A DNA stretch of 64,000 nucleotides from Nitrospirota bacterium (GTDB lineage Bacteria > Nitrospirota > JACRHJ01), in the NCBI GenBank assembly GCA_021784575.1, contig JAJYHX010000009.1, positions 1-64,000 of the forward strand. The letters run 5' to 3'. Shown piece after piece: positions 1-64,000 of the stretch (positions within the stretch are counted from its first letter, which is position 1; every line of letters starts with the position of its first letter). The position numbers and the translations under genes were made by a program. A model generated the notes under the pieces. It did no database searches and was not told the origin of the DNA. It saw only the letters and a program-made list of their open reading frames with translations.

Positions 1-1
1 G

Positions 2-73
2 GGCCGCAGGCCGATAGAGACTATCGAGTTAGGGAAAGCTGTCAAAGAACAGATGGCGGAAAAAGCCGCCTAA
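2..73 (+). CDS. C-terminal end of an unidentified protein (5' end outside window)
   Basis: A reading frame is open from the left edge and ends at TAA 71-73, giving 23 residues that finish in an alanine- and lysine-rich helix-like tail (ending EQMAEKAA). The only evidence that it is a gene end is the clean in-frame stop followed by non-coding sequence. I cannot assign a family from 23 residues. Confidence 0.4.
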   Translation, partial: GRRPIETIELGKAVKEQMAEKAA

Positions 74-108
74 ACATCAAAACCAAAGAGCGGACGACTG
101 TCCGGGAA

Positions 109-396
109 GTGCTTGACTTTTACATATTATTGTTACGCATTATGATATCATGCGCATTGCGTGTTCCGGATACGGAAGAAGGGCTTATCCACTCTGAAAT
201 ACTTAGTTTTTTTCAACGAAAACTACCGGATTTTCCTATAGCTTTCCGGCCTCTTTACCGCTACGCCGACGTAAAGAACATCCGGGGCTCGGGACCTGGC
301 CTGTGGATATGCAGGAAACTCTTGGAAAAACACGGCGGGACCGTCTGGGTCTGTTCAGACAAGGACAGCACGTTCCATTTCACGGTGCCAAAATAA
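109..396 (+). pseudogene. Histidine kinase HATPase remnant
   Basis: The frame opens with GTG at 109 and encodes 95 residues. Only the last ~45 look like a known fold: the G2 box and final strands of a sensor-kinase ATPase domain, with GSGPGLWICRKLLEKHGG followed by TVWV and a FHFTVPK ending. In intact kinases this box normally reads GxGLGLxI, so the second Leu is replaced by Pro here. H-box, N-box, G1 and all sensor domains are missing, and the first ~47 residues resemble nothing I recognise. I read this as the decayed 3' end of a kinase gene. It stops directly in front of a good terminator, as an original gene end would. A small unrelated protein is possible but less likely. Confidence 0.55.
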
Positions 397-423
397 AAAC
401 CCCGCATTTTCATGCGGGGTTTT
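397..423. terminator. Bidirectional intrinsic terminator
   Basis: An 8-bp stem CCCCGCAT/ATGCGGGG (400-407 and 412-419) has a four-base loop. An A-tract lies on its left and TTTT on its right, so it ends in a U-tract on both strands. It lies between the kinase remnant (plus) and the cold-shock gene (minus), which converge on it. Confidence 0.85.
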
Positions 424-446
424 CGGGTTTCTTTAAGAGATGCGCC

Positions 447-644
447 TTACCCTCTTACGACATTGACCGCCTGCGGGCCTTTCGCGCCGTTCTGGACTTC
501 AAACTCCACCTGCTGTCCCTCGCTCAAGGTCTTGAAGCCATCCATCTTTATCTCCGAAAAATGCACGAATACGTCCTTGCCTTCCTCCGGAGAAATGAAA
601 CCGTAACCCTTGCTCTCATTGAACCACTTTACCGTACCCCTCAT
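447..644 (-). CDS. cspA: Cold-shock domain protein (CspA family)
   Basis: This 65-residue single-domain OB-fold protein binds single-stranded RNA/DNA and acts as an RNA chaperone. RNP1 is KGYGFI (residues 12-17) and RNP2 is VFVHF (25-29); the opening MRGTVKWFN is family-typical. The frame stays open upstream to 716, but the family length and a purine-rich SD (GGAAAAGGGG) just before 644 fix the start there. The gene stands alone, with a bidirectional terminator after it and a long leader of about 155 nt running from a strong promoter at 807-835. A hairpin with a U-tract sits at the very beginning of that leader (766-793), so expression may be controlled in the leader, as is known for other cold-shock genes. 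Confidence 0.95.
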
Positions 645-765
645 CAAAAAACCCCTTTTCCTTTTGGCCAAGGCGCTTCCCGCGCATTGCCCGATTAACC
701 TGTCAAACTTTTTCAAGACTTAAGCAGAACGTTCGACCTCTGAAGCATGAAAAATTGCAGGCATT

Positions 766-793
766 AAAAAAACCGCGGCCATAGCGCCCGCGG
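766..793 (-). terminator. Promoter-proximal hairpin with U-tract in the cspA leader
   Basis: On the minus strand CCGCGG (793-788) pairs with CCGCGG (778-773) across a nine-base loop and is followed by seven T residues (772-766). This is the form of an intrinsic terminator, yet it lies only ~7-35 nt after the predicted start of the cspA transcript. It could attenuate the leader or act as a protective 5' stem. Confidence 0.55.
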
Positions 794-806
794 CACCATC
801 GCAGGA

Positions 807-835
807 AATATACTCGCATGTCAGCAATATGTCAA
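807..835 (-). promoter_or_regulatory. Sigma70-type promoter for cspA
   Basis: TTGACA (835-830) and TATATT (812-807) are separated by 17 bp. Predicted transcription starts near 800. The divergent promoter for the export gene begins only 18 bp away, so the two -35 boxes lie back to back. Confidence 0.75.
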
Positions 836-852
836 GCTTTAAAATCAACGAG

Positions 853-881
853 TTGACAAAATAACCAAATATCATTATACA
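853..881 (+). promoter_or_regulatory. Promoter for the export gene, giving a near-leaderless mRNA
   Basis: TTGACA (853-858) is followed after 17 bp by TATACA (876-881). Predicted transcription starts at about 888, while the ATG is at 890. No Shine-Dalgarno sequence precedes the ATG. Confidence 0.6.
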
Positions 882-889
882 ATTAAAAT

Positions 890-1432
890 ATGTCTACGAC
901 ATTCCGCCGCCGTTTAACATCGGCGCTCACGGCATTGATTATCGCCGCAATCCCGTTGGCGGGATTGGCGCAGGACTTCGTCATATCCGACGGAGACCTC
1001 CTGAAGATTACCGTATACGATAACCCAGACCTCACGACAAGAACGCTGGTAAGCTCAAACGGCATAATTACCTTCCCGCTCGTAGGGGACGTGAAGGTGG
1101 CGGGGCTTCACATACGCGAGGCGGAAAAGCGTATAGCAAAACTCCTGTCGAAGGGATATATCAACGACCCGCAGGTGACCATACTTATCACGGAGACCAA
1201 GAACGTGGTATACGTTACCGGGGAGGTTCAAAAACCGGGGAAATATGAGGCCGGGCCGAACATGACGGTTATAAAGGCCATAGCCGAGGCGGGCGGCCTC
1301 ACGGACAAGGCCTCCCCGGGCAGGACAAAGATAACGCGGGAGGCAGGCAAGAAGGAGTCTACCTTCGGCGCGCGGATGAACGACCGCGTCCGTCCGGGTG
1401 ACGTGATAAGCGTGCCGGAGAGCTTCTTCTGA
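890..1432 (+). CDS. Periplasmic polysaccharide export protein (Poly_export + SLBB)
   Basis: This 180-residue protein belongs to the Wza/GumB outer-membrane polysaccharide export family but is a short version. An Arg-rich N-terminus and hydrophobic stretch (residues 5-27, ending AGLA-Q) form a signal peptide without a lipobox cysteine. The Poly_export domain spans ~29-103, starting in the typical ISDGDLLKITV, and one SLBB domain spans ~107-155. Full Wza proteins are longer and lipidated, so this one may be soluble or part of a minimal export complex. No glycosyltransferase or tyrosine kinase partner lies beside it; it converges with the MerR gene, 6 nt away. The start is chosen because it gives the intact signal peptide, although it has no ribosome binding site. 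Confidence 0.88.
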   Translation: MSTTFRRRLTSALTALIIAAIPLAGLAQDFVISDGDLLKITVYDNPDLTTRTLVSSNGIITFPLVGDVKVAGLHIREAEKRIAKLLSKGYINDPQVTILITETKNVVYVTGEVQKPGKYEAGPNMTVIKAIAEAGGLTDKASPGRTKITREAGKKESTFGARMNDRVRPGDVISVPESFF

Positions 1433-1438
1433 GTAAGA

Positions 1439-1855
1439 CTACCTGCGTCTTTCCTTATCGCTCAAGTAGACGAAGCACTTCGCGCACTCGATGCCGTTCC
1501 TGCAATGCCTGCCGGTCAGTTCCCAGCATGGCGCGGAGCGGTCAATGTAGGCCGAGCATTCTTCCCTTGATTCTTCCGAACAGCCCTGTATCTCCCAGCA
1601 GGGCGCATAATTCAGCAGCTTCTTTACCCCTTCTATGCTTATCTTCTTCTCGTGAATAAGCTCCCGGATGCATCTGAGCCATTTTATGTCATTATCGGAA
1701 TAGAACCTGTTCTTGTTCCTCCTCGCGGGCGCGACAAGCCCGTGCTTCTCGTAAAGCCTCAGCGTCTGGTCGGTTGTCCCTACGAGTTCCGAGGCTATGC
1801 CGATAGGATAGAGTGGAAGATTCTCCCGGCGGGATTTCTCATCGTGGTTATCCAT
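1439..1855 (-). CDS. MerR-family regulator with a duplicated cysteine-tryptophan (CW) tail
   Basis: The N-terminal winged helix-turn-helix (residues ~15-82) has the MerR signature TLRLYEKHGLVAP and is closest in style to HspR-type members. The C-terminus (84-130) is not a usual effector domain. It holds seven cysteines (86, 92, 100, 110, 118, 124, 127) in two repeats that begin APCWE. This resembles the CW motif of small cysteine-rich proteins common in anaerobic Deltaproteobacteria, and suggests metal or Fe-S/redox sensing (inference). The gene has its own promoter at 1916-1945 and follows the RACo-like gene on the same strand. An SD (GGAGG) lies unusually close to the ATG. The regulated genes cannot be seen. 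Confidence 0.85.
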   Translation of the reverse strand: MDNHDEKSRRENLPLYPIGIASELVGTTDQTLRLYEKHGLVAPARRNKNRFYSDNDIKWLRCIRELIHEKKISIEGVKKLLNYAPCWEIQGCSEESREECSAYIDRSAPCWELTGRHCRNGIECAKCFVYLSDKERRR

Positions 1856-1915
1856 GTTCCTCCATTCTGATAAGACATAAAATTTAAAGAAATATCTTAC
1901 GAATTATAGTTGACA

Positions 1916-1945
1916 ATATTAGTCCTGTAAATAACATTCTGTCAA
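1916..1945 (-). promoter_or_regulatory. Promoter of the MerR gene with an inverted TTGACA pair
   Basis: TTGACA (1945-1940) and TAATAT (1921-1916) are 18 bp apart. The plus strand carries TTGACA at 1910-1915, so the two hexamers form an inverted pair around the spacer. MerR proteins bind between -35 and -10, so autoregulation here is plausible but unproven. The surrounding 1856-1982 is AT-rich and holds nothing else clear. Confidence 0.55.
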
Positions 1946-1982
1946 GTAAAATTTTTAATTGAGATTTAAGGTCTCTTTATAA

Positions 1983-3548
1983 TCAGAATTTATATGCGCT
2001 TGGAAAGAGCGATGCATCGGTATGGGGCAGGAACATGGCTGCGCGGTACAGACTCATGAACTCCGCGCTGGCGTTGAGCTCCTTGTAGGTTATCGTGGAG
2101 GCGATCTTTTCAATCCGTTCAACGGCGTGCCGGTCAAGAAGGGCCAGAGACGCGCCTGCAAGGGAAGAGTTTCCAAGGAGTTTGAACTTGCTTAAAGGTA
2201 TGTCCGGCAGCATCCCTATCGAGACGGCCTTGTCCGCCGCGATATACTCGCCGAATGTCCCGGCCACGAAAAACGACTCTATATCGTCAAAGGTTATGCC
2301 TATTTCGGAGATTATCACGGTCAGGGCCGTATACATGGCCGCCTTGGTGCGTATAAGGTTCTCTATGTCCTTTTCCGTAAAGAATATATCGCCTGTCACG
2401 CGATATGCCGGCCCCGATCCCGTATTTACGACCCTTTCCGTCCTGCCCGGTATAAACTTCCCGCGTCCGTCTATGAGACCTGTCCTGAAAAGCCCGGAGA
2501 GAAGGTCTATCAGCGCGGAGCCGCAAATCCCGGCAGGCGCAATGTTTCCGATTACGCTGAAGGACGGCTCATGGCTTTCGTCTATCGTTATCCTGTCTAT
2601 CGCGCCGGGGGCGGCCCTCATGCCGGAGCTGACAACGCCGCCTTCGAGAGCCGGGCCTGCCGCGCCCGCGCATGCGACGAGCCAGTCCCTGTTCCCGACG
2701 ATTATCTCCGCGTTCGTCCCGACGTCCACGAGTATCGATATGCCGTCTCTACCGGCCATACCGGACGCGAGTATCCCCGCCAGGACATCCCCGCCGACAT
2801 AACTCCCGACATTCGGAAGGACCACAACCGGCGCCTCGGGATTGATATTCAGGCCAAGCTCCTTCGCCCCGAAACTCCCGAAACGATTCGCGGCGGGGAC
2901 ATACGGCGCGCGGCATATGTTGTAAGGGTCAAGCCCGAGGAATAAGTGCGCCATTGTCGTATTCCCGGATATGCAGGCGCACGAGATTTCGTTCGCGTTT
3001 ATGCCCGCATCGCGGGCGAGCCTTTCGGCCAGGACGTTTATCGCGTCAACCGCCGCGATTCTCAGTTCATCCAGTCCGGCCGGTTGACCGGCTTCGGACA
3101 GTTTGAGGCAGTGGTGTATCCGCGCGAGTATGTCCTCTCCGACAGCAGTTTGCGGATTGGTCCCGGAAAGCTCGCCCACGGATTTTCCAGAATTCAGGTC
3201 TACAATACCGCATACGATATTCGTCGTGCCAAGGTCCACGGCGATGCCGAAATTATCGAGACGCTCGCCCGGTTCGACATCGAGAAGTTCACGCCTGCCG
3301 GCCATGCGGACGACTGCGGTTATATCAAATTTATTCTCCTTAAACGCAGAAGAGATCTTTCGGATTACGGATACGGGAACGGCCTCGACATCGATTCCCT
3401 CGCGCCGAAGGCCGTCCAATACGCGCTCAAGGCCGGGCGTATTGTCCTCGTCCGACACATGCGGAAGCTTCAGAAAATATTTTTTTACAATCGGCGTCAT
3501 CAATCTGCTGCCGGTCGACCGGATGCTGCCGGTCAACCGGCCTCCCAC
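1983..3548 (-). CDS. RACo-like ASKHA-family corrinoid protein activator without ferredoxin domain
   Basis: The protein matches the linker and ATPase parts of reductive activators of corrinoid proteins (RACo/RamA, DUF4445). Those enzymes use ATP to return inactive Co(II) to Co(I) in corrinoid methyltransferases. The actin-like phosphate motif is GIAVDLGTTN (~residue 100). Further family stretches are SGNTTMAHL, DVGTNAEI and the late FVAGTFGEYI. Typical members are ~600-650 residues and begin with a 2Fe-2S ferredoxin domain; this one has 521 or fewer and no N-terminal cysteine cluster. The start is uncertain. GTG at 3548 has an SD (GGGGA) inside the upstream gene but adds 16 residues encoded by a repeat; ATG at 3500 begins exactly at the family linker. 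No corrinoid methyltransferase is in the window. Confidence 0.85.
   Translation of the reverse strand: MGGRLTGSIRSTGSRLMTPIVKKYFLKLPHVSDEDNTPGLERVLDGLRREGIDVEAVPVSVIRKISSAFKENKFDITAVVRMAGRRELLDVEPGERLDNFGIAVDLGTTNIVCGIVDLNSGKSVGELSGTNPQTAVGEDILARIHHCLKLSEAGQPAGLDELRIAAVDAINVLAERLARDAGINANEISCACISGNTTMAHLFLGLDPYNICRAPYVPAANRFGSFGAKELGLNINPEAPVVVLPNVGSYVGGDVLAGILASGMAGRDGISILVDVGTNAEIIVGNRDWLVACAGAAGPALEGGVVSSGMRAAPGAIDRITIDESHEPSFSVIGNIAPAGICGSALIDLLSGLFRTGLIDGRGKFIPGRTERVVNTGSGPAYRVTGDIFFTEKDIENLIRTKAAMYTALTVIISEIGITFDDIESFFVAGTFGEYIAADKAVSIGMLPDIPLSKFKLLGNSSLAGASLALLDRHAVERIEKIASTITYKELNASAEFMSLYRAAMFLPHTDASLFPSAYKF
3074..3099. repeat. CCGGTTGACCGG palindromic element inside the RACo-like gene
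   Basis: The 12-nt core at 3080-3091 is flanked by matching GTCC/GGAC ends, so the whole 26 nt is nearly palindromic. On the minus strand it encodes EAGQPAG in frame. It is one of several copies of the same core (3511, 3529, 11769, 49357). Confidence 0.6.
3508..3543. repeat. Tandem pair of CCGGTYRACCGG elements at a gene junction
   Basis: Two 18-nt units (3508-3525 and 3526-3543) each begin CTGCCGGTC and contain the core CCGGTCGACCGG or CCGGTCAACCGG. The second copy supplies the TGA stop of the MoeA-PBP gene and the region of the RACo-like start. Confidence 0.7.
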
Positions 3549-5461
3549 ATTACTTTCCCCATGTCTCGCGCGTCGTATCCTCCAAGCGCAATAACGGCTT
3601 CTTTAAACTCCCTGTCCTCACGGATTATGCCGAGAAGCGCCCCCATCTTCGGGTCGTCGTAATATTCGGCGGGTATGGCGAGGTCATACCTTTCCTGCGC
3701 CACCGGCAGGAAATCCAGGCCGAGGGCGCGCGCCGCCGCGAGTATGCCGAGACCGGCATCCGCCGCGCCGGAAAGCACCGCCGACGCAACGCCCATGTGG
3801 GTGTATTCCTCGTGCGCATAGCCGTTCACTTCGGACTTCTTTATGTTCAGCCTGGTTAAGCGCAAGTCCGTCAGGAGCCGTGTCCCCGCGCCGGCCTGCC
3901 GGTTCACGAAGACTACATCCGGACGCCGCAGGTCTCCAAAACCCTTTATCCCTTTCGGGTTGCCCTTTAATACCAAAAGCCCCTGTTCCCGGTACACGAG
4001 GTTCACGAGATACACACGGCGGCCCGGCAGGTATTTTTTCAGAGAGGAGACATTATACTCCCCCGTCTCTTCGTCGAGGAGGTGCGTCCCGGCCATGTGG
4101 GCCTCGTTTTTCTTTAGCGCGATAATCCCGCCCATGCTCCCTACATGCGCCGAGGAAAGAGAGAATGCCGGTTCCCTTTTCTTCAGGAAATTCCCGAGGA
4201 CGTCGAGGGCGTTGTCGTGGCTCCCGATGCAGACGATTGTGTTCTCTATCTCCTCCGGAGGCTTCAAAAGCTCCGCCTCCACAAGGCTCCCCGCCGCAAA
4301 CCCTTCCGAAGCAGCCGGTATTCGCACAATGCCGTCCGCTCGCACGAGGGTCATCAATACTCCGGCGCCCCGGCGCATCGGCGTCGCAACGACATTCTCC
4401 CCGACCCTGCCGAGCTTGACCCTGACAAACTCCTCCTGCCCAAGCGGCGAAAACAGCTGGCGGGAAAGCGTCGCGCCAATAGTCCGGGCGGCGGGCGGCT
4501 CCATCCCCTGCATGGCGTAAATCAACGGGCGGACAAACATCCTGAAGACGAGAAAAGCCGAGACGGGATAGCCCGGAACGCCGATTACCGGTTTCCCAAA
4601 AACCATTCCGAGGATTACCGGCTTCCCGGGCTTCGTGTTTATCCCGTGCAGGAATACCTCCCCAAGCTCGCTTATCGCCCGGAACGTATGGTCCTCCGAA
4701 CCGGCGGAGGATCCCGCGTTCACGGCGACAATGTCGTTTTCGCGCGCGGCCTCGGCTATCCGTTCCTTCAATATATTTAAATCGTCCGGCGCTATATCAT
4801 ATCGTCTTGCGCGCGCCCCCCATTCTTTCGCCATGCCGGAGAGCATAAGGGAATTATACTCCAGAATGCTGCCTTTTTTAAGCTCCGTCCCCGGCTGGAC
4901 AAGCTCGTCCCCGGTCGGTATAAGCCCCACGCCCGGCCTTCCGCGGACAAGAATCTCCGTAATCCCTCCGGCAATCAGAGCCGCAGTATCCGTCGGGCGG
5001 AGCAGGTGGTTCTCCGGCACAATCAGTTCGGTTGCGACAATGTCCTCTCCCATCACCCGCACATGCTGCCAGGGAGTCGCGGGCCGGATTATCTCGATAT
5101 ATCCGTCCGTCTCGTTGATGTCCTCCGCCATTATCACGGCGTCCATGCCGTCGGGGAGCGGGTTGCCTGTGTTGACGTATACGGCCTGCGCGCCAAGCCT
5201 CAGCTTCTTCGGATTATTATCGGAGGCGCCCACGGTATCCGCAAAACGCACCGCCGCGCCGTCCATCGCGGCGCAGTGATAAAACGGCGAGGAAAGCCTC
5301 GCCGCCACAGCCTGCGCCGTAACGCGCCCAATGGAGTCGTCCACATTTACCATCTCTCCCGGAAGCGGCTTCCGCAGCCCGGCTTCGTCGAGTTTCCGCC
5401 GCCAAAGGACAATGGCATCGTCGAGAGGCGTAGTGGTTATGTAGATTTTTCTGTCAATCAA
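3533..5461 (-). CDS. MoeA fused to a periplasmic-binding-protein-like domain
   Basis: The first ~400 residues form a MoeA-type molybdenum insertase: a MoeA_N region with MDGAAVR, then a MoCF domain with PTGDEL, AGSSAGSEDHT and GVPGYPVSA, then the MoeA_C barrel. Residues ~415-620 form a PBP-like domain of the LysR-substrate/ModA fold (starts IVCIGSHDNALDVL, includes RQAGAGTRLL). This fusion is a known architecture. The extra domain probably senses or delivers a small ligand such as molybdate or tungstate (inference). The gene overlaps the upstream moeA by 8 nt, so the two are co-translated. Paired MoeA paralogues often split Mo and W insertion in anaerobes. The last codons and stop lie in a CCGGTYRACCGG repeat. 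Confidence 0.92.
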   Translation of the reverse strand: MIDRKIYITTTPLDDAIVLWRRKLDEAGLRKPLPGEMVNVDDSIGRVTAQAVAARLSSPFYHCAAMDGAAVRFADTVGASDNNPKKLRLGAQAVYVNTGNPLPDGMDAVIMAEDINETDGYIEIIRPATPWQHVRVMGEDIVATELIVPENHLLRPTDTAALIAGGITEILVRGRPGVGLIPTGDELVQPGTELKKGSILEYNSLMLSGMAKEWGARARRYDIAPDDLNILKERIAEAARENDIVAVNAGSSAGSEDHTFRAISELGEVFLHGINTKPGKPVILGMVFGKPVIGVPGYPVSAFLVFRMFVRPLIYAMQGMEPPAARTIGATLSRQLFSPLGQEEFVRVKLGRVGENVVATPMRRGAGVLMTLVRADGIVRIPAASEGFAAGSLVEAELLKPPEEIENTIVCIGSHDNALDVLGNFLKKREPAFSLSSAHVGSMGGIIALKKNEAHMAGTHLLDEETGEYNVSSLKKYLPGRRVYLVNLVYREQGLLVLKGNPKGIKGFGDLRRPDVVFVNRQAGAGTRLLTDLRLTRLNIKKSEVNGYAHEEYTHMGVASAVLSGAADAGLGILAAARALGLDFLPVAQERYDLAIPAEYYDDPKMGALLGIIREDREFKEAVIALGGYDARDMGKVMWEAG

Positions 5462-6818
5462 AAAGCCTCACCATTACCTTTTCTCCCTTCGCCACGCCCG
5501 GCTTTTCGGCGGGTATCACAGCCATTCCGTGCGCCTTGACAAGGGTGAAAATAAGCCCCGATTTCCCCAGCGACGGGTATGCCCAAAGCTCGCCATCCTC
5601 AAGCTTCAGCATGACGCCAAGGTGGTCCTCGCGGCCCGGCACGGAAGAATAATTACGGGCCATCCTTGCCTCTACCGCCCTGACGTCCGGTATCCCCAGG
5701 GCCGCAAGCTGGTCGATTTCCCCTGAAATTTCCCTCAGCAGAGGCCTTAAAAACAGATAGAAACATACCGCCACGGCGACCGGATGGCCGGGCAGGCCAA
5801 AAACCGGTTTGCCGCTAACTATGCCTATTATAACAGGTTTTCCGGGCTTTACGGATACCCCGCGCACGATAATCCCAGGCTCTATGTCGTTTATGACTTT
5901 TTCAGTTAAATCCCTTGTCCCGACAGAGCTTCCGCCCGTAATTGCGACTAATTCGCATTCAGAAATTGCGTCCTCCACGGCCTCCCGGATTGGGCGGAAT
6001 TCGTCCCTGAATATGCCTTTTAATACCGGGGTTGCGCCTGCCTTACGCACCAGCGCGGCAAGCGTGTAGGAGTTCACGTCCCGCACCTGTCCTGGGCGCG
6101 GAGACTTATCCGCCGGGACTATCTCGTTGCCGGTGTTTATTATCGCAACCCTTGGCATTTTGAATACGGGCACACGCGTTACCCCTATCCCTGCCAGCGC
6201 GCCGAGGTCCTGCGGCCTTAGCCTGTGCCCCTTTGCAAAAGCCGCCTCGCCTGCCCTGATGTCGTCCCCCGGCTGTATGACGTTCTCTCCGGGCGCGACG
6301 GGTTTTGTTATTTCTACTTCATCGCCCTCTTCCCTGCCCGCTCCCATCGAGGGAGAGGATGCAAGGATATTACCCTCGCCCCGTAGTGGGAGAGGGTGGC
6401 GCGTAGCGCCGGGAGAGGGTGGCGGTAGTATTTGCGTATGCTCCAGCATAACCACGGCGTCCGCCCCGTCCGGCAGCATACCGCCGGTCGGTATGGCGAA
6501 GACCTGGCCGCGTGAAATAGGCCCCGGGTCCGCTTCTCCCATAAAAACTTCGCCCGCAAGTTTCAGATAGGCTGGGATCTGTTCGGATGCGCCGAAGGTG
6601 TCGGAGGAAAAGACCGCGTAGCCGTCCATGGACGAGCGCGGGAATTCCGGGAGATGCGTCCCGGATATTATATCCGCGGCGAGGATGCGCCCAAGCGCCT
6701 CGCGCAGCGACACTTCTTCCCGCCCCGGCTCAGGCGGGACATAGGAAGAATGCAGTATGCCCAGGGCCTCATCGACGCTCACCGCCTCGCCCCGGCCCAA
6801 CATGTCCTTATGATTCAT
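5454..6818 (-). CDS. moeA: Molybdopterin molybdenumtransferase MoeA carrying an in-frame repeat insertion
   Basis: MoeA inserts molybdate into adenylated molybdopterin, the last step of Moco synthesis. Diagnostic stretches are SSMDGYAVFS, PTGGMLPDGADAVVM, NTGNEIV, GGSSVGTRDLT, SVKPGKPVIIG and GLPGHPVAVAV. The frame is open to 6863, but that would overlap the ihfB terminator, so ATG 6818 is taken as the start (ATG 6803 is also possible; neither has a strong SD). Residues ~130-165 are foreign: about 35 residues rich in Pro, Gly and Ser translated from a CCTCTCCC-type genomic repeat, inserted between the conserved AVVMLEHT and GDEVEI segments. The frame continues unbroken on both sides, and the site is likely a surface loop. 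First gene of the moeA / moeA-PBP / RACo-like unit. Confidence 0.93.
   Translation of the reverse strand: MNHKDMLGRGEAVSVDEALGILHSSYVPPEPGREEVSLREALGRILAADIISGTHLPEFPRSSMDGYAVFSSDTFGASEQIPAYLKLAGEVFMGEADPGPISRGQVFAIPTGGMLPDGADAVVMLEHTQILPPPSPGATRHPLPLRGEGNILASSPSMGAGREEGDEVEITKPVAPGENVIQPGDDIRAGEAAFAKGHRLRPQDLGALAGIGVTRVPVFKMPRVAIINTGNEIVPADKSPRPGQVRDVNSYTLAALVRKAGATPVLKGIFRDEFRPIREAVEDAISECELVAITGGSSVGTRDLTEKVINDIEPGIIVRGVSVKPGKPVIIGIVSGKPVFGLPGHPVAVAVCFYLFLRPLLREISGEIDQLAALGIPDVRAVEARMARNYSSVPGREDHLGVMLKLEDGELWAYPSLGKSGLIFTLVKAHGMAVIPAEKPGVAKGEKVMVRLFD
6324..6430. repeat. CCTCTCCC-type repeat inserted in frame in moeA
   Basis: The segment contains GGGAGAGG three times together with CCCTCGCCCC and an inner GGCGCGTAGCGCC palindrome. 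The same vocabulary recurs at 16085-16186, 22734-22778 and 39593-39640. Its length is compatible with an uninterrupted moeA frame. Confidence 0.75.
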
Positions 6819-6835
6819 AAGCGTTATTTTTAAGC

Positions 6836-6872
6836 AAAAAAGGCAGGCGGCTTGTGTATTCAAGCCCCTGCC
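6836..6872 (-). terminator. Strong intrinsic terminator after ihfB
   Basis: On the minus strand GGCAGGGGCTTG (6872-6861) pairs with CAAGCC-G-CCTGCC (6854-6842). This gives 12 bp with one bulged G and a six-base loop, followed by six T residues. It closes the aromatic/ribosomal S1 transcription unit and separates it from moeA. Confidence 0.88.
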
Positions 6873-6965
6873 CTGGTTAAATCAACCCCGGCCTTGACGG
6901 ATTAATAAATATTCCTATGGTCTCGCCTGGCCCCTTTATCCTTTTCGCCCCACGGCCCGCCGCCT

Positions 6966-7247
6966 CTATTTGCCGTCTACCAGTTCCTTGAGCTCTTTGC
7001 CGGCTTTGAAGAACGGAACCTTTTTGGAAGGCACGGAGACGGGGGAGCCTGTCTTGGGGTTTCTGCCCTCGCGCTGCTTCCGCGAGCGGATTTTGAAGGT
7101 GCCGAACCCTCTTATCTCGATTTTGTCGCCGAGGGCAAGCGAGTCCTTGATGCTGTCGAAGATTGTATTGATTATTACCTCTGTCTGCTTCTTTGTAAGA
7201 CCGTCGACCTTGTCAGAAACCTTCTCAACAAGCTCCGCCTTAGTCAT
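6966..7247 (-). CDS. ihfB: IHF/HU-family nucleoid protein
   Basis: This 93-residue DNA-bending protein has the family signature GFGTFKIRSRKQREGRNPKTG region (47-67), with the RNP wedge at 62-64 that intercalates into DNA. Its length is typical of HU/IHF subunits. The order cmk-(plsC)-rpsA-(sppA)-this gene parallels cmk-rpsA-ihfB of enterobacteria, which favours an IHF-beta identity over HU; sequence alone does not settle this. It has its own promoter at 7302-7330, so it can be expressed apart from the long upstream operon, and is followed by a strong terminator. The next gene, moeA, is unrelated. Confidence 0.9.
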   Translation of the reverse strand: MTKAELVEKVSDKVDGLTKKQTEVIINTIFDSIKDSLALGDKIEIRGFGTFKIRSRKQREGRNPKTGSPVSVPSKKVPFFKAGKELKELVDGK

Positions 7248-7301
7248 AAACCGTCACCCCCGTTATATGAAATTCCAGAGTGCTCTTAAACCTTGAGGGA
7301 A

Positions 7302-7330
7302 TAAATAACATATCCATAACCCGTTGTCAA
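7302..7330 (-). promoter_or_regulatory. Promoter for ihfB
   Basis: TTGACA (7330-7325) is followed after 17 bp by TATTTA (7307-7302). The predicted start near 7295 gives a ~48-nt leader to the ATG at 7247. Confidence 0.6.
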
Positions 7331-7352
7331 GGTTAAAGATATTGTTTTTTTG

Positions 7353-8249
7353 TCATCTTATTTCCGGAGCGGCGTAGAGATACATCATGCCCTGGAGGTT
7401 CTTGCCTATGAGGCCCTGGAAGAGGCTGCCCGCATTCTGACCCTTTATCAGGTCCCATATTGAGGTCTTCTTCTCCTCCGTAATCACCACGGGCCTGCCC
7501 TTTATGCCAGCCATCTTCCCCGCGGCGCTTATGGCGTCCTGGAGGTCTCCAAGCCCGTCCACGAGGCCGAGTTTCTGCGCCTGCCTTCCGGTGTAGACGC
7601 TCCCGTCCGCCAACGCCCAGACGTCGTCAACCTTCATCTTTCGCCCCTTGGCCACGGCCTCCACAAACTGCTCGTGAACGTCCCGAAGGACGTTTTTCAG
7701 ATATTCCTTTTCGTCCGGGGTCATCGTCCGCATGAAATCTCCGACGTCCTTGCGCTTGCCGGAGGCGATCGTCTGGTCTTTTATGCCTATCTTTTTAAGG
7801 AGCTGCGCCACCGACGCGAATTCCATGATAACGCCGATACTGCCCGTAAGGGTTCCGGGATTGGCCAGTATCCTGTCCGCGGCCGAGGCGATATAATACC
7901 CGCCGGAGGCCGCGACGGTGCCCATCGACACGACGATTTTTTTGCCGGTTTTGGCGCGAACCTTGTTTATCTCCTCGTAGATTTCCTGGCTTGGCACAAC
8001 AGCCCCGCCGGGGCTGTTAATCCTGAGGACAATGGCCTTTACGGAGGGGTTCCTGGAGTATTTCTTAAGCTGGTGGATTACATCTTTCGAGGAGAGGATA
8101 ATCCCGTCTATCCTTATAACCGCTACCTTGCCGGAAGTCGCAACCGGGGCCTTACCAAGAAAAAGGGAAACGCCGGTCGAGATTGCGATTACAAGCGCGA
8201 TAGCGATAATTAACCCGACTATCAGGAAAGCCATCGGTTTCCTGCTCAT
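7353..8249 (-). CDS. sppA: Signal peptide peptidase SppA (S49 serine protease)
   Basis: A single N-terminal membrane segment (residues ~7-30) anchors the enzyme in the inner membrane with its active site outside. The nucleophile Ser115 lies in VAASGGYYIAS, and the general base lysine is in SGKRKD (163-168). The RINSPGGAV stretch (77-85) is the family oxyanion region. At 298 residues it is the short single-domain form, which in other bacteria forms an octameric dome. A good SD (GGGGAGG) precedes the ATG. It follows rpsA in the same direction after a 167-nt gap. It cleaves leftover signal peptides after their release by signal peptidase. Confidence 0.95.
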   Translation of the reverse strand: MSRKPMAFLIVGLIIAIALVIAISTGVSLFLGKAPVATSGKVAVIRIDGIILSSKDVIHQLKKYSRNPSVKAIVLRINSPGGAVVPSQEIYEEINKVRAKTGKKIVVSMGTVAASGGYYIASAADRILANPGTLTGSIGVIMEFASVAQLLKKIGIKDQTIASGKRKDVGDFMRTMTPDEKEYLKNVLRDVHEQFVEAVAKGRKMKVDDVWALADGSVYTGRQAQKLGLVDGLGDLQDAISAAGKMAGIKGRPVVITEEKKTSIWDLIKGQNAGSLFQGLIGKNLQGMMYLYAAPEIR

Positions 8250-8353
8250 TCAAACCTCCCCAAACAGCCTGCGGCAAGCCCCTTGTAATCTGCCGCCGGC
8301 GCCGGGTTTCCACGATAGTTTCAGGAAACGCCGCACGACAAATCCCAAGCGCG

Positions 8354-8408
8354 CCCGGCAATCCACAGTCGGTTTCCCCGGTAGTTCTCCCGCCTCCCGG
8401 CAATCCAC
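8354..8408. repeat. Direct repeat CCCGGCAATCCAC in the rpsA-sppA gap
   Basis: The 13-mer occurs at 8354-8366 and again at 8396-8408, 42 nt apart, in the otherwise featureless GC-rich spacer 8250-8416. I see no terminator or promoter there. Confidence 0.5.
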
Positions 8409-8416
8409 GGGGGGGG

Positions 8417-10168
8417 TTAGGCCTCGTCTTTTCCGCTGTCCTTTATGCGCGCGCCGAGCGAACTGTCGAACTTGTCCTGAGAGTTCCTGTAGCTATCCTG
8501 GTCCGACTTTTCGCCCTCTTTTTTGAAAGCCTTTATGGACAGGCCTATCTTGCGCTCGGCTGTATCCACCTTGATAATCTTGGCGGTTACCTCGTCGTCG
8601 AGCTTCAGGAGGTCTTCCACCTTGACATGCTGGTCCTTGTCTATCTCGGAGATGTGTATCAGACCCTCGACGCCGCCTTCCAGCTCGACAAAGACGCCGA
8701 AATCGGTGATCTTTATGACCTTGCATGTGACATTATCGCCGACCCTGTAGGAACCCGGGATCTCGCGGTCCCAAGGGTCGGAATCAAGCTGCTTCAGGCC
8801 CAGCGAGAGACGCTCTTTCTCTTTGTCCACGGAAAGCACAACCGCCTCCACCTTCTGGCCCTTCTTCAGGACCTCGGACGGGTGCTTGAGGTGCTTTGTC
8901 CATGAGATGTCGGAGATGTGGATAAGGCCGTCGATACCCTCCTCCAGACCAACGAACGCGCCAAAGTCCGTGAGGTTCCTCACCTTGCCCTCTATCTTCG
9001 AGCCGACCGGATATTTCTCCGCTATGACATCCCACGGGTTCGGTTCCACCTGCTTCATGCCGAGCGATATGCGCTTATTGGCCTTGTCTATGGAGAGCAC
9101 AACGGCGTCGATGATGTCGCCCATGCCGACGACCTTGCTCGGATGTCGGACTTTCTGCGTCCAGGACATCTCGGAGACGTGAACAAGACCTTCTATGCCC
9201 TGCTCGAGTTCGACGAACGCGCCGTAGTCGGTAAGGCTTACCACTTTGCCCCGCACCCTCGCGCCGACTGGATATTTGCTGTCGGCAAGCGCCCACGGGT
9301 CGTTGGAGAGCTGTTTCAGGCCGAGGGAGACCTTTTCGTTCTCCCGGTCGTATTTCAACACCATCACCTTGATTTTGTCGCTCACGACGAACATCTCGGA
9401 CGGGTGGCTGACCCTGCCCCATGACATGTCCGTGATGTGGAGCAGGCCGTCGATGCCGCCAAGGTCGATGAATGCGCCGTATTCCGTGATGTTCTTTACT
9501 ATGCCGTCTATCACGACGCCTTCCTTGAGCGACTGGAGCGTCTCGGACTTCTTTTTGTCGCGGACTTCCTCAAGGAGCGCCCTCCTGGAAAGAACGATAT
9601 TGCCACGGCGCTGGTTGACCTTGAGCACCTTAAGCTCGAATGTCTGGCCAATCAGTGAATCGAGGTTCCGAACGGGCCTCAAGTCCACCTGGGAACCGGG
9701 CAGGAATCCTTTCACGCCGTTTATGTCAACCGTCATACCGCCCTTTATGCGGGCGACGACCTTGCCGGTCACGGTCATGTCCTTGTTGCACGCCTCTTCT
9801 ATCTGCTCCCATATCTTTATCTTGTCGGCCTTCTCTTTAGAAAGGACGATATTGCCTTCGGAGTCCTCGCGCTCTTCGAGATATACCTCGATGTCGTCGC
9901 CGACCTTTATCCTCTTGATCTCGTCGGCGTGTATCTCCTCGATGGGTATGATACCCTCCGACTTGTATCCCACGTCAACCACCACGCCGTCGGGCCTGAC
10001 CTGTATGACCCGGCCCCTGACGACCGTTCCCTCTTCCACGCTCTTGAATGACTCGTCATAGAGGCGGGACATTTCATCTTTATCCTGGCCTTCCGCCCCC
10101 CCCTCCTCGAAGCCTTCCTCCTCTTCGGCGGAATAATCCATTGCCAGTCTCTTCTCCTCGTTTGCCAT
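8417..10168 (-). CDS. rpsA: 30S ribosomal protein S1
   Basis: This 583-residue protein has six S1/OB domains, beginning near residues 48, 130, 217, 302, 389 and 476. Domains 3-6 show the classic pattern GxVxxxTDYGAFVxL...GLxHxSEMSW. The first two are more divergent and normally tether S1 to the ribosome, while the others bind mRNA. The length is normal for Gram-negative S1. An acidic, low-complexity N-terminus (~40 residues) precedes domain 1. The SD GGAGG is 12 nt before the ATG, and a perfect 9-bp hairpin sits just ahead of it (10197-10218). That hairpin is a candidate site for S1 autoregulation, a mechanism known in other bacteria. Confidence 0.97.
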   Translation of the reverse strand: MANEEKRLAMDYSAEEEEGFEEGGAEGQDKDEMSRLYDESFKSVEEGTVVRGRVIQVRPDGVVVDVGYKSEGIIPIEEIHADEIKRIKVGDDIEVYLEEREDSEGNIVLSKEKADKIKIWEQIEEACNKDMTVTGKVVARIKGGMTVDINGVKGFLPGSQVDLRPVRNLDSLIGQTFELKVLKVNQRRGNIVLSRRALLEEVRDKKKSETLQSLKEGVVIDGIVKNITEYGAFIDLGGIDGLLHITDMSWGRVSHPSEMFVVSDKIKVMVLKYDRENEKVSLGLKQLSNDPWALADSKYPVGARVRGKVVSLTDYGAFVELEQGIEGLVHVSEMSWTQKVRHPSKVVGMGDIIDAVVLSIDKANKRISLGMKQVEPNPWDVIAEKYPVGSKIEGKVRNLTDFGAFVGLEEGIDGLIHISDISWTKHLKHPSEVLKKGQKVEAVVLSVDKEKERLSLGLKQLDSDPWDREIPGSYRVGDNVTCKVIKITDFGVFVELEGGVEGLIHISEIDKDQHVKVEDLLKLDDEVTAKIIKVDTAERKIGLSIKAFKKEGEKSDQDSYRNSQDKFDSSLGARIKDSGKDEA

Positions 10169-10196
10169 CAGACTAAAATACCTCCGGTTTTTTATT

Positions 10197-10218
10197 TTTC
10201 AGGCAAGTATGCCTGAAA
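10197..10218 (-). promoter_or_regulatory. Hairpin in the rpsA leader
   Basis: TTTCAGGCA pairs perfectly with TGCCTGAAA across a four-base loop, 29 nt before the rpsA ATG. On the minus strand an A-rich tract and the SD follow, not a T-tract, so it is not a terminator for rpsA-sense transcription. It may be a translational control element. Confidence 0.45.
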
Positions 10219-10268
10219 TCCTGCAAGTTATAAATCTTAACATATTTCATTTTGGTTTTCCAGCATAT

Positions 10269-10904
10269 TTATGCGCCAACACCATCTTTAAGCTTTTTTA
10301 TCTCCTCCATTATCGCATCGGCAATCCACTGGTATCGCTCGTGCCCCTTTATTTTGGTCATTGCCTGGAAATCCATCGGCTTCCCGAACGTCACGGATAT
10401 TCCCGTGGGCCTAAAGGCCTTATGCTCCTTGCCCATCGTCCGGAAGCTTCCTTTTATATAAACCGGCACCACCGGAACCCTGGCAATTGACACAATCATC
10501 CCAATACCGGCCTTACCGGGCAGGAGGTTTTCGTCAATGCTCCTCGTCCCCTCCGGGAAGAGGCAGACAGGCTCTCCTTTTTTAAGCCGGCTCATCATGT
10601 CCGCCAGCGTAGCCTTGTCCAGGCGCTCCCGGTTTATCGGGAACGCCTTCCACCTGTCGAGGATGAATCTCTTCCAGGGCCTGTCAAACAGCGTATCCCG
10701 CGCGACAAAATTAACCCTGCGCCAGAGCGCACTGCCGACGAGCGGCGGGTCGAGAAAGCTCGCGTGGTTGCTGGCCAGGATTACAGGGCCTGTTTTCGGC
10801 ACGTTTTCGCGCCCGATAATCCTGTATCCGAAGAAGATTTTAAACAGGACAAAAAAGACGGTATGCGCCGTGTCGTAGAGGATATTGGTCTTAAATTCCC
10901 GCAA
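10269..10904 (-). CDS. plsC: 1-acyl-sn-glycerol-3-phosphate acyltransferase
   Basis: This 211-residue PlsC-type acyltransferase adds the second acyl chain to lysophosphatidate at the inner membrane. The catalytic NHxxxxD box is NHASFLD (46-52) and the glycerophosphate-binding box is FPEGTRS (116-122). A hydrophobic N-terminal segment (~14-30) gives membrane attachment. The start is a TTG at 10904 that overlaps the end of cmk by 14 nt; no ATG lies before the catalytic boxes. In related gene clusters the slot between cmk and rpsA often holds ispH, which is not here. The neighbours suggest simple co-transcription, not a shared pathway. Confidence 0.9.
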   Translation of the reverse strand: MREFKTNILYDTAHTVFFVLFKIFFGYRIIGRENVPKTGPVILASNHASFLDPPLVGSALWRRVNFVARDTLFDRPWKRFILDRWKAFPINRERLDKATLADMMSRLKKGEPVCLFPEGTRSIDENLLPGKAGIGMIVSIARVPVVPVYIKGSFRTMGKEHKAFRPTGISVTFGKPMDFQAMTKIKGHERYQWIADAIMEEIKKLKDGVGA

Positions 10905-11565
10905 CTTCCAGCACCTTCTCCTTCATCATGGCCACGACTTCGTCTATGTTCAGGCCGGAGCTGTCCACGACAACCGCGTCGGCGGCCTTTTTAAGCGGCG
11001 CAATATCCCTGTGGCTGTCGTCGTAGTCCCGCTTCTTCACCTCTTCTATGGTCTTCTGAAGGCCGGCCTCTATTCCCTTCTCCCTGAACTCAAGCCAGCG
11101 CCGCCTTGCCCGCTCCTCGACATTCGCGTCGAGGTAGAACTTCGCCTCCGCCTCCGGGAAAACCACCGTGCCGATGTCGCGCCCCTCCAGCACCACACCG
11201 CCGCCTTCGCCGAGGTTCCTCTGGAGTTGCAGGAGTCTCTCCCTTACACACGGCTGGGCCGAGACTGCGGACGCCGCCATGCCCATATCCGGAGTCCGGA
11301 TAGCCTCGCTCACGTCCTCGTTATCCAAGTATACACGAAGGCCGCCTTCGCCCTGCGCGAGCCTGACATCCGTCCTCGCGCAAAGCCCCCGAAGCGCGTC
11401 GCTTTCCTTGAGCTCGATGCCCTCGCGGACGGCCTTCAGCCCTATAGCCCGGTACATCGCGCCGGTATCGATATAAAGGTAGCCGAGCTCATTTGCGAGA
11501 AGCTTCCCTGCCGTGCTTTTCCCGGCCCCAGACGGGCCGTCTATGGCGATAATTAGCTTTTTCAT
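10891..11565 (-). CDS. cmk: Cytidylate kinase
   Basis: CMP/dCMP kinase of 224 residues, supplying CDP for nucleic acid and phospholipid synthesis. The P-loop is GPSGAGKST (10-18). The NMP-binding residues lie in the DTGAMYRAIGLKA stretch (~33-45), and the family LEGRDIGTVVFP occurs near residue 127. The length is standard for bacterial Cmk. It sits between aroA and plsC, and its 3' end overlaps plsC by 14 nt. The 121-nt gap to aroA is filled by a dispersed repeat. Association of cmk with rpsA is conserved across many Gram-negative phyla. Confidence 0.97.
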   Translation of the reverse strand: MKKLIIAIDGPSGAGKSTAGKLLANELGYLYIDTGAMYRAIGLKAVREGIELKESDALRGLCARTDVRLAQGEGGLRVYLDNEDVSEAIRTPDMGMAASAVSAQPCVRERLLQLQRNLGEGGGVVLEGRDIGTVVFPEAEAKFYLDANVEERARRRWLEFREKGIEAGLQKTIEEVKKRDYDDSHRDIAPLKKAADAVVVDSSGLNIDEVVAMMKEKVLEVAGI

Positions 11566-11578
11566 TATTTTTTTCTTC

Positions 11579-11692
11579 TGTCGTCCTGAGCAAAGCCGAA
11601 GAACCCACGGTTGACTTTAAAAACCTACTGTGGACTCCCATACGGAGCCTGCCCTGAGCGTAGTCGAAGGGCTCAGAATGACATCTTTAATT
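11579..11692. repeat. PERSRR-type dispersed repeat between aroA and cmk
   Basis: The spacer holds CCTGAGC...GCCGAAGAACCCACGG and then CCTGAGCGTAGTCGAAGGGC followed by TCAGAATGACA. One frame reads ACPERSRRAQND, a peptide I know from spurious ORFs in many genomes. A related element lies at 28123-28252. It reaches the last codons of aroA. Confidence 0.7.
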
Positions 11693-12997
11693 CTGTAACG
11701 ACTGTAATGACTCCACAAACCCCGGAAACGAGGTTTTTATGTTTTCTGTGTCGTTTATTATCATGCCTCCGGTCAACCGGCTCTCGCCGCCTTCGGCTAT
11801 CAATCCCGCGACGGCAAGTGACATCGCAACGCGGTGGTCTCCGTGGCTGTCCACTTCCGCCGCGCGAATCGTTCCCCCGTGAATAATCATGCCATCCGGA
11901 GTTTCCGCAACCTTCACGCCTATCTTTGAAAGCTCACCCGCCATAGCGGCAATTCTGTCCGACTCCTTTACGCGTAACTCGGCGGCGTCCCTGATTACGG
12001 TCACCCCTTTCGCCGCGGCTGCCGCAATGCAGATAATCGGGAACTCGTCAATCGCCCGCAGGAAAAGCTCCCCGCAGATATCCGTCCCGCCAAGCCTCGA
12101 ATACTCAACCGTAATATCCGCAATCGGTTCCGGCCCGTCATTGCGGACGTTATCGACAGTTATGTGCGCATTCATAAGGCGCAGGATGTCGATTATGCCC
12201 GTCCTGGTCGGGTTTATCCCCACGTCTTTTATCGTAACCTTCGACCCAGGCACAATCGCCGCAGCGACCATCAGGAACGCCGCAGATGATAAATCCCCCG
12301 GCACCATAAAATCGCGCGCAACAAGCCTGCCTCCGCCGGTAACGGAAACGGAAAGCCCGTCCTCCTTTAAATCCGCTCCCATATGCTTCAACATTCTCTC
12401 CGTATGGTCGCGCGACTTCATCGGCTCGGTCACGGTCGTCGTCCCGTCCGCGTAAAGCCCGGCGAGCAGCACGGCGGACTTCACCTGCGCGCTGGAAATA
12501 GGAGAGGAATAATCTATACCCTTTATCCCCCCGCAGGGTTTGATTTCAAGCGGCGGATAGTTCTTCTCTCCCTGCCCGGAAATCATCGCGCCCATCATGG
12601 AGAGCGGCTTGACTATCCTTGTCATGGGGCGTTTGCGCAAGTATTGGTCGCCCGTTAAAACGGCGCCGAACCCCCGGCCGGCCAGAAGCCCGGACAAAAG
12701 CCTGATGCTCGTCCCGGAGTTGCCGAGGTCGAGGGCGCCTCCAGGCGCCTTGAGGCCGTGGAGACCTACGCCGTTAATAACAAGCTCCGTCCCGCCTAGG
12801 CCCTCTATCTCCACGCCCATCGCGGCAAGCGCCCTTGCCGTATTCACGCTGTCCTCGCCGGCAAGGAAGCCCGACACGCGGGATGTCCCTTCGGCGATAG
12901 CCCCCAGCATGACGGCGCGATGCGAGATGGACTTGTCCCCCGGCACGCGCACTGAACCGCGAAGAGGGCCGGAAATGTTTATTTTCAGAATTTCCAT
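11687..12997 (-). CDS. aroA: 3-phosphoshikimate 1-carboxyvinyltransferase (EPSP synthase)
   Basis: The enzyme transfers enolpyruvyl from PEP to shikimate 3-phosphate, the sixth shikimate-pathway step. Family stretches include GDKSISHRAVML (~20-31), the LDLGNSGTSIRLL region (~90-102), and the C-terminal KESDRI and DHRVAMSLAVAG. At 436 residues it is a normal size. Near the C-terminus (before TSFPGF) a short segment reading ESRLTGGM coincides with a CCGGTYRACCGG palindrome (11769-11780) and looks longer than in typical AroA proteins, so a small repeat-derived insertion is possible. It follows tyrA in the aromatic operon, with a hairpin repeat in the 53-nt gap. Confidence 0.97.
   Translation of the reverse strand: MEILKINISGPLRGSVRVPGDKSISHRAVMLGAIAEGTSRVSGFLAGEDSVNTARALAAMGVEIEGLGGTELVINGVGLHGLKAPGGALDLGNSGTSIRLLSGLLAGRGFGAVLTGDQYLRKRPMTRIVKPLSMMGAMISGQGEKNYPPLEIKPCGGIKGIDYSSPISSAQVKSAVLLAGLYADGTTTVTEPMKSRDHTERMLKHMGADLKEDGLSVSVTGGGRLVARDFMVPGDLSSAAFLMVAAAIVPGSKVTIKDVGINPTRTGIIDILRLMNAHITVDNVRNDGPEPIADITVEYSRLGGTDICGELFLRAIDEFPIICIAAAAAKGVTVIRDAAELRVKESDRIAAMAGELSKIGVKVAETPDGMIIHGGTIRAAEVDSHGDHRVAMSLAVAGLIAEGGESRLTGGMIINDTENIKTSFPGFVESLQSLQN
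11769..11780. repeat. CCGGTCAACCGG element inside aroA
   Basis: This is a perfect copy of the 12-nt core found at 3529-3540 and 49357-49368. It encodes part of RLTGG near the AroA C-terminus, just before the conserved TSFPGF segment. Confidence 0.5.
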
Positions 12998-13050
12998 ATT
13001 TCCTTCATCCCCCTCTTAAGATAAGAGGGGAACCGAGGGGGCGTTATGAA
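12997..13050. repeat. CCTTCATCCC...GGGCGTTATGAA repeat, copy 1
   Basis: The tyrA-aroA spacer contains a perfect 9-bp hairpin CCCCTCTTA/TAAGAGGGG (13010-13030) flanked by CCTTCATCCC and GGGCGTTATGAA. Copy 2 lies in the hisC-aroF spacer at 14947-14997 with the same ends. Confidence 0.7.
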
Positions 13051-13917
13051 CTATTTTATCCTTTGCCTTACAACCCTTGCCTTCTCGAACTCGGAAAGCA
13101 GCGCCTCTCCGTCGCCGGACTCCATAAGGGCGCGGAGCTTCTCAAGGGATTTTATATACATCCCAAGTGCGTCGGATATGTTGCCGGAATTAAGCAGACA
13201 GATGTCCCGCCACATCCCGGGGTGGCTACCGGCGATGCGCGTGAAGTCCTTGAAACCTCCCGCGGCATAGGATATGGCGTCCTCGCCGCCGTCCATCTGC
13301 GTGAGCGCCACTACCATCGCGTATGCCGCAAGGTGCGGCAGGTGGCTTACCATTCCGAAGACGCGGTCATGGTCGAACGGGTCCATCCTCTCAACTTTCG
13401 CCCCAGCAACCTCCCAGAGGTCGGATACCGCTTCGAGGGCCTTGATGTCCGTGTTCCTCGTAGGCGTAAGTATACAGCGCGCGCCGTGGAACAGCTTCAA
13501 GTTCGCGGCCTCGGCCCCGGAGCGCTCGCTGCCCGCGATGGGATGCGCCGGGACGTATCTGGCCTTGAGGTAAAATATCTCCTCAAGCCTCGTTACGAGC
13601 CCGCCCTTGACGCTCCCGGCGTCCGTTACAATGGCCTGGTCTTCCAGGTACGGTTTTATCTCCCTTGCCACCTGCTCGAAGGAGCCGACGGGACAGCAGA
13701 GTATAACGAGGTCGGAGCCGGAAACGCCTTTTTTTGCGTCCTGGGAATAGCGGTCGATAAGGCCCATGCGGACTGCGGTGTCGAGGTTTTCCTTGTTTCT
13801 TCCGACGCCGACTACGGCGCGCGCAATACCGCGGGATCTTATGACTCCGGCGATGGAGCCGCCAATAAGCCCCACGCCGATAACCGTCGCCTGGCTGAAC
13901 CTGGGCTCGGCGCTCAA
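13051..13917 (-). CDS. tyrA: Prephenate dehydrogenase
   Basis: NAD(P)-dependent oxidative decarboxylation of prephenate to 4-hydroxyphenylpyruvate, leading to tyrosine. The Rossmann motif GVGLIGGS lies at 14-21, and the catalytic-region [10 protein letters not shown] near residue 125 is typical of the family. The 288 residues correspond to a single dehydrogenase domain without a fused chorismate mutase or ACT domain, so feedback control by tyrosine may be absent here. The start is TTG 13917, supported by an SD (GGGGAG) six nt upstream and by overlap with the aroF stop codon. The gene is translationally coupled to aroF. Confidence 0.95.
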
Positions 13918-14927
13918 GAGCTTCTCCCCATTAGCCTGGCGATGCCTTTAATGTCCTTCATTAGCCGGGCGAAGGTCTTCGGCTCAAGCGACTGTTCGCC
14001 GTCGCTTAATGCCTCTTCCGGGCGGGAATGCACTTCGATTATAAGCCCGTCGGCACCTGCGGCAATCGCGGCTATCGCCATCCGCGGGATGAACTCGCGT
14101 ATGCCGACTCCGTGAGACGGGTCCACTATTACCGGGAGGTGGCTTTCTTTTTTAAGGATGGGAACGGCGGATAAGTCGAGCGTATTGCGCGTATAAGTCT
14201 CGAACGTCCTGATGCCACGCTCGCAGAACATCACATGGTGGTTCCCCTGCGACATTATATATTCCGCGGACATCAGGAACTCTTTTATCGTCGCGGAAAG
14301 CCCGCGCTTAAGGAGCACCGGAGTCCTTGTGAGACCGACCTCCTTGAGCAGCCGGAAGTTCTGCATGTTGCGCGCGCCAATTTGTATCACGTCGGCGTAT
14401 TTCACGACCATCTCCGTGTCGCGCGGGTCCATAAGCTCCGTCACGACAGGCAGGCCGGTCTTCTCACGCGCCTCGGCGAGGTATTTCAAGCCCTCCTCGC
14501 CCAGACCCTGGAAACTATACGGAGAAGTCCTCGGCTTGAACGCGCCGCCCCGGATGAAACCGGCCCCGGCTTTTTTCACCTCTTCCGCGACCGTGAGGAG
14601 CCTTCTTCTCCCTTCCACGGCACACGGCCCTGCGATAATCGCAAGTTTCCTGCCGCCGATTTTCTCCCTGCCGACCTTGACGACAGTATTCTCTTTCCGG
14701 AACTCGCGCGATACGAGCTTGTAGGGCTTGAGTATCGGCATCACCTTCTCGACGCCGGGCATCGCCGCAAGCGGGAGTTCGGAGATTACCGACTCCTCCC
14801 CTATCGCGCCGATAATCGTCCTCTCCTTGCCCTTCGATATATGCACCGAGACGCCTTGCTCGACGAGCTTCTTCTCGATGTTCTCAATCTGCTTCCGAGT
14901 CGCGTCAGGCTTTAAAACGACAATCAT
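13914..14927 (-). CDS. aroF: 3-deoxy-7-phosphoheptulonate synthase (DAHP synthase, Thermotoga-like type)
   Basis: First committed step of the shikimate pathway, condensing PEP with erythrose 4-phosphate. Residues 1-75 form a ferredoxin-like regulatory domain like the one that mediates Tyr/Phe inhibition in the Thermotoga enzyme. The catalytic barrel follows (~85-335), with [39 protein letters not shown] and the metal-site DPSHGVG. The 337-residue length fits this class. The stop overlaps the TTG start of tyrA. Placement with pheA, tyrA, aroA and hisC makes this the control point of a complete Phe/Tyr branch operon. Confidence 0.97.
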
Positions 14928-14946
14928 ATAGTTCTCTTTCTTCCCA

Positions 14947-14997
14947 ATATTCCTTCATCCCACTCTTAAGATGGTGAACAAGTGGGCGTTATGAAAC
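14947..14997. repeat. CCTTCATCCC...GGGCGTTATGAA repeat, copy 2
   Basis: The aroF-hisC spacer shares CCTTCATCCC, CTCTTAAGAT and GTGGGCGTTATGAA with copy 1 at 12997-13050, but the central hairpin is decayed. The repeat supplies the TAA stop codon of hisC (14991-14989). Confidence 0.7.
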
Positions 14998-16062
14998 CTC
15001 TCTCATCGCCTTCACGAACCTCTCGTTCTCCGGCATCAGTCCTATCGTCACCCGTATCTGCGTCGGGCCCATCGGGCGGACGATGACGCCCTTCCGGAGG
15101 AGCGCGTCGTAGAGTTTCCGTGCGACCTTGTGCAAATCCATCCAGATGAAATTAGCCTGCGTCGGGAGGTAATCCACGCCCATCTTCGTCAGTTCCGCGT
15201 AGAGGTATTTCTTGCCTTCCTCGTTTACCTCCACCGACCGGCGCACGTGCTCGTCGTCCGAGAGCGCGGCCATCGCCGCGGCCTGGGCAATGGAATTCGT
15301 ATTGAACGGAGCGCGCACACGGTTCATAAAGTCCACCAGCCGCGCCGGAGCAAAACCGTAGCCGATACGAAGCCCAGCCAAGCCGTAAACCTTCGAAAAC
15401 GTCCGAAGGATTATGATGTTCCTGCCGTCCCTCAAATATTTGAACGTGTCCGGATATTCCGGATTCGTAACATACTCGAAATACGCCTCGTCCACGACGA
15501 CAATCGCGTCCTCCGGCACACGCGCCATGAACGCGCCTATCTCTGCTTGTGTATTTATCGTGCCGGTCGGGTTGTTCGGATTTGCGATGAAGATAATCTT
15601 CGTCCGCTCGTTTATCGCGTCCGCCATCGCCGCGAGGTCGTGCTTCCCGTCCTTAAGCGGCACGGAGATTCCCTTCCGTCCCGCCGCCTGCACGGACATC
15701 TTGTAAACGACGAAAGACGGCTCGGCATATACAGCCTCCTCGCCCTCCAGAAGGAACGTGCGGACGATTATGTCCAATAGCTCGTTCGAGCCGTTCCCAA
15801 GGATAATCTCCGGCGGCGAGCAGCCGAATTTTTCGCTTATCGCATCCTTCAGGTAATGCGCCGCGCCGTCGGGGTAGCGGTTCAGACCCTTTATGCAGTC
15901 CGCGATTGCCGCGATGCCCTTCGGAGACGGTCCGATTGGGTTTTCGTTGCTGGCGAGTTTTATGGAGCCGCTGATGCCCAGTTCGCGCTCAAGCTCCTCG
16001 ACAGGCTTTCCCGGCGCGTAAGGGGTAATGGATTCAATTTTTTTGGAGGTAAGTCGTTTCAA
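14989..16062 (-). CDS. hisC: HisC-family aminotransferase (histidinol-phosphate / aromatic)
   Basis: This PLP fold-type I aminotransferase has 357 residues. The PLP lysine is in RTFSKVYGLAGLRIGYG (~residue 223), and the NPNNPTGT and DEAYFEY segments are family hallmarks. By sequence it is HisC. Its place between pheA and aroF suggests it also, or mainly, converts phenylpyruvate and 4-hydroxyphenylpyruvate to Phe and Tyr, a known broad specificity of HisC enzymes. The start is a TTG at 16062; upstream lies a CCTCTCCC repeat, and the first residues (KRLTSKKIESITPY) fit the family N-terminus. The stop codon is provided by a repeat. Confidence 0.93.
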   Translation of the reverse strand: MKRLTSKKIESITPYAPGKPVEELERELGISGSIKLASNENPIGPSPKGIAAIADCIKGLNRYPDGAAHYLKDAISEKFGCSPPEIILGNGSNELLDIIVRTFLLEGEEAVYAEPSFVVYKMSVQAAGRKGISVPLKDGKHDLAAMADAINERTKIIFIANPNNPTGTINTQAEIGAFMARVPEDAIVVVDEAYFEYVTNPEYPDTFKYLRDGRNIIILRTFSKVYGLAGLRIGYGFAPARLVDFMNRVRAPFNTNSIAQAAAMAALSDDEHVRRSVEVNEEGKKYLYAELTKMGVDYLPTQANFIWMDLHKVARKLYDALLRKGVIVRPMGPTQIRVTIGLMPENERFVKAMREVS

Positions 16063-16084
16063 TTCATCCGCTCGCTATTCTGAA

Positions 16085-16186
16085 TGAACCCTCTCCCCCG
16101 GCCCCTCTCCCATGAAAGGGCGAGGGGTGAATGTTGATTGATCCCTCTCCCTTGATGGGAGATGGTTGGGAGAGGGTGAAAAAACA
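16085..16186. repeat. CCTCTCCC-type repeat between pheA and hisC
   Basis: The spacer holds three CCCTCTCCC or CCCCTCTCCC blocks paired with GGGCGAGGGG and GGGAGAGGG, forming two adjacent hairpins. It occupies almost the whole gap and is the clearest full-length copy of the family in the window. Confidence 0.75.
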
Positions 16187-16188
16187 TT

Positions 16189-17265
16189 CTATTTCCCCGT
16201 CCGCGCCGAGGGATATGCCCCCAGCACTTTTATGAGCAGGCAGTTCTTCCCAAGCTCCGACACCGCTTCTTTTACCTTCCTGTCGGCAATGTGGCCCTCT
16301 ATGTCCACAAAGAAGTGATATTCCCACGCCTTCTTGCGGGACGGCCTTGACTCTATCTTCGTCAGGCTTATGCCCCTCTCGGCGAATGGCTTTAACATGT
16401 CGTATAGAGCGCCGGGCCGGTCCTTCACGGAGAACATGATAGATGTCTTGTCGCTCCCCGTTCGCGCCGGATATTTCCTGGATATTATCAGGAAGCGCGT
16501 AAAGTTGTTGACAAAGTCCTCGATGCGCTCGCGCAGAATCTTAAGACCGTACATTTCCGCGGCGAGACGGCTCCCGATGGCGGCGATGGACGGGTCTTCC
16601 GCAGCCATTTCCGCGGCCCTTGTCGTCGAAGAAGTCTCGACAAGGGATATCCCGCGCAGATTCTTCTCAAGCCAGTTCCTGCACTGCGCAAGCGGCTGCG
16701 GGTGAGAGTATATCTTCATCACGTCCGAGAGCCTGCCCGTAAGATTCATCAGGTAGTGCGAGACCTCAAGCATTATCTCGCCGGATATGTTGAGCTCCGA
16801 GTCCATGAACATGTCGAGCGTATGGCTGACGACACCCTCGGTGGAATTCTCTATCGGCACAACGCCGTATTCCGCCAGGCCGCGTTCCACTTCCGCGAAA
16901 ACCTCGCTTATACTGTTTACCGGGACGTATTGCGCGGAATAGCCGAAATGCTGCAGGCAGGCAAGGTGAGAAAACGTCGCCTTGGGGCCAAGGTATGCTA
17001 TCTTTGCCGGCGCCTCAAGCGAGAGCGACGCGGAGAAAATCTCCTTTAAAACGGCCCGAAGGGATTCGTTTGGGAAAGGGCCTTCGTTGTTACTGGCGAG
17101 GCGCTCAATGATTCGCTTTTCTCTGTCCGGGACATGGAACTGGGAATTCTCTTTTTTCTTTATCCTGCCAATCTCCATGACCAGCTTCGCGCGCCTGTTC
17201 AGAAGCGCCAGGAGCCTGTCATCCAGCTCGTCGATCTTTTTCCTTACATCCTCGATTTTGGGCAT
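16189..17265 (-). CDS. pheA: Bifunctional chorismate mutase / prephenate dehydratase (P-protein)
   Basis: This 358-residue protein makes phenylpyruvate from chorismate. An AroQ-type chorismate mutase occupies ~1-85 (KIDELDDRLLALLNRRAKLV). Prephenate dehydratase spans ~90-270, with YLGPKATFSH, ENSTEGVVSHTLDM and the SSTTRAAEMA segment. A C-terminal ACT domain (~280-350) with GALYDML and ESRP is the known phenylalanine-binding regulatory site. The frame is open to 17313, but that region contains the -10 box, so ATG 17265 is the start. It is first in the aromatic operon and directly downstream of a strong promoter, giving a ~33-nt leader. Confidence 0.97.
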   Translation of the reverse strand: MPKIEDVRKKIDELDDRLLALLNRRAKLVMEIGRIKKKENSQFHVPDREKRIIERLASNNEGPFPNESLRAVLKEIFSASLSLEAPAKIAYLGPKATFSHLACLQHFGYSAQYVPVNSISEVFAEVERGLAEYGVVPIENSTEGVVSHTLDMFMDSELNISGEIMLEVSHYLMNLTGRLSDVMKIYSHPQPLAQCRNWLEKNLRGISLVETSSTTRAAEMAAEDPSIAAIGSRLAAEMYGLKILRERIEDFVNNFTRFLIISRKYPARTGSDKTSIMFSVKDRPGALYDMLKPFAERGISLTKIESRPSRKKAWEYHFFVDIEGHIADRKVKEAVSELGKNCLLIKVLGAYPSARTGK

Positions 17266-17304
17266 CAGGCTAAAGACCCGTCCTTTTCCTTTAAAGTAAA
17301 AGAA

Positions 17305-17333
17305 GTTATACAATAATCAGGCGGGATTTGCAA
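17305..17333 (-). promoter_or_regulatory. Promoter of the aromatic amino acid supraoperon
   Basis: TTGCAA (17333-17328) and TATAAC (17310-17305) are 17 bp apart. The predicted start near 17298 lies 33 nt before pheA. The leader is too short for a trp-type attenuator or T-box, and none is visible. Confidence 0.75.
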
Positions 17334-17561
17334 GGAAATTGCTACCCTGAAAGAGGATATGATAGAAAAGATTATTGAGGCTGTTTCTTCTTTTGTAACC
17401 AGATGCTGCCCCCCGGGTTCTTAAGGCAGAACGGCATCCGGGATTTGAATTTTCCGAATTGCCTATTCTGAGAATTATTGAGTAGTTTTGAGACATTTGC
17501 TGCTCAGGCGCGACATCTTTATGCCCCGGCGGCGAAAGGACGCACAGTAAAAATATTTGTT
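17334..17561. other. Non-coding spacer between ribE and pheA
   Basis: No gene is convincing here. A 21-codon frame on the plus strand (17359-17424, starting MIEKIIEAV) has an AGAGGA close to its ATG but no homology I recognise and no terminator, so I do not call it. I see no terminator for ribE on the minus strand either. Confidence 0.5.
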
Positions 17562-18218
17562 CTACATGAACCCGTGGCGTGAGAGGAATTCCTTGTCCAT
17601 ACCCCCGGCTGCGGCGCGGCCTCCCAAAAGTCTTTCGACGAACTTCGCCAGCATGTCCGTTTCGAGGTTCACGGTGTCGCCGGGCTTTTTGAAACCCAGG
17701 GTGGTTATCGACGCTGTATGCGGGATGATGGAGACGCGGAAACTGCCGCCGCCGGTCGAGCGGCTGTCGTAATCCACAACCGTCAGGCTTATCCCGTCTA
17801 TGGCTATCGAGCCTTTGCTTATAACGTAGCGGAGTATCTCTGCCGGGGCGTCGATGGTGAATACCGTTGCGATGTCCTCGCGCACCGCGGATTTTATAAT
17901 ACCCGTTGCGTCCACGTGTCCGGCGACGAGGTGTCCGCCGAGTCTGTCGCCAAGGCGCATCGCGCGTTCGAGGTTCACCCTGTCGCCCGCCTTGAGCCCG
18001 CCGAGGTTGGATTTCTTCAGCGTCTCGGCCATGACCTCGGCAGTAAAGCCGGAAGCGTCGAAAGCTGTCACGGTTAAGCAGACTCCGTTTACCGCCACGC
18101 TGTCGCCCTGGTTCAGGCCATCCGTAACCTTCTCCGCGCCGATTTTAAGCGTAGCGGACTTGCGGCCTTTTTCGACGGATTTGACCGTCCCAAGCTCTTC
18201 TATTATGCCCGTGAACAT
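17562..18218 (-). CDS. ribE: Riboflavin synthase, alpha subunit
   Basis: The enzyme dismutates two 6,7-dimethyl-8-ribityllumazine molecules to riboflavin. Two lumazine-binding barrels are evident. The first starts MFTGIIEELG and contains DSVAVNGVCLTV; the second (~100-200) contains GSIAIDGISLTVV. The length of 218 is standard. Its ATG overlaps the ribD stop (TAATG), so the pair is co-translated. The lumazine synthase ribH and ribBA are in a separate operon near 36-38 kb, so riboflavin synthesis is split in this genome. No FMN riboswitch is visible upstream of either group. Confidence 0.97.
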   Translation of the reverse strand: MFTGIIEELGTVKSVEKGRKSATLKIGAEKVTDGLNQGDSVAVNGVCLTVTAFDASGFTAEVMAETLKKSNLGGLKAGDRVNLERAMRLGDRLGGHLVAGHVDATGIIKSAVREDIATVFTIDAPAEILRYVISKGSIAIDGISLTVVDYDSRSTGGGSFRVSIIPHTASITTLGFKKPGDTVNLETDMLAKFVERLLGGRAAAGGMDKEFLSRHGFM

Positions 18219-19456
18219 TACTTCTTGTGCCTCTTCTTTCGCCTGTGGCCGGCTGGCTGGCTGCGGCGCATATCGACCGGCTGCGGAGCCGGCTGACCGG
18301 CTGCGGAGTCGGCTGACCGTTGCCGGCCAATCGGCTGATTTTCTCCCGGCTTTCTCAGATAGCCTTCCACCAGCAGGTCTTCGCCGAGCCTCGTGAAGCG
18401 CATATCGAAAAGAGGTATCGCCATGTCGAGGGATTCGGGAGAGCTTCCGCCGATGGAGCCCCTGGCATCGTCTCCGCCGAGGATTTTCGGGGCGATAAAG
18501 AACGCGGCCTTGTCTACGACCCCCGAGCGGAGCGCCTCTGCGTTCACACGGGAGCCGCCCTCGATGAGGACGTTTATAAGCCCCATCTTCCCTATCTCTT
18601 CCATCAGGAGCGGGAGCTTGATCACGTCCCCCTCCATAATCAGTATCTCCGCGCCTTTCTTCTTGATTTCTTTTATCTTCGCGGTCGGGGCGGCGAGTGT
18701 CGTGACGATATGCGTCTTCGCATTAGACTGGACGTTCAAGACTTTCGCGTCGAGCGGGATACGAAGCGTGCTGTCGAGGATTATTCTTTCAGGGTCCCGC
18801 GCGTTATCGGCGTCCTCTATGCGGGTTGTAAGGCTTGGGTCGTCCCGGAGCACCGTTCCGATGCCGACGATGATCGCGTCGGCGAAATTGCGGAGCATGT
18901 GCCCGTGTTTCCTGGCCTCCGGGCCGGTAATCCATTTCGATTCGCCGGTGGAGGTTGCAATCTTTCCATCGAGCGTCTGGGCAACCTTCAGCGTGACAAA
19001 CGGCATCCTGGCGGTGATGAACTTCGTAAATACCTTGTTCAGTCTCTCGCAGCGCTCCTGGAGAACGCCGACATCCACCTGAACCCCGGCCTCGCGCAGC
19101 GTTTCTATACCCTTCCCTGAGACCTTCGGATTCGGGTCCTGCATGCCGACAACGACGCGCCGGATGCCGCTTTTGAGGATGGCGTCCGTGCAGGGCGGGG
19201 TAAGCTTGTCCCTGTGGCAGCAGGGCTCAAGGTTAACATAGAGCGTGCCGCCTTCGGCGCTTGCGCCGGCCTTCGCAAGGGCGGCAGCCTCGCCATGAGG
19301 AGTGCCGGCCTTTTTGTGCCAGCCCTTCCCGACGATATTCCCTTCTTTTACAATCACCGCGCCGACCATCGGGTTCGGGCTTGTCCTGCCCTGCCCCATC
19401 GCCGCCAGGTCGAGTGCGATGCTCATGTAGTTTTCGTCCGTCTTTTTATCGGACAT
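18218..19456 (-). CDS. ribD: Bifunctional pyrimidine deaminase / reductase RibD with a repeat-encoded tail
   Basis: RibD carries out the second and third riboflavin steps. The zinc deaminase domain (1-~145) has HGEAAAL and PCCHRDKLTPPC, and the NADPH-dependent reductase (~147-370) follows, with VALTLDGK-like and EGGSRVNAEAL segments. Typical RibD proteins end near residue 370. This one has ~40 more, rich in Gln, Pro, Ala and Arg and ending in a basic RRKKRHKK tail. The DNA for that tail contains repeated GCCGGTCAGCCGGCTCCGCA-like units related to the CCGGTYRACCGG family, so the extension is probably repeat-derived. It follows ppdK by one base and overlaps ribE by one. Confidence 0.95.
   Translation of the reverse strand: MSDKKTDENYMSIALDLAAMGQGRTSPNPMVGAVIVKEGNIVGKGWHKKAGTPHGEAAALAKAGASAEGGTLYVNLEPCCHRDKLTPPCTDAILKSGIRRVVVGMQDPNPKVSGKGIETLREAGVQVDVGVLQERCERLNKVFTKFITARMPFVTLKVAQTLDGKIATSTGESKWITGPEARKHGHMLRNFADAIIVGIGTVLRDDPSLTTRIEDADNARDPERIILDSTLRIPLDAKVLNVQSNAKTHIVTTLAAPTAKIKEIKKKGAEILIMEGDVIKLPLLMEEIGKMGLINVLIEGGSRVNAEALRSGVVDKAAFFIAPKILGGDDARGSIGGSSPESLDMAIPLFDMRFTRLGEDLLVEGYLRKPGENQPIGRQRSADSAAGQPAPQPVDMRRSQPAGHRRKKRHKK
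18240..18335. repeat. Degenerate CCGG-rich tandem repeat at the ribD 3' end
   Basis: Units of the form GCCGGCTGACCGGCTGCGGAG recur two to three times, with GACCGGCTGCGGAGC at the centre. They encode the Gln/Pro-rich tail of RibD and resemble the CCGGTYRACCGG elements elsewhere. Confidence 0.55.
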
Positions 19457-19457
19457 A

Positions 19458-22139
19458 CTATTTCGTTACCGACGACGCCGTCCTGCCCGCTTCTTTTATG
19501 GCGGCGTGGGCTGCGGCCATGCGGGCTATGGGCACGCGGTACGGAGAGCAACTGACGTAGTTCAGGCCCGTGCGATGGCAGAACTCCACAGATGCCGGGT
19601 CTCCACCGTGCTCGCCGCAGATGCCGACCTTAAGCCCGGCCCTTGACGCGCGGCCTTTCGCAACACCCATTTTCACGAGCTGACCGACGCCGTCCTGGTC
19701 GAGCGTGACGAACGGGTCTTTCTCGAGTATGCCGCTCTCGAGGTATCTCGTTATAAACTTTCCGGCGTCGTCGCGCGAGAATCCGAATGTCGTCTGAGTG
19801 AGGTCGTTCGTGCCGAAGGAGAAGAACTCGGCCTCTTTTGCAATCTCGTCCGCCGTGAGCGCGGCCCTCGGAAGCTCTATCATAGTGCCGACCATATACT
19901 GTATCTTTACCTTCTGCTCCTTCATGACCGTCTTCGCCATCTCGACGATGAGTTTCTTCTGGTTGACAAACTCTGCAATCGTCCCGACAAGCGGCACCAT
20001 GACCTCCGGGATGACCTTTATCTTCTTCTTCGCAAGCGCCGCCGCAGCCTCGAATATAGCCCTGGCCTGCATCCTTGTAATTTCCGGATAGACTATTCCC
20101 AGGCGGCATCCCCTGTGGCCGAGCATCGGGTTGAACTCGTGCAGGTCTTCCACGCGCGCAAGGAGCTTCGCCGCCTTTTTATATTTCGGCGTGTTCTCCT
20201 TATTCTGGGCTTTCATAACGGCGACCTCGCACATAAGCTCCTCCCGCTTCGGCAGGAACTCGTGGAGCGGCGGGTCCAGAAGCCTTATGGTTACCGGCCT
20301 TCCCTTCATCTCCTGGAAAAGCCCGAGGAAGTCCGCCCTCTGCATCGGCAGGAGCTGGGCGAGCGCCTTCTCGCGGTCGGCCTCGTTGTCGGCGAGTATC
20401 ATCGCCTGGACGTGCGGGAGCCTGTCCTCGGCAAAGAACATGTGCTCCGTCCTGCAAAGCCCGATGCCCTCCGCGCCAAACTGCACGGCCACCTTCGCGT
20501 CCCTCGGGATGTCGGCGTTCGCGCGCACCTTGAGCGTCCTCGCCTTGTCCACCCAGCCCATGAGAATGCCGAAGTCTCCGCTCACGGACGGCTCTATCGT
20601 CGGCATCCTGCCGAGCATTACCTCGCCCGTAGAGCCGTCTATCGTAATCCACTCGCCTTCCTTTATGGTAACGGAACCGGCGGTAAACCTGCCGGCCTTC
20701 TCGTCGACGCGTATGGCCTCGCAGCCCGCGACGCACGGCGTTCCCATGCCCCTGGCCACGACCGCCGCATGGCTTGTCATGCCGCCCCTGGCTGTGAGTA
20801 TCCCGACGGCGGCGTCCATGCCGTGTATGTCGTCCGGGTTCGTCTCCGTCCTGACGAGTATCACCTTCTCCTTCTTGCCCATCTCCACTGCGTCGTCCGC
20901 CGTAAACACGGCCTTCCCGACAGCCGCGCCGGGAGAAGCGTTCAGGCCCTTGGCGATTACGCTCTTCTTCGCCTTCGGGTCGATTATCGGATGCAGGAGT
21001 TGGTCGAGTTGGGATGGCTCCACTCGGAGTATCGCCTCCTCCTTCGTGATGAGCTTCTCCTTTACCATGTCAACTGCAATCTTGACGGCGGCTTGTGCGG
21101 TGCGCTTGCCCGTGCGGGTCTGGAGCATGTAGAGCGTGCCGCTCTCGATTGTGAACTCGAAGTCCTGCACGTCCCTGTAATGTTGCTCAAGCCTCGTGGT
21201 AATGTCCCGAAGCTGTTTATATACCTTCGGCATTTCCTTTTGCAGGCTTGCTATCGGGTGCGGCGTGCGGATGCCCGCGACGACGTCCTCGCCCTGGGCG
21301 TTCGTAAGATATTCGCCGTAGAACTCCTTGACTCCCGTAGCCGGGTTCCTTGTGAAGCCGACGCCCGTCGCAGACGTATCGCCCATATTCCCGAATACCA
21401 TCGCCTGGACGTTCACCGCCGTGCCGAGGTTCGCCGGTATGTCGTTAAGCCTCCTGTAGGTTATGGCGCGGGGGTTGTTCCAGGAGCCGAACACCGCCTC
21501 CTCCGCCATCCTGAGCTGGACATGCGCGTCCTGCGGGAAGTCCTTCCCGGTTATGCTCTTGACCTTCTTCTTGAACTGCGCGACTATTTCCTTGAAGTCC
21601 TCTGCGTTCAAGTCAACGTCAAGCTTTATCCTGCGGGCGTCCTTCTTGGCCTGGAGGATGTGCTCGAACTCGTCTTTCTCGATGCCCATGACGACGTTCC
21701 CGAACATCTGGATAAACCGGCGGTAGGCGTCCCAGGAGAAGCGCTCGTTGCCCGACTTTGCTATAAGGCCCTTTATCGTGTCGTCGTTTAGGCCCAGGTT
21801 TAAGACTGTGTCCATCATGCCGGGCATGGAGAACTTCGCGCCGGAGCGCACGGAGACAAGGAGAGGACTTCCGGGGTCGCCCAGCTTTTTGCCGATTGCG
21901 GATTCCAGGGCCGCGAGGTTTCCCGCAATCTCGCTCTCCACCTCGGATGGAATCTTCTTGCCGGAGGTATAGTACAAGGCGCATACCTCGGTGGTTATGG
22001 TGAACCCGGGCGGCACCGGAATGCCCGCGTTTGTCATCTCCGCCAGGCCGGCGCCTTTACCGCCAAGCAGGTCTTTCATGTCTCCCCTGCCGTCGGCCTT
22101 CCCGTTGCCGAAGAAATAAACGTATTTTGTTGCCGCCAT
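19458..22139 (-). CDS. ppdK: Pyruvate, phosphate dikinase
   Basis: The enzyme interconverts PEP, AMP and PPi with pyruvate, ATP and Pi, allowing gluconeogenesis or PPi-driven glycolysis. The N-terminal ATP-grasp domain begins GGKGAGLAEM. The swivelling phosphohistidine domain has GGMTSHAAVVARGMGTPCV (~445-463). The C-terminal PEP/pyruvate barrel shows RTEHMF, the LGHRGCRLG region, GTNDLTQTTFGFSRDD and CGEHGGDPASV. At 893 residues it is full length. It lies between glyS and ribD with no functional link, likely just co-transcribed. An SD (GGGAGGG) precedes the ATG. Confidence 0.97.
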   Translation of the reverse strand: MAATKYVYFFGNGKADGRGDMKDLLGGKGAGLAEMTNAGIPVPPGFTITTEVCALYYTSGKKIPSEVESEIAGNLAALESAIGKKLGDPGSPLLVSVRSGAKFSMPGMMDTVLNLGLNDDTIKGLIAKSGNERFSWDAYRRFIQMFGNVVMGIEKDEFEHILQAKKDARRIKLDVDLNAEDFKEIVAQFKKKVKSITGKDFPQDAHVQLRMAEEAVFGSWNNPRAITYRRLNDIPANLGTAVNVQAMVFGNMGDTSATGVGFTRNPATGVKEFYGEYLTNAQGEDVVAGIRTPHPIASLQKEMPKVYKQLRDITTRLEQHYRDVQDFEFTIESGTLYMLQTRTGKRTAQAAVKIAVDMVKEKLITKEEAILRVEPSQLDQLLHPIIDPKAKKSVIAKGLNASPGAAVGKAVFTADDAVEMGKKEKVILVRTETNPDDIHGMDAAVGILTARGGMTSHAAVVARGMGTPCVAGCEAIRVDEKAGRFTAGSVTIKEGEWITIDGSTGEVMLGRMPTIEPSVSGDFGILMGWVDKARTLKVRANADIPRDAKVAVQFGAEGIGLCRTEHMFFAEDRLPHVQAMILADNEADREKALAQLLPMQRADFLGLFQEMKGRPVTIRLLDPPLHEFLPKREELMCEVAVMKAQNKENTPKYKKAAKLLARVEDLHEFNPMLGHRGCRLGIVYPEITRMQARAIFEAAAALAKKKIKVIPEVMVPLVGTIAEFVNQKKLIVEMAKTVMKEQKVKIQYMVGTMIELPRAALTADEIAKEAEFFSFGTNDLTQTTFGFSRDDAGKFITRYLESGILEKDPFVTLDQDGVGQLVKMGVAKGRASRAGLKVGICGEHGGDPASVEFCHRTGLNYVSCSPYRVPIARMAAAHAAIKEAGRTASSVTK

Positions 22140-22177
22140 CTCCCTGCCCTCCCGTTTTTAAAGTTTTACAGTTTTTA

Positions 22178-24310
22178 CTATACCACGATTTTCCTTATAT
22201 CAGCTATATTAAGGAACATCCCCGCCAGAAGCCCCATCAGGGCCAGGCGGTTGTTCTTTGTCTTCCTGTTTTTGTCCATGACCATCACATCCTCGAAGAA
22301 CCTGTCCACGAACGGGCGAATCCCGGCAATGCGGCCAAGCGCCTGCCCGTATCTCCCCGCCTCGATGTTGCCGAATACCTCGTCCCTTATTTCCCTGTAG
22401 TGGTAATACAGGTCTTCCTCGGCAGGCTCGGAGAGCAGACCCTCGTCGAGCTGTTCCGCGAAGCCTTCCGGGATAATGTTCGCGACCCTCTTGAAGGCGG
22501 TTATGAACGCGGGGAAATCTCCGGACTTCCTGAATTCCGAAATCGCCGCGACCCGTTCACGCGCATCCACGACATCGTCGAAATGCGTCGCAAGCACCGA
22601 GTCAACGGTATCGTATGCATATCCATCCGAAGTCAACTGGCCGCTTACACGCTGGCGGAAGAAGTCGAGTATCGCGGCGTGAAGCGCGGCGGCTGGAGCC
22701 GCCTCGGACCTGGCCACCTTTTTCTCTTTAAGAGCCCTCACCCCATGTCCTTCTCCCGAAGGGCGAGGGGTTAAGGAAAGAAGAGAGACGGCTTGCGAAA
22801 TGAGCGACTTCAGCGACACCCGGAACCCTCCGGCGTATATCATGGCGATTATGCCGAGGGCGTTTCGCCTGAGGCCGTACGGGTCTTCGGAGCCGGTCGG
22901 GGCCTTGCCGATGGAGAATATGCCGCATATCGTGTCGATCTTGTCGGCGATGGATACGCAGGTGCCCGTTGGAGTGGAAGGAACCGAATCGCCGGAGAAA
23001 CGGGGGTAGTAATGCTCCGCAATCGCCTTCGATACCTCTTCGTTCTCGCCGGTTTTTCCGGCATACTCTCCGCCCATTGTCCCCTGAAGGTTCGGGAACT
23101 CGTACACCATGCCGGTTACGAGGTCCGCCTTGCATAGATACGCGGCGCGAGAGGCGTCCTTTGTAATCTTTTCGTTCTTATAAAGCACGTCGGCTGCATA
23201 TTCCGCAAGCTTCATGACGCGCGTCACCTTCTCGTACGTCGTACCGAGCTTTATCTGGAACACGACCTTCTTCAGGTCGTCCACGCGCTCCGAGAGCGGT
23301 TTTTTTAAGTCGTGCTCGTAGAAATATCTCGCATCGGAGAGCCTCGCCCGAAGGACGCGCTCGTTGCCCGCCCGGACGACGTCCATGTCTTCCGCCCTGG
23401 TGTTCGAGATGGTGATGAAGTTCGGCATAAGCTCGCCGTGCGCGTCCGTCAGGGCGAAGTAGCGCTGATGTTCGCGCATGGAATTGACAAGCACCTCTTT
23501 CGGAAGCACGAGGAATTCCCTGTCAAAGTTCCCAAGGACTGCAACGGGATATTCCACGAGGAACGATATTTCTTCAAGAAGGCCCTCGTCGGGCAGAATC
23601 CTGGCGTTTATGGATACCGCCGCTTCTTCCACATGACGGCGCACCATCTCGCGTCGGGCATCGGGGTCAACTATCGTGAAATTGTCCTTCGTCTGGTGGA
23701 TGTAGGCGTCGAAGTCCTTCACGCGGAAAACACCGGGGCTTAGGAACCTGTGCCCGCGTGTAAGCTCGCCGCTCTTTATGCCGTCGAGCTCGAAATGGAC
23801 TACCTCTCCGCCGAAAATGGCGAGTATCCAGTGTATCGGGCGGGCGAACCTTATCTCCCTGTCCGCCCAACGCATGGACTTCGGGAACGGGATGGAGAGA
23901 ATAAACTTCGGCAGGAGTTCCGAGAGAACCTCCGGAGCTTCCGCGCCCTTTTCCTCGACGGTTACGGAAATATATTCGCCCTTGTCGGTCTCGACAACCT
24001 TCAGGTCTTCCACGCGCACGCCCTGGCTCTTTGCGAAGCCTTCCGCGGCCTTTGTAGGATTCCCGGAGTCGTTGAAAGCGGCGCGTTTCGGCGGCCCGGT
24101 TACCGTGCGCGCCTCGTCCGGCTGGCGTCCGGCCAAATCTTCCACGTGCAGAATCAACCGGCGCGGGTTCCCCATCGCCTTTATCTTGCCCGGCGATAGC
24201 CGAGCGTCCGAGAGCATCTTCACCGCAAGCTCTTCCATCGCGGCCAGAGCCTTCGGTATGAACCCGGCGGGAATCTCTTCGGTTCCTATTTCGAGTAGTA
24301 ATTCGGGCAT
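22178..24310 (-). CDS. glyS: Glycyl-tRNA synthetase beta subunit with an in-frame repeat insertion
   Basis: Beta chain of the bacterial alpha2beta2 glycyl-tRNA synthetase, needed for tRNA binding and activity. It opens with the family stretch ELLLEIGTEEIPAGFI and includes GNPRRL, FARPIHWI, NSMREHQRYFAL and ADKIDT. At 710 residues it is ~20 longer than common relatives. The extra length falls at about residues 511-526 (SLTPRPSGEGHGVR), which is the translation of a CCTCTCCC-type repeat at 22734-22778. The frame is intact on both sides, in the helical C-terminal region before the anticodon-binding part. It is followed by ppdK and preceded by glyQ with one base between them. Confidence 0.95.
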   Translation of the reverse strand: MPELLLEIGTEEIPAGFIPKALAAMEELAVKMLSDARLSPGKIKAMGNPRRLILHVEDLAGRQPDEARTVTGPPKRAAFNDSGNPTKAAEGFAKSQGVRVEDLKVVETDKGEYISVTVEEKGAEAPEVLSELLPKFILSIPFPKSMRWADREIRFARPIHWILAIFGGEVVHFELDGIKSGELTRGHRFLSPGVFRVKDFDAYIHQTKDNFTIVDPDARREMVRRHVEEAAVSINARILPDEGLLEEISFLVEYPVAVLGNFDREFLVLPKEVLVNSMREHQRYFALTDAHGELMPNFITISNTRAEDMDVVRAGNERVLRARLSDARYFYEHDLKKPLSERVDDLKKVVFQIKLGTTYEKVTRVMKLAEYAADVLYKNEKITKDASRAAYLCKADLVTGMVYEFPNLQGTMGGEYAGKTGENEEVSKAIAEHYYPRFSGDSVPSTPTGTCVSIADKIDTICGIFSIGKAPTGSEDPYGLRRNALGIIAMIYAGGFRVSLKSLISQAVSLLSLTPRPSGEGHGVRALKEKKVARSEAAPAAALHAAILDFFRQRVSGQLTSDGYAYDTVDSVLATHFDDVVDARERVAAISEFRKSGDFPAFITAFKRVANIIPEGFAEQLDEGLLSEPAEEDLYYHYREIRDEVFGNIEAGRYGQALGRIAGIRPFVDRFFEDVMVMDKNRKTKNNRLALMGLLAGMFLNIADIRKIVV
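22734..22778. repeat. CCTCTCCC-type repeat inserted in frame in glyS
   Basis: The segment CCCTCACCCCATGTCC...TTCTCCCGAAGGGCGAGGGG forms a hairpin through CCTCACCCC-like and GGGCGAGGGG arms and matches the family copies at 16085 and 39593. It encodes LTPRPSGEGHGV within GlyS. Confidence 0.7.
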
Positions 24311-24311
24311 C

Positions 24312-25181
24312 TTATCTCTTCAACATCGGGAATCCCATCTCTTCCCGGAGCTTAACGTAATTCTCGGCGCACATGCGGGCGAGCGAGCGCACCCTCGCTA
24401 TGTATCCCGTGCGTTCCGTAACGCTTACCGCGCCTCTGGCATCGAGCATGTTGAAGGCGTGGGAGCACTTCAGGCAGTAGTCGTACGCCGGGAGCACAAG
24501 GCCGATTTCATTCAGCCTCCTGCACTCCGCCTCGAACATCTCGAAGAGCCTGAACTGCATGGAGACATCCGCCTCCTCGAAATTATATTTCGAGAACTCC
24601 ACCTCGTCACGGTGGTGCACGTCACCGTATTTGACGCCTTTCGACCAGACGAGGTCGTAGACGTTATCCACCTGCTGGATGTACATCGCAATGCGCTCAA
24701 GGCCGTAGGTAATCTCGGCAGAGACGGGCTTCAAATCTATCCCGCCCACCTGTTGAAAGTAAGTGAACTGCGTTATCTCCATGCCGTCCAGCCAGACCTC
24801 CCAACCAAGCCCCCACGCGCCGAGCGTCGGTGATTCCCAGTCGTCCTCAACAAACCTCACGTCGTGCTTCAGGGGGTCGAGTCCAAGCTCCCGGAGCGAA
24901 TCGAGGTATATGTCCTGCACGTCTACCGGAGAGGGTTTCAGGATTACCTGATACTGGTAGTAATGCTGGAGGCGGTTCGGGTTCTCGCCGTACCTGCCGT
25001 CTGTCGGGCGTCTCGACGGCTCAACATATGCGGCGTTCCAGGGCTCCGGGCCAAGGACTCTGAGGAAGGTGGAGGGATTGAAAGTCCCCGCGCCCGTCTC
25101 GATGTCGTAGGGCTGCATCATACAGCAACCCCTCGAAGTCCAGTATCTGTGCAGAGCCAGTATAAGCTCCTGGAAAGTCAC
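24312..25181 (-). CDS. glyQ: Glycyl-tRNA synthetase alpha subunit
   Basis: Class II aminoacyl-tRNA synthetase catalytic chain, 289 residues, which activates glycine. Family stretches are [39 protein letters not shown] (motif 2 region) and [15 protein letters not shown] (motif 3 region). The start is GTG 25181, with an ideal SD (AGGAGG) six nt away. glyS begins one base after the stop, so the two subunits are produced together. This two-subunit form is the standard one in Gram-negative bacteria. Confidence 0.98.
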
Positions 25182-25228
25182 GTATTGCCTCCTGCCTGGA
25201 AACTTTTATGCGGAAATATTTTTATTTA

Positions 25229-26008
25229 TCAGAATTCGCTTGCGATGTCAAGAGTTTTAAGCCTCTTCCCGGCGGCGGAGGCGGCGAATCTGCCCAGAAA
25301 ATCCAGGGCGTCTTTTTCGTCCTTGCCGCCCAGCTTGAGCCTGCCTATGGCCTCCGCCCCTATCGCCTCCGCCTTTCTCAGGAACGCCACCGTCCCGCGG
25401 CTTATCGCCGCCGGTAAATCGGCCACCTGCAGACCGGCCTCAGGCGGACACGCGGCGCAAAAGGGAGCGCATCCGGGACAGCATATAGAGAACCCGCCCG
25501 CGTACATAGCGCCCGTGATGGCGAGGTCAGCGCCGCACCTGCCGCAGGAGGAAAGCGGTATTGCAAAACCGGACAGTCTGAGATACCCGGGGAAAAACGC
25601 GGCAAGGAGTGAGAGCGGCGAAGAAGACATCTCCAGGACGTCCAAGGCGGTTTCCAGGAGCGAAAACGCATCCCCCGAATGCGCCCCGGCGACCTCGAAT
25701 ATCGAAACAAGCTCGAGCATCACAGAGCCCGCGCCGTATTTTTTCAAATCTTCCCGTATGCCCAGGCGCGCGTTGACGAGGTCCGCCGCGTCTACCCGCG
25801 CCAATGCTCCGGATTCCTTTATTGCCGCCCCGAGCATGACTGTCGCAAATGGTTCGAGGCTTCCCTGGAAGCGCTTCCTGCTCTTCCTGGCCCCCTTTGC
25901 CATTCCCCTGATTATCCCCTCGGCGGGAGAGAAAAAAATGACGACAAGGTCAGACTCGCCGTATGGAATCGAACGGATGACAATTGCCTTCGTTTTTACC
26001 AAATTCAT
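25229..26008 (-). CDS. recO: DNA repair protein RecO
   Basis: RecO helps load RecA on SSB-coated DNA and anneals strands in the RecFOR pathway. The 259-residue protein has an N-terminal OB-fold (KTKAIVIRSIPYGESDLVV; GMAKGARKSRKRFQGSLEPF) and a helical C-terminal half with a zinc-finger cysteine set, CGRCGADL followed ~15 residues later by CCPGCAPFCAAC. The gene lies just upstream of glyQ, and the recO-glyQ-glyS neighbourhood is common in Deltaproteobacteria and related phyla. Upstream spacer 26009-26092 carries a degenerate PERSRR-like sequence. Confidence 0.95.
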   Translation of the reverse strand: MNLVKTKAIVIRSIPYGESDLVVIFFSPAEGIIRGMAKGARKSRKRFQGSLEPFATVMLGAAIKESGALARVDAADLVNARLGIREDLKKYGAGSVMLELVSIFEVAGAHSGDAFSLLETALDVLEMSSSPLSLLAAFFPGYLRLSGFAIPLSSCGRCGADLAITGAMYAGGFSICCPGCAPFCAACPPEAGLQVADLPAAISRGTVAFLRKAEAIGAEAIGRLKLGGKDEKDALDFLGRFAASAAGKRLKTLDIASEF

Positions 26009-26092
26009 GTCATTCCAAGGCCGTTTGGCTGCCCCGTTCGCTTCGATCAGGGCTGCGGCTTATAAGGGGCAGGCTTCGCGAAGAATCTGCTC

Positions 26093-26791
26093 TTAAATCA
26101 GGCCGGAATCCCGGAAACTGAAATAACCGCTTTTCCCGATTATAAGGTGGTCATGGACTTCCATATCCATGCTCTTCGCGGCGGAGACGAGCGTTGCGGT
26201 TATCTCCTTGTCCGCATACGACGGGCGCACGTTCCCGCCGGGGTGGTTGTGCACAAATATCAGACCCGCGGCCTTATGGTGAAGCGCCCTTTCCATTACC
26301 TTGCGCGGATACACGACGGACTGGTCTATTGTCCCTTCCTGTATCGTCTCTATCTCTATTATCTCGCTCTGGACGTTCAGGAACACGACGCGGAACTGCT
26401 CGTCCTTCAGGCCGGCCATCGTCATGCGGCAGTAGTTGATAAGGTCGGGCGCGCAACAGACGCGAGGTTTCTTTACGACCTTTCTCTTGAGATACAGATT
26501 GGAGCATTCCCTGGATACCTTGACGAGTATCGCAGAGTGCTCGCCAAGTCCGGGAAAGGCGATGAGGGCTTCCAGAGATGCGTCCATCACGCCCTGGAAG
26601 TCTCCAAACTTTTCCAGAAGCGCCTTCGCCAGGGGCTTTACGTCCCTGCGCGGTATGGCGTAAGTCAGAAGAAGCTCCAGGGCCTCGTAGTCGTGCAGGT
26701 TCTCAAGGCCTGACTTCTTGAACTTCTCTTTTATCCTTTTTCTATGCTCGTGGTAGTGCGGGGGGTTTTTGTCCGGTTTTTTCTCGTCCAT
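26093..26791 (-). CDS. radC: RadC/JAB-domain protein
   Basis: This RadC-family protein has an N-terminal helix-hairpin-helix region (DYEALELLLTYAIPRRDVKPLAKALLEKF region) and a C-terminal MPN/JAB metalloprotease-like domain. The metal motif reads HNHPGGN and then SYADKEIT, matching HxHPx7SxxD. The biochemical role of RadC is unsettled; the name comes from an old misassigned repair mutant. The frame is open to 26908, but the first 39 codons run through a GCGCAATAAATTGCGCC repeat and the end of the neighbouring gene. ATG 26791 with an SD (GGAGA) is therefore chosen, giving 232 residues. Confidence 0.92.
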   Translation of the reverse strand: MDEKKPDKNPPHYHEHRKRIKEKFKKSGLENLHDYEALELLLTYAIPRRDVKPLAKALLEKFGDFQGVMDASLEALIAFPGLGEHSAILVKVSRECSNLYLKRKVVKKPRVCCAPDLINYCRMTMAGLKDEQFRVVFLNVQSEIIEIETIQEGTIDQSVVYPRKVMERALHHKAAGLIFVHNHPGGNVRPSYADKEITATLVSAAKSMDMEVHDHLIIGKSGYFSFRDSGLI

Positions 26792-26810
26792 AGAGTGCTG
26801 TCTCCGTCCA

Positions 26811-26834
26811 GGCGCAATAAATTGCGCCCCTACA
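26811..26834. repeat. GCGCAATAAATTGCGCC palindromic element
   Basis: GGCGCAAT and ATTGCGCC form an 8-bp palindrome with a two-base centre, followed by CCTACA. Its edge provides the TAG stop of the radical SAM gene. It matches a type of short repeat I know from other genomes as GTAGGGGCGCAATTTATTGC-like sequence. Confidence 0.65.
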
Positions 26835-28122
26835 AATAAACCGGCGGCGCAGGGGCCTTTCTCCTCCACGCCCTTCGTAAGTCCCAGTTCATCGGCGCGA
26901 AAATCCACAGGCTCCTGTGTATTCTTCCGATACGTTTAAATATATTTGACGCTGAATAGAACTCCCGGTTCGCCCTGTCGTGGCCTTCCTGAAGCTCCTC
27001 GGGCGTCATGCCCTTCGGGCGGAAAACGACATGCTCCATGTCATAGAGCGACCAGTCGTCTGACAGTATACGTCCTTCTTCCATGAGACGCTTCCGTATC
27101 TCCGTCCCCGGAAACGGCGTCAGCACGGGCATGAACGCGGCATCGAGCCGGATTTTTCGTGAAAAGTCCAGAACGTCATCGAATACCGAATTCCTGTCAT
27201 GGTCGTATCCGAAGATGAACGAGCCGTGGACGCCTATGCCGTGGTCGTGGAGTTTTTTCACCACGTCGGAGTATGCCTCTCTTGCGTTCATCCGTTTTCC
27301 CATCAGGTCGAGATTTTCCTGATTCAGGCTCTCAAATCCCATGAACATACCGTAGCAGCCGGACTCGGAAGCGAGCTTAAGAAGTTCCGTGTCTCTTATG
27401 ATGGTCGTCGACGCCTGACTCATCCACTTCTTCCCGTGGCCCTTAAGCATGGAAAAAAGACGCTTCGCGTATGCGGGGTTGCCGACAATATTGTCGTCAA
27501 CAAACAGCACGAAACCCGCGCCCCTCGTAAACGACGAAACCTCCTTCTCTATCTCCTCGACCGGCCTGAAGCGATACGTCCCGCCGTAGAACGCCGTTAC
27601 GGAGCAGAACCGGCAGTCGAACGGGCAACCGCGCGTAGTTTGCAGGATATTGGAGAAAAAATATTTATCCTCTATCAACTCTCGCCGGGCCTGCGGGATG
27701 TCATCCGGCTGCGGGCGTGAATCCGCCTTATAGATTTTCCCCAGCCGCCCGGCCCCGGCATCTTTTATCAACTGGTTCCACACACCCTCGGCCTCGCCGA
27801 TTACGACGGCGTCCGCGTGATTAAGCGCCTCGTCCGGCATCCACGTCGCATGGAACCCGCCCAGGACGACCTTCGCGCCGCGTTTCCTGTATTCGTCCGC
27901 GATGCGATATGCGCCCGGAGCAAGCGGCGTCAGGACGGTAATGGCAACCAGGTCCGCATTGTCGAACTTAATCGGCCCCAAGTTCTCGTCCTCTACCGTA
28001 ACCTCGTGTTCCGGCGGCGTGAGCGCGCCAAGTATGGCGAGGCTCAAATACGGGAACTTGAAATGCAGCGCGCTCCATATGCTGTGCGCGGGCCACTTCG
28101 GGGCGATCAGCCTGATTCGCAT
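26830..28122 (-). CDS. B12-binding radical SAM protein
   Basis: Residues ~1-135 form a cobalamin-binding Rossmann domain (opening MRIRLIAPKWP, later VVLGGFHATWMPDEAL). The radical SAM core follows with the 4Fe-4S motif CPFDCRFC (~173-180) and the GGTYRFRPVEEIEKE strand. This architecture is shared with BchE/HpnJ-type methyltransferases and cyclases; the substrate cannot be told. Next to it is a polysaccharide deacetylase gene, so lipid or envelope modification is possible (inference). The frame is open to 28167, but the upstream 15 codons encode YAHNDRK, a repeat peptide, so ATG 28122 is preferred. Its stop codon lies in a palindromic repeat. Confidence 0.9.
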   Translation of the reverse strand: MRIRLIAPKWPAHSIWSALHFKFPYLSLAILGALTPPEHEVTVEDENLGPIKFDNADLVAITVLTPLAPGAYRIADEYRKRGAKVVLGGFHATWMPDEALNHADAVVIGEAEGVWNQLIKDAGAGRLGKIYKADSRPQPDDIPQARRELIEDKYFFSNILQTTRGCPFDCRFCSVTAFYGGTYRFRPVEEIEKEVSSFTRGAGFVLFVDDNIVGNPAYAKRLFSMLKGHGKKWMSQASTTIIRDTELLKLASESGCYGMFMGFESLNQENLDLMGKRMNAREAYSDVVKKLHDHGIGVHGSFIFGYDHDRNSVFDDVLDFSRKIRLDAAFMPVLTPFPGTEIRKRLMEEGRILSDDWSLYDMEHVVFRPKGMTPEELQEGHDRANREFYSASNIFKRIGRIHRSLWIFAPMNWDLRRAWRRKAPAPPVYL

Positions 28123-28252
28123 ATGACTTTTTCTGTCATTATGGGCGTAGCGAAGAACTGTTTCCATGCCTGTCGTTCCAAAAAAAGCGAAGGATCCACG
28201 GTTTCATTTAAGCGGCGGATTCTTCGGCGCTGCCTCAGAATGACAGACATGG
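28123..28252. repeat. PERSRR/YAHND-type dispersed repeat
   Basis: This stretch includes ATGGGCGTAGCGAAGAACTG, GCGAAGGATCCACGG and TTCTTCGGCG...CTCAGAATGACAG. It parallels the element at 11579-11692, encodes the last residues of the deacetylase (AAPKNPPLK) and fills the gap to the radical SAM gene. Confidence 0.65.
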
Positions 28253-29025
28253 TTTTCCATCCCTATCAGTTCACTCACCTTTTTGAACTCATACCCTCGG
28301 CTTTTCAGCGCAGGTATAATCTCCTCAAGCGCCTTTACGGTGGCCGACCTGTCCGGGTTCGTCTTTCCGTCGCAGCCGTCGTGCAGGAGAATTATCCCGC
28401 CGGGCTTGACGCGAGAGAGTATCCGGTCTGCAATTTTCCCATTGTCCGTCGGCACGGCGTCGTAGGCCCGCGCCTGCCATCCTACCATAACCATGCCGAG
28501 CCCGTCTATAACCTTCATCACGCTGGGGTTGTTTATGCCGACTGGCTGACGGAAAAACCTTGGCCGGTATCCGGTGACTTTTTCTATCTCGTCCTGGCAG
28601 AGCAGGATGTCCTCCTTTATCGTCGAGAACAGCATCCTGAACATCCAAGGGTGCGACATTGTATGGTTTCCCATCTCGTGTCCTTCGGCATGGATGCGCC
28701 GGGCAAAGTCCGGATTATCTCTCAAGTTTTCCCCGATAACGAAAAAGGTAGCCTTTACATTGTGCCTTGCCAGGATGTCGAGAGTCTGCGCGGTATAAGG
28801 GGCGGTCGGGCCGTCGTCGAACGTAAGGGCGACGGATTTCTCCCTTGGACTCCCGCGCCAGTATACCTTTCCGAACACCCTGCTGCGCATGGACGTCATG
28901 CCGCGTATGGACAGGACTATCCATATCAGGAGGAGCGCGCCGAGGGCATAATTTACAGTTTTTATATCCCAGAAAAAATTCAGGCAGAGAAACAGCAGGA
29001 CAACTGAGGCGGCCCGGAAGAGCAT
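28204..29025 (-). CDS. Polysaccharide deacetylase family protein (NodB domain)
   Basis: This 273-residue membrane-anchored carbohydrate esterase (CE4) has one or two N-terminal transmembrane helices (residues ~4-40). The NodB motifs are TFDDGPTAPYT (metal and base Asp), GNHTMSHPWM (metal His pair) and FRQPVGINNPS in place of the usual FRPPxG. Likely substrates are N-acetylglucosamine polymers or peptidoglycan at the outer face of the inner membrane. It begins just after purF, so it is transcribed as the tail of the purine operon. The last nine residues come from a dispersed repeat, so the natural C-terminus may have been replaced. Confidence 0.9.
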   Translation of the reverse strand: MLFRAASVVLLFLCLNFFWDIKTVNYALGALLLIWIVLSIRGMTSMRSRVFGKVYWRGSPREKSVALTFDDGPTAPYTAQTLDILARHNVKATFFVIGENLRDNPDFARRIHAEGHEMGNHTMSHPWMFRMLFSTIKEDILLCQDEIEKVTGYRPRFFRQPVGINNPSVMKVIDGLGMVMVGWQARAYDAVPTDNGKIADRILSRVKPGGIILLHDGCDGKTNPDRSATVKALEEIIPALKSRGYEFKKVSELIGMENHVCHSEAAPKNPPLK

Positions 29026-29026
29026 T

Positions 29027-30427
29027 TTATTTCTCGAAAAGGCCGAGCTGGGACATCCTGTCTTCGGGGAAGGCTATCGGATAGTCGCCGTTGAAGCAGG
29101 CAGTGCAGAACTTGTTCATGGAGTCCGGTATCACGGAGAGAAGACCTTCCAGGCTAAGGTATCCCAGGCTGTCAGCCGTAGTGTAGCGGCGGATTTCTTC
29201 GACAGTGTGGGACGAGGCGATAAGCTCCTGCCTGGTAGGCGTGTCTATCCCGTAGAAGCACGGGTGAGTCGTCGGCGGAGAACTGATGCGCATATGGACT
29301 TCTTTTGCCCCGGCCTTCCTGACCATCTTCACGAGCTTGCGGCTGGTTGTGCCCCGAACGATGGAGTCGTCAACAAGTATGACGCGCTTTCCCTCAAGGA
29401 GTCTGCGCACAGGGTTCAGTTTCACCTTTACGCCGAAATGCCGGATGTTCGCCTTGGGCTCGATAAACGTGCGGCCAACGTAGTGGTTGCGGATAAGACC
29501 CATGTCGAAACATATCCCGGACTCCTCGGCGTAGCCGAGCGCCGCGGGCACTCCGGAATCCGGCACGGGCACAACCAGGTCCGCCTCCACCGGGTGTTCC
29601 CTTGCCAGCCTTTTTCCCATCATCTTGCGGATGAAGTTCACGTTCTCGCCGAAGATGTAGCTGTCCGGACGCGCAAAATATACGAACTCAAAGATGCAGC
29701 AGGACTGCCTCGCCTCCGGGAACGGATGGTAGGATTTAATCCCGTCTTTGTTAATTATGACCATCTCGCCCGGCTCTATGTCGCGGATATACTGCGCCTC
29801 GATAAGGTCAAGAGCGCAGGTCTCGGACGAGAGCACGTAGGCGCCGTCCAGCATGCCAAGACAGAGCGGTCTGAAACCGTTCGGGTCGCGTATGCCTATC
29901 ATCTCCTGTTCGGAGAGTATGAGGAGCGAGTACGCGCCCTCCACCTTCTGAAGCGCGTCTACGGCGCGGGTGCTTAAGCTCCCGGACTTGGAATGCGCTA
30001 TCAGGTGGACGATGAGCTCGCTGTCCACCGACGTATGGAATATCGAGCCGTAGGCCTCGAGTTCGTCCTTTATCGCGCCGTAATTTGTGAGGTTACCGTT
30101 ATGGGCGACGGCAAGAGAGCCGAGCGCGTAGTTGATGAGGAGCGGCTGGACGTTATCCACAAGCTGACTTGTGCCCGTGGTGGAGTAGCGGTTATGTCCG
30201 ATTGCGGCGGAGCCTTTGAGCTTCGCTATATTCTCTTCGGAAAATATATCGGATACCAGCCCAAGCCCTTTTTCAATCCGTAGCATCTCTCCGTCAGAGG
30301 AGACAATGCCCGCGCCTTCCTGCCCACGGTGCTGGAGAGCATACAGGCCAAGGTAGACAAGGTTTGCGGCCTCCGGATGGCCGAATATACCGAATACTCC
30401 GCACTCGTCGTGGAATCTGTCATTCAT
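29027..30427 (-). CDS. purF: Amidophosphoribosyltransferase
   Basis: First step of purine synthesis: PRPP plus glutamine gives phosphoribosylamine. The protein has a short propeptide (8 residues) ending before the catalytic Cys9 in [10 protein letters not shown]. This is the Bacillus-type PurF, in which the propeptide is removed. The PRPP motif is [13 protein letters not shown]. Cysteines typical of the oxygen-sensitive 4Fe-4S form are present in the C-terminal [10 protein letters not shown]. It closes the run purB-C-S-Q-L-F, beginning one base after purL ends. An Fe-S PurF fits an organism adapted to low oxygen (inference). Confidence 0.97.
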
Positions 30428-30428
30428 C

Positions 30429-32669
30429 TTACGTCCTTAACATTTTGGGGATCGCTTCAAGCCAGGTTTCTTTCAGCCGCATGACGGGCTGGTTCACGGC
30501 CTCTTCGCTTCCGATCCTGATTTTCAGAGAATCGCCGCCGACCCTGCCCGTTATACTGCACGGGATACCGTGCCGCGACATTATCCCGACAATCTGCCCG
30601 GCATCTTCCGGCTTTGCCGATATGATTATCCTCGACTGGCTCTCGCCGAAAAGGAGCGCGTCCTTCCTGAGCCGGTCGATCGGCATCGAGACCTCGCAGC
30701 CAAGGGGTTCTTCCTCGCCTCTGAAACAGCACTCCGCAAGTGCGACGGCAAGACCGCCTTCGGAGCAGTCGTGCGCGGATTTCACAAGACCGGCATCGAC
30801 GGCCTCAAGGACCGCGTCCTGAAGCGCTTTCTCGGCTTTCAGGTCTATATCCGGCGGAAGTCCTTTCTGAAGGCCGTGGACTGCCCGCAGATACTCCGTT
30901 CCGCCAAGCTCCTCTTTTGTCTCTCCGAGCAGGATTATGGTGTCGCCTTCGCCCTTGAAATACTGGGTCACGGCCTTCGACGCGTCGTCCATTATGCCGA
31001 CCATCCCGACAACGGGCGTGGGGTAGATGCCAAGCCCCTTAGTCTCGTTATAGAAGCTGACGTTACCCGAAACCACGGGAGTATTGAGCTCTTCCGCGGC
31101 GAGCGACATGCCTTCAAGCGCCTCCTTGAACTGCCACATTGTCTCAGGCTTCTCCGGGTTCCCGAAATTTAGGCAGTCCGTAAGCGCCATCGGCCTTGCG
31201 CCGGAGCAAACAACATTCCTCGCGGCCTCGGCGACGGCTATTGCCCCGCCGGCCTTCGGATGCAGGAAACAGTAGAGCGAGTTGCAATCCACGGACATGG
31301 CAAGCGCCTTGTTCGTCCCCTTTATCCTTACAACCCCGGCGTCGGAACCTGGATAGACGACAGTATTCGTGCGCACCATGTGGTCGTACTGCCGGTATAT
31401 CCAACTCTTCTCCGCTATGGTCGGCGACGATAAAAGCTTAACCAGCATATCGTTCAAATCTTTCGGAACCGGCAGGAGGTCGAGGTTTAAGTCCTGTATG
31501 CTGTCCTGGTAGATGGGCCTCGACGATGGCCTGTCGTAGACCGGGGCCTCGTCGGCGATTGCCTTCGCCGGTATTTCCGCCACTACAACGCCGCCGTCCT
31601 TTACCCGAAGCATCCCGTTCCCGGTCACATGGCCGATAGTAACCGCCTCAAGGTCCCATTTCTTGAATATGTCCTCGACTTCTTTTTCCATGCCTTCTTT
31701 CGCGACAATAAGCATGCGCTCCTGGGATTCGGAGAGCATCAACTCGTATGGTATCATGCCCTCTTCGCGCCGGGGCACCAATGCCAGGTCCATCTCCATA
31801 CCGGAGCCGCCGCGCGAAGCCATCTCGCACGATGACGACGTAAGCCCCGCCGCGCCCATGTCCTGTATGCCGATAATCAAGTCCTTGCTCATTAGCTCCA
31901 GGCAGGCCTCGAGAAGGAGCTTCTCCGTAAACGGGTCGCCCACCTGCACCGTGGGGCGTTTCTCCTCCGTTCCTTCCGAGAACTCCTCCGACGCCATCGT
32001 CGCGCCATGGATTCCGTCGCGTCCTGTCTGCGAGCCGACGTATATTACCGGATTTCCCACGCCGGAAGCCGTACCGTAGAATATGCGGTCTTTCTTCGCA
32101 ATGCCGAGCGTGAATGCGTTTACGAGGTTGTTCCCGTTGTATATCTCGTTGAAATACGTCTCACCGGCGATCGTCGGTATTCCCATGCAGTTGCCGTAGC
32201 CCGCTATCCCGGCGACGACGCCGTCCAGAAGATAGCGGTTTTTCGGGACATCGAGCGGACCGAAGCGAAGCGAGTCCATGTTTGCGATTGGCCGCGCGCC
32301 CATCGTGAATACGTCTCGCAGAATTCCGCCGACGCCCGTCGCTGCGCCCTGATAAGGCTCGATGAAAGACGGGTGATTGTGAGACTCCATCTTGAATACG
32401 GCAGCAAGGCCGTCGCCTATGTCGATTACGCCGGCGTTCTCGCCAGGCCCCTGAATTACCCACGGGGCCTTTGTCGGGAAGCGCCGCAGGTGCATGCGCG
32501 ACGATTTATACGAGCAGTGCTCGCTCCACATCACCGAGAATATCCCAAGTTCCGTATATGTCGGCGTCCTGCCGAGAATCTTAAGGATGCGTCCGTATTC
32601 TTCCTCGCTGAGTCCGTGCGAGGCGACAAGCTCCGGGGTAACTTCGAGTTCTTTTTTTATTTTTTCCAT
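30429..32669 (-). CDS. purL: Phosphoribosylformylglycinamidine synthase subunit PurL
   Basis: Synthetase chain of FGAM synthase, 746 residues: the short PurL that works with separate PurQ and PurS. Family stretches are [10 protein letters not shown], the ATP/metal [23 protein letters not shown] region and the second-half [12 protein letters not shown] and [16 protein letters not shown]. Its ATG overlaps the purQ stop (TAATG), so PurQ and PurL are co-translated, as expected for a complex. All three FGAM synthase subunits are in adjacent order purS-purQ-purL. Confidence 0.98.
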
Positions 32670-33412
32670 TATCGGTCCTGCTTATAGTCGGTGTACCGGA
32701 TACTGCATGCGCCGGTGAATATCGCGCTGTGCGAAAGCATCGACGCGAGTATGTTCTTCCCATCGGTATTGCCGAGGATAGCCTCAGCGCAGCGTTCCGG
32801 ATGCGGCATCATGCCGAACACGTTCCGGGTTTCGTTGCATATCCCCGCTATGTTGTGCGCGGAGCCGTTCGGATTCGCCTCACTCGTAATTTTTCCGTCT
32901 TTGTCGCAATACTTAAATACTACCTGGCCGTTATCTTCGAGCCTCGCCAATGTATCTTCGTCCGCGAAATAATTACCCTCCGCATGCGCAATGGGGATTC
33001 GCAGCACGTCTCCCCTGTTGCAGCAGCGCGTGAAAGGCGTCTGCTCGTTTATCACCTTTACATAAACGTCCTTGCATATGAATTTCAGCGATTCGTTCCT
33101 GAGCATCGCGCCGGGGAGCAACCCGGCCTCAAGCAGTATCTGGAATCCGTTACAGATGCCGATTACCAGTCCGCCGCCTTTTGCAAAACCGTCCACAGCC
33201 TTCATAACCGGGGAAAAGCGCGCAATAGCGCCCGTGCGCAGGTAATCGCCGTAAGAGAACCCGCCGGGTATTATCACGCCGTCGTATTTTTTCTGGAACA
33301 ACCCTTCCTTGTGCCAGATGAAGTCAACCTCCTGGCCGAGAATGTGCTTCATGGCGTGGTAGCAGTCGTGGTCGCAGTTGCTGCCGGGAAAAACAATTAC
33401 GGCAAATCGCAT
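32669..33412 (-). CDS. purQ: Phosphoribosylformylglycinamidine synthase subunit PurQ
   Basis: Class I glutamine amidotransferase chain providing ammonia to PurL. The nucleophile cysteine is in [16 protein letters not shown]. The catalytic His and Glu are in [11 protein letters not shown]. The opening [16 protein letters not shown] is characteristic of the family. At 247 residues it is slightly longer than Bacillus PurQ and has a C-terminal extension of ~10 residues. It lies 10 nt after purS and overlaps purL by one base. Confidence 0.98.
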
Positions 33413-33422
33413 AAAACCCTCT

Positions 33423-33662
33423 TTATTCTATCACGTAATGGTAATCCTCGATTACCGTGTTCGCCAAGAGCTTCTCACACATCTCCTTGAGCTGGGAATC
33501 GACCTTGGCTTTATCTGTCTCATCGAGTTTTATCTCGACGTACTTCCCGAGACGCACGTCCTGGACGTTTCCGTATCCGAGCGAGCCAAGCGAGTGTTGG
33601 ACGGCCTTCCCTTGAGGGTCGAGGACGCCCTTCTTTAATGTTACAAATACCTTTGCATTCAT
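33423..33662 (-). CDS. purS: Phosphoribosylformylglycinamidine synthase subunit PurS
   Basis: Small dimeric bridging subunit (79 residues) that holds PurL and PurQ together. It begins [20 protein letters not shown] and has the family [11 protein letters not shown] strand. The frame is open for 41 more codons upstream, but these overlap purC. ATG 33662, overlapping the purC stop by 4 nt (ATGA), gives the family-standard length. Confidence 0.96.
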
Positions 33663-34369
33663 TCGCACACCCTCCGGCATACTTCCTGGTATGCTTCCTC
33701 GACCTTGCCAAGGTCGCGGCGGAAGCGGTCCTTGTCCATCTTCTCCATTGTTTTCTTGTCCCAGAACCTGCAGGTGTCCGGACATATCTCGTCGCCAAGA
33801 AGAATCTGTCCATTGTTTCGCCCGAACTCCAGCTTGAAGTCCACGAGTATTATACCGCGCTTGTCTAAATAGCTTCGGAGCGTACGGTTAACCTTGAGCG
33901 CCATGCTCCTTATTGTCTTTAACTCCGATAGCGTGGCCCATTCGAGTGCGATTACCGTGTCGTCATTCACAAGCGGGTCGTCAAGCTCGTCTTTCTTGTA
34001 ATAAAATTCGAGGATGGGCTTCTTTACCTTCGTTCCTTCTTCGACACCGAGCCTCTTCGACATGCTTCCGGCAATGACATTCCTGATGACCACCTCCACC
34101 GGTATAATCTCAAGCCTCTTAACCAGCATGTCCCGGTCGTTCAGTCTCTTTACGAAATGCGTCGGCACACCCTTGGATTCAAGAAGCGTGAACAGGCGCT
34201 CGGAAATTTTGTTGTTCATTATTCCCTTATTCACGATTGTCCCGCGCTTCTTTGCGTTGAAGGCCGTTGCGTCATCCTTGAAGTGTTGGATATAAAGGCC
34301 TGAATCGGCTGTATTATAGATTTTCTTTGCCTTGCCCTCGTAGATCATCCTGCCTTTTTTCGTCTGCAT
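33659..34369 (-). CDS. purC: SAICAR synthase
   Basis: Phosphoribosylaminoimidazole-succinocarboxamide synthase joins aspartate to CAIR. Family stretches are GRMIYEGKAKKIY, EVVIRNVIAGSMSKRL, GIILVDFKLEFG and DEICPDTCRFWD. ATG 34369 has an SD (GGGAG) seven nt upstream and is preferred over the ATG at 34393, which overlaps the purB stop and would add eight residues. At 236 residues the size is normal. It is coupled to purS by ATGA overlap. Confidence 0.96.
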   Translation of the reverse strand: MQTKKGRMIYEGKAKKIYNTADSGLYIQHFKDDATAFNAKKRGTIVNKGIMNNKISERLFTLLESKGVPTHFVKRLNDRDMLVKRLEIIPVEVVIRNVIAGSMSKRLGVEEGTKVKKPILEFYYKKDELDDPLVNDDTVIALEWATLSELKTIRSMALKVNRTLRSYLDKRGIILVDFKLEFGRNNGQILLGDEICPDTCRFWDKKTMEKMDKDRFRRDLGKVEEAYQEVCRRVCE

Positions 34370-34389
34370 GTCATTTCTCCCGATCAAAT

Positions 34390-35694
34390 TCATCCGTGTG
34401 TATTCCCGAAAACCCGCCTGAATATCCTATTAACATTCTTTGTATGATACTCAAGCGAGAAGCACTCAAGCAACTCTTCCTTAGACAGCGCCTTCATTAC
34501 ATCCTTGTCCTTCAACAGGAGCGTCTTGAAATCCCTGCCCTTTTCCCAGACCTGCATTGCGTTTCTCTGGACAACCCTATAGGCGATTTCACGCGAGAGG
34601 CCCTTGTCCGTAAGGGCAAGAAGGACGCGCTGGGAATTTATAAGGCCATTCATCTTGTTGAGGTTCGCAAGCATGTTCTCCGGATAGACGAGCAGGTTCT
34701 TTATGACGCCGGTAAAACGCTTCAGCATGTAATCCACGAGTATCGTGCTGTCCGGCAATATTACGCGCTCAACCGATGAGTGACTTATGTCCCGTTCGTG
34801 CCAGAGGGCGATATTCTCGAATGAGGCCAGCATGTTGCCACGGATTACCCTTGCCAGGCCGGAGATGTTCTCGGATGCGATGGGATTCCGTTTATGGGGC
34901 ATAGCCGAGGAACCCTTTTGTCCCTTTGAGAAATACTCCTCGGCTTCGTAAACCTCAGTCCGCTGAAGGTGTCTTATCTCGATTGAGAACTTGTCAAGCG
35001 ATGAAGCAATCATCGCCAGCGCGGACATATACTGCGCGTGCCGGTCTCTCTGCACCACCTGCGTGGAAACCGGCGCAGGCATAAGCCCGGCCTTCTTGCA
35101 AACGTATTCCTCCACAAATGGGTCGACGTTCGCAAAAGTTCCCACGGCCCCCGAAATCTTACCGAACGCTGCGATTTCTCTCGCCTCTTCCATGCGGCGC
35201 AGGTTCCGCTTCATCTCGTCGTGCCAGAGCGCCATTTTAAGGCCAAAAGTGACCGGTTCGGCATGAATTCCGTGCGAGCGGCCTATCATTACCGTGCCCT
35301 TGTGTTCGTACGCCCTATGCTTCAGGACGGCCATCAGCTCTTTTATATCTTCTATTATTATATCCGCCGCCTCTTTCATCTGTATCGCAAGGGCGGTGTC
35401 AAGGACGTCTGAGGATGTGAGGCCCATGTGTATGAAACGCGAGTCCTCTCCGACATATTCCGCGACGTTCGTCAGGAAGGCTATGACGTCGTGCTTAACC
35501 TCGCGCTCTATCTCGTCCACACGCGCGGAGTCGAAGTTTGCCTTCTTCTTTATGTTGGAAAGCGCGGCCTTCGGCACCTTGCCAAGCCTTGCCCATGCCT
35601 CACAAGCAAGCGTCTCGACAAAGAGCCATTTCCCATATTTATTTTCCTGCGACCATACTGCGGCCATCTCCGGGCGCGTGTATCTTTCTATCAT
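34390..35694 (-). CDS. purB: Adenylosuccinate lyase
   Basis: The enzyme releases fumarate from SAICAR and from adenylosuccinate, acting twice in purine synthesis. This 434-residue fumarase-superfamily member has the conserved TSSDVLDTALAIQ, GRSHGIHAEPVTFG and the flexible signature loop GSSAMPHKRNPI. Its start directly abuts the nusB stop, which places nusB-ribH-ribBA and the purine genes in one transcription unit from the promoter at 37932-37960. Confidence 0.98.
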   Translation of the reverse strand: MIERYTRPEMAAVWSQENKYGKWLFVETLACEAWARLGKVPKAALSNIKKKANFDSARVDEIEREVKHDVIAFLTNVAEYVGEDSRFIHMGLTSSDVLDTALAIQMKEAADIIIEDIKELMAVLKHRAYEHKGTVMIGRSHGIHAEPVTFGLKMALWHDEMKRNLRRMEEAREIAAFGKISGAVGTFANVDPFVEEYVCKKAGLMPAPVSTQVVQRDRHAQYMSALAMIASSLDKFSIEIRHLQRTEVYEAEEYFSKGQKGSSAMPHKRNPIASENISGLARVIRGNMLASFENIALWHERDISHSSVERVILPDSTILVDYMLKRFTGVIKNLLVYPENMLANLNKMNGLINSQRVLLALTDKGLSREIAYRVVQRNAMQVWEKGRDFKTLLLKDKDVMKALSKEELLECFSLEYHTKNVNRIFRRVFGNTHG

Positions 35695-36111
35695 TCAGTT
35701 CCTTTGCCTCACGCTCTTGGCGATTTTGTCCAATACACCGTTAATAAACGTAGCGGATTCCTCAAGACTGTATTTTTTGGCTATCTCGATTGCCTCGTTT
35801 ATCGTAACATTAACGGGAATGTCAAGGAAATACAGGAGTTCACACGTTGCAAACCTGAGGATGTTCCTGTCTATTGCGGAAAGCCTGTCCAGCGTCCAGT
35901 TCTCGAGATGCCCTGTTATGAGGCCGTTTATCTCTTTTGCGTGTTTTTCGGTATTCTGGACTAATATCAGCGCATAATCGGCGTCTTCTTCCTTACCGCC
36001 GAAAGCCTCAAAAAAGACCGACATTGCCTCGCGGGTAAACTGCTCGCCGGAGACATCCAGTTTATACAGGAATTGTAACGCCAGTTCCCTTGCCTTTCGG
36101 CGGCTTCCCAT
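35695..36111 (-). CDS. nusB: Transcription antitermination factor NusB
   Basis: This small all-helical RNA-binding protein (138 residues) pairs with S10 (NusE) in rRNA antitermination. It begins with the family signature RRKARELALQFLYKLDVS and ends with FINGVLDKIAKSVR. The ribH-nusB order is widely conserved among bacteria. It starts 8 nt after ribH ends and abuts purB without a gap. Confidence 0.97.
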   Translation of the reverse strand: MGSRRKARELALQFLYKLDVSGEQFTREAMSVFFEAFGGKEEDADYALILVQNTEKHAKEINGLITGHLENWTLDRLSAIDRNILRFATCELLYFLDIPVNVTINEAIEIAKKYSLEESATFINGVLDKIAKSVRQRN

Positions 36112-36119
36112 AATACCCG

Positions 36120-36590
36120 TTATTTTTTCAACGCCTTGAAGAGGTTCACCATCTCTATCGCGGCAACGGCTGCGTCAAAACCCTTGTTGCCGGACTTGGC
36201 CCCGGCACGCTCTATAGCCTGCTCTATGGAATCGGTTGTCAGGACGCCGAATATCACCGGGATTTTAGCGTCCATTCCCACAGCCGCGACACCCTTGGAG
36301 ACCTCCGCGCTTACATAATCGAAATGCGGAGTCGCCCCTCGTATTACTGCACCGAGACATATCACCGCGTCATATTTCCCGGAGGAAGCCGCGATTTTCG
36401 CCGTAACAGGTATCTCGAACGCACCCGGCACCCTGACAACGGTGAGGTTACCGTCCTTTGCGCCGTTTCTTACGAGGCCGTCGAGAGCGCCATCCAGAAG
36501 TCTTGAAGTTATAAAATCATTGAAACGCGAGGCGATAATGCAGAATTTAAGTCCCTCGGCGCTTAAGTTTCCCTGTACCTGCTTAGGCAT
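36120..36590 (-). CDS. ribH: 6,7-dimethyl-8-ribityllumazine synthase
   Basis: Penultimate riboflavin enzyme, which assembles into 60-mer or smaller cages. The 156 residues contain SRFND at the N-terminus, [28 protein letters not shown] (with the catalytic His of the HFD region) and [20 protein letters not shown]-like GGAGG lies upstream in the 82-nt gap from ribBA. The partner riboflavin synthase (ribE) is far away at 17.6 kb. Confidence 0.97.
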
Positions 36591-36672
36591 TTGGCCTCCT
36601 TCGGAGATGTCAGGTGTCAGCCGTCAGAAATTAAAACCTTGGATTTTACTGCCCCCGGCCCCTGATCCCTGC

Positions 36673-37890
36673 CTATACGTTTTCTAAAATATGCCCCAAC
36701 TTCTGCTTCTTCGTTTTCAAATAGTTCAGATTGGTCGCGTGGGCCGGTATCTCTATGGGCACCCTGTCCGTCACTTTCAGGCCATAACCTTCAAGGCCGA
36801 TAATCTTGCGCGGGTTATTCGTCATCAGGCGCATTTTTTTAACTCCCAGATCGACAAGTATCTGCGCGCCTATGCCATAATCCCGCAGATCCGCCTTGAA
36901 ACCGAGCTGGAGGTTCGCCTCCACGGTATCCATGCCTTTATCCTGAAGTTCGTATGCCCGAAGCTTGTTGACAAGGCCGATTCCCCTGCCCTCCTGCCTC
37001 ATATAAAGAATAATCCCCTTCCCCTCCTGCTCTATCATCTCCATTGCCTTGTGGAGTTGGTCTCCGCAGTCACACCTCAGGGAATGAAGGACATCGCCTG
37101 TCAGGCATTCGGAATGCACGCGCACCAGGACGTCGTCCCCGGGCTTGATCTCTCCCTTAACAAGCGCAAGGTGGTTTAGGTCATCCACGTCGTTTTCGTA
37201 TGCTATCGCTGTGAACTCGCCGTATTCTGTGGGAAGATTTGTTACCGCGGCCCTCTTCACGAACGACTCCCGGCGCATCCTGTGTTCTATAAGTGACTTT
37301 ATAGTAACCATCTTCAGCCCGTGCTCTTTGGCGAACTCGGAAAGCTCCGGCACCCTTGCCATCGTGCCGTCTTCGTTCATTATCTCGCAGATGACTCCGG
37401 CGGGGGCAAGCCCTGCGATACGCGCCAGGTCTACGGAACCTTCCGTCTGTCCGGCCCGCTTTAAAACGCCGCCTTTCTGCGCGCGAAGCGGGAAAATATG
37501 GCCGGGACGGGCAAGGTCTTCCGGTTTGCAGCCATCGTGCACGGCGGTAAGGATGGTAGTCGCCCTGTCTTTCGCGGAGATGCCCGTCGATACGCCTTTC
37601 TTGGCTTCAATGGACACAGTGAACGCCGTGCCGAACGCGGATGTGTTTTTGGAGGACATCATAGGAAGCTGAAGCTCTTCGACCTTCTCAGCCGTCAGGG
37701 AGAGGCATATCAGCCCGCGCCCGTATTTCGCCATGAAGTTAATAGCCTCCGGGGTAACCTTCTCCGCCGCCATGGTAAGGTCGCCCTCGTTCTCCCTGTC
37801 CTCGTCGTCAATGAGTATTACCATCCTGCCGTCACGGATGTCGGCGACGGCGTCCTCGATGGTGTCGAATTTCTGTTTGCTGCGAGTCAC
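36673..37890 (-). CDS. ribBA: Bifunctional 3,4-dihydroxy-2-butanone 4-phosphate synthase / GTP cyclohydrolase II
   Basis: RibBA makes both precursors of riboflavin. The N-terminal DHBP synthase (~1-200) has [16 protein letters not shown] and the [10 protein letters not shown] region. The C-terminal GTP cyclohydrolase II (~205-400) has the zinc cysteines in [17 protein letters not shown] and [13 protein letters not shown]. The start is GTG 37890 with an SD (GGAAGG), and a near-consensus promoter lies ~42-70 nt upstream. As the first gene of the ribBA-ribH-nusB-pur unit it links flavin and purine synthesis, both of which draw on GTP. No FMN riboswitch fits the ~35-nt leader. Confidence 0.97.
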
Positions 37891-37931
37891 TTTGGCCTTC
37901 CGATTATAGGGGAAAATTTTTGGGAAAAGAA

Positions 37932-37960
37932 ATTATAACAACTCCGATATGTTATGTAAA
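37932..37960 (-). promoter_or_regulatory. Near-consensus promoter of the ribBA-nusB-purine unit
   Basis: TTTACA (37960-37955) and TATAAT (37937-37932) are 17 bp apart, the best promoter of the window together with that at 54416. Predicted transcription starts near 37925. Confidence 0.8.
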
Positions 37961-37971
37961 GGAGAAAAATT

Positions 37972-39582
37972 TCACCCTTTCGCCTCGATAAGCGTATACG
38001 CCATGTGCGTCACATGCGTGTTTATCCTCTCCAGGTACGTGAGCATATCGAGGTGTATGGCGCTTGTCTCGAAGGATTCTTTCAGGCCCGCCTTCAGCCT
38101 CTCGATATGAGCGTTTCTGTATTCCTTTTCAAGACCCTCCATCCTCTCCTTGTTCTTCATGACCCTGTCAGCCAGGTCGAGGTCGTTTGCCGTGAAAGCC
38201 GCGACGGCTGTCTGGAAGTTCTCCGCCACCTTCCTGTGAAAATCCCTTATCTCCAGATGCCCTTCTTTGGAAAAACTCAGCCCGTTCCTCATCTTTTTCC
38301 TTGCCAGGGCCATTATATTTTTGTCTATAGTGTCTCCGATGTTCTCCAGGTCGGAGGTAATAGATATTATCGAGAGTTCACGCCTCGACTGCTCCTCCGT
38401 AAGGGAACCGGGTATCTTTGCAAGATAAAACCTTATGCTCCTGTCGAGTTTGTCCACCCGGTCATCGGTCTCCTCTATGCCCGAGATGAAACCCTCTTCC
38501 TCCAGTTCAAAGGCTTTCGGCACGTTCACCAGCATGTCCTGGACGATGTCCGCCATCCTGAGCGTCTCCCTGGCCGCCTGGGAGATGGCAAGGGGCGGCG
38601 TGGTCAGGACGGCCTCGTCCAGGAACTTCGGCCCGAAAGGCTCGTCCTCTTTCTTTCCCTTTACCGTCTTTTCGAGGAACTTGGCCATAAGTGAGGAAAA
38701 CGGCAGGAAAATAATGGCCAGTGCGGCATTAAAGAACGTGTGGGCATTCGCAATCTGCCTGATTACATTGCCGGAACTGTGCTGGACTATGTCTGCAAGC
38801 GGCCCCATCAAAGGGAAGAATATCAGGACGCCAATTACCTTGAAAAGCGTGTGGGCATAGGCGACCCGCCTGCCCTCTGCGGTGCCGGTAAGGCCTATGA
38901 ACATGGCCGTGGCGCATGTGCCGATGTTCGCGCCGAATATAATAGGCAGGGCCTGGTGTATACCTATAAGGCCCTGCGAGGCAAGGCTCAAGGCAACGCC
39001 GATTGTCGCGGCGCTTGAATGCACAAGGGCGGTAAAGACGGCTGAGATCAAAAGCCCTATTACCGGGTTGTTTTTAAGCACAACCAGCATTAGGCGGAAT
39101 ATCTCGGATTTCCCAAGCGGGGCCATAGCATCCGACATTATCTTTATGGACAGGAATATGAAACCGAACCCCGCGACCGCCTGACCGGCATCCTTCCACA
39201 TCCTGTTTTTCCCCAGGTACATTACGAGAAGACCCAGGCCGATTAGCAGTATCGAGTATTCCATGATGTTGAACGCGATTATCTGCACGGTTACGGTGGT
39301 GCCGATGTCCGCGCCAAGTATGACTCCGAGCGTCTGGGCGAACTGCATTATGCCGGAGTTTACAAAACCCACCAGCATGGCGGTCGTGGCGGTGGAAGAC
39401 TGCGTAAGCGTGGTTATTATAATGCCGAGCAGAAGGGCCTTCGTCCGGTTCCTGGTGAGGTAGTTGAGGGCCTGTTTTAAGTGCGGTCCCGCAGCCTTCT
39501 GAAGCCCTTCGCCAGTCTGGCGTATGCCATACACCAGTAGCATCAGGCCCCCGAAGAGGGAGAAATACATGAGACTTGTCAT
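37972..39582 (-). CDS. Na/Pi cotransporter family protein with PhoU-like domain
   Basis: This 536-residue inner-membrane transporter has two inverted Na_Pi_cotrans repeats. The signature QSSTATTAMLVGF (~60-72) and HSSAATIGVALSLA (~190-203) are the paired QSS-type motifs of the NptA/YjbB class. The C-terminal ~200 residues form a helical PhoU-like domain (from about residue 340), with repeated charged amphipathic helices. Likely sodium-driven phosphate transport, possibly export. It follows gcvPA after 88 nt with a repeat between them, and does not belong to a Pst/Pho cluster. No terminator is visible after its stop, only 35 nt before the ribBA promoter region. Confidence 0.93.
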   Translation of the reverse strand: MTSLMYFSLFGGLMLLVYGIRQTGEGLQKAAGPHLKQALNYLTRNRTKALLLGIIITTLTQSSTATTAMLVGFVNSGIMQFAQTLGVILGADIGTTVTVQIIAFNIMEYSILLIGLGLLVMYLGKNRMWKDAGQAVAGFGFIFLSIKIMSDAMAPLGKSEIFRLMLVVLKNNPVIGLLISAVFTALVHSSAATIGVALSLASQGLIGIHQALPIIFGANIGTCATAMFIGLTGTAEGRRVAYAHTLFKVIGVLIFFPLMGPLADIVQHSSGNVIRQIANAHTFFNAALAIIFLPFSSLMAKFLEKTVKGKKEDEPFGPKFLDEAVLTTPPLAISQAARETLRMADIVQDMLVNVPKAFELEEEGFISGIEETDDRVDKLDRSIRFYLAKIPGSLTEEQSRRELSIISITSDLENIGDTIDKNIMALARKKMRNGLSFSKEGHLEIRDFHRKVAENFQTAVAAFTANDLDLADRVMKNKERMEGLEKEYRNAHIERLKAGLKESFETSAIHLDMLTYLERINTHVTHMAYTLIEAKG

Positions 39583-39592
39583 AACGCTATGT

Positions 39593-39640
39593 TCACCCTC
39601 TTCCCCGTCCCCTCTCCCATCAAGTGGCGAGGGGTGAAAG
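39593..39640. repeat. CCTCTCCC-type repeat between gcvPA and the Na/Pi gene
   Basis: TTCACCCTC...CCCCTCTCCC pairs with GGCGAGGGGTGAAAG, forming one hairpin that matches half of the copy at 16085-16186. Confidence 0.7.
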
Positions 39641-39670
39641 TTATCGTCGACGCGCCGAGGGCGTCGCGCC

Positions 39671-40999
39671 TTACATATGTTTCACAAGCCGGTCTATCTC
39701 TTCCTGCGTCCTCTTCTCCGTAACGGCGAGAAGCATCTTTCCAGCAAGCTCCGGATAATGATCGCCAAGGTCGAGACCTCCAATTATATTATCCTTAAGG
39801 AGCCTTTTGTTCAACGACTTGACATCCTTCACGGCAACGGCGAATTCCTTGAAGAACGGCGCATCAAAGAGGGGCTTTATACCCTTCTTCTTAAGCTCGT
39901 CCAGGGCGTAATGGGACTTCTGAAGACAAAGGGATGCGATATCTCTCAAACCGCGCCCGCCCATAAGCGAGAGATACACCGCCGCAGTCAGCGCTACCAG
40001 CGCCTCGTTCGTGCATATATTGGATGTCGCCCGTTCCCTTTTTATATGCTGCTCTCGCGCCTGAAGGGTAAGGACGTATCCGCGTCTCCTGCGCCTGTCC
40101 TTCGTCTCGCCGACAATCCTTCCCGGCATCTGCCGGATAAAGTCCTCCCTGCATGCAAATATGCCAAGATACGGCCCGCCGAATGATATGGATTTACCGA
40201 GCGCCTGTCCCTCTCCGACGACAATGTCGGCCCCCAATTCACCGGGGTTCTTCAGGATTCCAAGCGCGATGGGATCGATAACCGCTACAAGCAGCGCGCC
40301 CTTCCCATGCGCGGCCTGAGCGGCGGCTTTTAAATCCTCTACGCAACCGAAGAAGTTAGGATACTGAATTATAACGGCGGCGGTGGAAGGCCCGATGTCC
40401 TGGTCAAGCGCCTGCATGTCCGTCGTCCCGGCTGCGGCGTCGTACGGTATTTCCACCACCGGAGACTTTACTCCCCGCACGTAGGTCTTGAGCGCCTGCC
40501 GGTAGTTTGGATGAACAGTCCTGGATACAATAACCTCATGCCTCTTTGTAAGCCTCTGGGCCATCAGCGCGGCCTCGGCCATGGCGGAAGCCCCGTCGTA
40601 CATCGAGGCGTTCGCCGCGCCCATGCCTGTCAGCCCGCATATCATGCTCTGGTACTCGAACGCCGCCTGAAGCGTGCCCTGGCTCGCCTCCGGCTGATAT
40701 GGCGTATAAGACGTGGCAAACTCGGAGCGGGACGTTATGAACCGGACGGCTGAAGGAATGAAGTGGTCGTATCCTCCCCCGCCCATGAAACAGGCGTATT
40801 TCGATGCGTCGGCGTTGAGCGAGGCCATGTCCCTAAGCTCAGCCGTAAGCTCCATCTCGGAGAGGGCGGGCGGAAGACCAAGCGGCCCATTCAGGAGAAG
40901 CCCTTCCGGTATCTCCCTTATCAGGTCTTTAAACTCGCGCGCGCCGGCCGCTTCGAGCATTAATCTTCGGTCTTCCGACGTATTTGGTATATATCTCAT
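39671..40999 (-). CDS. gcvPA: Glycine dehydrogenase (decarboxylating), subunit 1
   Basis: N-terminal half of the P-protein as a separate chain, 442 residues; the PLP lysine lies on the partner GcvPB. Family stretches are RYIPNTSEDRRLML, GGGGYDHFIPSAV, TSYTPYQPEASQGTLQ and GEGQALGKSISFGGPYLG. It overlaps the gcvT stop by 4 nt (ATGA). The expected partners gcvH and gcvPB are not downstream, where a phosphate transporter follows instead, so they must be elsewhere for the glycine cleavage system to work. Confidence 0.97.
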   Translation of the reverse strand: MRYIPNTSEDRRLMLEAAGAREFKDLIREIPEGLLLNGPLGLPPALSEMELTAELRDMASLNADASKYACFMGGGGYDHFIPSAVRFITSRSEFATSYTPYQPEASQGTLQAAFEYQSMICGLTGMGAANASMYDGASAMAEAALMAQRLTKRHEVIVSRTVHPNYRQALKTYVRGVKSPVVEIPYDAAAGTTDMQALDQDIGPSTAAVIIQYPNFFGCVEDLKAAAQAAHGKGALLVAVIDPIALGILKNPGELGADIVVGEGQALGKSISFGGPYLGIFACREDFIRQMPGRIVGETKDRRRRRGYVLTLQAREQHIKRERATSNICTNEALVALTAAVYLSLMGGRGLRDIASLCLQKSHYALDELKKKGIKPLFDAPFFKEFAVAVKDVKSLNKRLLKDNIIGGLDLGDHYPELAGKMLLAVTEKRTQEEIDRLVKHM

Positions 41000-42117
41000 T
41001 TTGAAGACGGGCCGCCAGCTGAGGCCGGCTTGCCGGCTTTCCTGTAGAATGGGAACTCTACAAGCTCCGCCGCGTGCGACTTCCCGCGTATCACCACTTT
41101 GACGGCCTGAGATGCGTCAGGCGGGCTGGCAGGGATATACGCCATTGCGATGCCCTTATGCAGCGAAGGAGAAAAATTCCCGCTCGTTACGGCGCCTATC
41201 TCGCGCTCCCTTAAAGCAATCGGACACCCGCGCCTCGGCACACCCGGCTCCGTCAGGACAAGTCCGGCAAGCCTTCTCTTCGTCCCTTTCTCTTTTATTT
41301 TAAGCAGCGCGTCCCGCCCGATGAATCTTTTGTTTTCAAAGTCTATGAAACTTGCATATCCTGCCTCGATAGGATTTGTATTCTCATCTATATCGTTGCC
41401 ATACAGGAGGTATCCCATCTCAAGCCGTAGCGTGTCGCGCGCGGCCAGTCCGCATGGCATTATGCCGAACTTTCCGCCCTTTTCCAGCAATAAATCCCAT
41501 AGTTCTTTTGCGACTTTTCTGTGTGCGTATATTTCAAATCCCTTCTCCCCGGTATAGCCGGTCTTGGACAGCATCACCCCGGAACCGGAGAATGCAAAAT
41601 TTACAAAGGAATGATACGGGAATTCAGCCGGATTTACGCCGAAAGCGTCAGAGGCAATTTCCCAGGACGCCGGACCCTGAAGAGCAAGTATGCAGGTGTC
41701 CGGGCTGTCGTCTATCAATATCGCCCTGAAATCCCGCCCGACGTCCCTCAGCCAGTTTAAATCCTTCTCCCGGTTGGATGCGTTCACAACCAGTATGAAT
41801 CTTTCCTCGTTCAGCCTGAACACCACCAGGTCGTCTTTTATTCCGCCCTTTCCGTTCAATAAAAAGGTATAGCTGGCGTGGTCTGGTTTTAGCGAATCCG
41901 GTCTGAAAGTAAGCACGCGGGAGAGGAAATCGATACTGTCCGCTCCGCCGATTTCGATTACGCCCATGTGGCTGACATCGAAAATCCCGGCGGCGGTTCT
42001 GACCGCAGTATGCTCCCTGACCGCACCGGCGTATTCCAGGGGCATCTCCCAGCCGTGGAAATCCAGGAACTTCGCTTGAAGAGCCTTGTGCCGGTCATAT
42101 AGCGGGGACTTCGCCAT
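40996..42117 (-). CDS. gcvT: Aminomethyltransferase (glycine cleavage T-protein)
   Basis: GcvT moves the methylene carbon of glycine from the H-protein to tetrahydrofolate and releases ammonia. The 373 residues include HKALQAKFLDFHGWEMPLEY, FDVSHMG, SKTGYTGEKGFEIY, ARDTLRLEMGYLLYG and GVPRRGCPI. The last ~15 residues (KAGKPASAGGPSSK) are encoded by CCGG-rich repeat-like sequence and exceed the family norm slightly. It is preceded after 20 nt by cobD and overlaps gcvPA. No glycine riboswitch fits in that gap. Confidence 0.97.
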   Translation of the reverse strand: MAKSPLYDRHKALQAKFLDFHGWEMPLEYAGAVREHTAVRTAAGIFDVSHMGVIEIGGADSIDFLSRVLTFRPDSLKPDHASYTFLLNGKGGIKDDLVVFRLNEERFILVVNASNREKDLNWLRDVGRDFRAILIDDSPDTCILALQGPASWEIASDAFGVNPAEFPYHSFVNFAFSGSGVMLSKTGYTGEKGFEIYAHRKVAKELWDLLLEKGGKFGIMPCGLAARDTLRLEMGYLLYGNDIDENTNPIEAGYASFIDFENKRFIGRDALLKIKEKGTKRRLAGLVLTEPGVPRRGCPIALREREIGAVTSGNFSPSLHKGIAMAYIPASPPDASQAVKVVIRGKSHAAELVEFPFYRKAGKPASAGGPSSK

Positions 42118-42137
42118 GATAAAAAGGTATCACAGGG

Positions 42138-43232
42138 TTATAAGGTTGTAAAGGATTGAAGAACCTTTATGAATTTTCTGTTCTGTGGGCGCGAGAGTAT
42201 CGCAACTCTAATGAAACGGTCGCCAAGCCCGGGGAAATTGGAGCAGTCCCGGACAATGAGGCCGAGCCGGGCAAGGCGCTCCGTAAGTTCGGAAGAGCCC
42301 GGCTTTATGCCGAGTATCTTGACAAGGAGGAAGTTTGCCGACGACGGGTAAGGCGAAAGCCAGCCCGTCCCGGAGATGGCGTCGAACATATAATCGCGCT
42401 CGACTTCGTTTCTGGCGAGGGTCTCCTTCTCATATTCCCTGTCCCCAAGCGCCGCAATCGCCGCCGCCTGAGCGAGGCAGTTTACCGTCCACGGTTCCCG
42501 GCCAAGCTTCATCCTTGCTATTATTCCAGCATCGGCAGCGGCATAACCGATACGGATTCCGGGCATACCGTAAAACTTGGTGAAGTTCCTTAAGACCACC
42601 GCCCCAAGCCTTACGGCCTCCCTGAGCACGCTTTCTTTTCCCGCGTATTCGATGAACGCCTCGTCTATGCAGATAACCGTGCCTGTCCTCGACGCCTCGT
42701 CGAGGAGACCCAGAAGACGCTCACGGGGTATCAGTGCGCCGGTGGGGTTGTTCGGATTGCAAAGAAACATCAGGCCGCATCTCTTCAGGCCGCGTGAAAT
42801 GGCGTCCATACCGGGCCGAAAATTGTTTTTCCCCAGGAGCGGCAGACGCATTACCCTCGCCCCGGCAAGGGAAGAGGCCCTTTCGTAATCCGAAAAAGAA
42901 GGGGCAAGGACAACAACCTTCTTTACACCGAGAGCGCGCGGCAGGAGATAAATAAGCTCGGTCGAGCCGTTTCCAACCAGTATCTCGTCTTCTTTCAAGC
43001 CATGAAGCGCAGCCAGCTTCTCCGTAAGCTCGCCTGAATCCGGGTCGGGATACCTGCTAAGTTCGGAGAACGCGCGTTCCATTGCGGCAAGGGATTTCGT
43101 CGGCGGCCCAAGCGGGTTCACGCTCGCCGAGAAGTCAATAATCTTCCCGGCTGGTATGCCGTATTTTCTGGAATAATACAGGACGTTTCCGCCGTGAAGC
43201 GGCTCGTTTTGAGTATATCGAAAAATCCGCAT
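42138..43232 (-). CDS. cobD: Threonine-phosphate decarboxylase (CobD, PLP enzyme)
   Basis: This HisC-like PLP enzyme makes (R)-1-amino-2-propanol phosphate, the linker of the cobalamin nucleotide loop. Features are HGGNVLYYSRKYG at the N-terminus, FSASVNPLGPP, CNPNNPTGALIPRE, CIDEAFIEYAG and the PLP lysine in NFTKFYGMPGIRIGYA. HGGN and SxNPxGPP separate CobD from ordinary HisC. ATG 43232, one base after the cbiB stop, is preferred over TTG 43259. Its product is the substrate that CbiB, encoded just upstream, couples to adenosylcobyric acid. Confidence 0.93.
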   Translation of the reverse strand: MRIFRYTQNEPLHGGNVLYYSRKYGIPAGKIIDFSASVNPLGPPTKSLAAMERAFSELSRYPDPDSGELTEKLAALHGLKEDEILVGNGSTELIYLLPRALGVKKVVVLAPSFSDYERASSLAGARVMRLPLLGKNNFRPGMDAISRGLKRCGLMFLCNPNNPTGALIPRERLLGLLDEASRTGTVICIDEAFIEYAGKESVLREAVRLGAVVLRNFTKFYGMPGIRIGYAAADAGIIARMKLGREPWTVNCLAQAAAIAALGDREYEKETLARNEVERDYMFDAISGTGWLSPYPSSANFLLVKILGIKPGSSELTERLARLGLIVRDCSNFPGLGDRFIRVAILSRPQNRKFIKVLQSFTTL

Positions 43233-43233
43233 G

Positions 43234-44214
43234 TCAGCTAAATATTCCCCATGCCGCAATCCTTGCCGCCGATAGAATTATCATCCCCAATATCGCCGTG
43301 GCATACATCAGCCGCACGGCTTCGCCTATCCTCTCCGGTTCGAGCGGGCGCGAAGCCTCGCCAATGAACGGCTTTGTGGATTTCACGCCGAAATAGGAAT
43401 TTTCCCCTCCAAGCCGCACTCCGAGCGCCCCGGCAGCGGCCGCTTCCGGATAGCCGCTGTTGGGGCTTGGATGATTGCCGCCGTCGTGGATAACGGTCTT
43501 TATGGAGCTACCCCATGAATAACCGCCGACCGCCATGCCAAGCAGAAACGACGCAACCACAGTAAGCAGGGCTGAGAGTCTCGCCGGGATGAAGTTTGCG
43601 ATGTCATCGAGCCGCGCCGCCGCGCGCCCGAAATAAACAAACCTTTCGTTTTTATATCCGAACATGGAGTCGAGCGTGTTCACCGCCTTGTATGCCATGG
43701 CAAGCGGCGCTCCGCCGATAGCGAGATAAAAAAGCGGGGCGATTATTCCGTCCGACGTGTTTTCCGCGACGGTCTCCACTGTCCCCCGCACTACCTGCGA
43801 TGCGTCGAGACTTTCCGTGTCCCGGCCTACAATCATCGCAAGCCTTGCGCGCGTATCCGGCAGGTCTCCAACGGATAGAGGTTTAAGCACATCCCTTGCG
43901 GCCGCTGCCAGGGACTTGGCCGAGAGCGTTGTATAGGCGAGGATTGCCTCAAACGCTACCCCTCCGCTTCTTCCGAGATGGACATAAGCGGCCTTTACAA
44001 AAAGATATGAAATAAAAAACGTGATGCTCACAACGGACAGGACGGCCGCAAAACCAGCCGCGAGGAGATACGTCTTCCCTAAACCAGGGCGGTTTAAAAC
44101 CCGCTCAACCCTCTCGGAGAGCGCTCCGATTATCCTCACGGGGTGCGGCAGCCAGCGCGGGTCGCCGAGCAGGATGTCCATGAAAAAAGCGAGAGGAATA
44201 ATCAACGGCGGCAT
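43234..44214 (-). CDS. cbiB: Adenosylcobinamide-phosphate synthase CbiB
   Basis: This integral membrane enzyme amidates cobyric acid with aminopropanol phosphate. The 326 residues open FFMDILLGDPRWLPHPVRIIG, and the middle has VAENTSDGIIAPLFYLAIGG, AVNTLDSMFGY and later GNHPSPNSGYPEAAAAGALG, all family hallmarks. At least four hydrophobic segments are visible. Its start overlaps the end of the hybrid histidine kinase gene by 13 nt, so translation of the two is probably coupled. CobQ, CbiB and CobD are consecutive steps. Confidence 0.96.
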   Translation of the reverse strand: MPPLIIPLAFFMDILLGDPRWLPHPVRIIGALSERVERVLNRPGLGKTYLLAAGFAAVLSVVSITFFISYLFVKAAYVHLGRSGGVAFEAILAYTTLSAKSLAAAARDVLKPLSVGDLPDTRARLAMIVGRDTESLDASQVVRGTVETVAENTSDGIIAPLFYLAIGGAPLAMAYKAVNTLDSMFGYKNERFVYFGRAAARLDDIANFIPARLSALLTVVASFLLGMAVGGYSWGSSIKTVIHDGGNHPSPNSGYPEAAAAGALGVRLGGENSYFGVKSTKPFIGEASRPLEPERIGEAVRLMYATAILGMIILSAARIAAWGIFS

Positions 44215-46922
44215 TGGACGAGTTCTTTTATCTTTGAAAGAAATTCATCGGGTTTGAATGGCTTGGTAATATAGTCGTCCGCACCGGACTTGAAGCCTCT
44301 GTCCACCTCCCAGCGCTGGGCGCCGGCAGTGAACATAGCGATGGGTATGCCGCCGGTCTTTTGGTCGTTTTTTAAAATCTCGCAGACTTCATAGCCGCTC
44401 ATGTCCTCCATGTATACGTCGAGCAGGATGAGGTCGGGAGAACTCTCTCTGGCAAGCTCTATGCCCTCTTTTCCTCCCTTGGCCTTTATTATTTCATATT
44501 CCTCCTTCATAAGCCTTTCCGTAAGGGTCAGGATGTCCGTATCGTCTTCTATCAACAGCACCTTTGGCTTTCTCCCCGGCGTACTGGCTGCGCGCGGCCC
44601 GGCCAGAGCCGCGGAGGAGGATGTTTTCTGCTTTTCCCGGTATACGGCGGGCCTATCCACCGAGGTCTCAGCCACCATACCCATGGTCGCCAGTTCCCCT
44701 GTCTGAACGCTTACCGGCAGAACTATATGAAACGTGCTGCCGGGGCAATGCACCGCGTCGTAGCCCGGGCTTTCAGCCCACAGCCTGCCGCCGTGAGCCT
44801 CGACAATGCCCCGCGCTATTGGAAGCCCAAGACCCACACCCCTCCCCAGGAAAGCGTATTTGCTGGTCGCGTGTTTGTCTATCTCCCCCACTTCATAGAA
44901 CTTTTCAAAAATCCGATCAAGTTCGTCCTTGTCGAGCCCTATGCCCCCATCCGACACGACTATGTCAAGGTAGTCGGAGTCTCCCCTGACGGTAGCGCCG
45001 GGAAAGGCGCGCTCTTCCTTGAACTTCCTGAAAGAGACGGCTATCCTGCCGCCGTCAGGAGTAAACTTTATGGCGTTGCCGATAATATTTATAAGCACCT
45101 GGTGTATTCTTTTCCGGTCTATGGCCACGGGCGGCAGGCCGACAAATTCTTCCAGCAAAATCTCCTGCTTCCGCTGCCTCGTAAAGGTAGACAGCTCCTT
45201 TGTCACTTCCTGCACAAGCTCGCCGATATTGGTCGGCGAGAACGTAAGACGAAGGCCTTTCGCGTCTATCTGGGATACGTCGAGCATCTCCGTTATGATT
45301 GTTCTAAGCCTCTCGGCACCCTTCGAGATGCCCTCCAGGGCCTCCGTGACCTTCGGCTCCAGTTCTATGGACTGGTCGGAGAGAACGTTGCTCGAATATC
45401 CGGTTATCAGGGAAAGCGGCGTCCTCAACTCGTGTGACATCATCCCTAGAAAATGGTCTTTCATCCTGTCTATCCGGCGAAGCTCCACATTCGCGCGCTC
45501 GACTATTTCAAGATTCTCCCTGACCCGGTTCCTCGATTCCTCCACTTCGGCGGCAAATTTTTTGAGATCCACTTGCGAAGTCTCCAGCGCCTCCGTCCGC
45601 TCGTCCAGGTCCTCCATCATAGACAGCAGGGCGCGGTTCAGGTCTTCAAGCTCGACGGTTCGCGCCTTTACCTTCTCTTCAAGAGACTGCGTGAGGTCTT
45701 TCAGCTCAGAATTTGCCTTTTCAAGCTCCTCGCTCTTGCGGTTAACTTCCGTCTTATAAGCCTGAAGAGCGGCGGCCATCTCGTTGAAGGAATGCGCAAG
45801 GGTTCCTATCTCGTCATTGCGCCTGACCGGCAGGCTTACCGAGAAATCCCCCTCTGCTATCCTGCGCGAGAGCCTGCTTAACGAAACTATGGGTTCGGCA
45901 ATCCTTTTGGACAAAAGGTATATGAGGAAGATTACGAGGATAAGCGTAAGCGCAATCGCTTTAAGAACCCGAAGCGTAAGGGCATGTACCGGGGCAAACG
46001 CGTCGCTATAATCTTCCTTTACGATAAAACCCCATTTCGTCTCCGGGATATAACGGTATACGGCAAGAACGTCCACTCCCCTGTAATCCTTCGCCTCTAT
46101 GACACCTTCACGACCCGATGCTGCGAGAAGCCCCGGCTTCGGGGCGTCTTTCAGTTTGAACTTCAGGTTCAACGGCGCATTCCTGTCGAAGCGCAGACGA
46201 TTCAGAAAAACAAGGTAACCGTCCTCTATTTTGGTGAGGACGGTCTCGCCGGTTTTCCCCATGCCCGGCCAGCCGGCGAAGATGGGATAGAAGCTGTCGT
46301 CCATTCCGACAATAATGACGGCGGCTCCTATGAATTTGCCTTTCTTCATTATGGGAACGGAGAAGGCCATAACCAGCGCCTTCAGATACGGGTTATAATA
46401 TATGCCCTTTACATAGACATCACTCTTGCCCTCGATGGCATTGACAAGAGCGCCCTTGAAATACTCCTGGTTCATGCGGACCTGTCCGACCATACCTTCG
46501 TCGTTTGATGCGACTATCCTGCCGGTTTTGTCTATTATGTTGGCCCGCAGGTAGGAATGCTCGAATGTCATGCCCTTAAGTATGTCGCGCAGTTCCAGGT
46601 ATTGAGTGGTATGGAGAAAGGAGCTGGTATTTGGGAATTTCTCAAGGAAAGCGAGATATTGAGCTATTTTCGGGTTCATGGCAAGGAACCTCGCGTCGCT
46701 TTCCTTGCCGTCCAGCCAGGACTCTATTCTTGCCTTCTGGATGTCCGCGATGGATGTAAGATGCTCCTTTATTCTTTCGCGCAACGCGCTGTTCTCGCCA
46801 TGGTAGGCTATTGAGCCGATTATGGAGAAGGGTATTATAATCAGGAGCACAAAATAAAGGATAAGCTTGGCCTTTATGCTCCCCAGAAGCCTGACGCCCT
46901 TTATTTTTTCCAGTATTTTCAT
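44202..46922 (-). CDS. Hybrid sensor histidine kinase (dCache-HAMP-HisKA-HATPase-REC) within the cobalamin cluster
   Basis: About 906 residues. A transmembrane helix (~20-43) is followed by a large periplasmic double-Cache-like sensor (~45-310), a second helix (~322-340), HAMP (~342-392), a long coiled coil (~393-495), HisKA with His500 in MMSHELRTPLSL, and HATPase with N-box Asn619, DGGIGL and GRGVGLGLPIARG. A C-terminal receiver carries Asp838 and Lys890 (numbering from TTG 46931; ATG 46922 is the preferred start). Cache sensors usually bind small organic ligands in the periplasm. It is embedded between cobQ and cbiB and overlaps cbiB by 13 nt, but also has its own extended -10 promoter. 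A link to cobalamin regulation is possible but unproven. Confidence 0.93.
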   Translation of the reverse strand: MKILEKIKGVRLLGSIKAKLILYFVLLIIIPFSIIGSIAYHGENSALRERIKEHLTSIADIQKARIESWLDGKESDARFLAMNPKIAQYLAFLEKFPNTSSFLHTTQYLELRDILKGMTFEHSYLRANIIDKTGRIVASNDEGMVGQVRMNQEYFKGALVNAIEGKSDVYVKGIYYNPYLKALVMAFSVPIMKKGKFIGAAVIIVGMDDSFYPIFAGWPGMGKTGETVLTKIEDGYLVFLNRLRFDRNAPLNLKFKLKDAPKPGLLAASGREGVIEAKDYRGVDVLAVYRYIPETKWGFIVKEDYSDAFAPVHALTLRVLKAIALTLILVIFLIYLLSKRIAEPIVSLSRLSRRIAEGDFSVSLPVRRNDEIGTLAHSFNEMAAALQAYKTEVNRKSEELEKANSELKDLTQSLEEKVKARTVELEDLNRALLSMMEDLDERTEALETSQVDLKKFAAEVEESRNRVRENLEIVERANVELRRIDRMKDHFLGMMSHELRTPLSLITGYSSNVLSDQSIELEPKVTEALEGISKGAERLRTIITEMLDVSQIDAKGLRLTFSPTNIGELVQEVTKELSTFTRQRKQEILLEEFVGLPPVAIDRKRIHQVLINIIGNAIKFTPDGGRIAVSFRKFKEERAFPGATVRGDSDYLDIVVSDGGIGLDKDELDRIFEKFYEVGEIDKHATSKYAFLGRGVGLGLPIARGIVEAHGGRLWAESPGYDAVHCPGSTFHIVLPVSVQTGELATMGMVAETSVDRPAVYREKQKTSSSAALAGPRAASTPGRKPKVLLIEDDTDILTLTERLMKEEYEIIKAKGGKEGIELARESSPDLILLDVYMEDMSGYEVCEILKNDQKTGGIPIAMFTAGAQRWEVDRGFKSGADDYITKPFKPDEFLSKIKELVQCRR

Positions 46923-46940
46923 GACGCTCAAGAAAGATAA

Positions 46941-46984
46941 AACCGGAACCCGATTTCCGGTTGATGAATCAGTTTATTATACCA
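46941..46984 (-). promoter_or_regulatory. Extended -10 promoter followed by a hairpin before the hybrid kinase
   Basis: TGGTATAAT (46984-46976) is an extended -10 element; the -35 region is poor. Seven bases after the predicted start lies a perfect 8-bp stem AACCGGAA/TTCCGGTT (46962-46955 and 46948-46941) followed by a short T-tract. The hairpin could weakly terminate cobQ transcripts or shape the kinase leader. Confidence 0.55.
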
Positions 46985-47003
46985 GAAAAAAACGATTTTT
47001 TAA

Positions 47004-48542
47004 TTATTTTATAAGGTTGAGAATTGCTTCCATGTCGATGTTCGCCTCCACCAGACCGGCAAGGGATTCAAGCGATCTCTCCTTAAGCTCCGAATAATTA
47101 AGCGGCGGGGCGGGGCGGTTTTTCCTTTGTCTCAGGCCTGCAAGGAGCGCGCGGCGAAATTTGTCGTTATCGAAAATCCCGTGAATATATGTCCCCCATG
47201 CGCCCGGCAGTCCCGCATCGGGCGGTAAACCGACCCGGCTTGCCGCGCCGTCATAATAACTTAACTTTTGGCCGTTTTTTTCGTTTATAACAAATAAAGG
47301 CGCAGCATTTCCCCCAAGCTCCGTTCTGCCCATATGTATCTCATATCCTATTAGCCGGCATATACCGCTTATGCGGCCGCCTGCGCCCAGGTATTTTCCG
47401 CTCACCTGCGCAGTAACTTTCTCCGCCGTCAGCACGGTATCGACATCGAGTATTCCCATGCCCGCCACCTGAGGCGTCACGGACTCCACGCCGTCCGGGT
47501 CCCGAATCGTATTACCAAGCATCTGATACCCGCCGCATATACCCGCAACATGGCCGCCGCAGGCATGGTAGCGGACTACGGCGCTTTCAAGCCCTGTACT
47601 GCGAAGCTCAAGCAAATCCGAAATGGTATTTTTGCTCCCGGGGATTATCACCATGTCCGGACTCCCAAGCTCCCCAGGGCCCCGGACATAGCGCACCCGG
47701 ACGTCCGGCTCGCGGGAGAGAGGGTCGAAATCCGTGAAGTTGGATATATGGTTAAGCCTTAAAACCGCTATGTCAAAAGCCCCGTCGTCGGAACAGGCGC
47801 CGGCGCCGTTTCCCGCGGTATCCAGCGCAACGCCGTCCTCTTCCTGAATATGTATGTCGTTAAAATACGGGATTACACCCAACACTGGCCTGCCGGTCTT
47901 TTGCAAGATGAAGTCCAGGCCGTCTTTCAAAAGCGACCTGTCGCCCCTGAACTTGTTTATTATAAAACCGGCGACCATTTCCCGCTCGGAGCGGTCGAGA
48001 AGTTCCATTGTCCCGACCATCGAGGCAAATACCCCTCCCTTGTCTATATCCGCCGCAATCAAAACCTTCGCCCCGGCCATCTGCGCCGTCTTCATGTTCA
48101 CAAAATCATGTTCCTTCAAATTTATCTCGGCGGGGCTTCCCGCTCCTTCGATGATTATCACATCATGCCCGGCCGAAAGCTCCCCGTAACATTCCCTTGT
48201 CACCCGAAACGCCTTTTCCTTATAAGCATGATACTCCCTGACCGACATGTTGCCGACGGCCCTCCCGCGTATTATCACCTGCGCGCCCGTGTCGCTGTTG
48301 GCCTTCAGGAGGACAGGGTTCATCAACACCGACGGTGGAATCTTCGCCGCCTCCGCCTGGTACGCCTGCGCGCGACCTATCTCTCCGCCTTCGGGGGTGA
48401 TGAACGAGTTCAAAGCCATGTTCTGGGACTTGAAAGGCGCCACATTAACCCCGCGCCGGGCCAGTATTCTGCACAGGGCCGCAACTATCACGCTCTTCCC
48501 GACATGTGAGCCTGTCCCTTGCACCATCAGGGCTTTTGCCAT
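47004..48542 (-). CDS. cobQ: Cobyric acid synthase
   Basis: The enzyme amidates side chains b, d, e and g of adenosylcobyrinic acid a,c-diamide. The N-terminal ATPase has the P-loop QGTGSHVGKS (8-17) and the nucleotide-binding SQNMALNSF. The C-terminal CobQ/GATase1-like domain has the nucleophile in GICGGYQMLG and the catalytic His in GTYIHGIFDN. The start ATG 48542 follows the IMPase stop directly (TAAAATG); the alternative at 48560 overlaps that gene and leaves no room for its SD. With cbiB and cobD it covers the lower ligand-attachment part of B12 synthesis; ring-synthesis genes are outside the window. Confidence 0.97.
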   Translation of the reverse strand: MAKALMVQGTGSHVGKSVIVAALCRILARRGVNVAPFKSQNMALNSFITPEGGEIGRAQAYQAEAAKIPPSVLMNPVLLKANSDTGAQVIIRGRAVGNMSVREYHAYKEKAFRVTRECYGELSAGHDVIIIEGAGSPAEINLKEHDFVNMKTAQMAGAKVLIAADIDKGGVFASMVGTMELLDRSEREMVAGFIINKFRGDRSLLKDGLDFILQKTGRPVLGVIPYFNDIHIQEEDGVALDTAGNGAGACSDDGAFDIAVLRLNHISNFTDFDPLSREPDVRVRYVRGPGELGSPDMVIIPGSKNTISDLLELRSTGLESAVVRYHACGGHVAGICGGYQMLGNTIRDPDGVESVTPQVAGMGILDVDTVLTAEKVTAQVSGKYLGAGGRISGICRLIGYEIHMGRTELGGNAAPLFVINEKNGQKLSYYDGAASRVGLPPDAGLPGAWGTYIHGIFDNDKFRRALLAGLRQRKNRPAPPLNYSELKERSLESLAGLVEANIDMEAILNLIK

Positions 48543-48543
48543 T

Positions 48544-49377
48544 TTAAGAGCATCCTCCAAACGCTTTCAGAACCTTTTCCAGAACGGTTTTGTTGGATGC
48601 GCCGACAAACGGGGTCGTCCTTTCCAGACCAAGCGGGATGTCATCCAGTTGGTTGCCGGAGAGGTCGGTAAGCAACCCCCCGGCCTCTTTTGCGATAAGC
48701 CATCCGGCGGAGAAATCAAAGCTCCGCGATGCGGACGGGACAATCAGGGCATCAGTGGCCCCGGCGGCGAGACAGGCGAGGTCGAGCGCCGTGCTGCCAA
48801 GACATCTCACCTTCCTTGCGCAGGATAGAAGCGGAATGGCCTTCTGAATATCCCTTTTGGGGGAAGCCGCCTCCATGTTTACCATGCCGAGTTCGGTCCT
48901 GTCGGAGGTTGTTATACGAATCCCGTTTTTAAAGGCTCCGGCGCCTTTTATTGCCCAGAACTCGTCCCCGTTGCTTAAGTTTATTATATAGCCGAGCGTC
49001 ACGTCGGAGAGTTTCCTGCCTTTTGCCATCACGAGAGCCGTCGAAAAAAACGGTATGCCATACTTCGCGTTGTTGCTGCCGTCTATCGGGTCTGCGAGTA
49101 TTACGGCGTCCTCCCGCCCGAACCGCCTCTCTCCGAGTTCCTCGGATATGAAAGTAAACTGTTCGCCATCCGCATAAAGTTTTTCGAGCGTTTCGAGGAT
49201 AGCGTCCTCGGCCTTCCTGTCGAGCACGAGTGTGGTGTCGCCGCCGGCGCCTTTTCCGAGCGGCTTGCCGTATCCCTTGCCCTTGAAGAGCTCGTCCATC
49301 TCGGAGCGCACTCTCGCCCCTGTTTCCTTGAAGGCGGAAAGCCAGCTGAAATTAAGCCGGTCAACCGGATTTTCCAT
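48544..49377 (-). CDS. Inositol monophosphatase family protein
   Basis: This Mg-dependent phosphatase fold has the first motif EE (79-80), then ADPIDGSNN (95-103) and the second, weaker motif DFSAGWLIAKEAGG near residue 219. In the second motif the usual WDxAAG is reduced to DFSAG, but the metal Asp is kept. Substrates in the family include inositol phosphate, fructose 1,6-bisphosphate, histidinol phosphate and PAP; which applies here is unclear. It overlaps the upstream phosphotransferase by one base, suggesting paired kinase and phosphatase functions. Codons 2-7 contain a CCGGTCAACCGG element. Confidence 0.9.
   Translation of the reverse strand: MENPVDRLNFSWLSAFKETGARVRSEMDELFKGKGYGKPLGKGAGGDTTLVLDRKAEDAILETLEKLYADGEQFTFISEELGERRFGREDAVILADPIDGSNNAKYGIPFFSTALVMAKGRKLSDVTLGYIINLSNGDEFWAIKGAGAFKNGIRITTSDRTELGMVNMEAASPKRDIQKAIPLLSCARKVRCLGSTALDLACLAAGATDALIVPSASRSFDFSAGWLIAKEAGGLLTDLSGNQLDDIPLGLERTTPFVGASNKTVLEKVLKAFGGCS
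49357..49368. repeat. CCGGTCAACCGG element at the IMPase N-terminus
   Basis: A perfect copy of the 12-nt core. On the minus strand it encodes PVDRL (residues 4-8), just after the start codon, in a region where the family is not conserved. Confidence 0.5.
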
Positions 49378-50465
49378 CAGAAGAACCTCTTTCTGAACCT
49401 AAGGCCGCCCGATATATACCTGTTCACCCCCGCCGGGTCAAATAACCGCACCCTTAGAACTCCGTGCGCGAAAGCCAGCAATTTCCCGCGCACATCGTCC
49501 GCCACGCCAGCATAAAAAAGCGGGTTCGCCACAACCGCCGCCCGAAAGGCATAGAAAGGCGCGGATACCTCGTTAATCGCTCCGTCTCCGGATACCGCGA
49601 TATATTCATCGTAAAAAAGGGACAGCGCTTCATCGTACGCTCCGGCCATTTCCCCGTATTCCATGAGCGAAAAGAAAATATAGTTTATGCAAAGGGCCGT
49701 CACATCGTCGGCAGGCTCCCCGTACTCCCCGCGGCTTCTGTCAAGCAGGCAAAAGGATTTCCTGCCATTGAAGAGGATGTTGCCGGGATGGAAATCGCCG
49801 TGCACACGCGAAAGCCGCCCCGTTTTCCCTTTTAATACCGCCCTCCAGTCGATACATGCCTTCTCGATCGCCGCCATTTCGCGCAGATTGGTGAAGCGGT
49901 TATCTTCCGTATACGTATCGAAGACTCCCATCAGGCACTCGCCATGCCCTATTATATCGCGGACTTTCCGAAGATAAAGGCTTGGCGCGTCTTTTTTTTT
50001 GGCGTGCGCGCGGGCGATAAACCTGGCGAGCGCGGACACGCGCTCCCTGTCCTGCCGCCGAAGATTTTTTAATCCTTTCATTTCGCGCAGGTCATCAAAA
50101 TAGCTTGCCCCTTCGCCTTCCTCCATCACGAGATAATATTCAGCCCCGCCGGAAATGGACATTGCGGAGCCGTCCGGTTGTATTGAGAAGACATCCAAGG
50201 CTTTTACGTGAGACGGAAACTTCCCGTAGTTTTCAAACGCCAGGAGAAATACTCCCGCTCTGTCGGAGGGATAGTCGTGGCCGAGGCCGATATGTTTGTC
50301 AAGCGCCTTTATTATGACCTTCCGGGCCGCGCCGTTGCGGATAAAGCTTGCCCTGTAGCCCCTCCCATGACTGCCTCTTCCAAGCGCCGAGAGGCGGACG
50401 CTCCCGTGGACTGCGCCGAAAGCCGATTGCAGGCACTCCGCAAACCTCGCGGCGGAGGGTTTCAA
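49377..50465 (-). CDS. APH-type phosphotransferase
   Basis: The protein has the aminoglycoside-phosphotransferase/choline-kinase fold. An N-lobe carries ARKVIIKALDK, the Brenner box RVHGDFHPGNILF holds the catalytic Asp, and a following CLLDRSRGEYGEPADD holds the metal Asp. At 362 residues it is close to the APH/HipA-related small-molecule kinases of unknown substrate. Association with a TPR lipoprotein and an IMPase suggests sugar or cell-wall precursor phosphorylation more than antibiotic resistance. The start is TTG 50465 with an SD (GAGGA), overlapping the upstream stop by 4 nt. Confidence 0.85.
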   Translation of the reverse strand: MKPSAARFAECLQSAFGAVHGSVRLSALGRGSHGRGYRASFIRNGAARKVIIKALDKHIGLGHDYPSDRAGVFLLAFENYGKFPSHVKALDVFSIQPDGSAMSISGGAEYYLVMEEGEGASYFDDLREMKGLKNLRRQDRERVSALARFIARAHAKKKDAPSLYLRKVRDIIGHGECLMGVFDTYTEDNRFTNLREMAAIEKACIDWRAVLKGKTGRLSRVHGDFHPGNILFNGRKSFCLLDRSRGEYGEPADDVTALCINYIFFSLMEYGEMAGAYDEALSLFYDEYIAVSGDGAINEVSAPFYAFRAAVVANPLFYAGVADDVRGKLLAFAHGVLRVRLFDPAGVNRYISGGLRFRKRFF

Positions 50466-51307
50466 TTGTGTCCTCTTGCAGCAAATTTTTTTGAAAGCGT
50501 CTCGGCAACATTGGCGCCGGGGTAATGCCTGTCTATTGTAAGAACTTTTGCGAATTCTTTCATGGCAAGCCTGTATTGGCCGCTGTTGTAGTATGCTACT
50601 CCAAGGTTGTTGTGGTATCTGACCTCGTTCGGTTTCATAGTCAAAAGCCTCTGATAAATCCTTATGGCATCCTGGCTTCTGCCTGTCCTGTTATAAACGA
50701 AACCGAGATACTGGAGCGCGTCTTCGTCGTCCGGCTTGAGTCTCACGGCAGTCTCCCAGCACAATATCGCACCCCGGGTATCGCCCAGTTTGTCATCCGC
50801 GAGTCCCAGGTTGACATAGTTCTGCGGGTCGCGAGGGTTTTGCCGCACAGCCTTGTCGAACATATTCTTTGCGTTTACAAACTGCCCAAGCTTAGCGTAG
50901 CATTCGCCGAGCATCGACTCGGCGCGCGGGTCGCTCGGTTTAAGGATAAGAGAATTGCTCAGGGCATCGACCTCCTGCTCCAGAAGTCCTATCTTGTCGA
51001 GCGCTACCGCCATGTCCATGTATACTTCCTGTCTGTCAGGCTCAAGGTCTATCGACCGTTTATACTCCGCAACGGCGTCCGCCGTCCGCCCAAGTCTGTC
51101 CAGCGACCGTCCGAGGTTATAATGCGCCCTGGCCATATCCTTTACGTCCAGCCGCTTGTTCTGCACAACCTTTCCGTAAAGCTCCACCGCCTTCTGGTAA
51201 TCCCCTCGCCGGAATGCAGCGTCGGCCTTTTTGAAAGGACTGCCGCAGCCAACCGCAGTCATCATGAATATTAGTATAATTATGTATACGGCCTTATCCG
51301 CCCTCAT
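50462..51307 (-). CDS. TPR-repeat lipoprotein
   Basis: The N-terminal signal with lipobox TAVGC (Cys21) marks an outer- or inner-membrane lipoprotein. The mature part (~28-270) is built of about seven tetratricopeptide repeats, each with the pattern of AHYNLGRSLDRLGRTADAVAE. Such proteins act as scaffolds for envelope complexes; no partner can be named from sequence. It overlaps the phosphotransferase by 4 nt and follows nnr after 62 nt. Confidence 0.9.
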   Translation of the reverse strand: MRADKAVYIIILIFMMTAVGCGSPFKKADAAFRRGDYQKAVELYGKVVQNKRLDVKDMARAHYNLGRSLDRLGRTADAVAEYKRSIDLEPDRQEVYMDMAVALDKIGLLEQEVDALSNSLILKPSDPRAESMLGECYAKLGQFVNAKNMFDKAVRQNPRDPQNYVNLGLADDKLGDTRGAILCWETAVRLKPDDEDALQYLGFVYNRTGRSQDAIRIYQRLLTMKPNEVRYHNNLGVAYYNSGQYRLAMKEFAKVLTIDRHYPGANVAETLSKKFAARGHN

Positions 51308-51369
51308 CTTAAAGCTACCTCCTTAAAACTAATCCGTAACTCCCACGCGAAAATAAAAATTATGCGCCG

Positions 51370-52905
51370 CTATTCTGTCTCGCCTATCGCCGCCGGGAGA
51401 GCTTCGATCAAATCGCCGGCTATAAGCCCGGCATAACCTTTCGCGCCGGACGCTTTGTCCCCGGCCAAACCGTGCGCATATGCGCCCAAAAGCGCCGCGT
51501 CCCGCGCCTCAAGCCCCTGGGCCAGAAACGAGCTTATAACGCCCGTCAGGACGTCTCCGGTGCCGGCTGTCGCCATACCGGGATTACCAGTCGGGTTCAC
51601 ATAAAACGTCCCGTCGGGCGATGCGACAAGCGTCCTGGCGCCTTTCAGAACAACGGTACAGTTATGCGCCTTCGCAAGCGAGATGGCCGAACCGGGCCTG
51701 TCCAGCTGCACCTTTACCGCAGGAACGCCGAGGAACCGCCCGGCCTCGCCCGGATGCGGCGTAAGAACCACTGGGACACTCATGCTGTCAAGCGGCGTCT
51801 CGTCCTCCGAGAGAATGTTCAGGGCGTCGGCGTCCAGGACCGCCGGGATATTCAATTTCGGTAGAAACTCTCGAATCAGTCTTGCCGTATCCGCGTTGCG
51901 CGATATTCCGGGGCCTATAGCCACGGCTGTCTTGCCCTCCAGAAGATTCAAAAGACCGTCGAGCGCGGCATACGAAAGCGAGCGTTCGTCCGTTTCCGGA
52001 AGCGCCACGGTCATCTCCTCCGTCAGCTTTTCTTCAAAAACGTCGTTTAAACTCTCCGGGACGGCAAGCGTTACAAGACCCGCTCCGGAGCGCAGCGCCG
52101 CATGCGCCGCCAATACCGCCGCACCGGTCTTTCCCGCCGAGCCCGCGACAATCAATAAATGCCCATAAGTCCCTTTATGCGAATCCGGCTCCCGCCCGGG
52201 CAGAAGGCCCTTGACATGAGATGCGGTCAGGAGATTTGCGCCTATTGCGGCCTCGTCGATGACGGATTGCGGTATGCCGATCTCGGCGGTCTTTATCCTG
52301 CCCGCCGCTTGAGCGCCGGGATACAGATAAAGTCCGCGCTTAGGCAGGCCAAACGTAACGGTCATATCCGCATGGACGGCAGTACCCATGACCCTTCCGT
52401 CGTCGGAATTTACGCCCGAAGGAACGTCCACGGAGACAACCTCCCGCGCCGCAGAGTTTATCATATTTATTACGCCGGCATAAGGCTCTCCGACCTCGCT
52501 TGAAAGCCCCGTTCCGAATATGGCGTCTATTACCACATCGGCATGAACTGCCAATGCAGTCTCTTCATTCAAGTCCGTGCTGACAAGGGCTATATCGATT
52601 CCCATCTTCCGGGAGGTGTTTAAGTTAATCCCGGCGTCTCCCTTCATATTGTCGGAGAAGAGGCGGACGGACACCTTCGCGCCCATGTTATGAAGCCGCC
52701 GTGCGACAACAAGGCCGTCTCCGCCGTTATTCCCCTTGCCGCAGAATATTACGCAGCGCCTTCCATTGACAGTACCCCATTTATGGACAAGTGCGGATAC
52801 CACTGCCCTGCCTGCGTTCTCCATCAGGACAATACCCGGTATTCCGAATTCCTCGATAGTCCGTCTGTCGAGCTCCCGCATCTCTGCGGCTGTGGCAAGT
52901 TTCAT
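51370..52905 (-). CDS. nnr: Bifunctional NAD(P)H-hydrate epimerase / dehydratase
   Basis: This enzyme repairs hydrated, inactive NAD(P)H. The N-terminal YjeF_N epimerase (~1-215) has GKGNNGGDGLVVARRLH. The C-terminal ribokinase-like dehydratase (~225-505) has KGTYGHLLIVAGSAGKTGAA, TPHPGE and the substrate/ADP loop NPGMATAGTGDVLTG. At 511 residues it is a normal fused form. ATG 52905 comes one base after the acpS stop and begins the family sequence KLATAAEMRELD; an 11-codon longer frame exists upstream. The acpS-nnr order is common in many bacteria. Confidence 0.96.
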   Translation of the reverse strand: MKLATAAEMRELDRRTIEEFGIPGIVLMENAGRAVVSALVHKWGTVNGRRCVIFCGKGNNGGDGLVVARRLHNMGAKVSVRLFSDNMKGDAGINLNTSRKMGIDIALVSTDLNEETALAVHADVVIDAIFGTGLSSEVGEPYAGVINMINSAAREVVSVDVPSGVNSDDGRVMGTAVHADMTVTFGLPKRGLYLYPGAQAAGRIKTAEIGIPQSVIDEAAIGANLLTASHVKGLLPGREPDSHKGTYGHLLIVAGSAGKTGAAVLAAHAALRSGAGLVTLAVPESLNDVFEEKLTEEMTVALPETDERSLSYAALDGLLNLLEGKTAVAIGPGISRNADTARLIREFLPKLNIPAVLDADALNILSEDETPLDSMSVPVVLTPHPGEAGRFLGVPAVKVQLDRPGSAISLAKAHNCTVVLKGARTLVASPDGTFYVNPTGNPGMATAGTGDVLTGVISSFLAQGLEARDAALLGAYAHGLAGDKASGAKGYAGLIAGDLIEALPAAIGETE

Positions 52906-52906
52906 T

Positions 52907-53296
52907 TCAGGACATGCCCTCCGAAGACAATACCGCATGGGCTACCGTATAATCCCCGTCATGGCTGATGCTTACGAATGTCTGCCCGACCCCAAGCCTC
53001 TCGGCCATCTCGCGCACCTTGCCGTAATAGCGCACGGCGGGCCTGCCCATTCCGTCCGGCATTACCTCTATGTCCAACCACATCACCCCTTCCGAATACC
53101 CCGTCCCGAACGCCTTCATAACCGCTTCTTTGACGGCAAACCGGCCTGCAAAGCTCTGGGCGGATTTCTTCTGTCCGCGGCAATAAGCCTTTTCCTCCGG
53201 CGTGAATATCCTGTCCTCAAACGCGCCGCCCCATCGGATTATCGCCCTCGCAATCCTCTCCACCCGGACTATGTCAATACCCGTTCCGAGAATCAT
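52907..53296 (-). CDS. acpS: Holo-[acyl-carrier-protein] synthase
   Basis: This phosphopantetheinyl transferase (129 residues) activates acyl carrier protein for fatty acid synthesis. It has [12 protein letters not shown] at the N-terminus with the Mg Asp8, and the second signature [18 protein letters not shown] (~48-65). It is a trimeric enzyme in other bacteria. ATGA overlap with pdxJ and one-base spacing to nnr show tight coupling; pdxJ-acpS adjacency is one of the most conserved pairs in Proteobacteria and related phyla. Confidence 0.97.
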
Positions 53297-54006
53297 GCCA
53301 GAAGCGCCTTCATTTCCCTGACGGCCCGTTCTATCCCCACCAACACCGCCCGCGAAATTATGCTATGTCCGATGTTCAGCTCATATATCTCTTTTATTTT
53401 GGCTATCTGACGGACGTTCTGGTAATTAAGCCCATGCCCGGCATTTACCGTAAGCCCCAGCTTGTGCGCCAGGCGGCAGGACTCGAATATCTTTTCAAAT
53501 TCTCTTTGGGACTCTTCATAAGTCCTGGCGTCGGCATATCTGCCGGTGTGTATCTCTATCGCGTCTGCGCCGATTTTTTTGGATTCCTTAACCTGGTCGA
53601 AATCCGCATCTATGAAGAGGCTTACGAATATGCCTGTATCCTTGAGCCTGCGCACCGCGTCCGAGACCTTTGCCCGGTTCGCCCTTACGTCCAGGCCGCC
53701 TTCGGTGGTAAGCTCCTCGCGCTTCTCCGGGACGAGGGTCGCCATCTCCGGACGCACCTGCATAGCAATCTCGATTATCTCGTCGGATGCGGCCATCTCA
53801 AGGTTCAGGGGCGCTTTTACCATCTCCCGGAGCAGTTTTACATCCCTGTCCTGGATATGCCGCCTGTCTTCACGGAGATGGATTGTTATACCGTCCGCCC
53901 CGCCGAGTTCTGCCAGTACCGCCGCGTGGACAGGGTCAGGCTCCGTTCCGCGCCTTGCTTGTCTGACAGTTGCCACGTGGTCTATGTTTACGCCCAGCTT
54001 AGGCAA
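53293..54006 (-). CDS. pdxJ: Pyridoxine 5'-phosphate synthase
   Basis: PdxJ closes the pyridine ring of vitamin B6 from 1-deoxyxylulose 5-phosphate and aminoacetone phosphate. The 237 residues begin [19 protein letters not shown], a strong family signature, and include [26 protein letters not shown] and [11 protein letters not shown]. The start is TTG 54006, because the conserved N-terminus begins there and no ATG lies upstream in frame. It heads the long run from pdxJ to gcvPA. The promoter is unclear; an AT-rich TATAAA on the minus strand ~40 nt upstream is a weak candidate. Confidence 0.96.
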
Positions 54007-54052
54007 ACAGGCCCCCGCTTAAATTGAAATTTGGGAGGTTTTTATATCAGGA

Positions 54053-54301
54053 TTAACTGTTTAGTTTGCAGGAAAACCAATGAATAGTCAAGAGGTTTAA
54101 TATGCCGTAGAACGCCCAAGGCAATAAATTTTTTATTTTTTTCTTCATATATTTTTTAAGCTTCTTAAAAGGCCCCGCCTTGGCCTCCCGCGTTATTTGG
54201 GCAATTTTATTATCGAGCAGCTTTCTTTGAATGTTACCCTGGCCCAGTGTCTGGAAAAATCTGGAGATTGCCGCCGCCTCTTCACCTCGGGCCTCAAACA
54301 A
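54053..54301 (-). pseudogene. Short unidentified protein or gene fragment
   Basis: An open frame of 82 codons reads from a TTG (54301) but has no ATG, no ribosome binding site, and an in-frame stop only three codons further upstream. The product is basic, with a lysine-rich stretch (KKLKKYMKKKIKN) followed by a hydrophobic helix (LLPWAFYGILNLLTIHWF). No family is recognised. It is distinctly AT-rich compared with flanking genes and lies beside another AT-rich gene. I consider it a truncated remnant more likely than an expressed gene. Confidence 0.35.
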
Positions 54302-54415
54302 GCGGCAATGTCATGCACAAAAGACAACTTAAAGGATTAAATGGCATTTTTTATCCTTGTTTAAAAAATTCCCTGCTTTCCCGCTGCACTGTCAAGTTTT
54401 CCCACCCCACCCTCC

Positions 54416-54445
54416 TTGACCAAAAACCATTGCCCTGTTTATAAT
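54416..54445 (+). promoter_or_regulatory. Strong promoter for the glycosyltransferase-like gene
   Basis: TTGACC (54416-54421) and a perfect TATAAT (54440-54445) are 18 bp apart. The predicted start near 54452 coincides with the AAGGAGG Shine-Dalgarno (54452-54458), so the leader is only ~13 nt. The region 54302-54415 upstream shows no other feature. Confidence 0.78.
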
Positions 54446-54464
54446 TAATCTAAGGAGGATTTGA

Positions 54465-55271
54465 GTGATACATATTATCACCGTACACTGGCAGGAAGAC
54501 GCATGGGTCGATATTCAACTGGCTTATCTGCATAAATTCATCGGTAAACCGTTCAAAGTTTACGCATTCCTTAACAACCTGCCGCGAGACCATCGGGAAA
54601 AATATTTTTACAGCTCTACAGAGCCGATAAGGGACCACGCGGTAAAGCTTAATATACTGGCGGATATAGCCTCGTTTAACATGGAAGGAGCGGACGACCT
54701 GCTTATATTTATTGACGGCGACGCATTCCCTATAGGAGATATTATATCATTTGGAGCGCCCAAACTTAAAAATTACCCGCTTATCGCGGTACAGCGCATG
54801 GAAAATCTCGGGGATATTCAGCCTCATCCCTGCTTCTGCATGACCACGCTAAAATTCTGGAAAGATATAAATGGAGACTGGAAAAGGGGCTATGAGTGGA
54901 GTAATCTTTTGGGAAATACCATAACGGACGTCGGCGGCAACCTGCTTGGAATCCTTCGGGAGAAGGGGCTTGAGTGGTATCCCCTGCTAAGGAGCAACCA
55001 AAGAAATTTGCACCCGGTTTTCTTCGGGATTTACGGGGATATTATCTATCACCACGGCGCAGGATTCAGGGAAACCTTATGCCGTCTTGATCTTGAGACA
55101 GTCAATCTGACGGCAAAGAAACTTTGCAAGCTCTTGCCGACGCGCCGGTTGAGAAGAAAATTTAAACCGGAAGATAAAATAATAAAGTCTAACGAATTGC
55201 TTTCCCTCCGTGTGTTTGACATGATAGAAAAAGACCAAGAATTTTACCATTATTTTCAACAGCCGGATTGA
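54465..55271 (+). CDS. Putative GT-A-type glycosyltransferase
   Basis: This 268-residue protein starts at GTG 54465 with a perfect SD (AAGGAGG). The N-terminal MIHIITVHWQ strand, the LLIFIDGDAFPIGDI segment (a DxD-type nucleotide-sugar motif near residue 88) and the late YHHGAGFR fit a GT-A glycosyltransferase of a poorly characterised family. There is no signal peptide or membrane helix, so it is probably cytoplasmic. Its base composition is clearly lower in GC than its neighbours, and it stands alone on the plus strand with its own strong promoter, which suggests lateral acquisition. It converges with a ClC gene 10 nt away with no terminator visible. The sugar and acceptor are unknown. Confidence 0.7.
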   Translation: MIHIITVHWQEDAWVDIQLAYLHKFIGKPFKVYAFLNNLPRDHREKYFYSSTEPIRDHAVKLNILADIASFNMEGADDLLIFIDGDAFPIGDIISFGAPKLKNYPLIAVQRMENLGDIQPHPCFCMTTLKFWKDINGDWKRGYEWSNLLGNTITDVGGNLLGILREKGLEWYPLLRSNQRNLHPVFFGIYGDIIYHHGAGFRETLCRLDLETVNLTAKKLCKLLPTRRLRRKFKPEDKIIKSNELLSLRVFDMIEKDQEFYHYFQQPD

Positions 55272-55281
55272 AGTAATAACT

Positions 55282-56628
55282 TCAGGGCCTTTCCCCGCCC
55301 CTGGGATATATCCGCCGGACCAGGCCAAGCAAGCCCTTGCTGCGGCGCGAAACGACAGCCTTGGCCTCGCCCACCTCGACATTAAGCGGAACCCGAACCG
55401 ACCTCGATTTCAGCGCGGCAATCACTTGACTCGCGTGTATGCTCCTGTTGCCGACCATCAGGTAGCTAACAACTGACGCAGTTGCCGCCCACGTCCCGAT
55501 CCTTACCCCGAAAAGCTCCATAGCGAGTATCCCGGCGGAGATTGGCGTATTTGCCGTCCCGGCAAGGACAGCCGCAACGCCTATCGCGGCGAAAGTGGCC
55601 GGGTCGAACCCCAAGAGCCTGCCCAGGACGCTTCCGGATGACGCCCCGACAAAAAATATCGGCGTGATAATGCCGCCCGACGCGCCGGAGCCGAGCGTAA
55701 TGGACGTAAACAGGATTTTATACAAAAAGGCTCCGACCGGCACATATCCACCCTGCACGGCGGATTCTATCTCAGGCAGCCCCAAGCCGAGATAGCTCCT
55801 GTCCCCCAATGCAAACGTAAGCAGCGCGAGCGCAATACCCGCAACTGCGCCCTTCAGGGGCAGCGAGATTCTAATCCTGTCGAATAGTTTGCCCGCGAGC
55901 TTCATCGCCTCTATGAAGACGAGCGAGACCAGGCCGAATATCATCCCGGCGAGTATTACCTTGAAGAACACGCCTTCCGAAAAAACCGGGAAAACGCTTA
56001 TCTTCCTGGTAAAATATTTGATACCCCACGAAAGCGACACCTGGTAGGCCACGATGCCTGCCACGAACGACGGGAAGAGCACGTCATATGATAACTGCCC
56101 CAGGAAAAGTGATTCTATCCCGAAGATGGAACCCGCGATGGGCGCGCCGAAGACGGACGCAAACCCTGCGGATATGGAGCAGATAACGAGCTTTTTCCTG
56201 TCCCCTTCGTCCATCCGCACAAGCCTCGACGCCCAGGAAGCCAGAGCGGCCCCGACCTGCACCGGGGGCGCCTCCTTGCCTGCCGAGCCGCCGCAGGCTA
56301 TCGTGATTATCGACGCAACAAACTTCGCCGGGGCGACAGTAAGTTTTATTATGCTCTTTTCCTTGTGGATGGCGTGTATTACCTTGTCCAGCCCCTCGCC
56401 GGCCGCCTCCTTGTCGATAAACCGCGCGGCAAGATTCGCAACGAGAAGCCCCGCTGGGAGCAGGAAGAAGTAATACGGGAACCCTGCGGTAAAACCTGAG
56501 CCATAGTCCAGCGCCTTAAGAAAAAACGTGGTGGAATAGCCAACCACAACGCCGACTATTGACGCAAGAACTGACCATTTCAGGATACTTACAAATAGTG
56601 TGCCGTGCTCGGCGAGATGCTTTTTCAT
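55282..56628 (-). CDS. ClC-family chloride channel/antiporter
   Basis: This 448-residue membrane protein has the ClC fold of two inverted halves. The selectivity and gating loop is GGSAGKEAPPVQVG, where canonical members have GxxGxEGP. The gating Glu119 is kept, which favours Cl-/H+ exchange, but the following Gly is Ala. Later landmarks are GSGASGGIITPIFFVG and the pore helix GVAAVLAGTANTPIS. There is no C-terminal CBS pair. It is divergent from a second ClC gene that starts 80 bp away, and the shared AT-rich spacer (56629-56708) must hold both promoters. Confidence 0.92.
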   Translation of the reverse strand: MKKHLAEHGTLFVSILKWSVLASIVGVVVGYSTTFFLKALDYGSGFTAGFPYYFFLLPAGLLVANLAARFIDKEAAGEGLDKVIHAIHKEKSIIKLTVAPAKFVASIITIACGGSAGKEAPPVQVGAALASWASRLVRMDEGDRKKLVICSISAGFASVFGAPIAGSIFGIESLFLGQLSYDVLFPSFVAGIVAYQVSLSWGIKYFTRKISVFPVFSEGVFFKVILAGMIFGLVSLVFIEAMKLAGKLFDRIRISLPLKGAVAGIALALLTFALGDRSYLGLGLPEIESAVQGGYVPVGAFLYKILFTSITLGSGASGGIITPIFFVGASSGSVLGRLLGFDPATFAAIGVAAVLAGTANTPISAGILAMELFGVRIGTWAATASVVSYLMVGNRSIHASQVIAALKSRSVRVPLNVEVGEAKAVVSRRSKGLLGLVRRIYPRGGERP

Positions 56629-56708
56629 GATAGAAAATTATAATACAAACCGCCCGGCCTTTTAAATAAAAAATTGATAATTCCCGGATTTTAAGCTACT
56701 TTTTATTA

Positions 56709-58057
56709 ATGACCCTTAACCCCTTCACATTCGCCCTGCTCTCGGTACTCGTCGGCATAATCGCCGGTCTTGGCGCGGTCGTGTTCCGGGGTCTGATAGC
56801 CTTCTTCCACAACCTGCTTTTTCTCGGTATTTTTTCCTTCTCGTACGACGCGAACGCGCACACCCCGCCCGGGCCATTTGGACCGTTTATACTCCTTGCC
56901 CCGGTCGTCGGCGCGGTGGGAGTATCCTTCCTGGTTACGAAGTTCGCGCCTGAGGCAAGGGGACACGGAGTCCCGGAGGTCATGGACGCGGAATATTACA
57001 ACAATGGGATAATCCGGCCTGTGGTCGCAGTAATAAAGGCCGTAGCGTCGGGGCTTTCCATCGGTTCCGGAGGCTCGCTCGGACGCGAAGGGCCGATTGT
57101 CCAAATAGGGAGCGCCTTCGGCTCTACGGTCGGCCAGATACTGAAACTCCCACCGTGGCAGACGATAACCCTGATAGCCGCCGGCGGGGCAGGCGGAATC
57201 GCGGCCACGTTCAATACGCCGCTCGGCGGCATAATGTTCGCGGCGGAGCTGCTGATGCAGGAGGTGAGCGCCCGCACCCTCATGCCGGTGGTCATCAGCG
57301 CCGCCACGGCGACCTATATCGGCAGGATTTTCTTCGGGGCGCATCCCTCCTTTGTCATCCCCGCCATAGAGACGAACGTCTTCCAGCTTACAAAACCCAT
57401 CCAGCTTGTTCTTTATGCCTTCCTCGGCGTTATCATAGGCGGGGCGGCGGCGGCATTCATAAAATCCGTATATTGGGCGGAGACGTTCTTCGACAGACTC
57501 ATAAAGAAAAATATTACATCCGGCACATGCTGGGGATGCTCATCGTGGGCATATCGTTTTATCTGCTGTATACTTTTTATGGGCATTATTACATCGAAGG
57601 AGTAGGATACGCCGGCATCCAGGACATACTTACTGGCACACTTACCAGCTTCGAGATATTATTCCTGCTATTCATCCTAAAACTTGCCGCGACATCCATT
57701 ACCCTGGGCTCCGGCGGCTCCGGCGGCATATTCTCGCCGTCGCTTTTCCTTGGGGCAACGATAGGCGGTGCCTACGGAATGGTATTGAAGCATGCCTTTC
57801 CGGGACTCTCGATAGACCCGGCGGCGTTTGCGGTGGCAGGGATGGCCGGGATGGTCGGCGGGGCGACGGGCGCGGCGATAATGGCCATCATAATGATATT
57901 CGAGATGACCCTCGATTATAATGTCATAGTCCCAATGGTTATAACGGTGATTGCCGCATACGGCACAAGGAAGGCACTGTCGAAGGAGAGTATCTATACC
58001 CTGAAGCTTGCGAGACGCGGCCACCACGTCCCGGAAACCCTGCACAGGAGTGAATAA
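56709..58057 (+). pseudogene. ClC-family chloride channel with a frameshift at a poly-A run
   Basis: The first frame (56709 on) covers the N-terminal half: GSGGSLGREGPIVQIGS with gating Glu127, and FNTPLGGIMFAAELL. It then loses homology after IKKN. The homology resumes in the -1 frame from about 57509 (YYIRHMLGML, then GSGGSGGIFSPSLFLGA and MVGGATGAAIMAIIMIFEMT) to 58057. The break is at AAAGAAAAAT (57503-57512), where one extra A would restore a ~449-residue protein. So this is either a recent one-base deletion, a sequencing error in a homopolymer, or slippage. No SD precedes the ATG. The stop directly abuts the uvrB stop. It differs from the neighbouring ClC enough to be an old paralogue. 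Confidence 0.88.
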
Positions 58058-60064
58058 CTATACCTTTATCCCCACCGCCATCTCCATCTCTTTTAACTCC
58101 TTTATCCTGTCTCGTATCTCGGCTGCGCGCTCGAACTCCAATTCCTGCGCCGCCTTCTTCATCTCTTTCTCAAGACCGGCTATAATCCCCGGAATCTCCT
58201 CAAGAGGTATTTCGGGAGCCGGCAGACCGGCTTCGGGCACCGGAACGGTAAAATAATCCTGCTCGTATACGGAGCGCATCACGTCGGCGATATTCTTCTT
58301 TATGCTCTCCGGCGTTATGTTGTGAAGTTCGTTGTAGGCCCTTTGTATCTCACGGCGGCGGTTAGTCTCCTCTATGGTTTTACGCATGGACTCCGTTACC
58401 GTGTCGGCGTAGAATATCACCTCGCCGTTTACGTTCCTGGCCGCACGGCCCGATGTCTGGATAAGCGAGCGCTCCGAGCGCAGGAACCCTTCCTTGTCCG
58501 CATCCAGCACGGCTACGAGCGAGACCTCCGGAATGTCCAGGCCCTCGCGTAAGAGGTTGATTCCAATCAGCACGTCGAACTTGCCCAGTCTCAAATCCCT
58601 TATTATCTCCACGCGCTCAAGCGTCTCTATGCCCGAGTGAAGATACCGCACTCGCAAGCCGAGTTCCTCGTAATACGCCGTCAAATCCTCCGCCATGCGT
58701 TTCGTGAGTGTCGTAACGAGCACGCGCTCGTTGCGCTGTGCGCGGGCCCTTATTTCGTCCAGGAGGTCGTCCACCTGGCCGTGCACGGGCTTCACGGTGA
58801 TTTGCGGGTCCATAAGCCCCGTCGGGCGAATCACCTGCTCGACAATGGCCCCGCCGGTCTTCTCAAGCTCGTAAGGCCCAGGCGTTGCGGACACGTAAAT
58901 CGCCTGCGGGGCGTTCGCCTCAAACTCGGAAAAGTTAAGCGGCCTGTTATCCAAAGCGGACGGAAGCCTGAAACCGAACTCCACAAGCGTGAGCTTGCGC
59001 GAGCGGTCTCCGTTGTACATGCCGCCAATCTGCGGGACAGTCACGTGCGACTCGTCGATTATTATCAGGCTGTCCCTGGGGAAGTAGTCCATGAGCGTAG
59101 GCGGAGCCTCGCCCGGCTTCCTGCCGGTTAAGTGCCGCGAGTAGTTCTCTATCCCCTGGCAGTATCCGACCTCCTTTATCATCTCAAGGTCGAAGTTCGT
59201 CCTCTGCTCAATCCTCTGCGCCTCAAGAAGCCTGTTCTGAATCTCGAACTCCCGGACACGCTCTTCAAGCTCGGCCGAGATGTTCCTTATCGCCGTTTTC
59301 ATCCTGTCTTCCGGCGTTACGTAATGGCTTTTGGGGTATACGGCGACCTTCCCGGGATGCCCCGTAACCTCGCCCTTCAGGGGGTCTATCTCCTCGATTT
59401 TTTCTATCTCGTCTCCGAACATTGAAATCCTTATCGCGCGGTCTTCGGAGTACGACGGGAAAATTTCCACGACATCCCCGCGCGCGCGGAACGTGCCCCG
59501 ATGGAAGTCAATCTCGTTTCTCTCGTATTGGATGTTCACGAGCTGTTTCAGTATATCGTCGCGCTCGACGCTGTCCCCTTCCTGGAGGTAAACCAGCATA
59601 CCATGATAAGCCTCAGGAGAACCGAGGCCATAAATGCACGAGACCGACGCGACTATAATTACATCTTTCCTCTCGAAGAGCGCGTATGTCGCCGAATGCC
59701 GCATCCGGTCTATTTCGTCGTTGATGGAGGAATCCTTTTCGATATACGTATCCGTCGTAGGGAGGTAGGCTTCAGGCTGGTAGTAGTCGTAATAGCTGAC
59801 AAAGTATTCGACGGCGTTTTCCGGGAAGAAGGTCTTGAACTCCGCGTAAAGCTGCGCTGCGAGAGTCTTGTTTGGCGAGATTACGAGCGTGGGCTTGTTT
59901 ACGTTCGCGATGACGTTCGCTATGGTAAACGTCTTGCCGGAGCCGGTGACGCCCAGGAGCGTCTGGTGTTTATCCCCGCGCAACACGCCCGTGGTAAGTT
60001 CATCTATAGCCTGCGGCTGGTCTCCCTTAGGGACAAAGTCCGAAACAATCTTGAAATTATGCAA
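58058..60064 (-). CDS. uvrB: Excinuclease ABC subunit B
   Basis: DNA-damage recognition helicase of nucleotide excision repair. Domain landmarks are the P-loop [10 protein letters not shown], the beta-hairpin [12 protein letters not shown], the DEAD-like DESH in [10 protein letters not shown], the helicase motif [11 protein letters not shown] and the C-terminal UVR motif (~630-665). At 668 residues it is full length. The frame extends to TTG 60079, but the predicted transcript starts near 60078. TTG 60064, with GGAGGG seven nt upstream, gives the family N-terminus [20 protein letters not shown] segment before the UVR motif ([10 protein letters not shown]) lies in CCGG-rich sequence. Confidence 0.97.
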
Positions 60065-60084
60065 CTCCTCGCCCTCCAAGAGAA

Positions 60085-60114
60085 ATTTTACTATACGGAG
60101 GGAGAGGGAGTCAA
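60085..60114 (-). promoter_or_regulatory. Promoter for uvrB
   Basis: TTGACT (60114-60109) and TAAAAT (60090-60085) are 18 bp apart. The spacer carries a CCCTCTCCC block. No LexA-type box (CTGN10CAG) is visible. Confidence 0.6.
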
Positions 60115-60153
60115 CCTTACTTTATCTCAAGCCTTTTATCCGGAACAATCGCC

Positions 60154-61701
60154 TCAGGCCACTTTTCCCATGCCGTCCTTGAACTCCAGGTAAATCTCCT
60201 GGAACCTCTCTGATATTCTTTTGAAAGCCGCAAGCACCTGAGGGTCAAAGTGTCCCGGCATTGTCCTGCCGTCTCCTTCAGTGATAATCTTATATGAGGT
60301 CTCGTGGTCGAATGCGGGTTTATACGGCCTGACGCTCCTCAGGGCATCGTAAATATCGCACAGGGAGACAATCCTGGCGGGCAGAGGTATTTGCTCGCCG
60401 GAGAGCCCGTTTGGATAGCCGGAGCCGTCCCATCGCTCGTGGTGGCAGAGTGCAATCTGCCTTGCGGTCTCCAGGCGCGGCGAACCGCCGAGAATTTTTG
60501 CCGCATACAACGGGTGTTTCTTCGTTATCTCCCATTCTTCCGGCGTCAGCTGGCCCGGTTTGCGCAGTATTCCCGGAGGGATATGAAGTTTTCCCACGTC
60601 GTGCATCTGCGCGGAATAGCGGATTTCCGTGGCCGTTTTCTCTGAAAAACCCATCTCCATTGCCATTTCATAGGCATATTCGTTTACCCTGATCAGGTGG
60701 TTCCCGGTATCTTCGTCGTTCATTTCGGCGGCGCGCGCAAGGGCCATTATCGTATAGAAAAATGCATCTTCGTTTTCCTTGACCTGCTTTGAGATAGTTT
60801 CAAAAAACATGGAGTGCAGGGCAAGGTCCTTAAGCACCTGCACATCGTACGAGTTAACCTTCCTCCCATAGTTGAAACACGCAAACAAGTTCGTATCCGT
60901 ATAACAACAGACGAAATTTTCGAGTGGGCCGGTTTCGGCCAAAAGGCCCTCCGGCAGCCATTCGCGCGCTTCGCCGATTCCACCGTCCGAAAGGTTGGCA
61001 AAATCATCATGCCTGTCCATCAGATTGAATCTTTCCGACAGCGCCCTGGACTCCTGGAATGAAATTTCCTTCTCGGATATTCTTGAGTCTTTTATTGAAT
61101 ACAGAGCGCCTTTTGTAAGACCTGCCTTGCCATAAGGCGCTATCAGGGCGTGCCTTGGCTTGCCTTCTTCGCCGTCCGCCGGCCTGAGCATAGAATGAAC
61201 CATCCCTATGTAAGCCGATTCGAGGGAAAACCTTGCCGGGTCAAATTTACTGATGGCGTCACTGAAGAAGAGAGTAATGCTGCGGATGTTTGAATATGCA
61301 TGGTCCCGCTCGTCATGGAATTTTTTCATCCTAAGGAGCGACGCGCACCTGACCAGAAGCTCCGCTTTATCGACCGGCTTGGTTATGAAATCGTCTGCGC
61401 CAGCCTCTATGGCGGCCAGTTTATCCGACTTCTGGTCGAGCGAAGTCACTATGACTATAGGTATGAACCGCGTCTTTTCGCCGCCTTTCAGTATTTTGCA
61501 TACACGGAGACCGTCGATGCCCGGCATCATAATATCCAACAGCAAGAGGTCGATTTCAGTTTTATCGATTATCGACAGGGCCTCCTGTCCGTTTTCAGAC
61601 CGGATTATCTTGTACCCGGTTTCGTGGAGATAAGCCTCCAGCACTTCAAGGTTCCAGTTCTGGTCGTCGACGATGAGAACGACGGGGGTTTTTTCATGCA
61701 T
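60154..61701 (-). CDS. Response regulator with HD-GYP phosphodiesterase domain
   Basis: The receiver domain (1-~125) has acidic Asp12-13, phosphoacceptor Asp56 and Lys108. A middle region (~135-305) of GAF-like size is unassigned. The C-terminal HD-GYP domain (~315-500) contains MHDVGKLHIP (His367-Asp368) and HHERWDGSGYP (420-430), the full set for a c-di-GMP phosphodiesterase. It follows the hybrid kinase gene by 19 nt, so the two likely form one signalling unit in which the kinase, or its receiver, controls c-di-GMP breakdown. Confidence 0.94.
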   Translation of the reverse strand: MHEKTPVVLIVDDQNWNLEVLEAYLHETGYKIIRSENGQEALSIIDKTEIDLLLLDIMMPGIDGLRVCKILKGGEKTRFIPIVIVTSLDQKSDKLAAIEAGADDFITKPVDKAELLVRCASLLRMKKFHDERDHAYSNIRSITLFFSDAISKFDPARFSLESAYIGMVHSMLRPADGEEGKPRHALIAPYGKAGLTKGALYSIKDSRISEKEISFQESRALSERFNLMDRHDDFANLSDGGIGEAREWLPEGLLAETGPLENFVCCYTDTNLFACFNYGRKVNSYDVQVLKDLALHSMFFETISKQVKENEDAFFYTIMALARAAEMNDEDTGNHLIRVNEYAYEMAMEMGFSEKTATEIRYSAQMHDVGKLHIPPGILRKPGQLTPEEWEITKKHPLYAAKILGGSPRLETARQIALCHHERWDGSGYPNGLSGEQIPLPARIVSLCDIYDALRSVRPYKPAFDHETSYKIITEGDGRTMPGHFDPQVLAAFKRISERFQEIYLEFKDGMGKVA

Positions 61702-61720
61702 GTGGCGTAATCCTCCGAGC

Positions 61721-64000
61721 TTACTTTGTCTGCCCTTTCATTAGCCGCAGAGATATTTTCTCCACCATCTCGCCCAGGTTCACGGGTTTGCTTACATAAT
61801 CGTCGAACCCGCAGTCGAGGCATTTCTGCTGGTCGCCCTTCATGGCAAGGGCGGTCACGGCGATTACGGGTATTTTACCCGTGGCGGGATCTTTTTTCAG
61901 CCTCTTCAAGACTTCAAATCCGTCCAGCCCCGGCATCTGTATGTCCATGAGGATGATGTCCGGGTTTTCGGCGGAAACCTTCGTCAGAGCGGACGTGCCG
62001 TCGAAGGCTTCGACTACGTACGCCCCCTTCGATGTCAGATAATCCGATGCCAGGAGCATGTTGAGCTTGTTGTCTTCGACAATAAGGATTTTTTTACCCT
62101 GGATATAATCGGCGGGAATGCCCGGCTCGGACAGCGCTTTGCGGCCATCGGTCTTAAGGCCAGTTATTCTGCCGGTTAACGGCAATACGATGGTAAATTT
62201 CGTGCCTTTGCCTTCACTTGATTCAAAGATTATATTCCCGCGATGCAGTTCCACCAGCTTCTTTGTAAGCACAAGCCCCAGTCCCGTGCCTTCATGGCGC
62301 CTGGACAAAGAATTGTCTACGAGTTGGAACGGCTGAAATATCAAGTGCTTCTTGCTTTCCGGAATGCCTATCCCGGTATCCCAGACCGTTATGGTCAGAG
62401 CCGTTTCGTCCCGGCCGGCCGAAAGACCGACGCTGCCTCCAGCCTCCGTAAATTTTACGGCGTTTGAAAGGAGGTTATAGATTATCTGCTTTATCCTTCG
62501 CTCGTCTCCAAAATAATTATCGACCTCCGGCCCTATCTCCTGAACGAGAGCTATATGGCGCCTTGTCGCCTTTTCCTTGATCATTATGAACGAGTTCTTG
62601 AGCAGGCTCGCAATCGAAAATTCCGAAAGCTCAAGCTGTTCCTTGCCGGCTTCTATCTTGGAAAGGTCGAGAATCTCGTTTATCAGGTCGATAAGATGCT
62701 GGCCGGACTGGTTTATCCCTTTAAGGTATTCTTCCTGCTTGTCGGACAACGGCCCGTATATCCTTTCAAGCAGCACCTGGCTCAGGCCGATTACCGCGTT
62801 CAAAGGCGTCCGGAGCTCATGCGACATATTAGCCAGGAACTCGCTTTTCAGCCTGTTCACTTCTTCGAGCTGTTCCCGCGCCTGCCTCAGAATTACCGCT
62901 TCCTGTGTTTTCTTTACCAATTCATCTCTGGCAAGAATGGTTTCCGTTATGTCCAGGAGGGTGCCCATCCCGGCGAGTTTCCCGGAATAAACGACATTGG
63001 AGCCGTGTATCTCGACATGAATAACCTTTCCCGTTTTGGTTAGCCCACGGAAAAGATAGTGTATTATCGGCACTTCTCCCGACTCCCTTTTCCTTATGTT
63101 TTCCTGCACGAGCGGCCAGTCCTCCGGATATATGAGGTTTTTTGTGGCCGCGTCGGTCAGTTCTCCGGGTTCATAACCGAATATTTCCGCAAAACGCGGG
63201 TTCACATACTTGAAAAACCCGCCCTGGACTATGTAAACCCCCACTCCGGACTGCTCCACAAGGTTCCGGAACTTCTCCTCAGACTCCCTGAGCGTCTGCT
63301 CGACCCTTTTCCGTTCCGTAATATCCTTTACTATCTGTATAAAAGAATTTAAATGTTCGTTCAGGGATACCGGGTATAATGTCGTCTCAAAATACCTTCC
63401 TTGAAAGAACATCTCGCTGTTTGACGGTTTTTCCAGCGCGCTCAGAGGATCTCCCGCCGGGCAAAACGGGATCGGTTTGTTCGAGTCATGGAATATCTCG
63501 TAGCATTTATGGCCGACAATGTCGTCTATTTTCTTATCGAAATATTTCGATACTGCCCTGTTGGCCCTTATGATAGTATGGTCGGGCCGCTGTATGGTTA
63601 TCATCTCTTCCATTGCATCGAAAGTAAGCTCCCATTCTCTTTTCCCGGCGGCTATCTTCTCAAGGAATCTGTGATTAAGTATGCCGGTCGCAAGCTGGTT
63701 TGCAACAGAAGTCAGCAGGTGAACCTCCTTGTCCGACAGAGCGGTTCCCGCATCGAGGTAATAGGTCATAACGCCCAGGATTCCGCTCTTGCCCTTGATT
63801 GGAAGGACGACGTGGCCGTGCTTGTGCATGTCCTGATAACTTGTCGTATGACGCGTGTCTTCAAAACAATCATCGGATAAGATTATCTCTCCGCTTTCCG
63901 CGGCCTTCCCGCACAGGCATTCGCCCATTTTAATGCGGGCCTCCTTACGCAGCAGATACGGATGGAGCCCAACCTGAGCGGCCATGTAAAACTCGCCCGC
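61721..64000 (-). CDS. Hybrid histidine kinase (GAF-PAS-PAS-HisKA-HATPase-REC), 5' end outside window
   Basis: The frame is open through the right edge; the codons before Met at 63985 read GEFY, matching a GAF domain in progress. Visible domains (numbered from that Met): end of a GAF domain (to ~108), PAS (~115-225) with a CxxxFHDSNKPIPFCPAGDP-like insert typical of redox- or metal-linked PAS domains, a second PAS (~235-350), HisKA with His389 in MSHELRTPLNAV, HATPase with NLLSNAVKFT, DTGIGIPES and GTGLGLVLTKK, and a C-terminal receiver (~625-745) with IILMDIQMPGLDGFEV. No membrane segment is seen, so it is probably cytoplasmic. It is the likely partner of the HD-GYP regulator 19 nt downstream. 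Confidence 0.93.
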   Translation of the reverse strand, partial: AGEFYMAAQVGLHPYLLRKEARIKMGECLCGKAAESGEIILSDDCFEDTRHTTSYQDMHKHGHVVLPIKGKSGILGVMTYYLDAGTALSDKEVHLLTSVANQLATGILNHRFLEKIAAGKREWELTFDAMEEMITIQRPDHTIIRANRAVSKYFDKKIDDIVGHKCYEIFHDSNKPIPFCPAGDPLSALEKPSNSEMFFQGRYFETTLYPVSLNEHLNSFIQIVKDITERKRVEQTLRESEEKFRNLVEQSGVGVYIVQGGFFKYVNPRFAEIFGYEPGELTDAATKNLIYPEDWPLVQENIRKRESGEVPIIHYLFRGLTKTGKVIHVEIHGSNVVYSGKLAGMGTLLDITETILARDELVKKTQEAVILRQAREQLEEVNRLKSEFLANMSHELRTPLNAVIGLSQVLLERIYGPLSDKQEEYLKGINQSGQHLIDLINEILDLSKIEAGKEQLELSEFSIASLLKNSFIMIKEKATRRHIALVQEIGPEVDNYFGDERRIKQIIYNLLSNAVKFTEAGGSVGLSAGRDETALTITVWDTGIGIPESKKHLIFQPFQLVDNSLSRRHEGTGLGLVLTKKLVELHRGNIIFESSEGKGTKFTIVLPLTGRITGLKTDGRKALSEPGIPADYIQGKKILIVEDNKLNMLLASDYLTSKGAYVVEAFDGTSALTKVSAENPDIILMDIQMPGLDGFEVLKRLKKDPATGKIPVIAVTALAMKGDQQKCLDCGFDDYVSKPVNLGEMVEKISLRLMKGQTK

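Follow-up and report, generated by a model that had tools for sequence, protein, structure and literature searches.

The window, a stretch of 64,000 nucleotides of a Nitrospirota genome, carries close to its first position a gene for a 65-amino-acid cold-shock protein, cspA, which is read from the minus strand. The gene is preceded by a structured leader, the first part of which contains a GC-rich hairpin and a run of U. The elements of the unit are listed below in the order of transcription. Statements on orthologues refer to a set of six (G000-G005), which consists of the window and five relatives, four of the same genus and one of another genus in the family.

835-807, minus strand: sigma-70-type promoter TTGACA-17-TATATT, agreeing with the consensus at 11 of 12 positions and present in 6/6 orthologues; -35 TTGACA at 835-830, spacer of 17, -10 TATATT at 812-807
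799, minus strand: predicted transcription start, A799, which opens the block ATGGTGCC and lies 7 nt past the -10 (8 in G003)
799-781, minus strand: competing 5' hairpin, HP1 (AUGGUGCC/GGCGCUAU), which shares bases with the 5' arm of the terminator hairpin; the first 20 nt fold with -9.6 kcal/mol
794-772, minus strand: terminator hairpin GCCGCGG..CCGCGGU, full sequence GCCGCGGGCGCTATGGCCGCGGT; -15.4 kcal/mol in a 37-nt stretch
772-766, minus strand: U-tract of seven U, the first of which pairs with G794; six or seven T in 6/6 orthologues
762-698, minus strand: second stem-loop of the leader, CCUGCAAUUUUUCA..UUGAAAAAGUUUGACAGG, predicted for the window and likewise for each of the five relatives
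659-652, minus strand: likely ribosome-binding site AAAAGGGG, as read from the sequence
644-447, minus strand: cspA open reading frame, ATG at 644-642, with relatives in 94 of 99 genomes
396-423, listed on the plus strand: terminator-like hairpin 3' of cspA and also 3' of a plus-strand ORF at 109-396; it may serve cspA too

The promoter is one of two sites in 3 kb that match the consensus at 11 of 12 positions. Promoter-like sites with at least 9 of 12 matches number 11, against 2.2 expected in shuffles. The terminator stem, counted from 794, begins 5 nt past the predicted start, and the U-tract is separated from the cspA ATG by 121 nt. An earlier note on this DNA had described the same arrangement, a TTGACA-17-TATATT promoter followed by a stem and seven U about 120 nt upstream of the ATG, and all of this was found at 835-766. 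It had also placed the stem after the predicted start, which is correct, at a distance of about 7 nt, which is slightly too long. A terminated RNA, which it put at about 35 nt, would by the coordinates measure about 34 nt, in agreement with it.

The GC-rich hairpin at 794-772 has the U-tract directly on its 3' side, as in the structure of an intrinsic terminator, and it sits between the predicted promoter and cspA, where an attenuator is located. Taken by itself, the stability of the hairpin is weak evidence (z -1.43; 19 of 200 shuffles are equally stable). The hairpin is not listed by the terminator scan of the window; the 8-nt loop limit of the scan would exclude the plain 6-bp stem with its 9-nt loop.

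Five of the six orthologues share the block that opens at the predicted start, and G005 has GTGGTGCC in its place, whereas the bases between the block and the -10 vary. An upstream open reading frame that begins with an ATG at the predicted +1, and that in the window would encode MVPRALWPRFF, was discarded as a candidate, since the frame is not kept. It is 11, 50, 21, 10 and 19 codons long in G000, G001, G002, G003 and G005, respectively, and in G004 it continues into cspA in frame.

Conservation of the leader in cspA orthologues

The promoter, the stem and the run of six or seven T are kept in all six orthologues; in G005 two bases, GA, are located between the stem and the T run. A hairpin that is not conserved in relatives was one of the findings by which the earlier note would have considered its reading refuted, and the presence of the hairpin in 6/6 removes this objection. 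The terminator is paired in 47 of 47 scorable pair cells, compared to 93.7% in shuffles, and shifting the partner columns by one to three positions lowers the pairing to 23-67%. Two of the eight pairs are changed on both sides among the six sequences, and the covariation score is 0.375 versus 0.218 in shuffles. The values of pairing and covariation are matched by 8 of 500 shuffles and the count of doubly changed pairs by 66 of 500. As far as alignment can indicate, the case for conservation of the terminator hairpin beyond chance is good but not overwhelming, six related sequences being few. HP1 keeps 95.2% of its 42 pair cells and displays no covariation beyond that of shuffles across the six orthologues.

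The window hairpin has one extra base in each arm relative to the other orthologues. By eye, the DNA beside the csp promoter of G001 (L036) resembles the antisense of the end of the polysaccharide-export-type gene that occupies 890-1432 of the window in full length.

The hairpin might function for DNA other than cspA, by ending transcripts that arrive from upstream or by shielding a divergent gene, with the cspA promoter located downstream of 766. This is very unlikely, even though a minus-strand MerR-type ORF is indeed found upstream, at 1439-1855. The minus strand between 766 and 644 contains no site with at least 9 of 12 promoter matches, and a looser scan detects one promoter-like site, at about -62, which is confined to G002 and G003. 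The promoter at 835-807, on the other hand, is conserved jointly with the hairpin. In G001, the flanking DNA beyond the promoter differs, and the promoter, the hairpin and the csp gene still remain together.

Hairpins and U-tracts in other csp leaders

The genome of the window carries four csp genes. One paralogue, located on contig C3, has orthologues in the four congeners, and the layout is present in 5/5 of these leaders in different sequence, as TTGACA-17/18-TATATT, overlapping GC-rich hairpins and finally four to seven consecutive T. The energies of the early hairpin and the terminator differ by at most 1.1 kcal/mol in 4/5, and in the C3 gene of the window's own genome the terminator is better by 3.1 kcal/mol. 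The layout is absent from the C6 csp family (0/5) and from the C10 csp family (0/3 scored). The other two csp copies of G005, one with a strong hairpin and a poor T tail and one with no hairpin, do not display it clearly. In the C3 paralogues (L042, L043, L041, L040 and L039), two overlapping hairpins come right after the consensus promoter. The first of these hairpins in G002 and G004 has four T after it, and the leaders of these two genomes may contain two alternative terminators.

The phylum outside the window's family was sampled with 104 csp loci, 24 taken for the best matches and 80 chosen from a part of the matches listed. G000-G005 were not part of this sample, and 102 loci were usable after removal of L010 and L014, which are without a csp start. 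The strict detector accepted stems of at least 5 bp, with -10 kcal/mol or better and a T-rich tail, that end 220-20 nt before the ATG. Such a hairpin with a U-tract is found upstream of 56 of the 102 sampled csp genes. The background in the same set is a mean of 2.8 per 102 in dinucleotide shuffles (ten rounds) and 5 on the antisense strand. The control genes with their upstream regions came from the window and from twenty stretches, each of 20 kb, in genomes of the phylum. Their positives amount to 10/364 overall, 3/132 with a gap of at least 120 nt and 0/93 with a gap of at least 200 nt, where the control starts are those of the longest ORF, possibly misplaced, and the csp set is free of an upstream-gap filter. 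The additional demand of a promoter-like site within 60 nt leaves 36/102 csp genes and 1/132 controls. Across many phyla, the feature occurs in 8 of 75 usable named loci (80 less the dropped L069, L111, L122, L127 and L140), and four of the eight are labelled Nitrospirae or Nitrospiraceae.

By the strict test, 46 of the 102 phylum leaders are negative. Among the 56 positives, at least L011, L021 and L022 are probably not attenuators as scored; the reported hairpin precedes a TTGACA site in these three. The survey counts also treat related species, and hence loci that are not independent. Despite imperfect positives and kinship, the contrast between csp and control leaders in the Nitrospirota sequences is large.

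Several leaders of the survey have peculiarities of their own. In family f6 (L019, L024, L144, L145 and L169), the leader contains AACCGC..GCGGTT and a U-tract about 165-135 nt before the ATG, and none of these leaders has a match at E 0.01 to the model R1 described below. L196 and L197 have an inserted hairpin-rich stretch (CCCCTCTCCC..GGGAGAGGGG) between the leader hairpin and the csp gene, perhaps a small repeat element. L139 (Nitrospiraceae) and L242 (G066, a genome of the same phylum) share stretches of 80-85% DNA identity.

Thirty-three of the 56 positives match one covariance model, R1, into which 25 of these 33 were built; L177 has an R1 match and was missed by the strict detector. An R1 leader consists of GAAGUUUCGGAAGUUUUUGU soon after the -10, GGCCGCAAAGACUUUUAGCUUUGCGGCC with the U-tract, UUCCG..CUUC and then the Shine-Dalgarno sequence. 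Examples are L027:1365-1483, L166:266-381 and L219:266-381. Matches at E 0.01 or better are present in 36 of 99 genomes. Some weaker matches fall on the strand opposite a sense match. The csp neighbourhood was checked for the 20 matches that were fetched, and all 20 (13 in the model and 7 not) are directly upstream of a csp gene. The 21 stretches picked irrespective of csp, namely the window and the twenty 20-kb stretches, yielded one weak match of 22.3 bits. R1 is carried by the named Nitrospirae or Nitrospiraceae loci L096, L101, L139 and L141, all of them in the model. A weak match is located upstream of csp in L076, of the Deltaproteobacteria, and another just downstream of the csp gene in L114. 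Rfam 15 contains no family specific to R1, as judged from the 18 loci tested, and R1 is a potential new RNA family to annotate.

Pairing in this class was examined in alignment A2, comprised of 29 leaders chosen from the positives (25 of the phylum and 4 named) with the omission of L161 and of leaders that have long inserts or other hairpins, so that its pair counts describe the chosen class. In A2, pairing amounts to 96.2% in the terminator helix, where 5 of 10 pairs have changed on both sides, and to 80.1% in the helix that encloses it, where 6 of 11 pairs have done so. RNAalifold alone predicts the terminator helix from A2 and does not predict the enclosing helix. The same 5' strand can alternatively pair with the 5' arm of the terminator (88.6% paired in A2). 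The covariation of this antiterminator pairing is not above that of shuffles in A2, and the pairing is only a suggestion.

Homology of the window leader to R1 was rejected, as the covariance model has no match in the window, in G000-G005 or in L001-L004. Both are csp leaders with a promoter, a hairpin and a U-tract, but the hairpin of the window follows the start far more closely, and by the covariance-model test it is not related to R1 in sequence. By this comparison, the window leader shares the layout of R1 but belongs to another sequence class. The lack of an R1 match in a leader of the same layout indicates either a repeated origin of the arrangement or a divergence too great to be recognized.

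A hairpin of this kind could also be a 5' stabilizer or another structural part of the mRNA that contributes to protection or translation and causes little termination, the U-tract being incidental or a Csp-binding site. The location of the hairpin at the extreme 5' end, the further stem-loop downstream in the leader and, in the wider class, the enclosing helix that surrounds the hairpin in the read-through RNA are all consistent with such a role. Csp proteins, according to PMC7825780, favour pyrimidine-rich single strands. However, the U-tract remains beside the stem across leader types of differing sequence, and the stem with its adjoining U-tract is rare before other genes (3/132), both of which make a purely structural role rather improbable. 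The very stable 5' stem, which the earlier note had offered as an alternative, is conceivable but would not account for a U-tract that is retained next to the stem in several leader types of different sequence.

Transcription attenuation as the proposed control

The usual account of how csp genes are induced by cold comes from E. coli and invokes mRNA stability and translation, and the E. coli cspA cold box has been the subject of earlier work. A hairpin and U-tract that are kept in relatives and are common in Nitrospirota csp leaders suggest control by read-through, in which polymerase running past a stop signal in the leader may be what turns on csp expression in the phylum. The terminator or attenuator that the earlier note had proposed has acquired comparative support (6/6 orthologues; 56/102 csp leaders against 3/132 controls), and control of cspA by transcription attenuation, with the hairpin as the attenuator, is a fairly probable interpretation of these sequences.

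According to this mechanism, polymerase starting at about A799 would meet the intrinsic terminator (794-766) within about 34 nt, and by default some of the transcripts would stop at this point. Alternatively, HP1 would be formed by the initial 19 nt, which are the first to emerge from the polymerase, and would take up part of the 5' arm of the terminator. HP1 uses the conserved AUGGU, which appears dispensable for the terminator, and could form about eight nt before the terminator does. While HP1 holds, polymerase would continue into cspA. Cold shock would lead to more read-through, either by slower refolding of HP1 into the terminator or by the level of free Csp. The signal, for which the earlier note had suggested temperature or a factor, may thus be cold, Csp or a different one.

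The barrier between HP1 and the terminator, calculated along the direct path with ViennaRNA, is 13.0 kcal/mol at 37 C and 17.5 kcal/mol at 10 C in the window. In the five relatives it is 7.2-9.6 kcal/mol at 37 C and 9.2-14.0 kcal/mol at 10 C, all these barriers being direct-path upper bounds from extrapolated energies. HP1 opens almost fully before the terminator forms in the direct-path estimate, and at equilibrium HP1 is the less stable of the two at all temperatures for which energies were calculated. Because the modelled barriers are higher in the cold, a co-transcriptionally formed HP1 would last longer at low temperature and thus permit read-through.

The association with a cold-shock gene and the variation of the computed energies with temperature might point to a plain RNA thermometer, the terminator of which melts or forms directly with temperature. 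The terminator, however, is more stable in the cold in all six sequences. Simple thermal melting as a cold switch was rejected by its sign, since melting gives more read-through when warm, and a plain thermometer is extremely unlikely. Cold induction would therefore need a kinetic trap or a protein factor.

A more general form of the attenuation mechanism can be put forward only tentatively. The csp genes of Nitrospirota might be under autogenous, cold-responsive attenuators that belong to several sequence classes and follow one logic. HP1 would act as the kinetic trap, free Csp on the U-rich strand would reset the choice, and the U-tail of the RNA of about 34 nt may bind Csp. If attenuation is true, the leader would work as a switch made of about 35 nt of RNA, on which Csp, with its known influence on terminators, could naturally act. 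With a conserved terminator in the leader, a main point of csp control in another phylum may be the decision to continue transcribing.

Attenuators are a known kind of regulator, and what is added here is a conserved terminator-type element, apparently one of several in Nitrospirota csp leaders. The attenuators of genes for RNA-binding proteins resemble the window leader as predicted, with a promoter, a competing hairpin and a terminator; in comparison with them, the window terminator is unusually near the start. In B. subtilis, attenuators are enriched before operons of RNA-binding proteins (14% vs about 5% of operons), and neither 'cold shock' nor 'csp' occurs in the main text of that report (PMC2965389). 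Searches of the open-access literature, which leave out most subscription papers, brought up no paper that describes an intrinsic terminator in the leader of a csp gene. The cspA thermoregulator of the E. coli type, RF01766, is likewise a long structured leader before a cspA-type gene. The window has no match to any Rfam family, RF01766 included, at the gathering score. Of the 18 loci tested, a single one has a match to a cis-regulatory family. This is L027, a member of the wider class, which slightly exceeds the cut-off of RF01766 (80.5 bits vs 78) over the leader and the coding region.

Csp proteins are described as acting on termination. E. coli CspD weakens intrinsic termination (PMC9765468), and CspA, CspC and CspE antiterminate in E. 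coli (Bae 2000, as cited in PMC11648934). CspB and CspD of B. subtilis change terminator read-through, mostly favouring termination (PMC8307031). Csp acting at intrinsic terminators is a ready candidate for the factor; the targets described are other genes, and the direction differs between E. coli and B. subtilis. Termination in the 5' UTR or ORF of E. coli cspB and cspG is attributed, in PMC7815308, to Rho. An early cut-off of csp transcripts may occur there too, but by Rho and not by an intrinsic terminator. Of the 56 positive leaders, 28 have pyrimidine-rich AGTYTTTG-like strings within the 45 nt that precede the hairpin, a count made without a control set. These strings are close to the BsCspB consensus d(GTCTTTG/C) given in PMC7825780.
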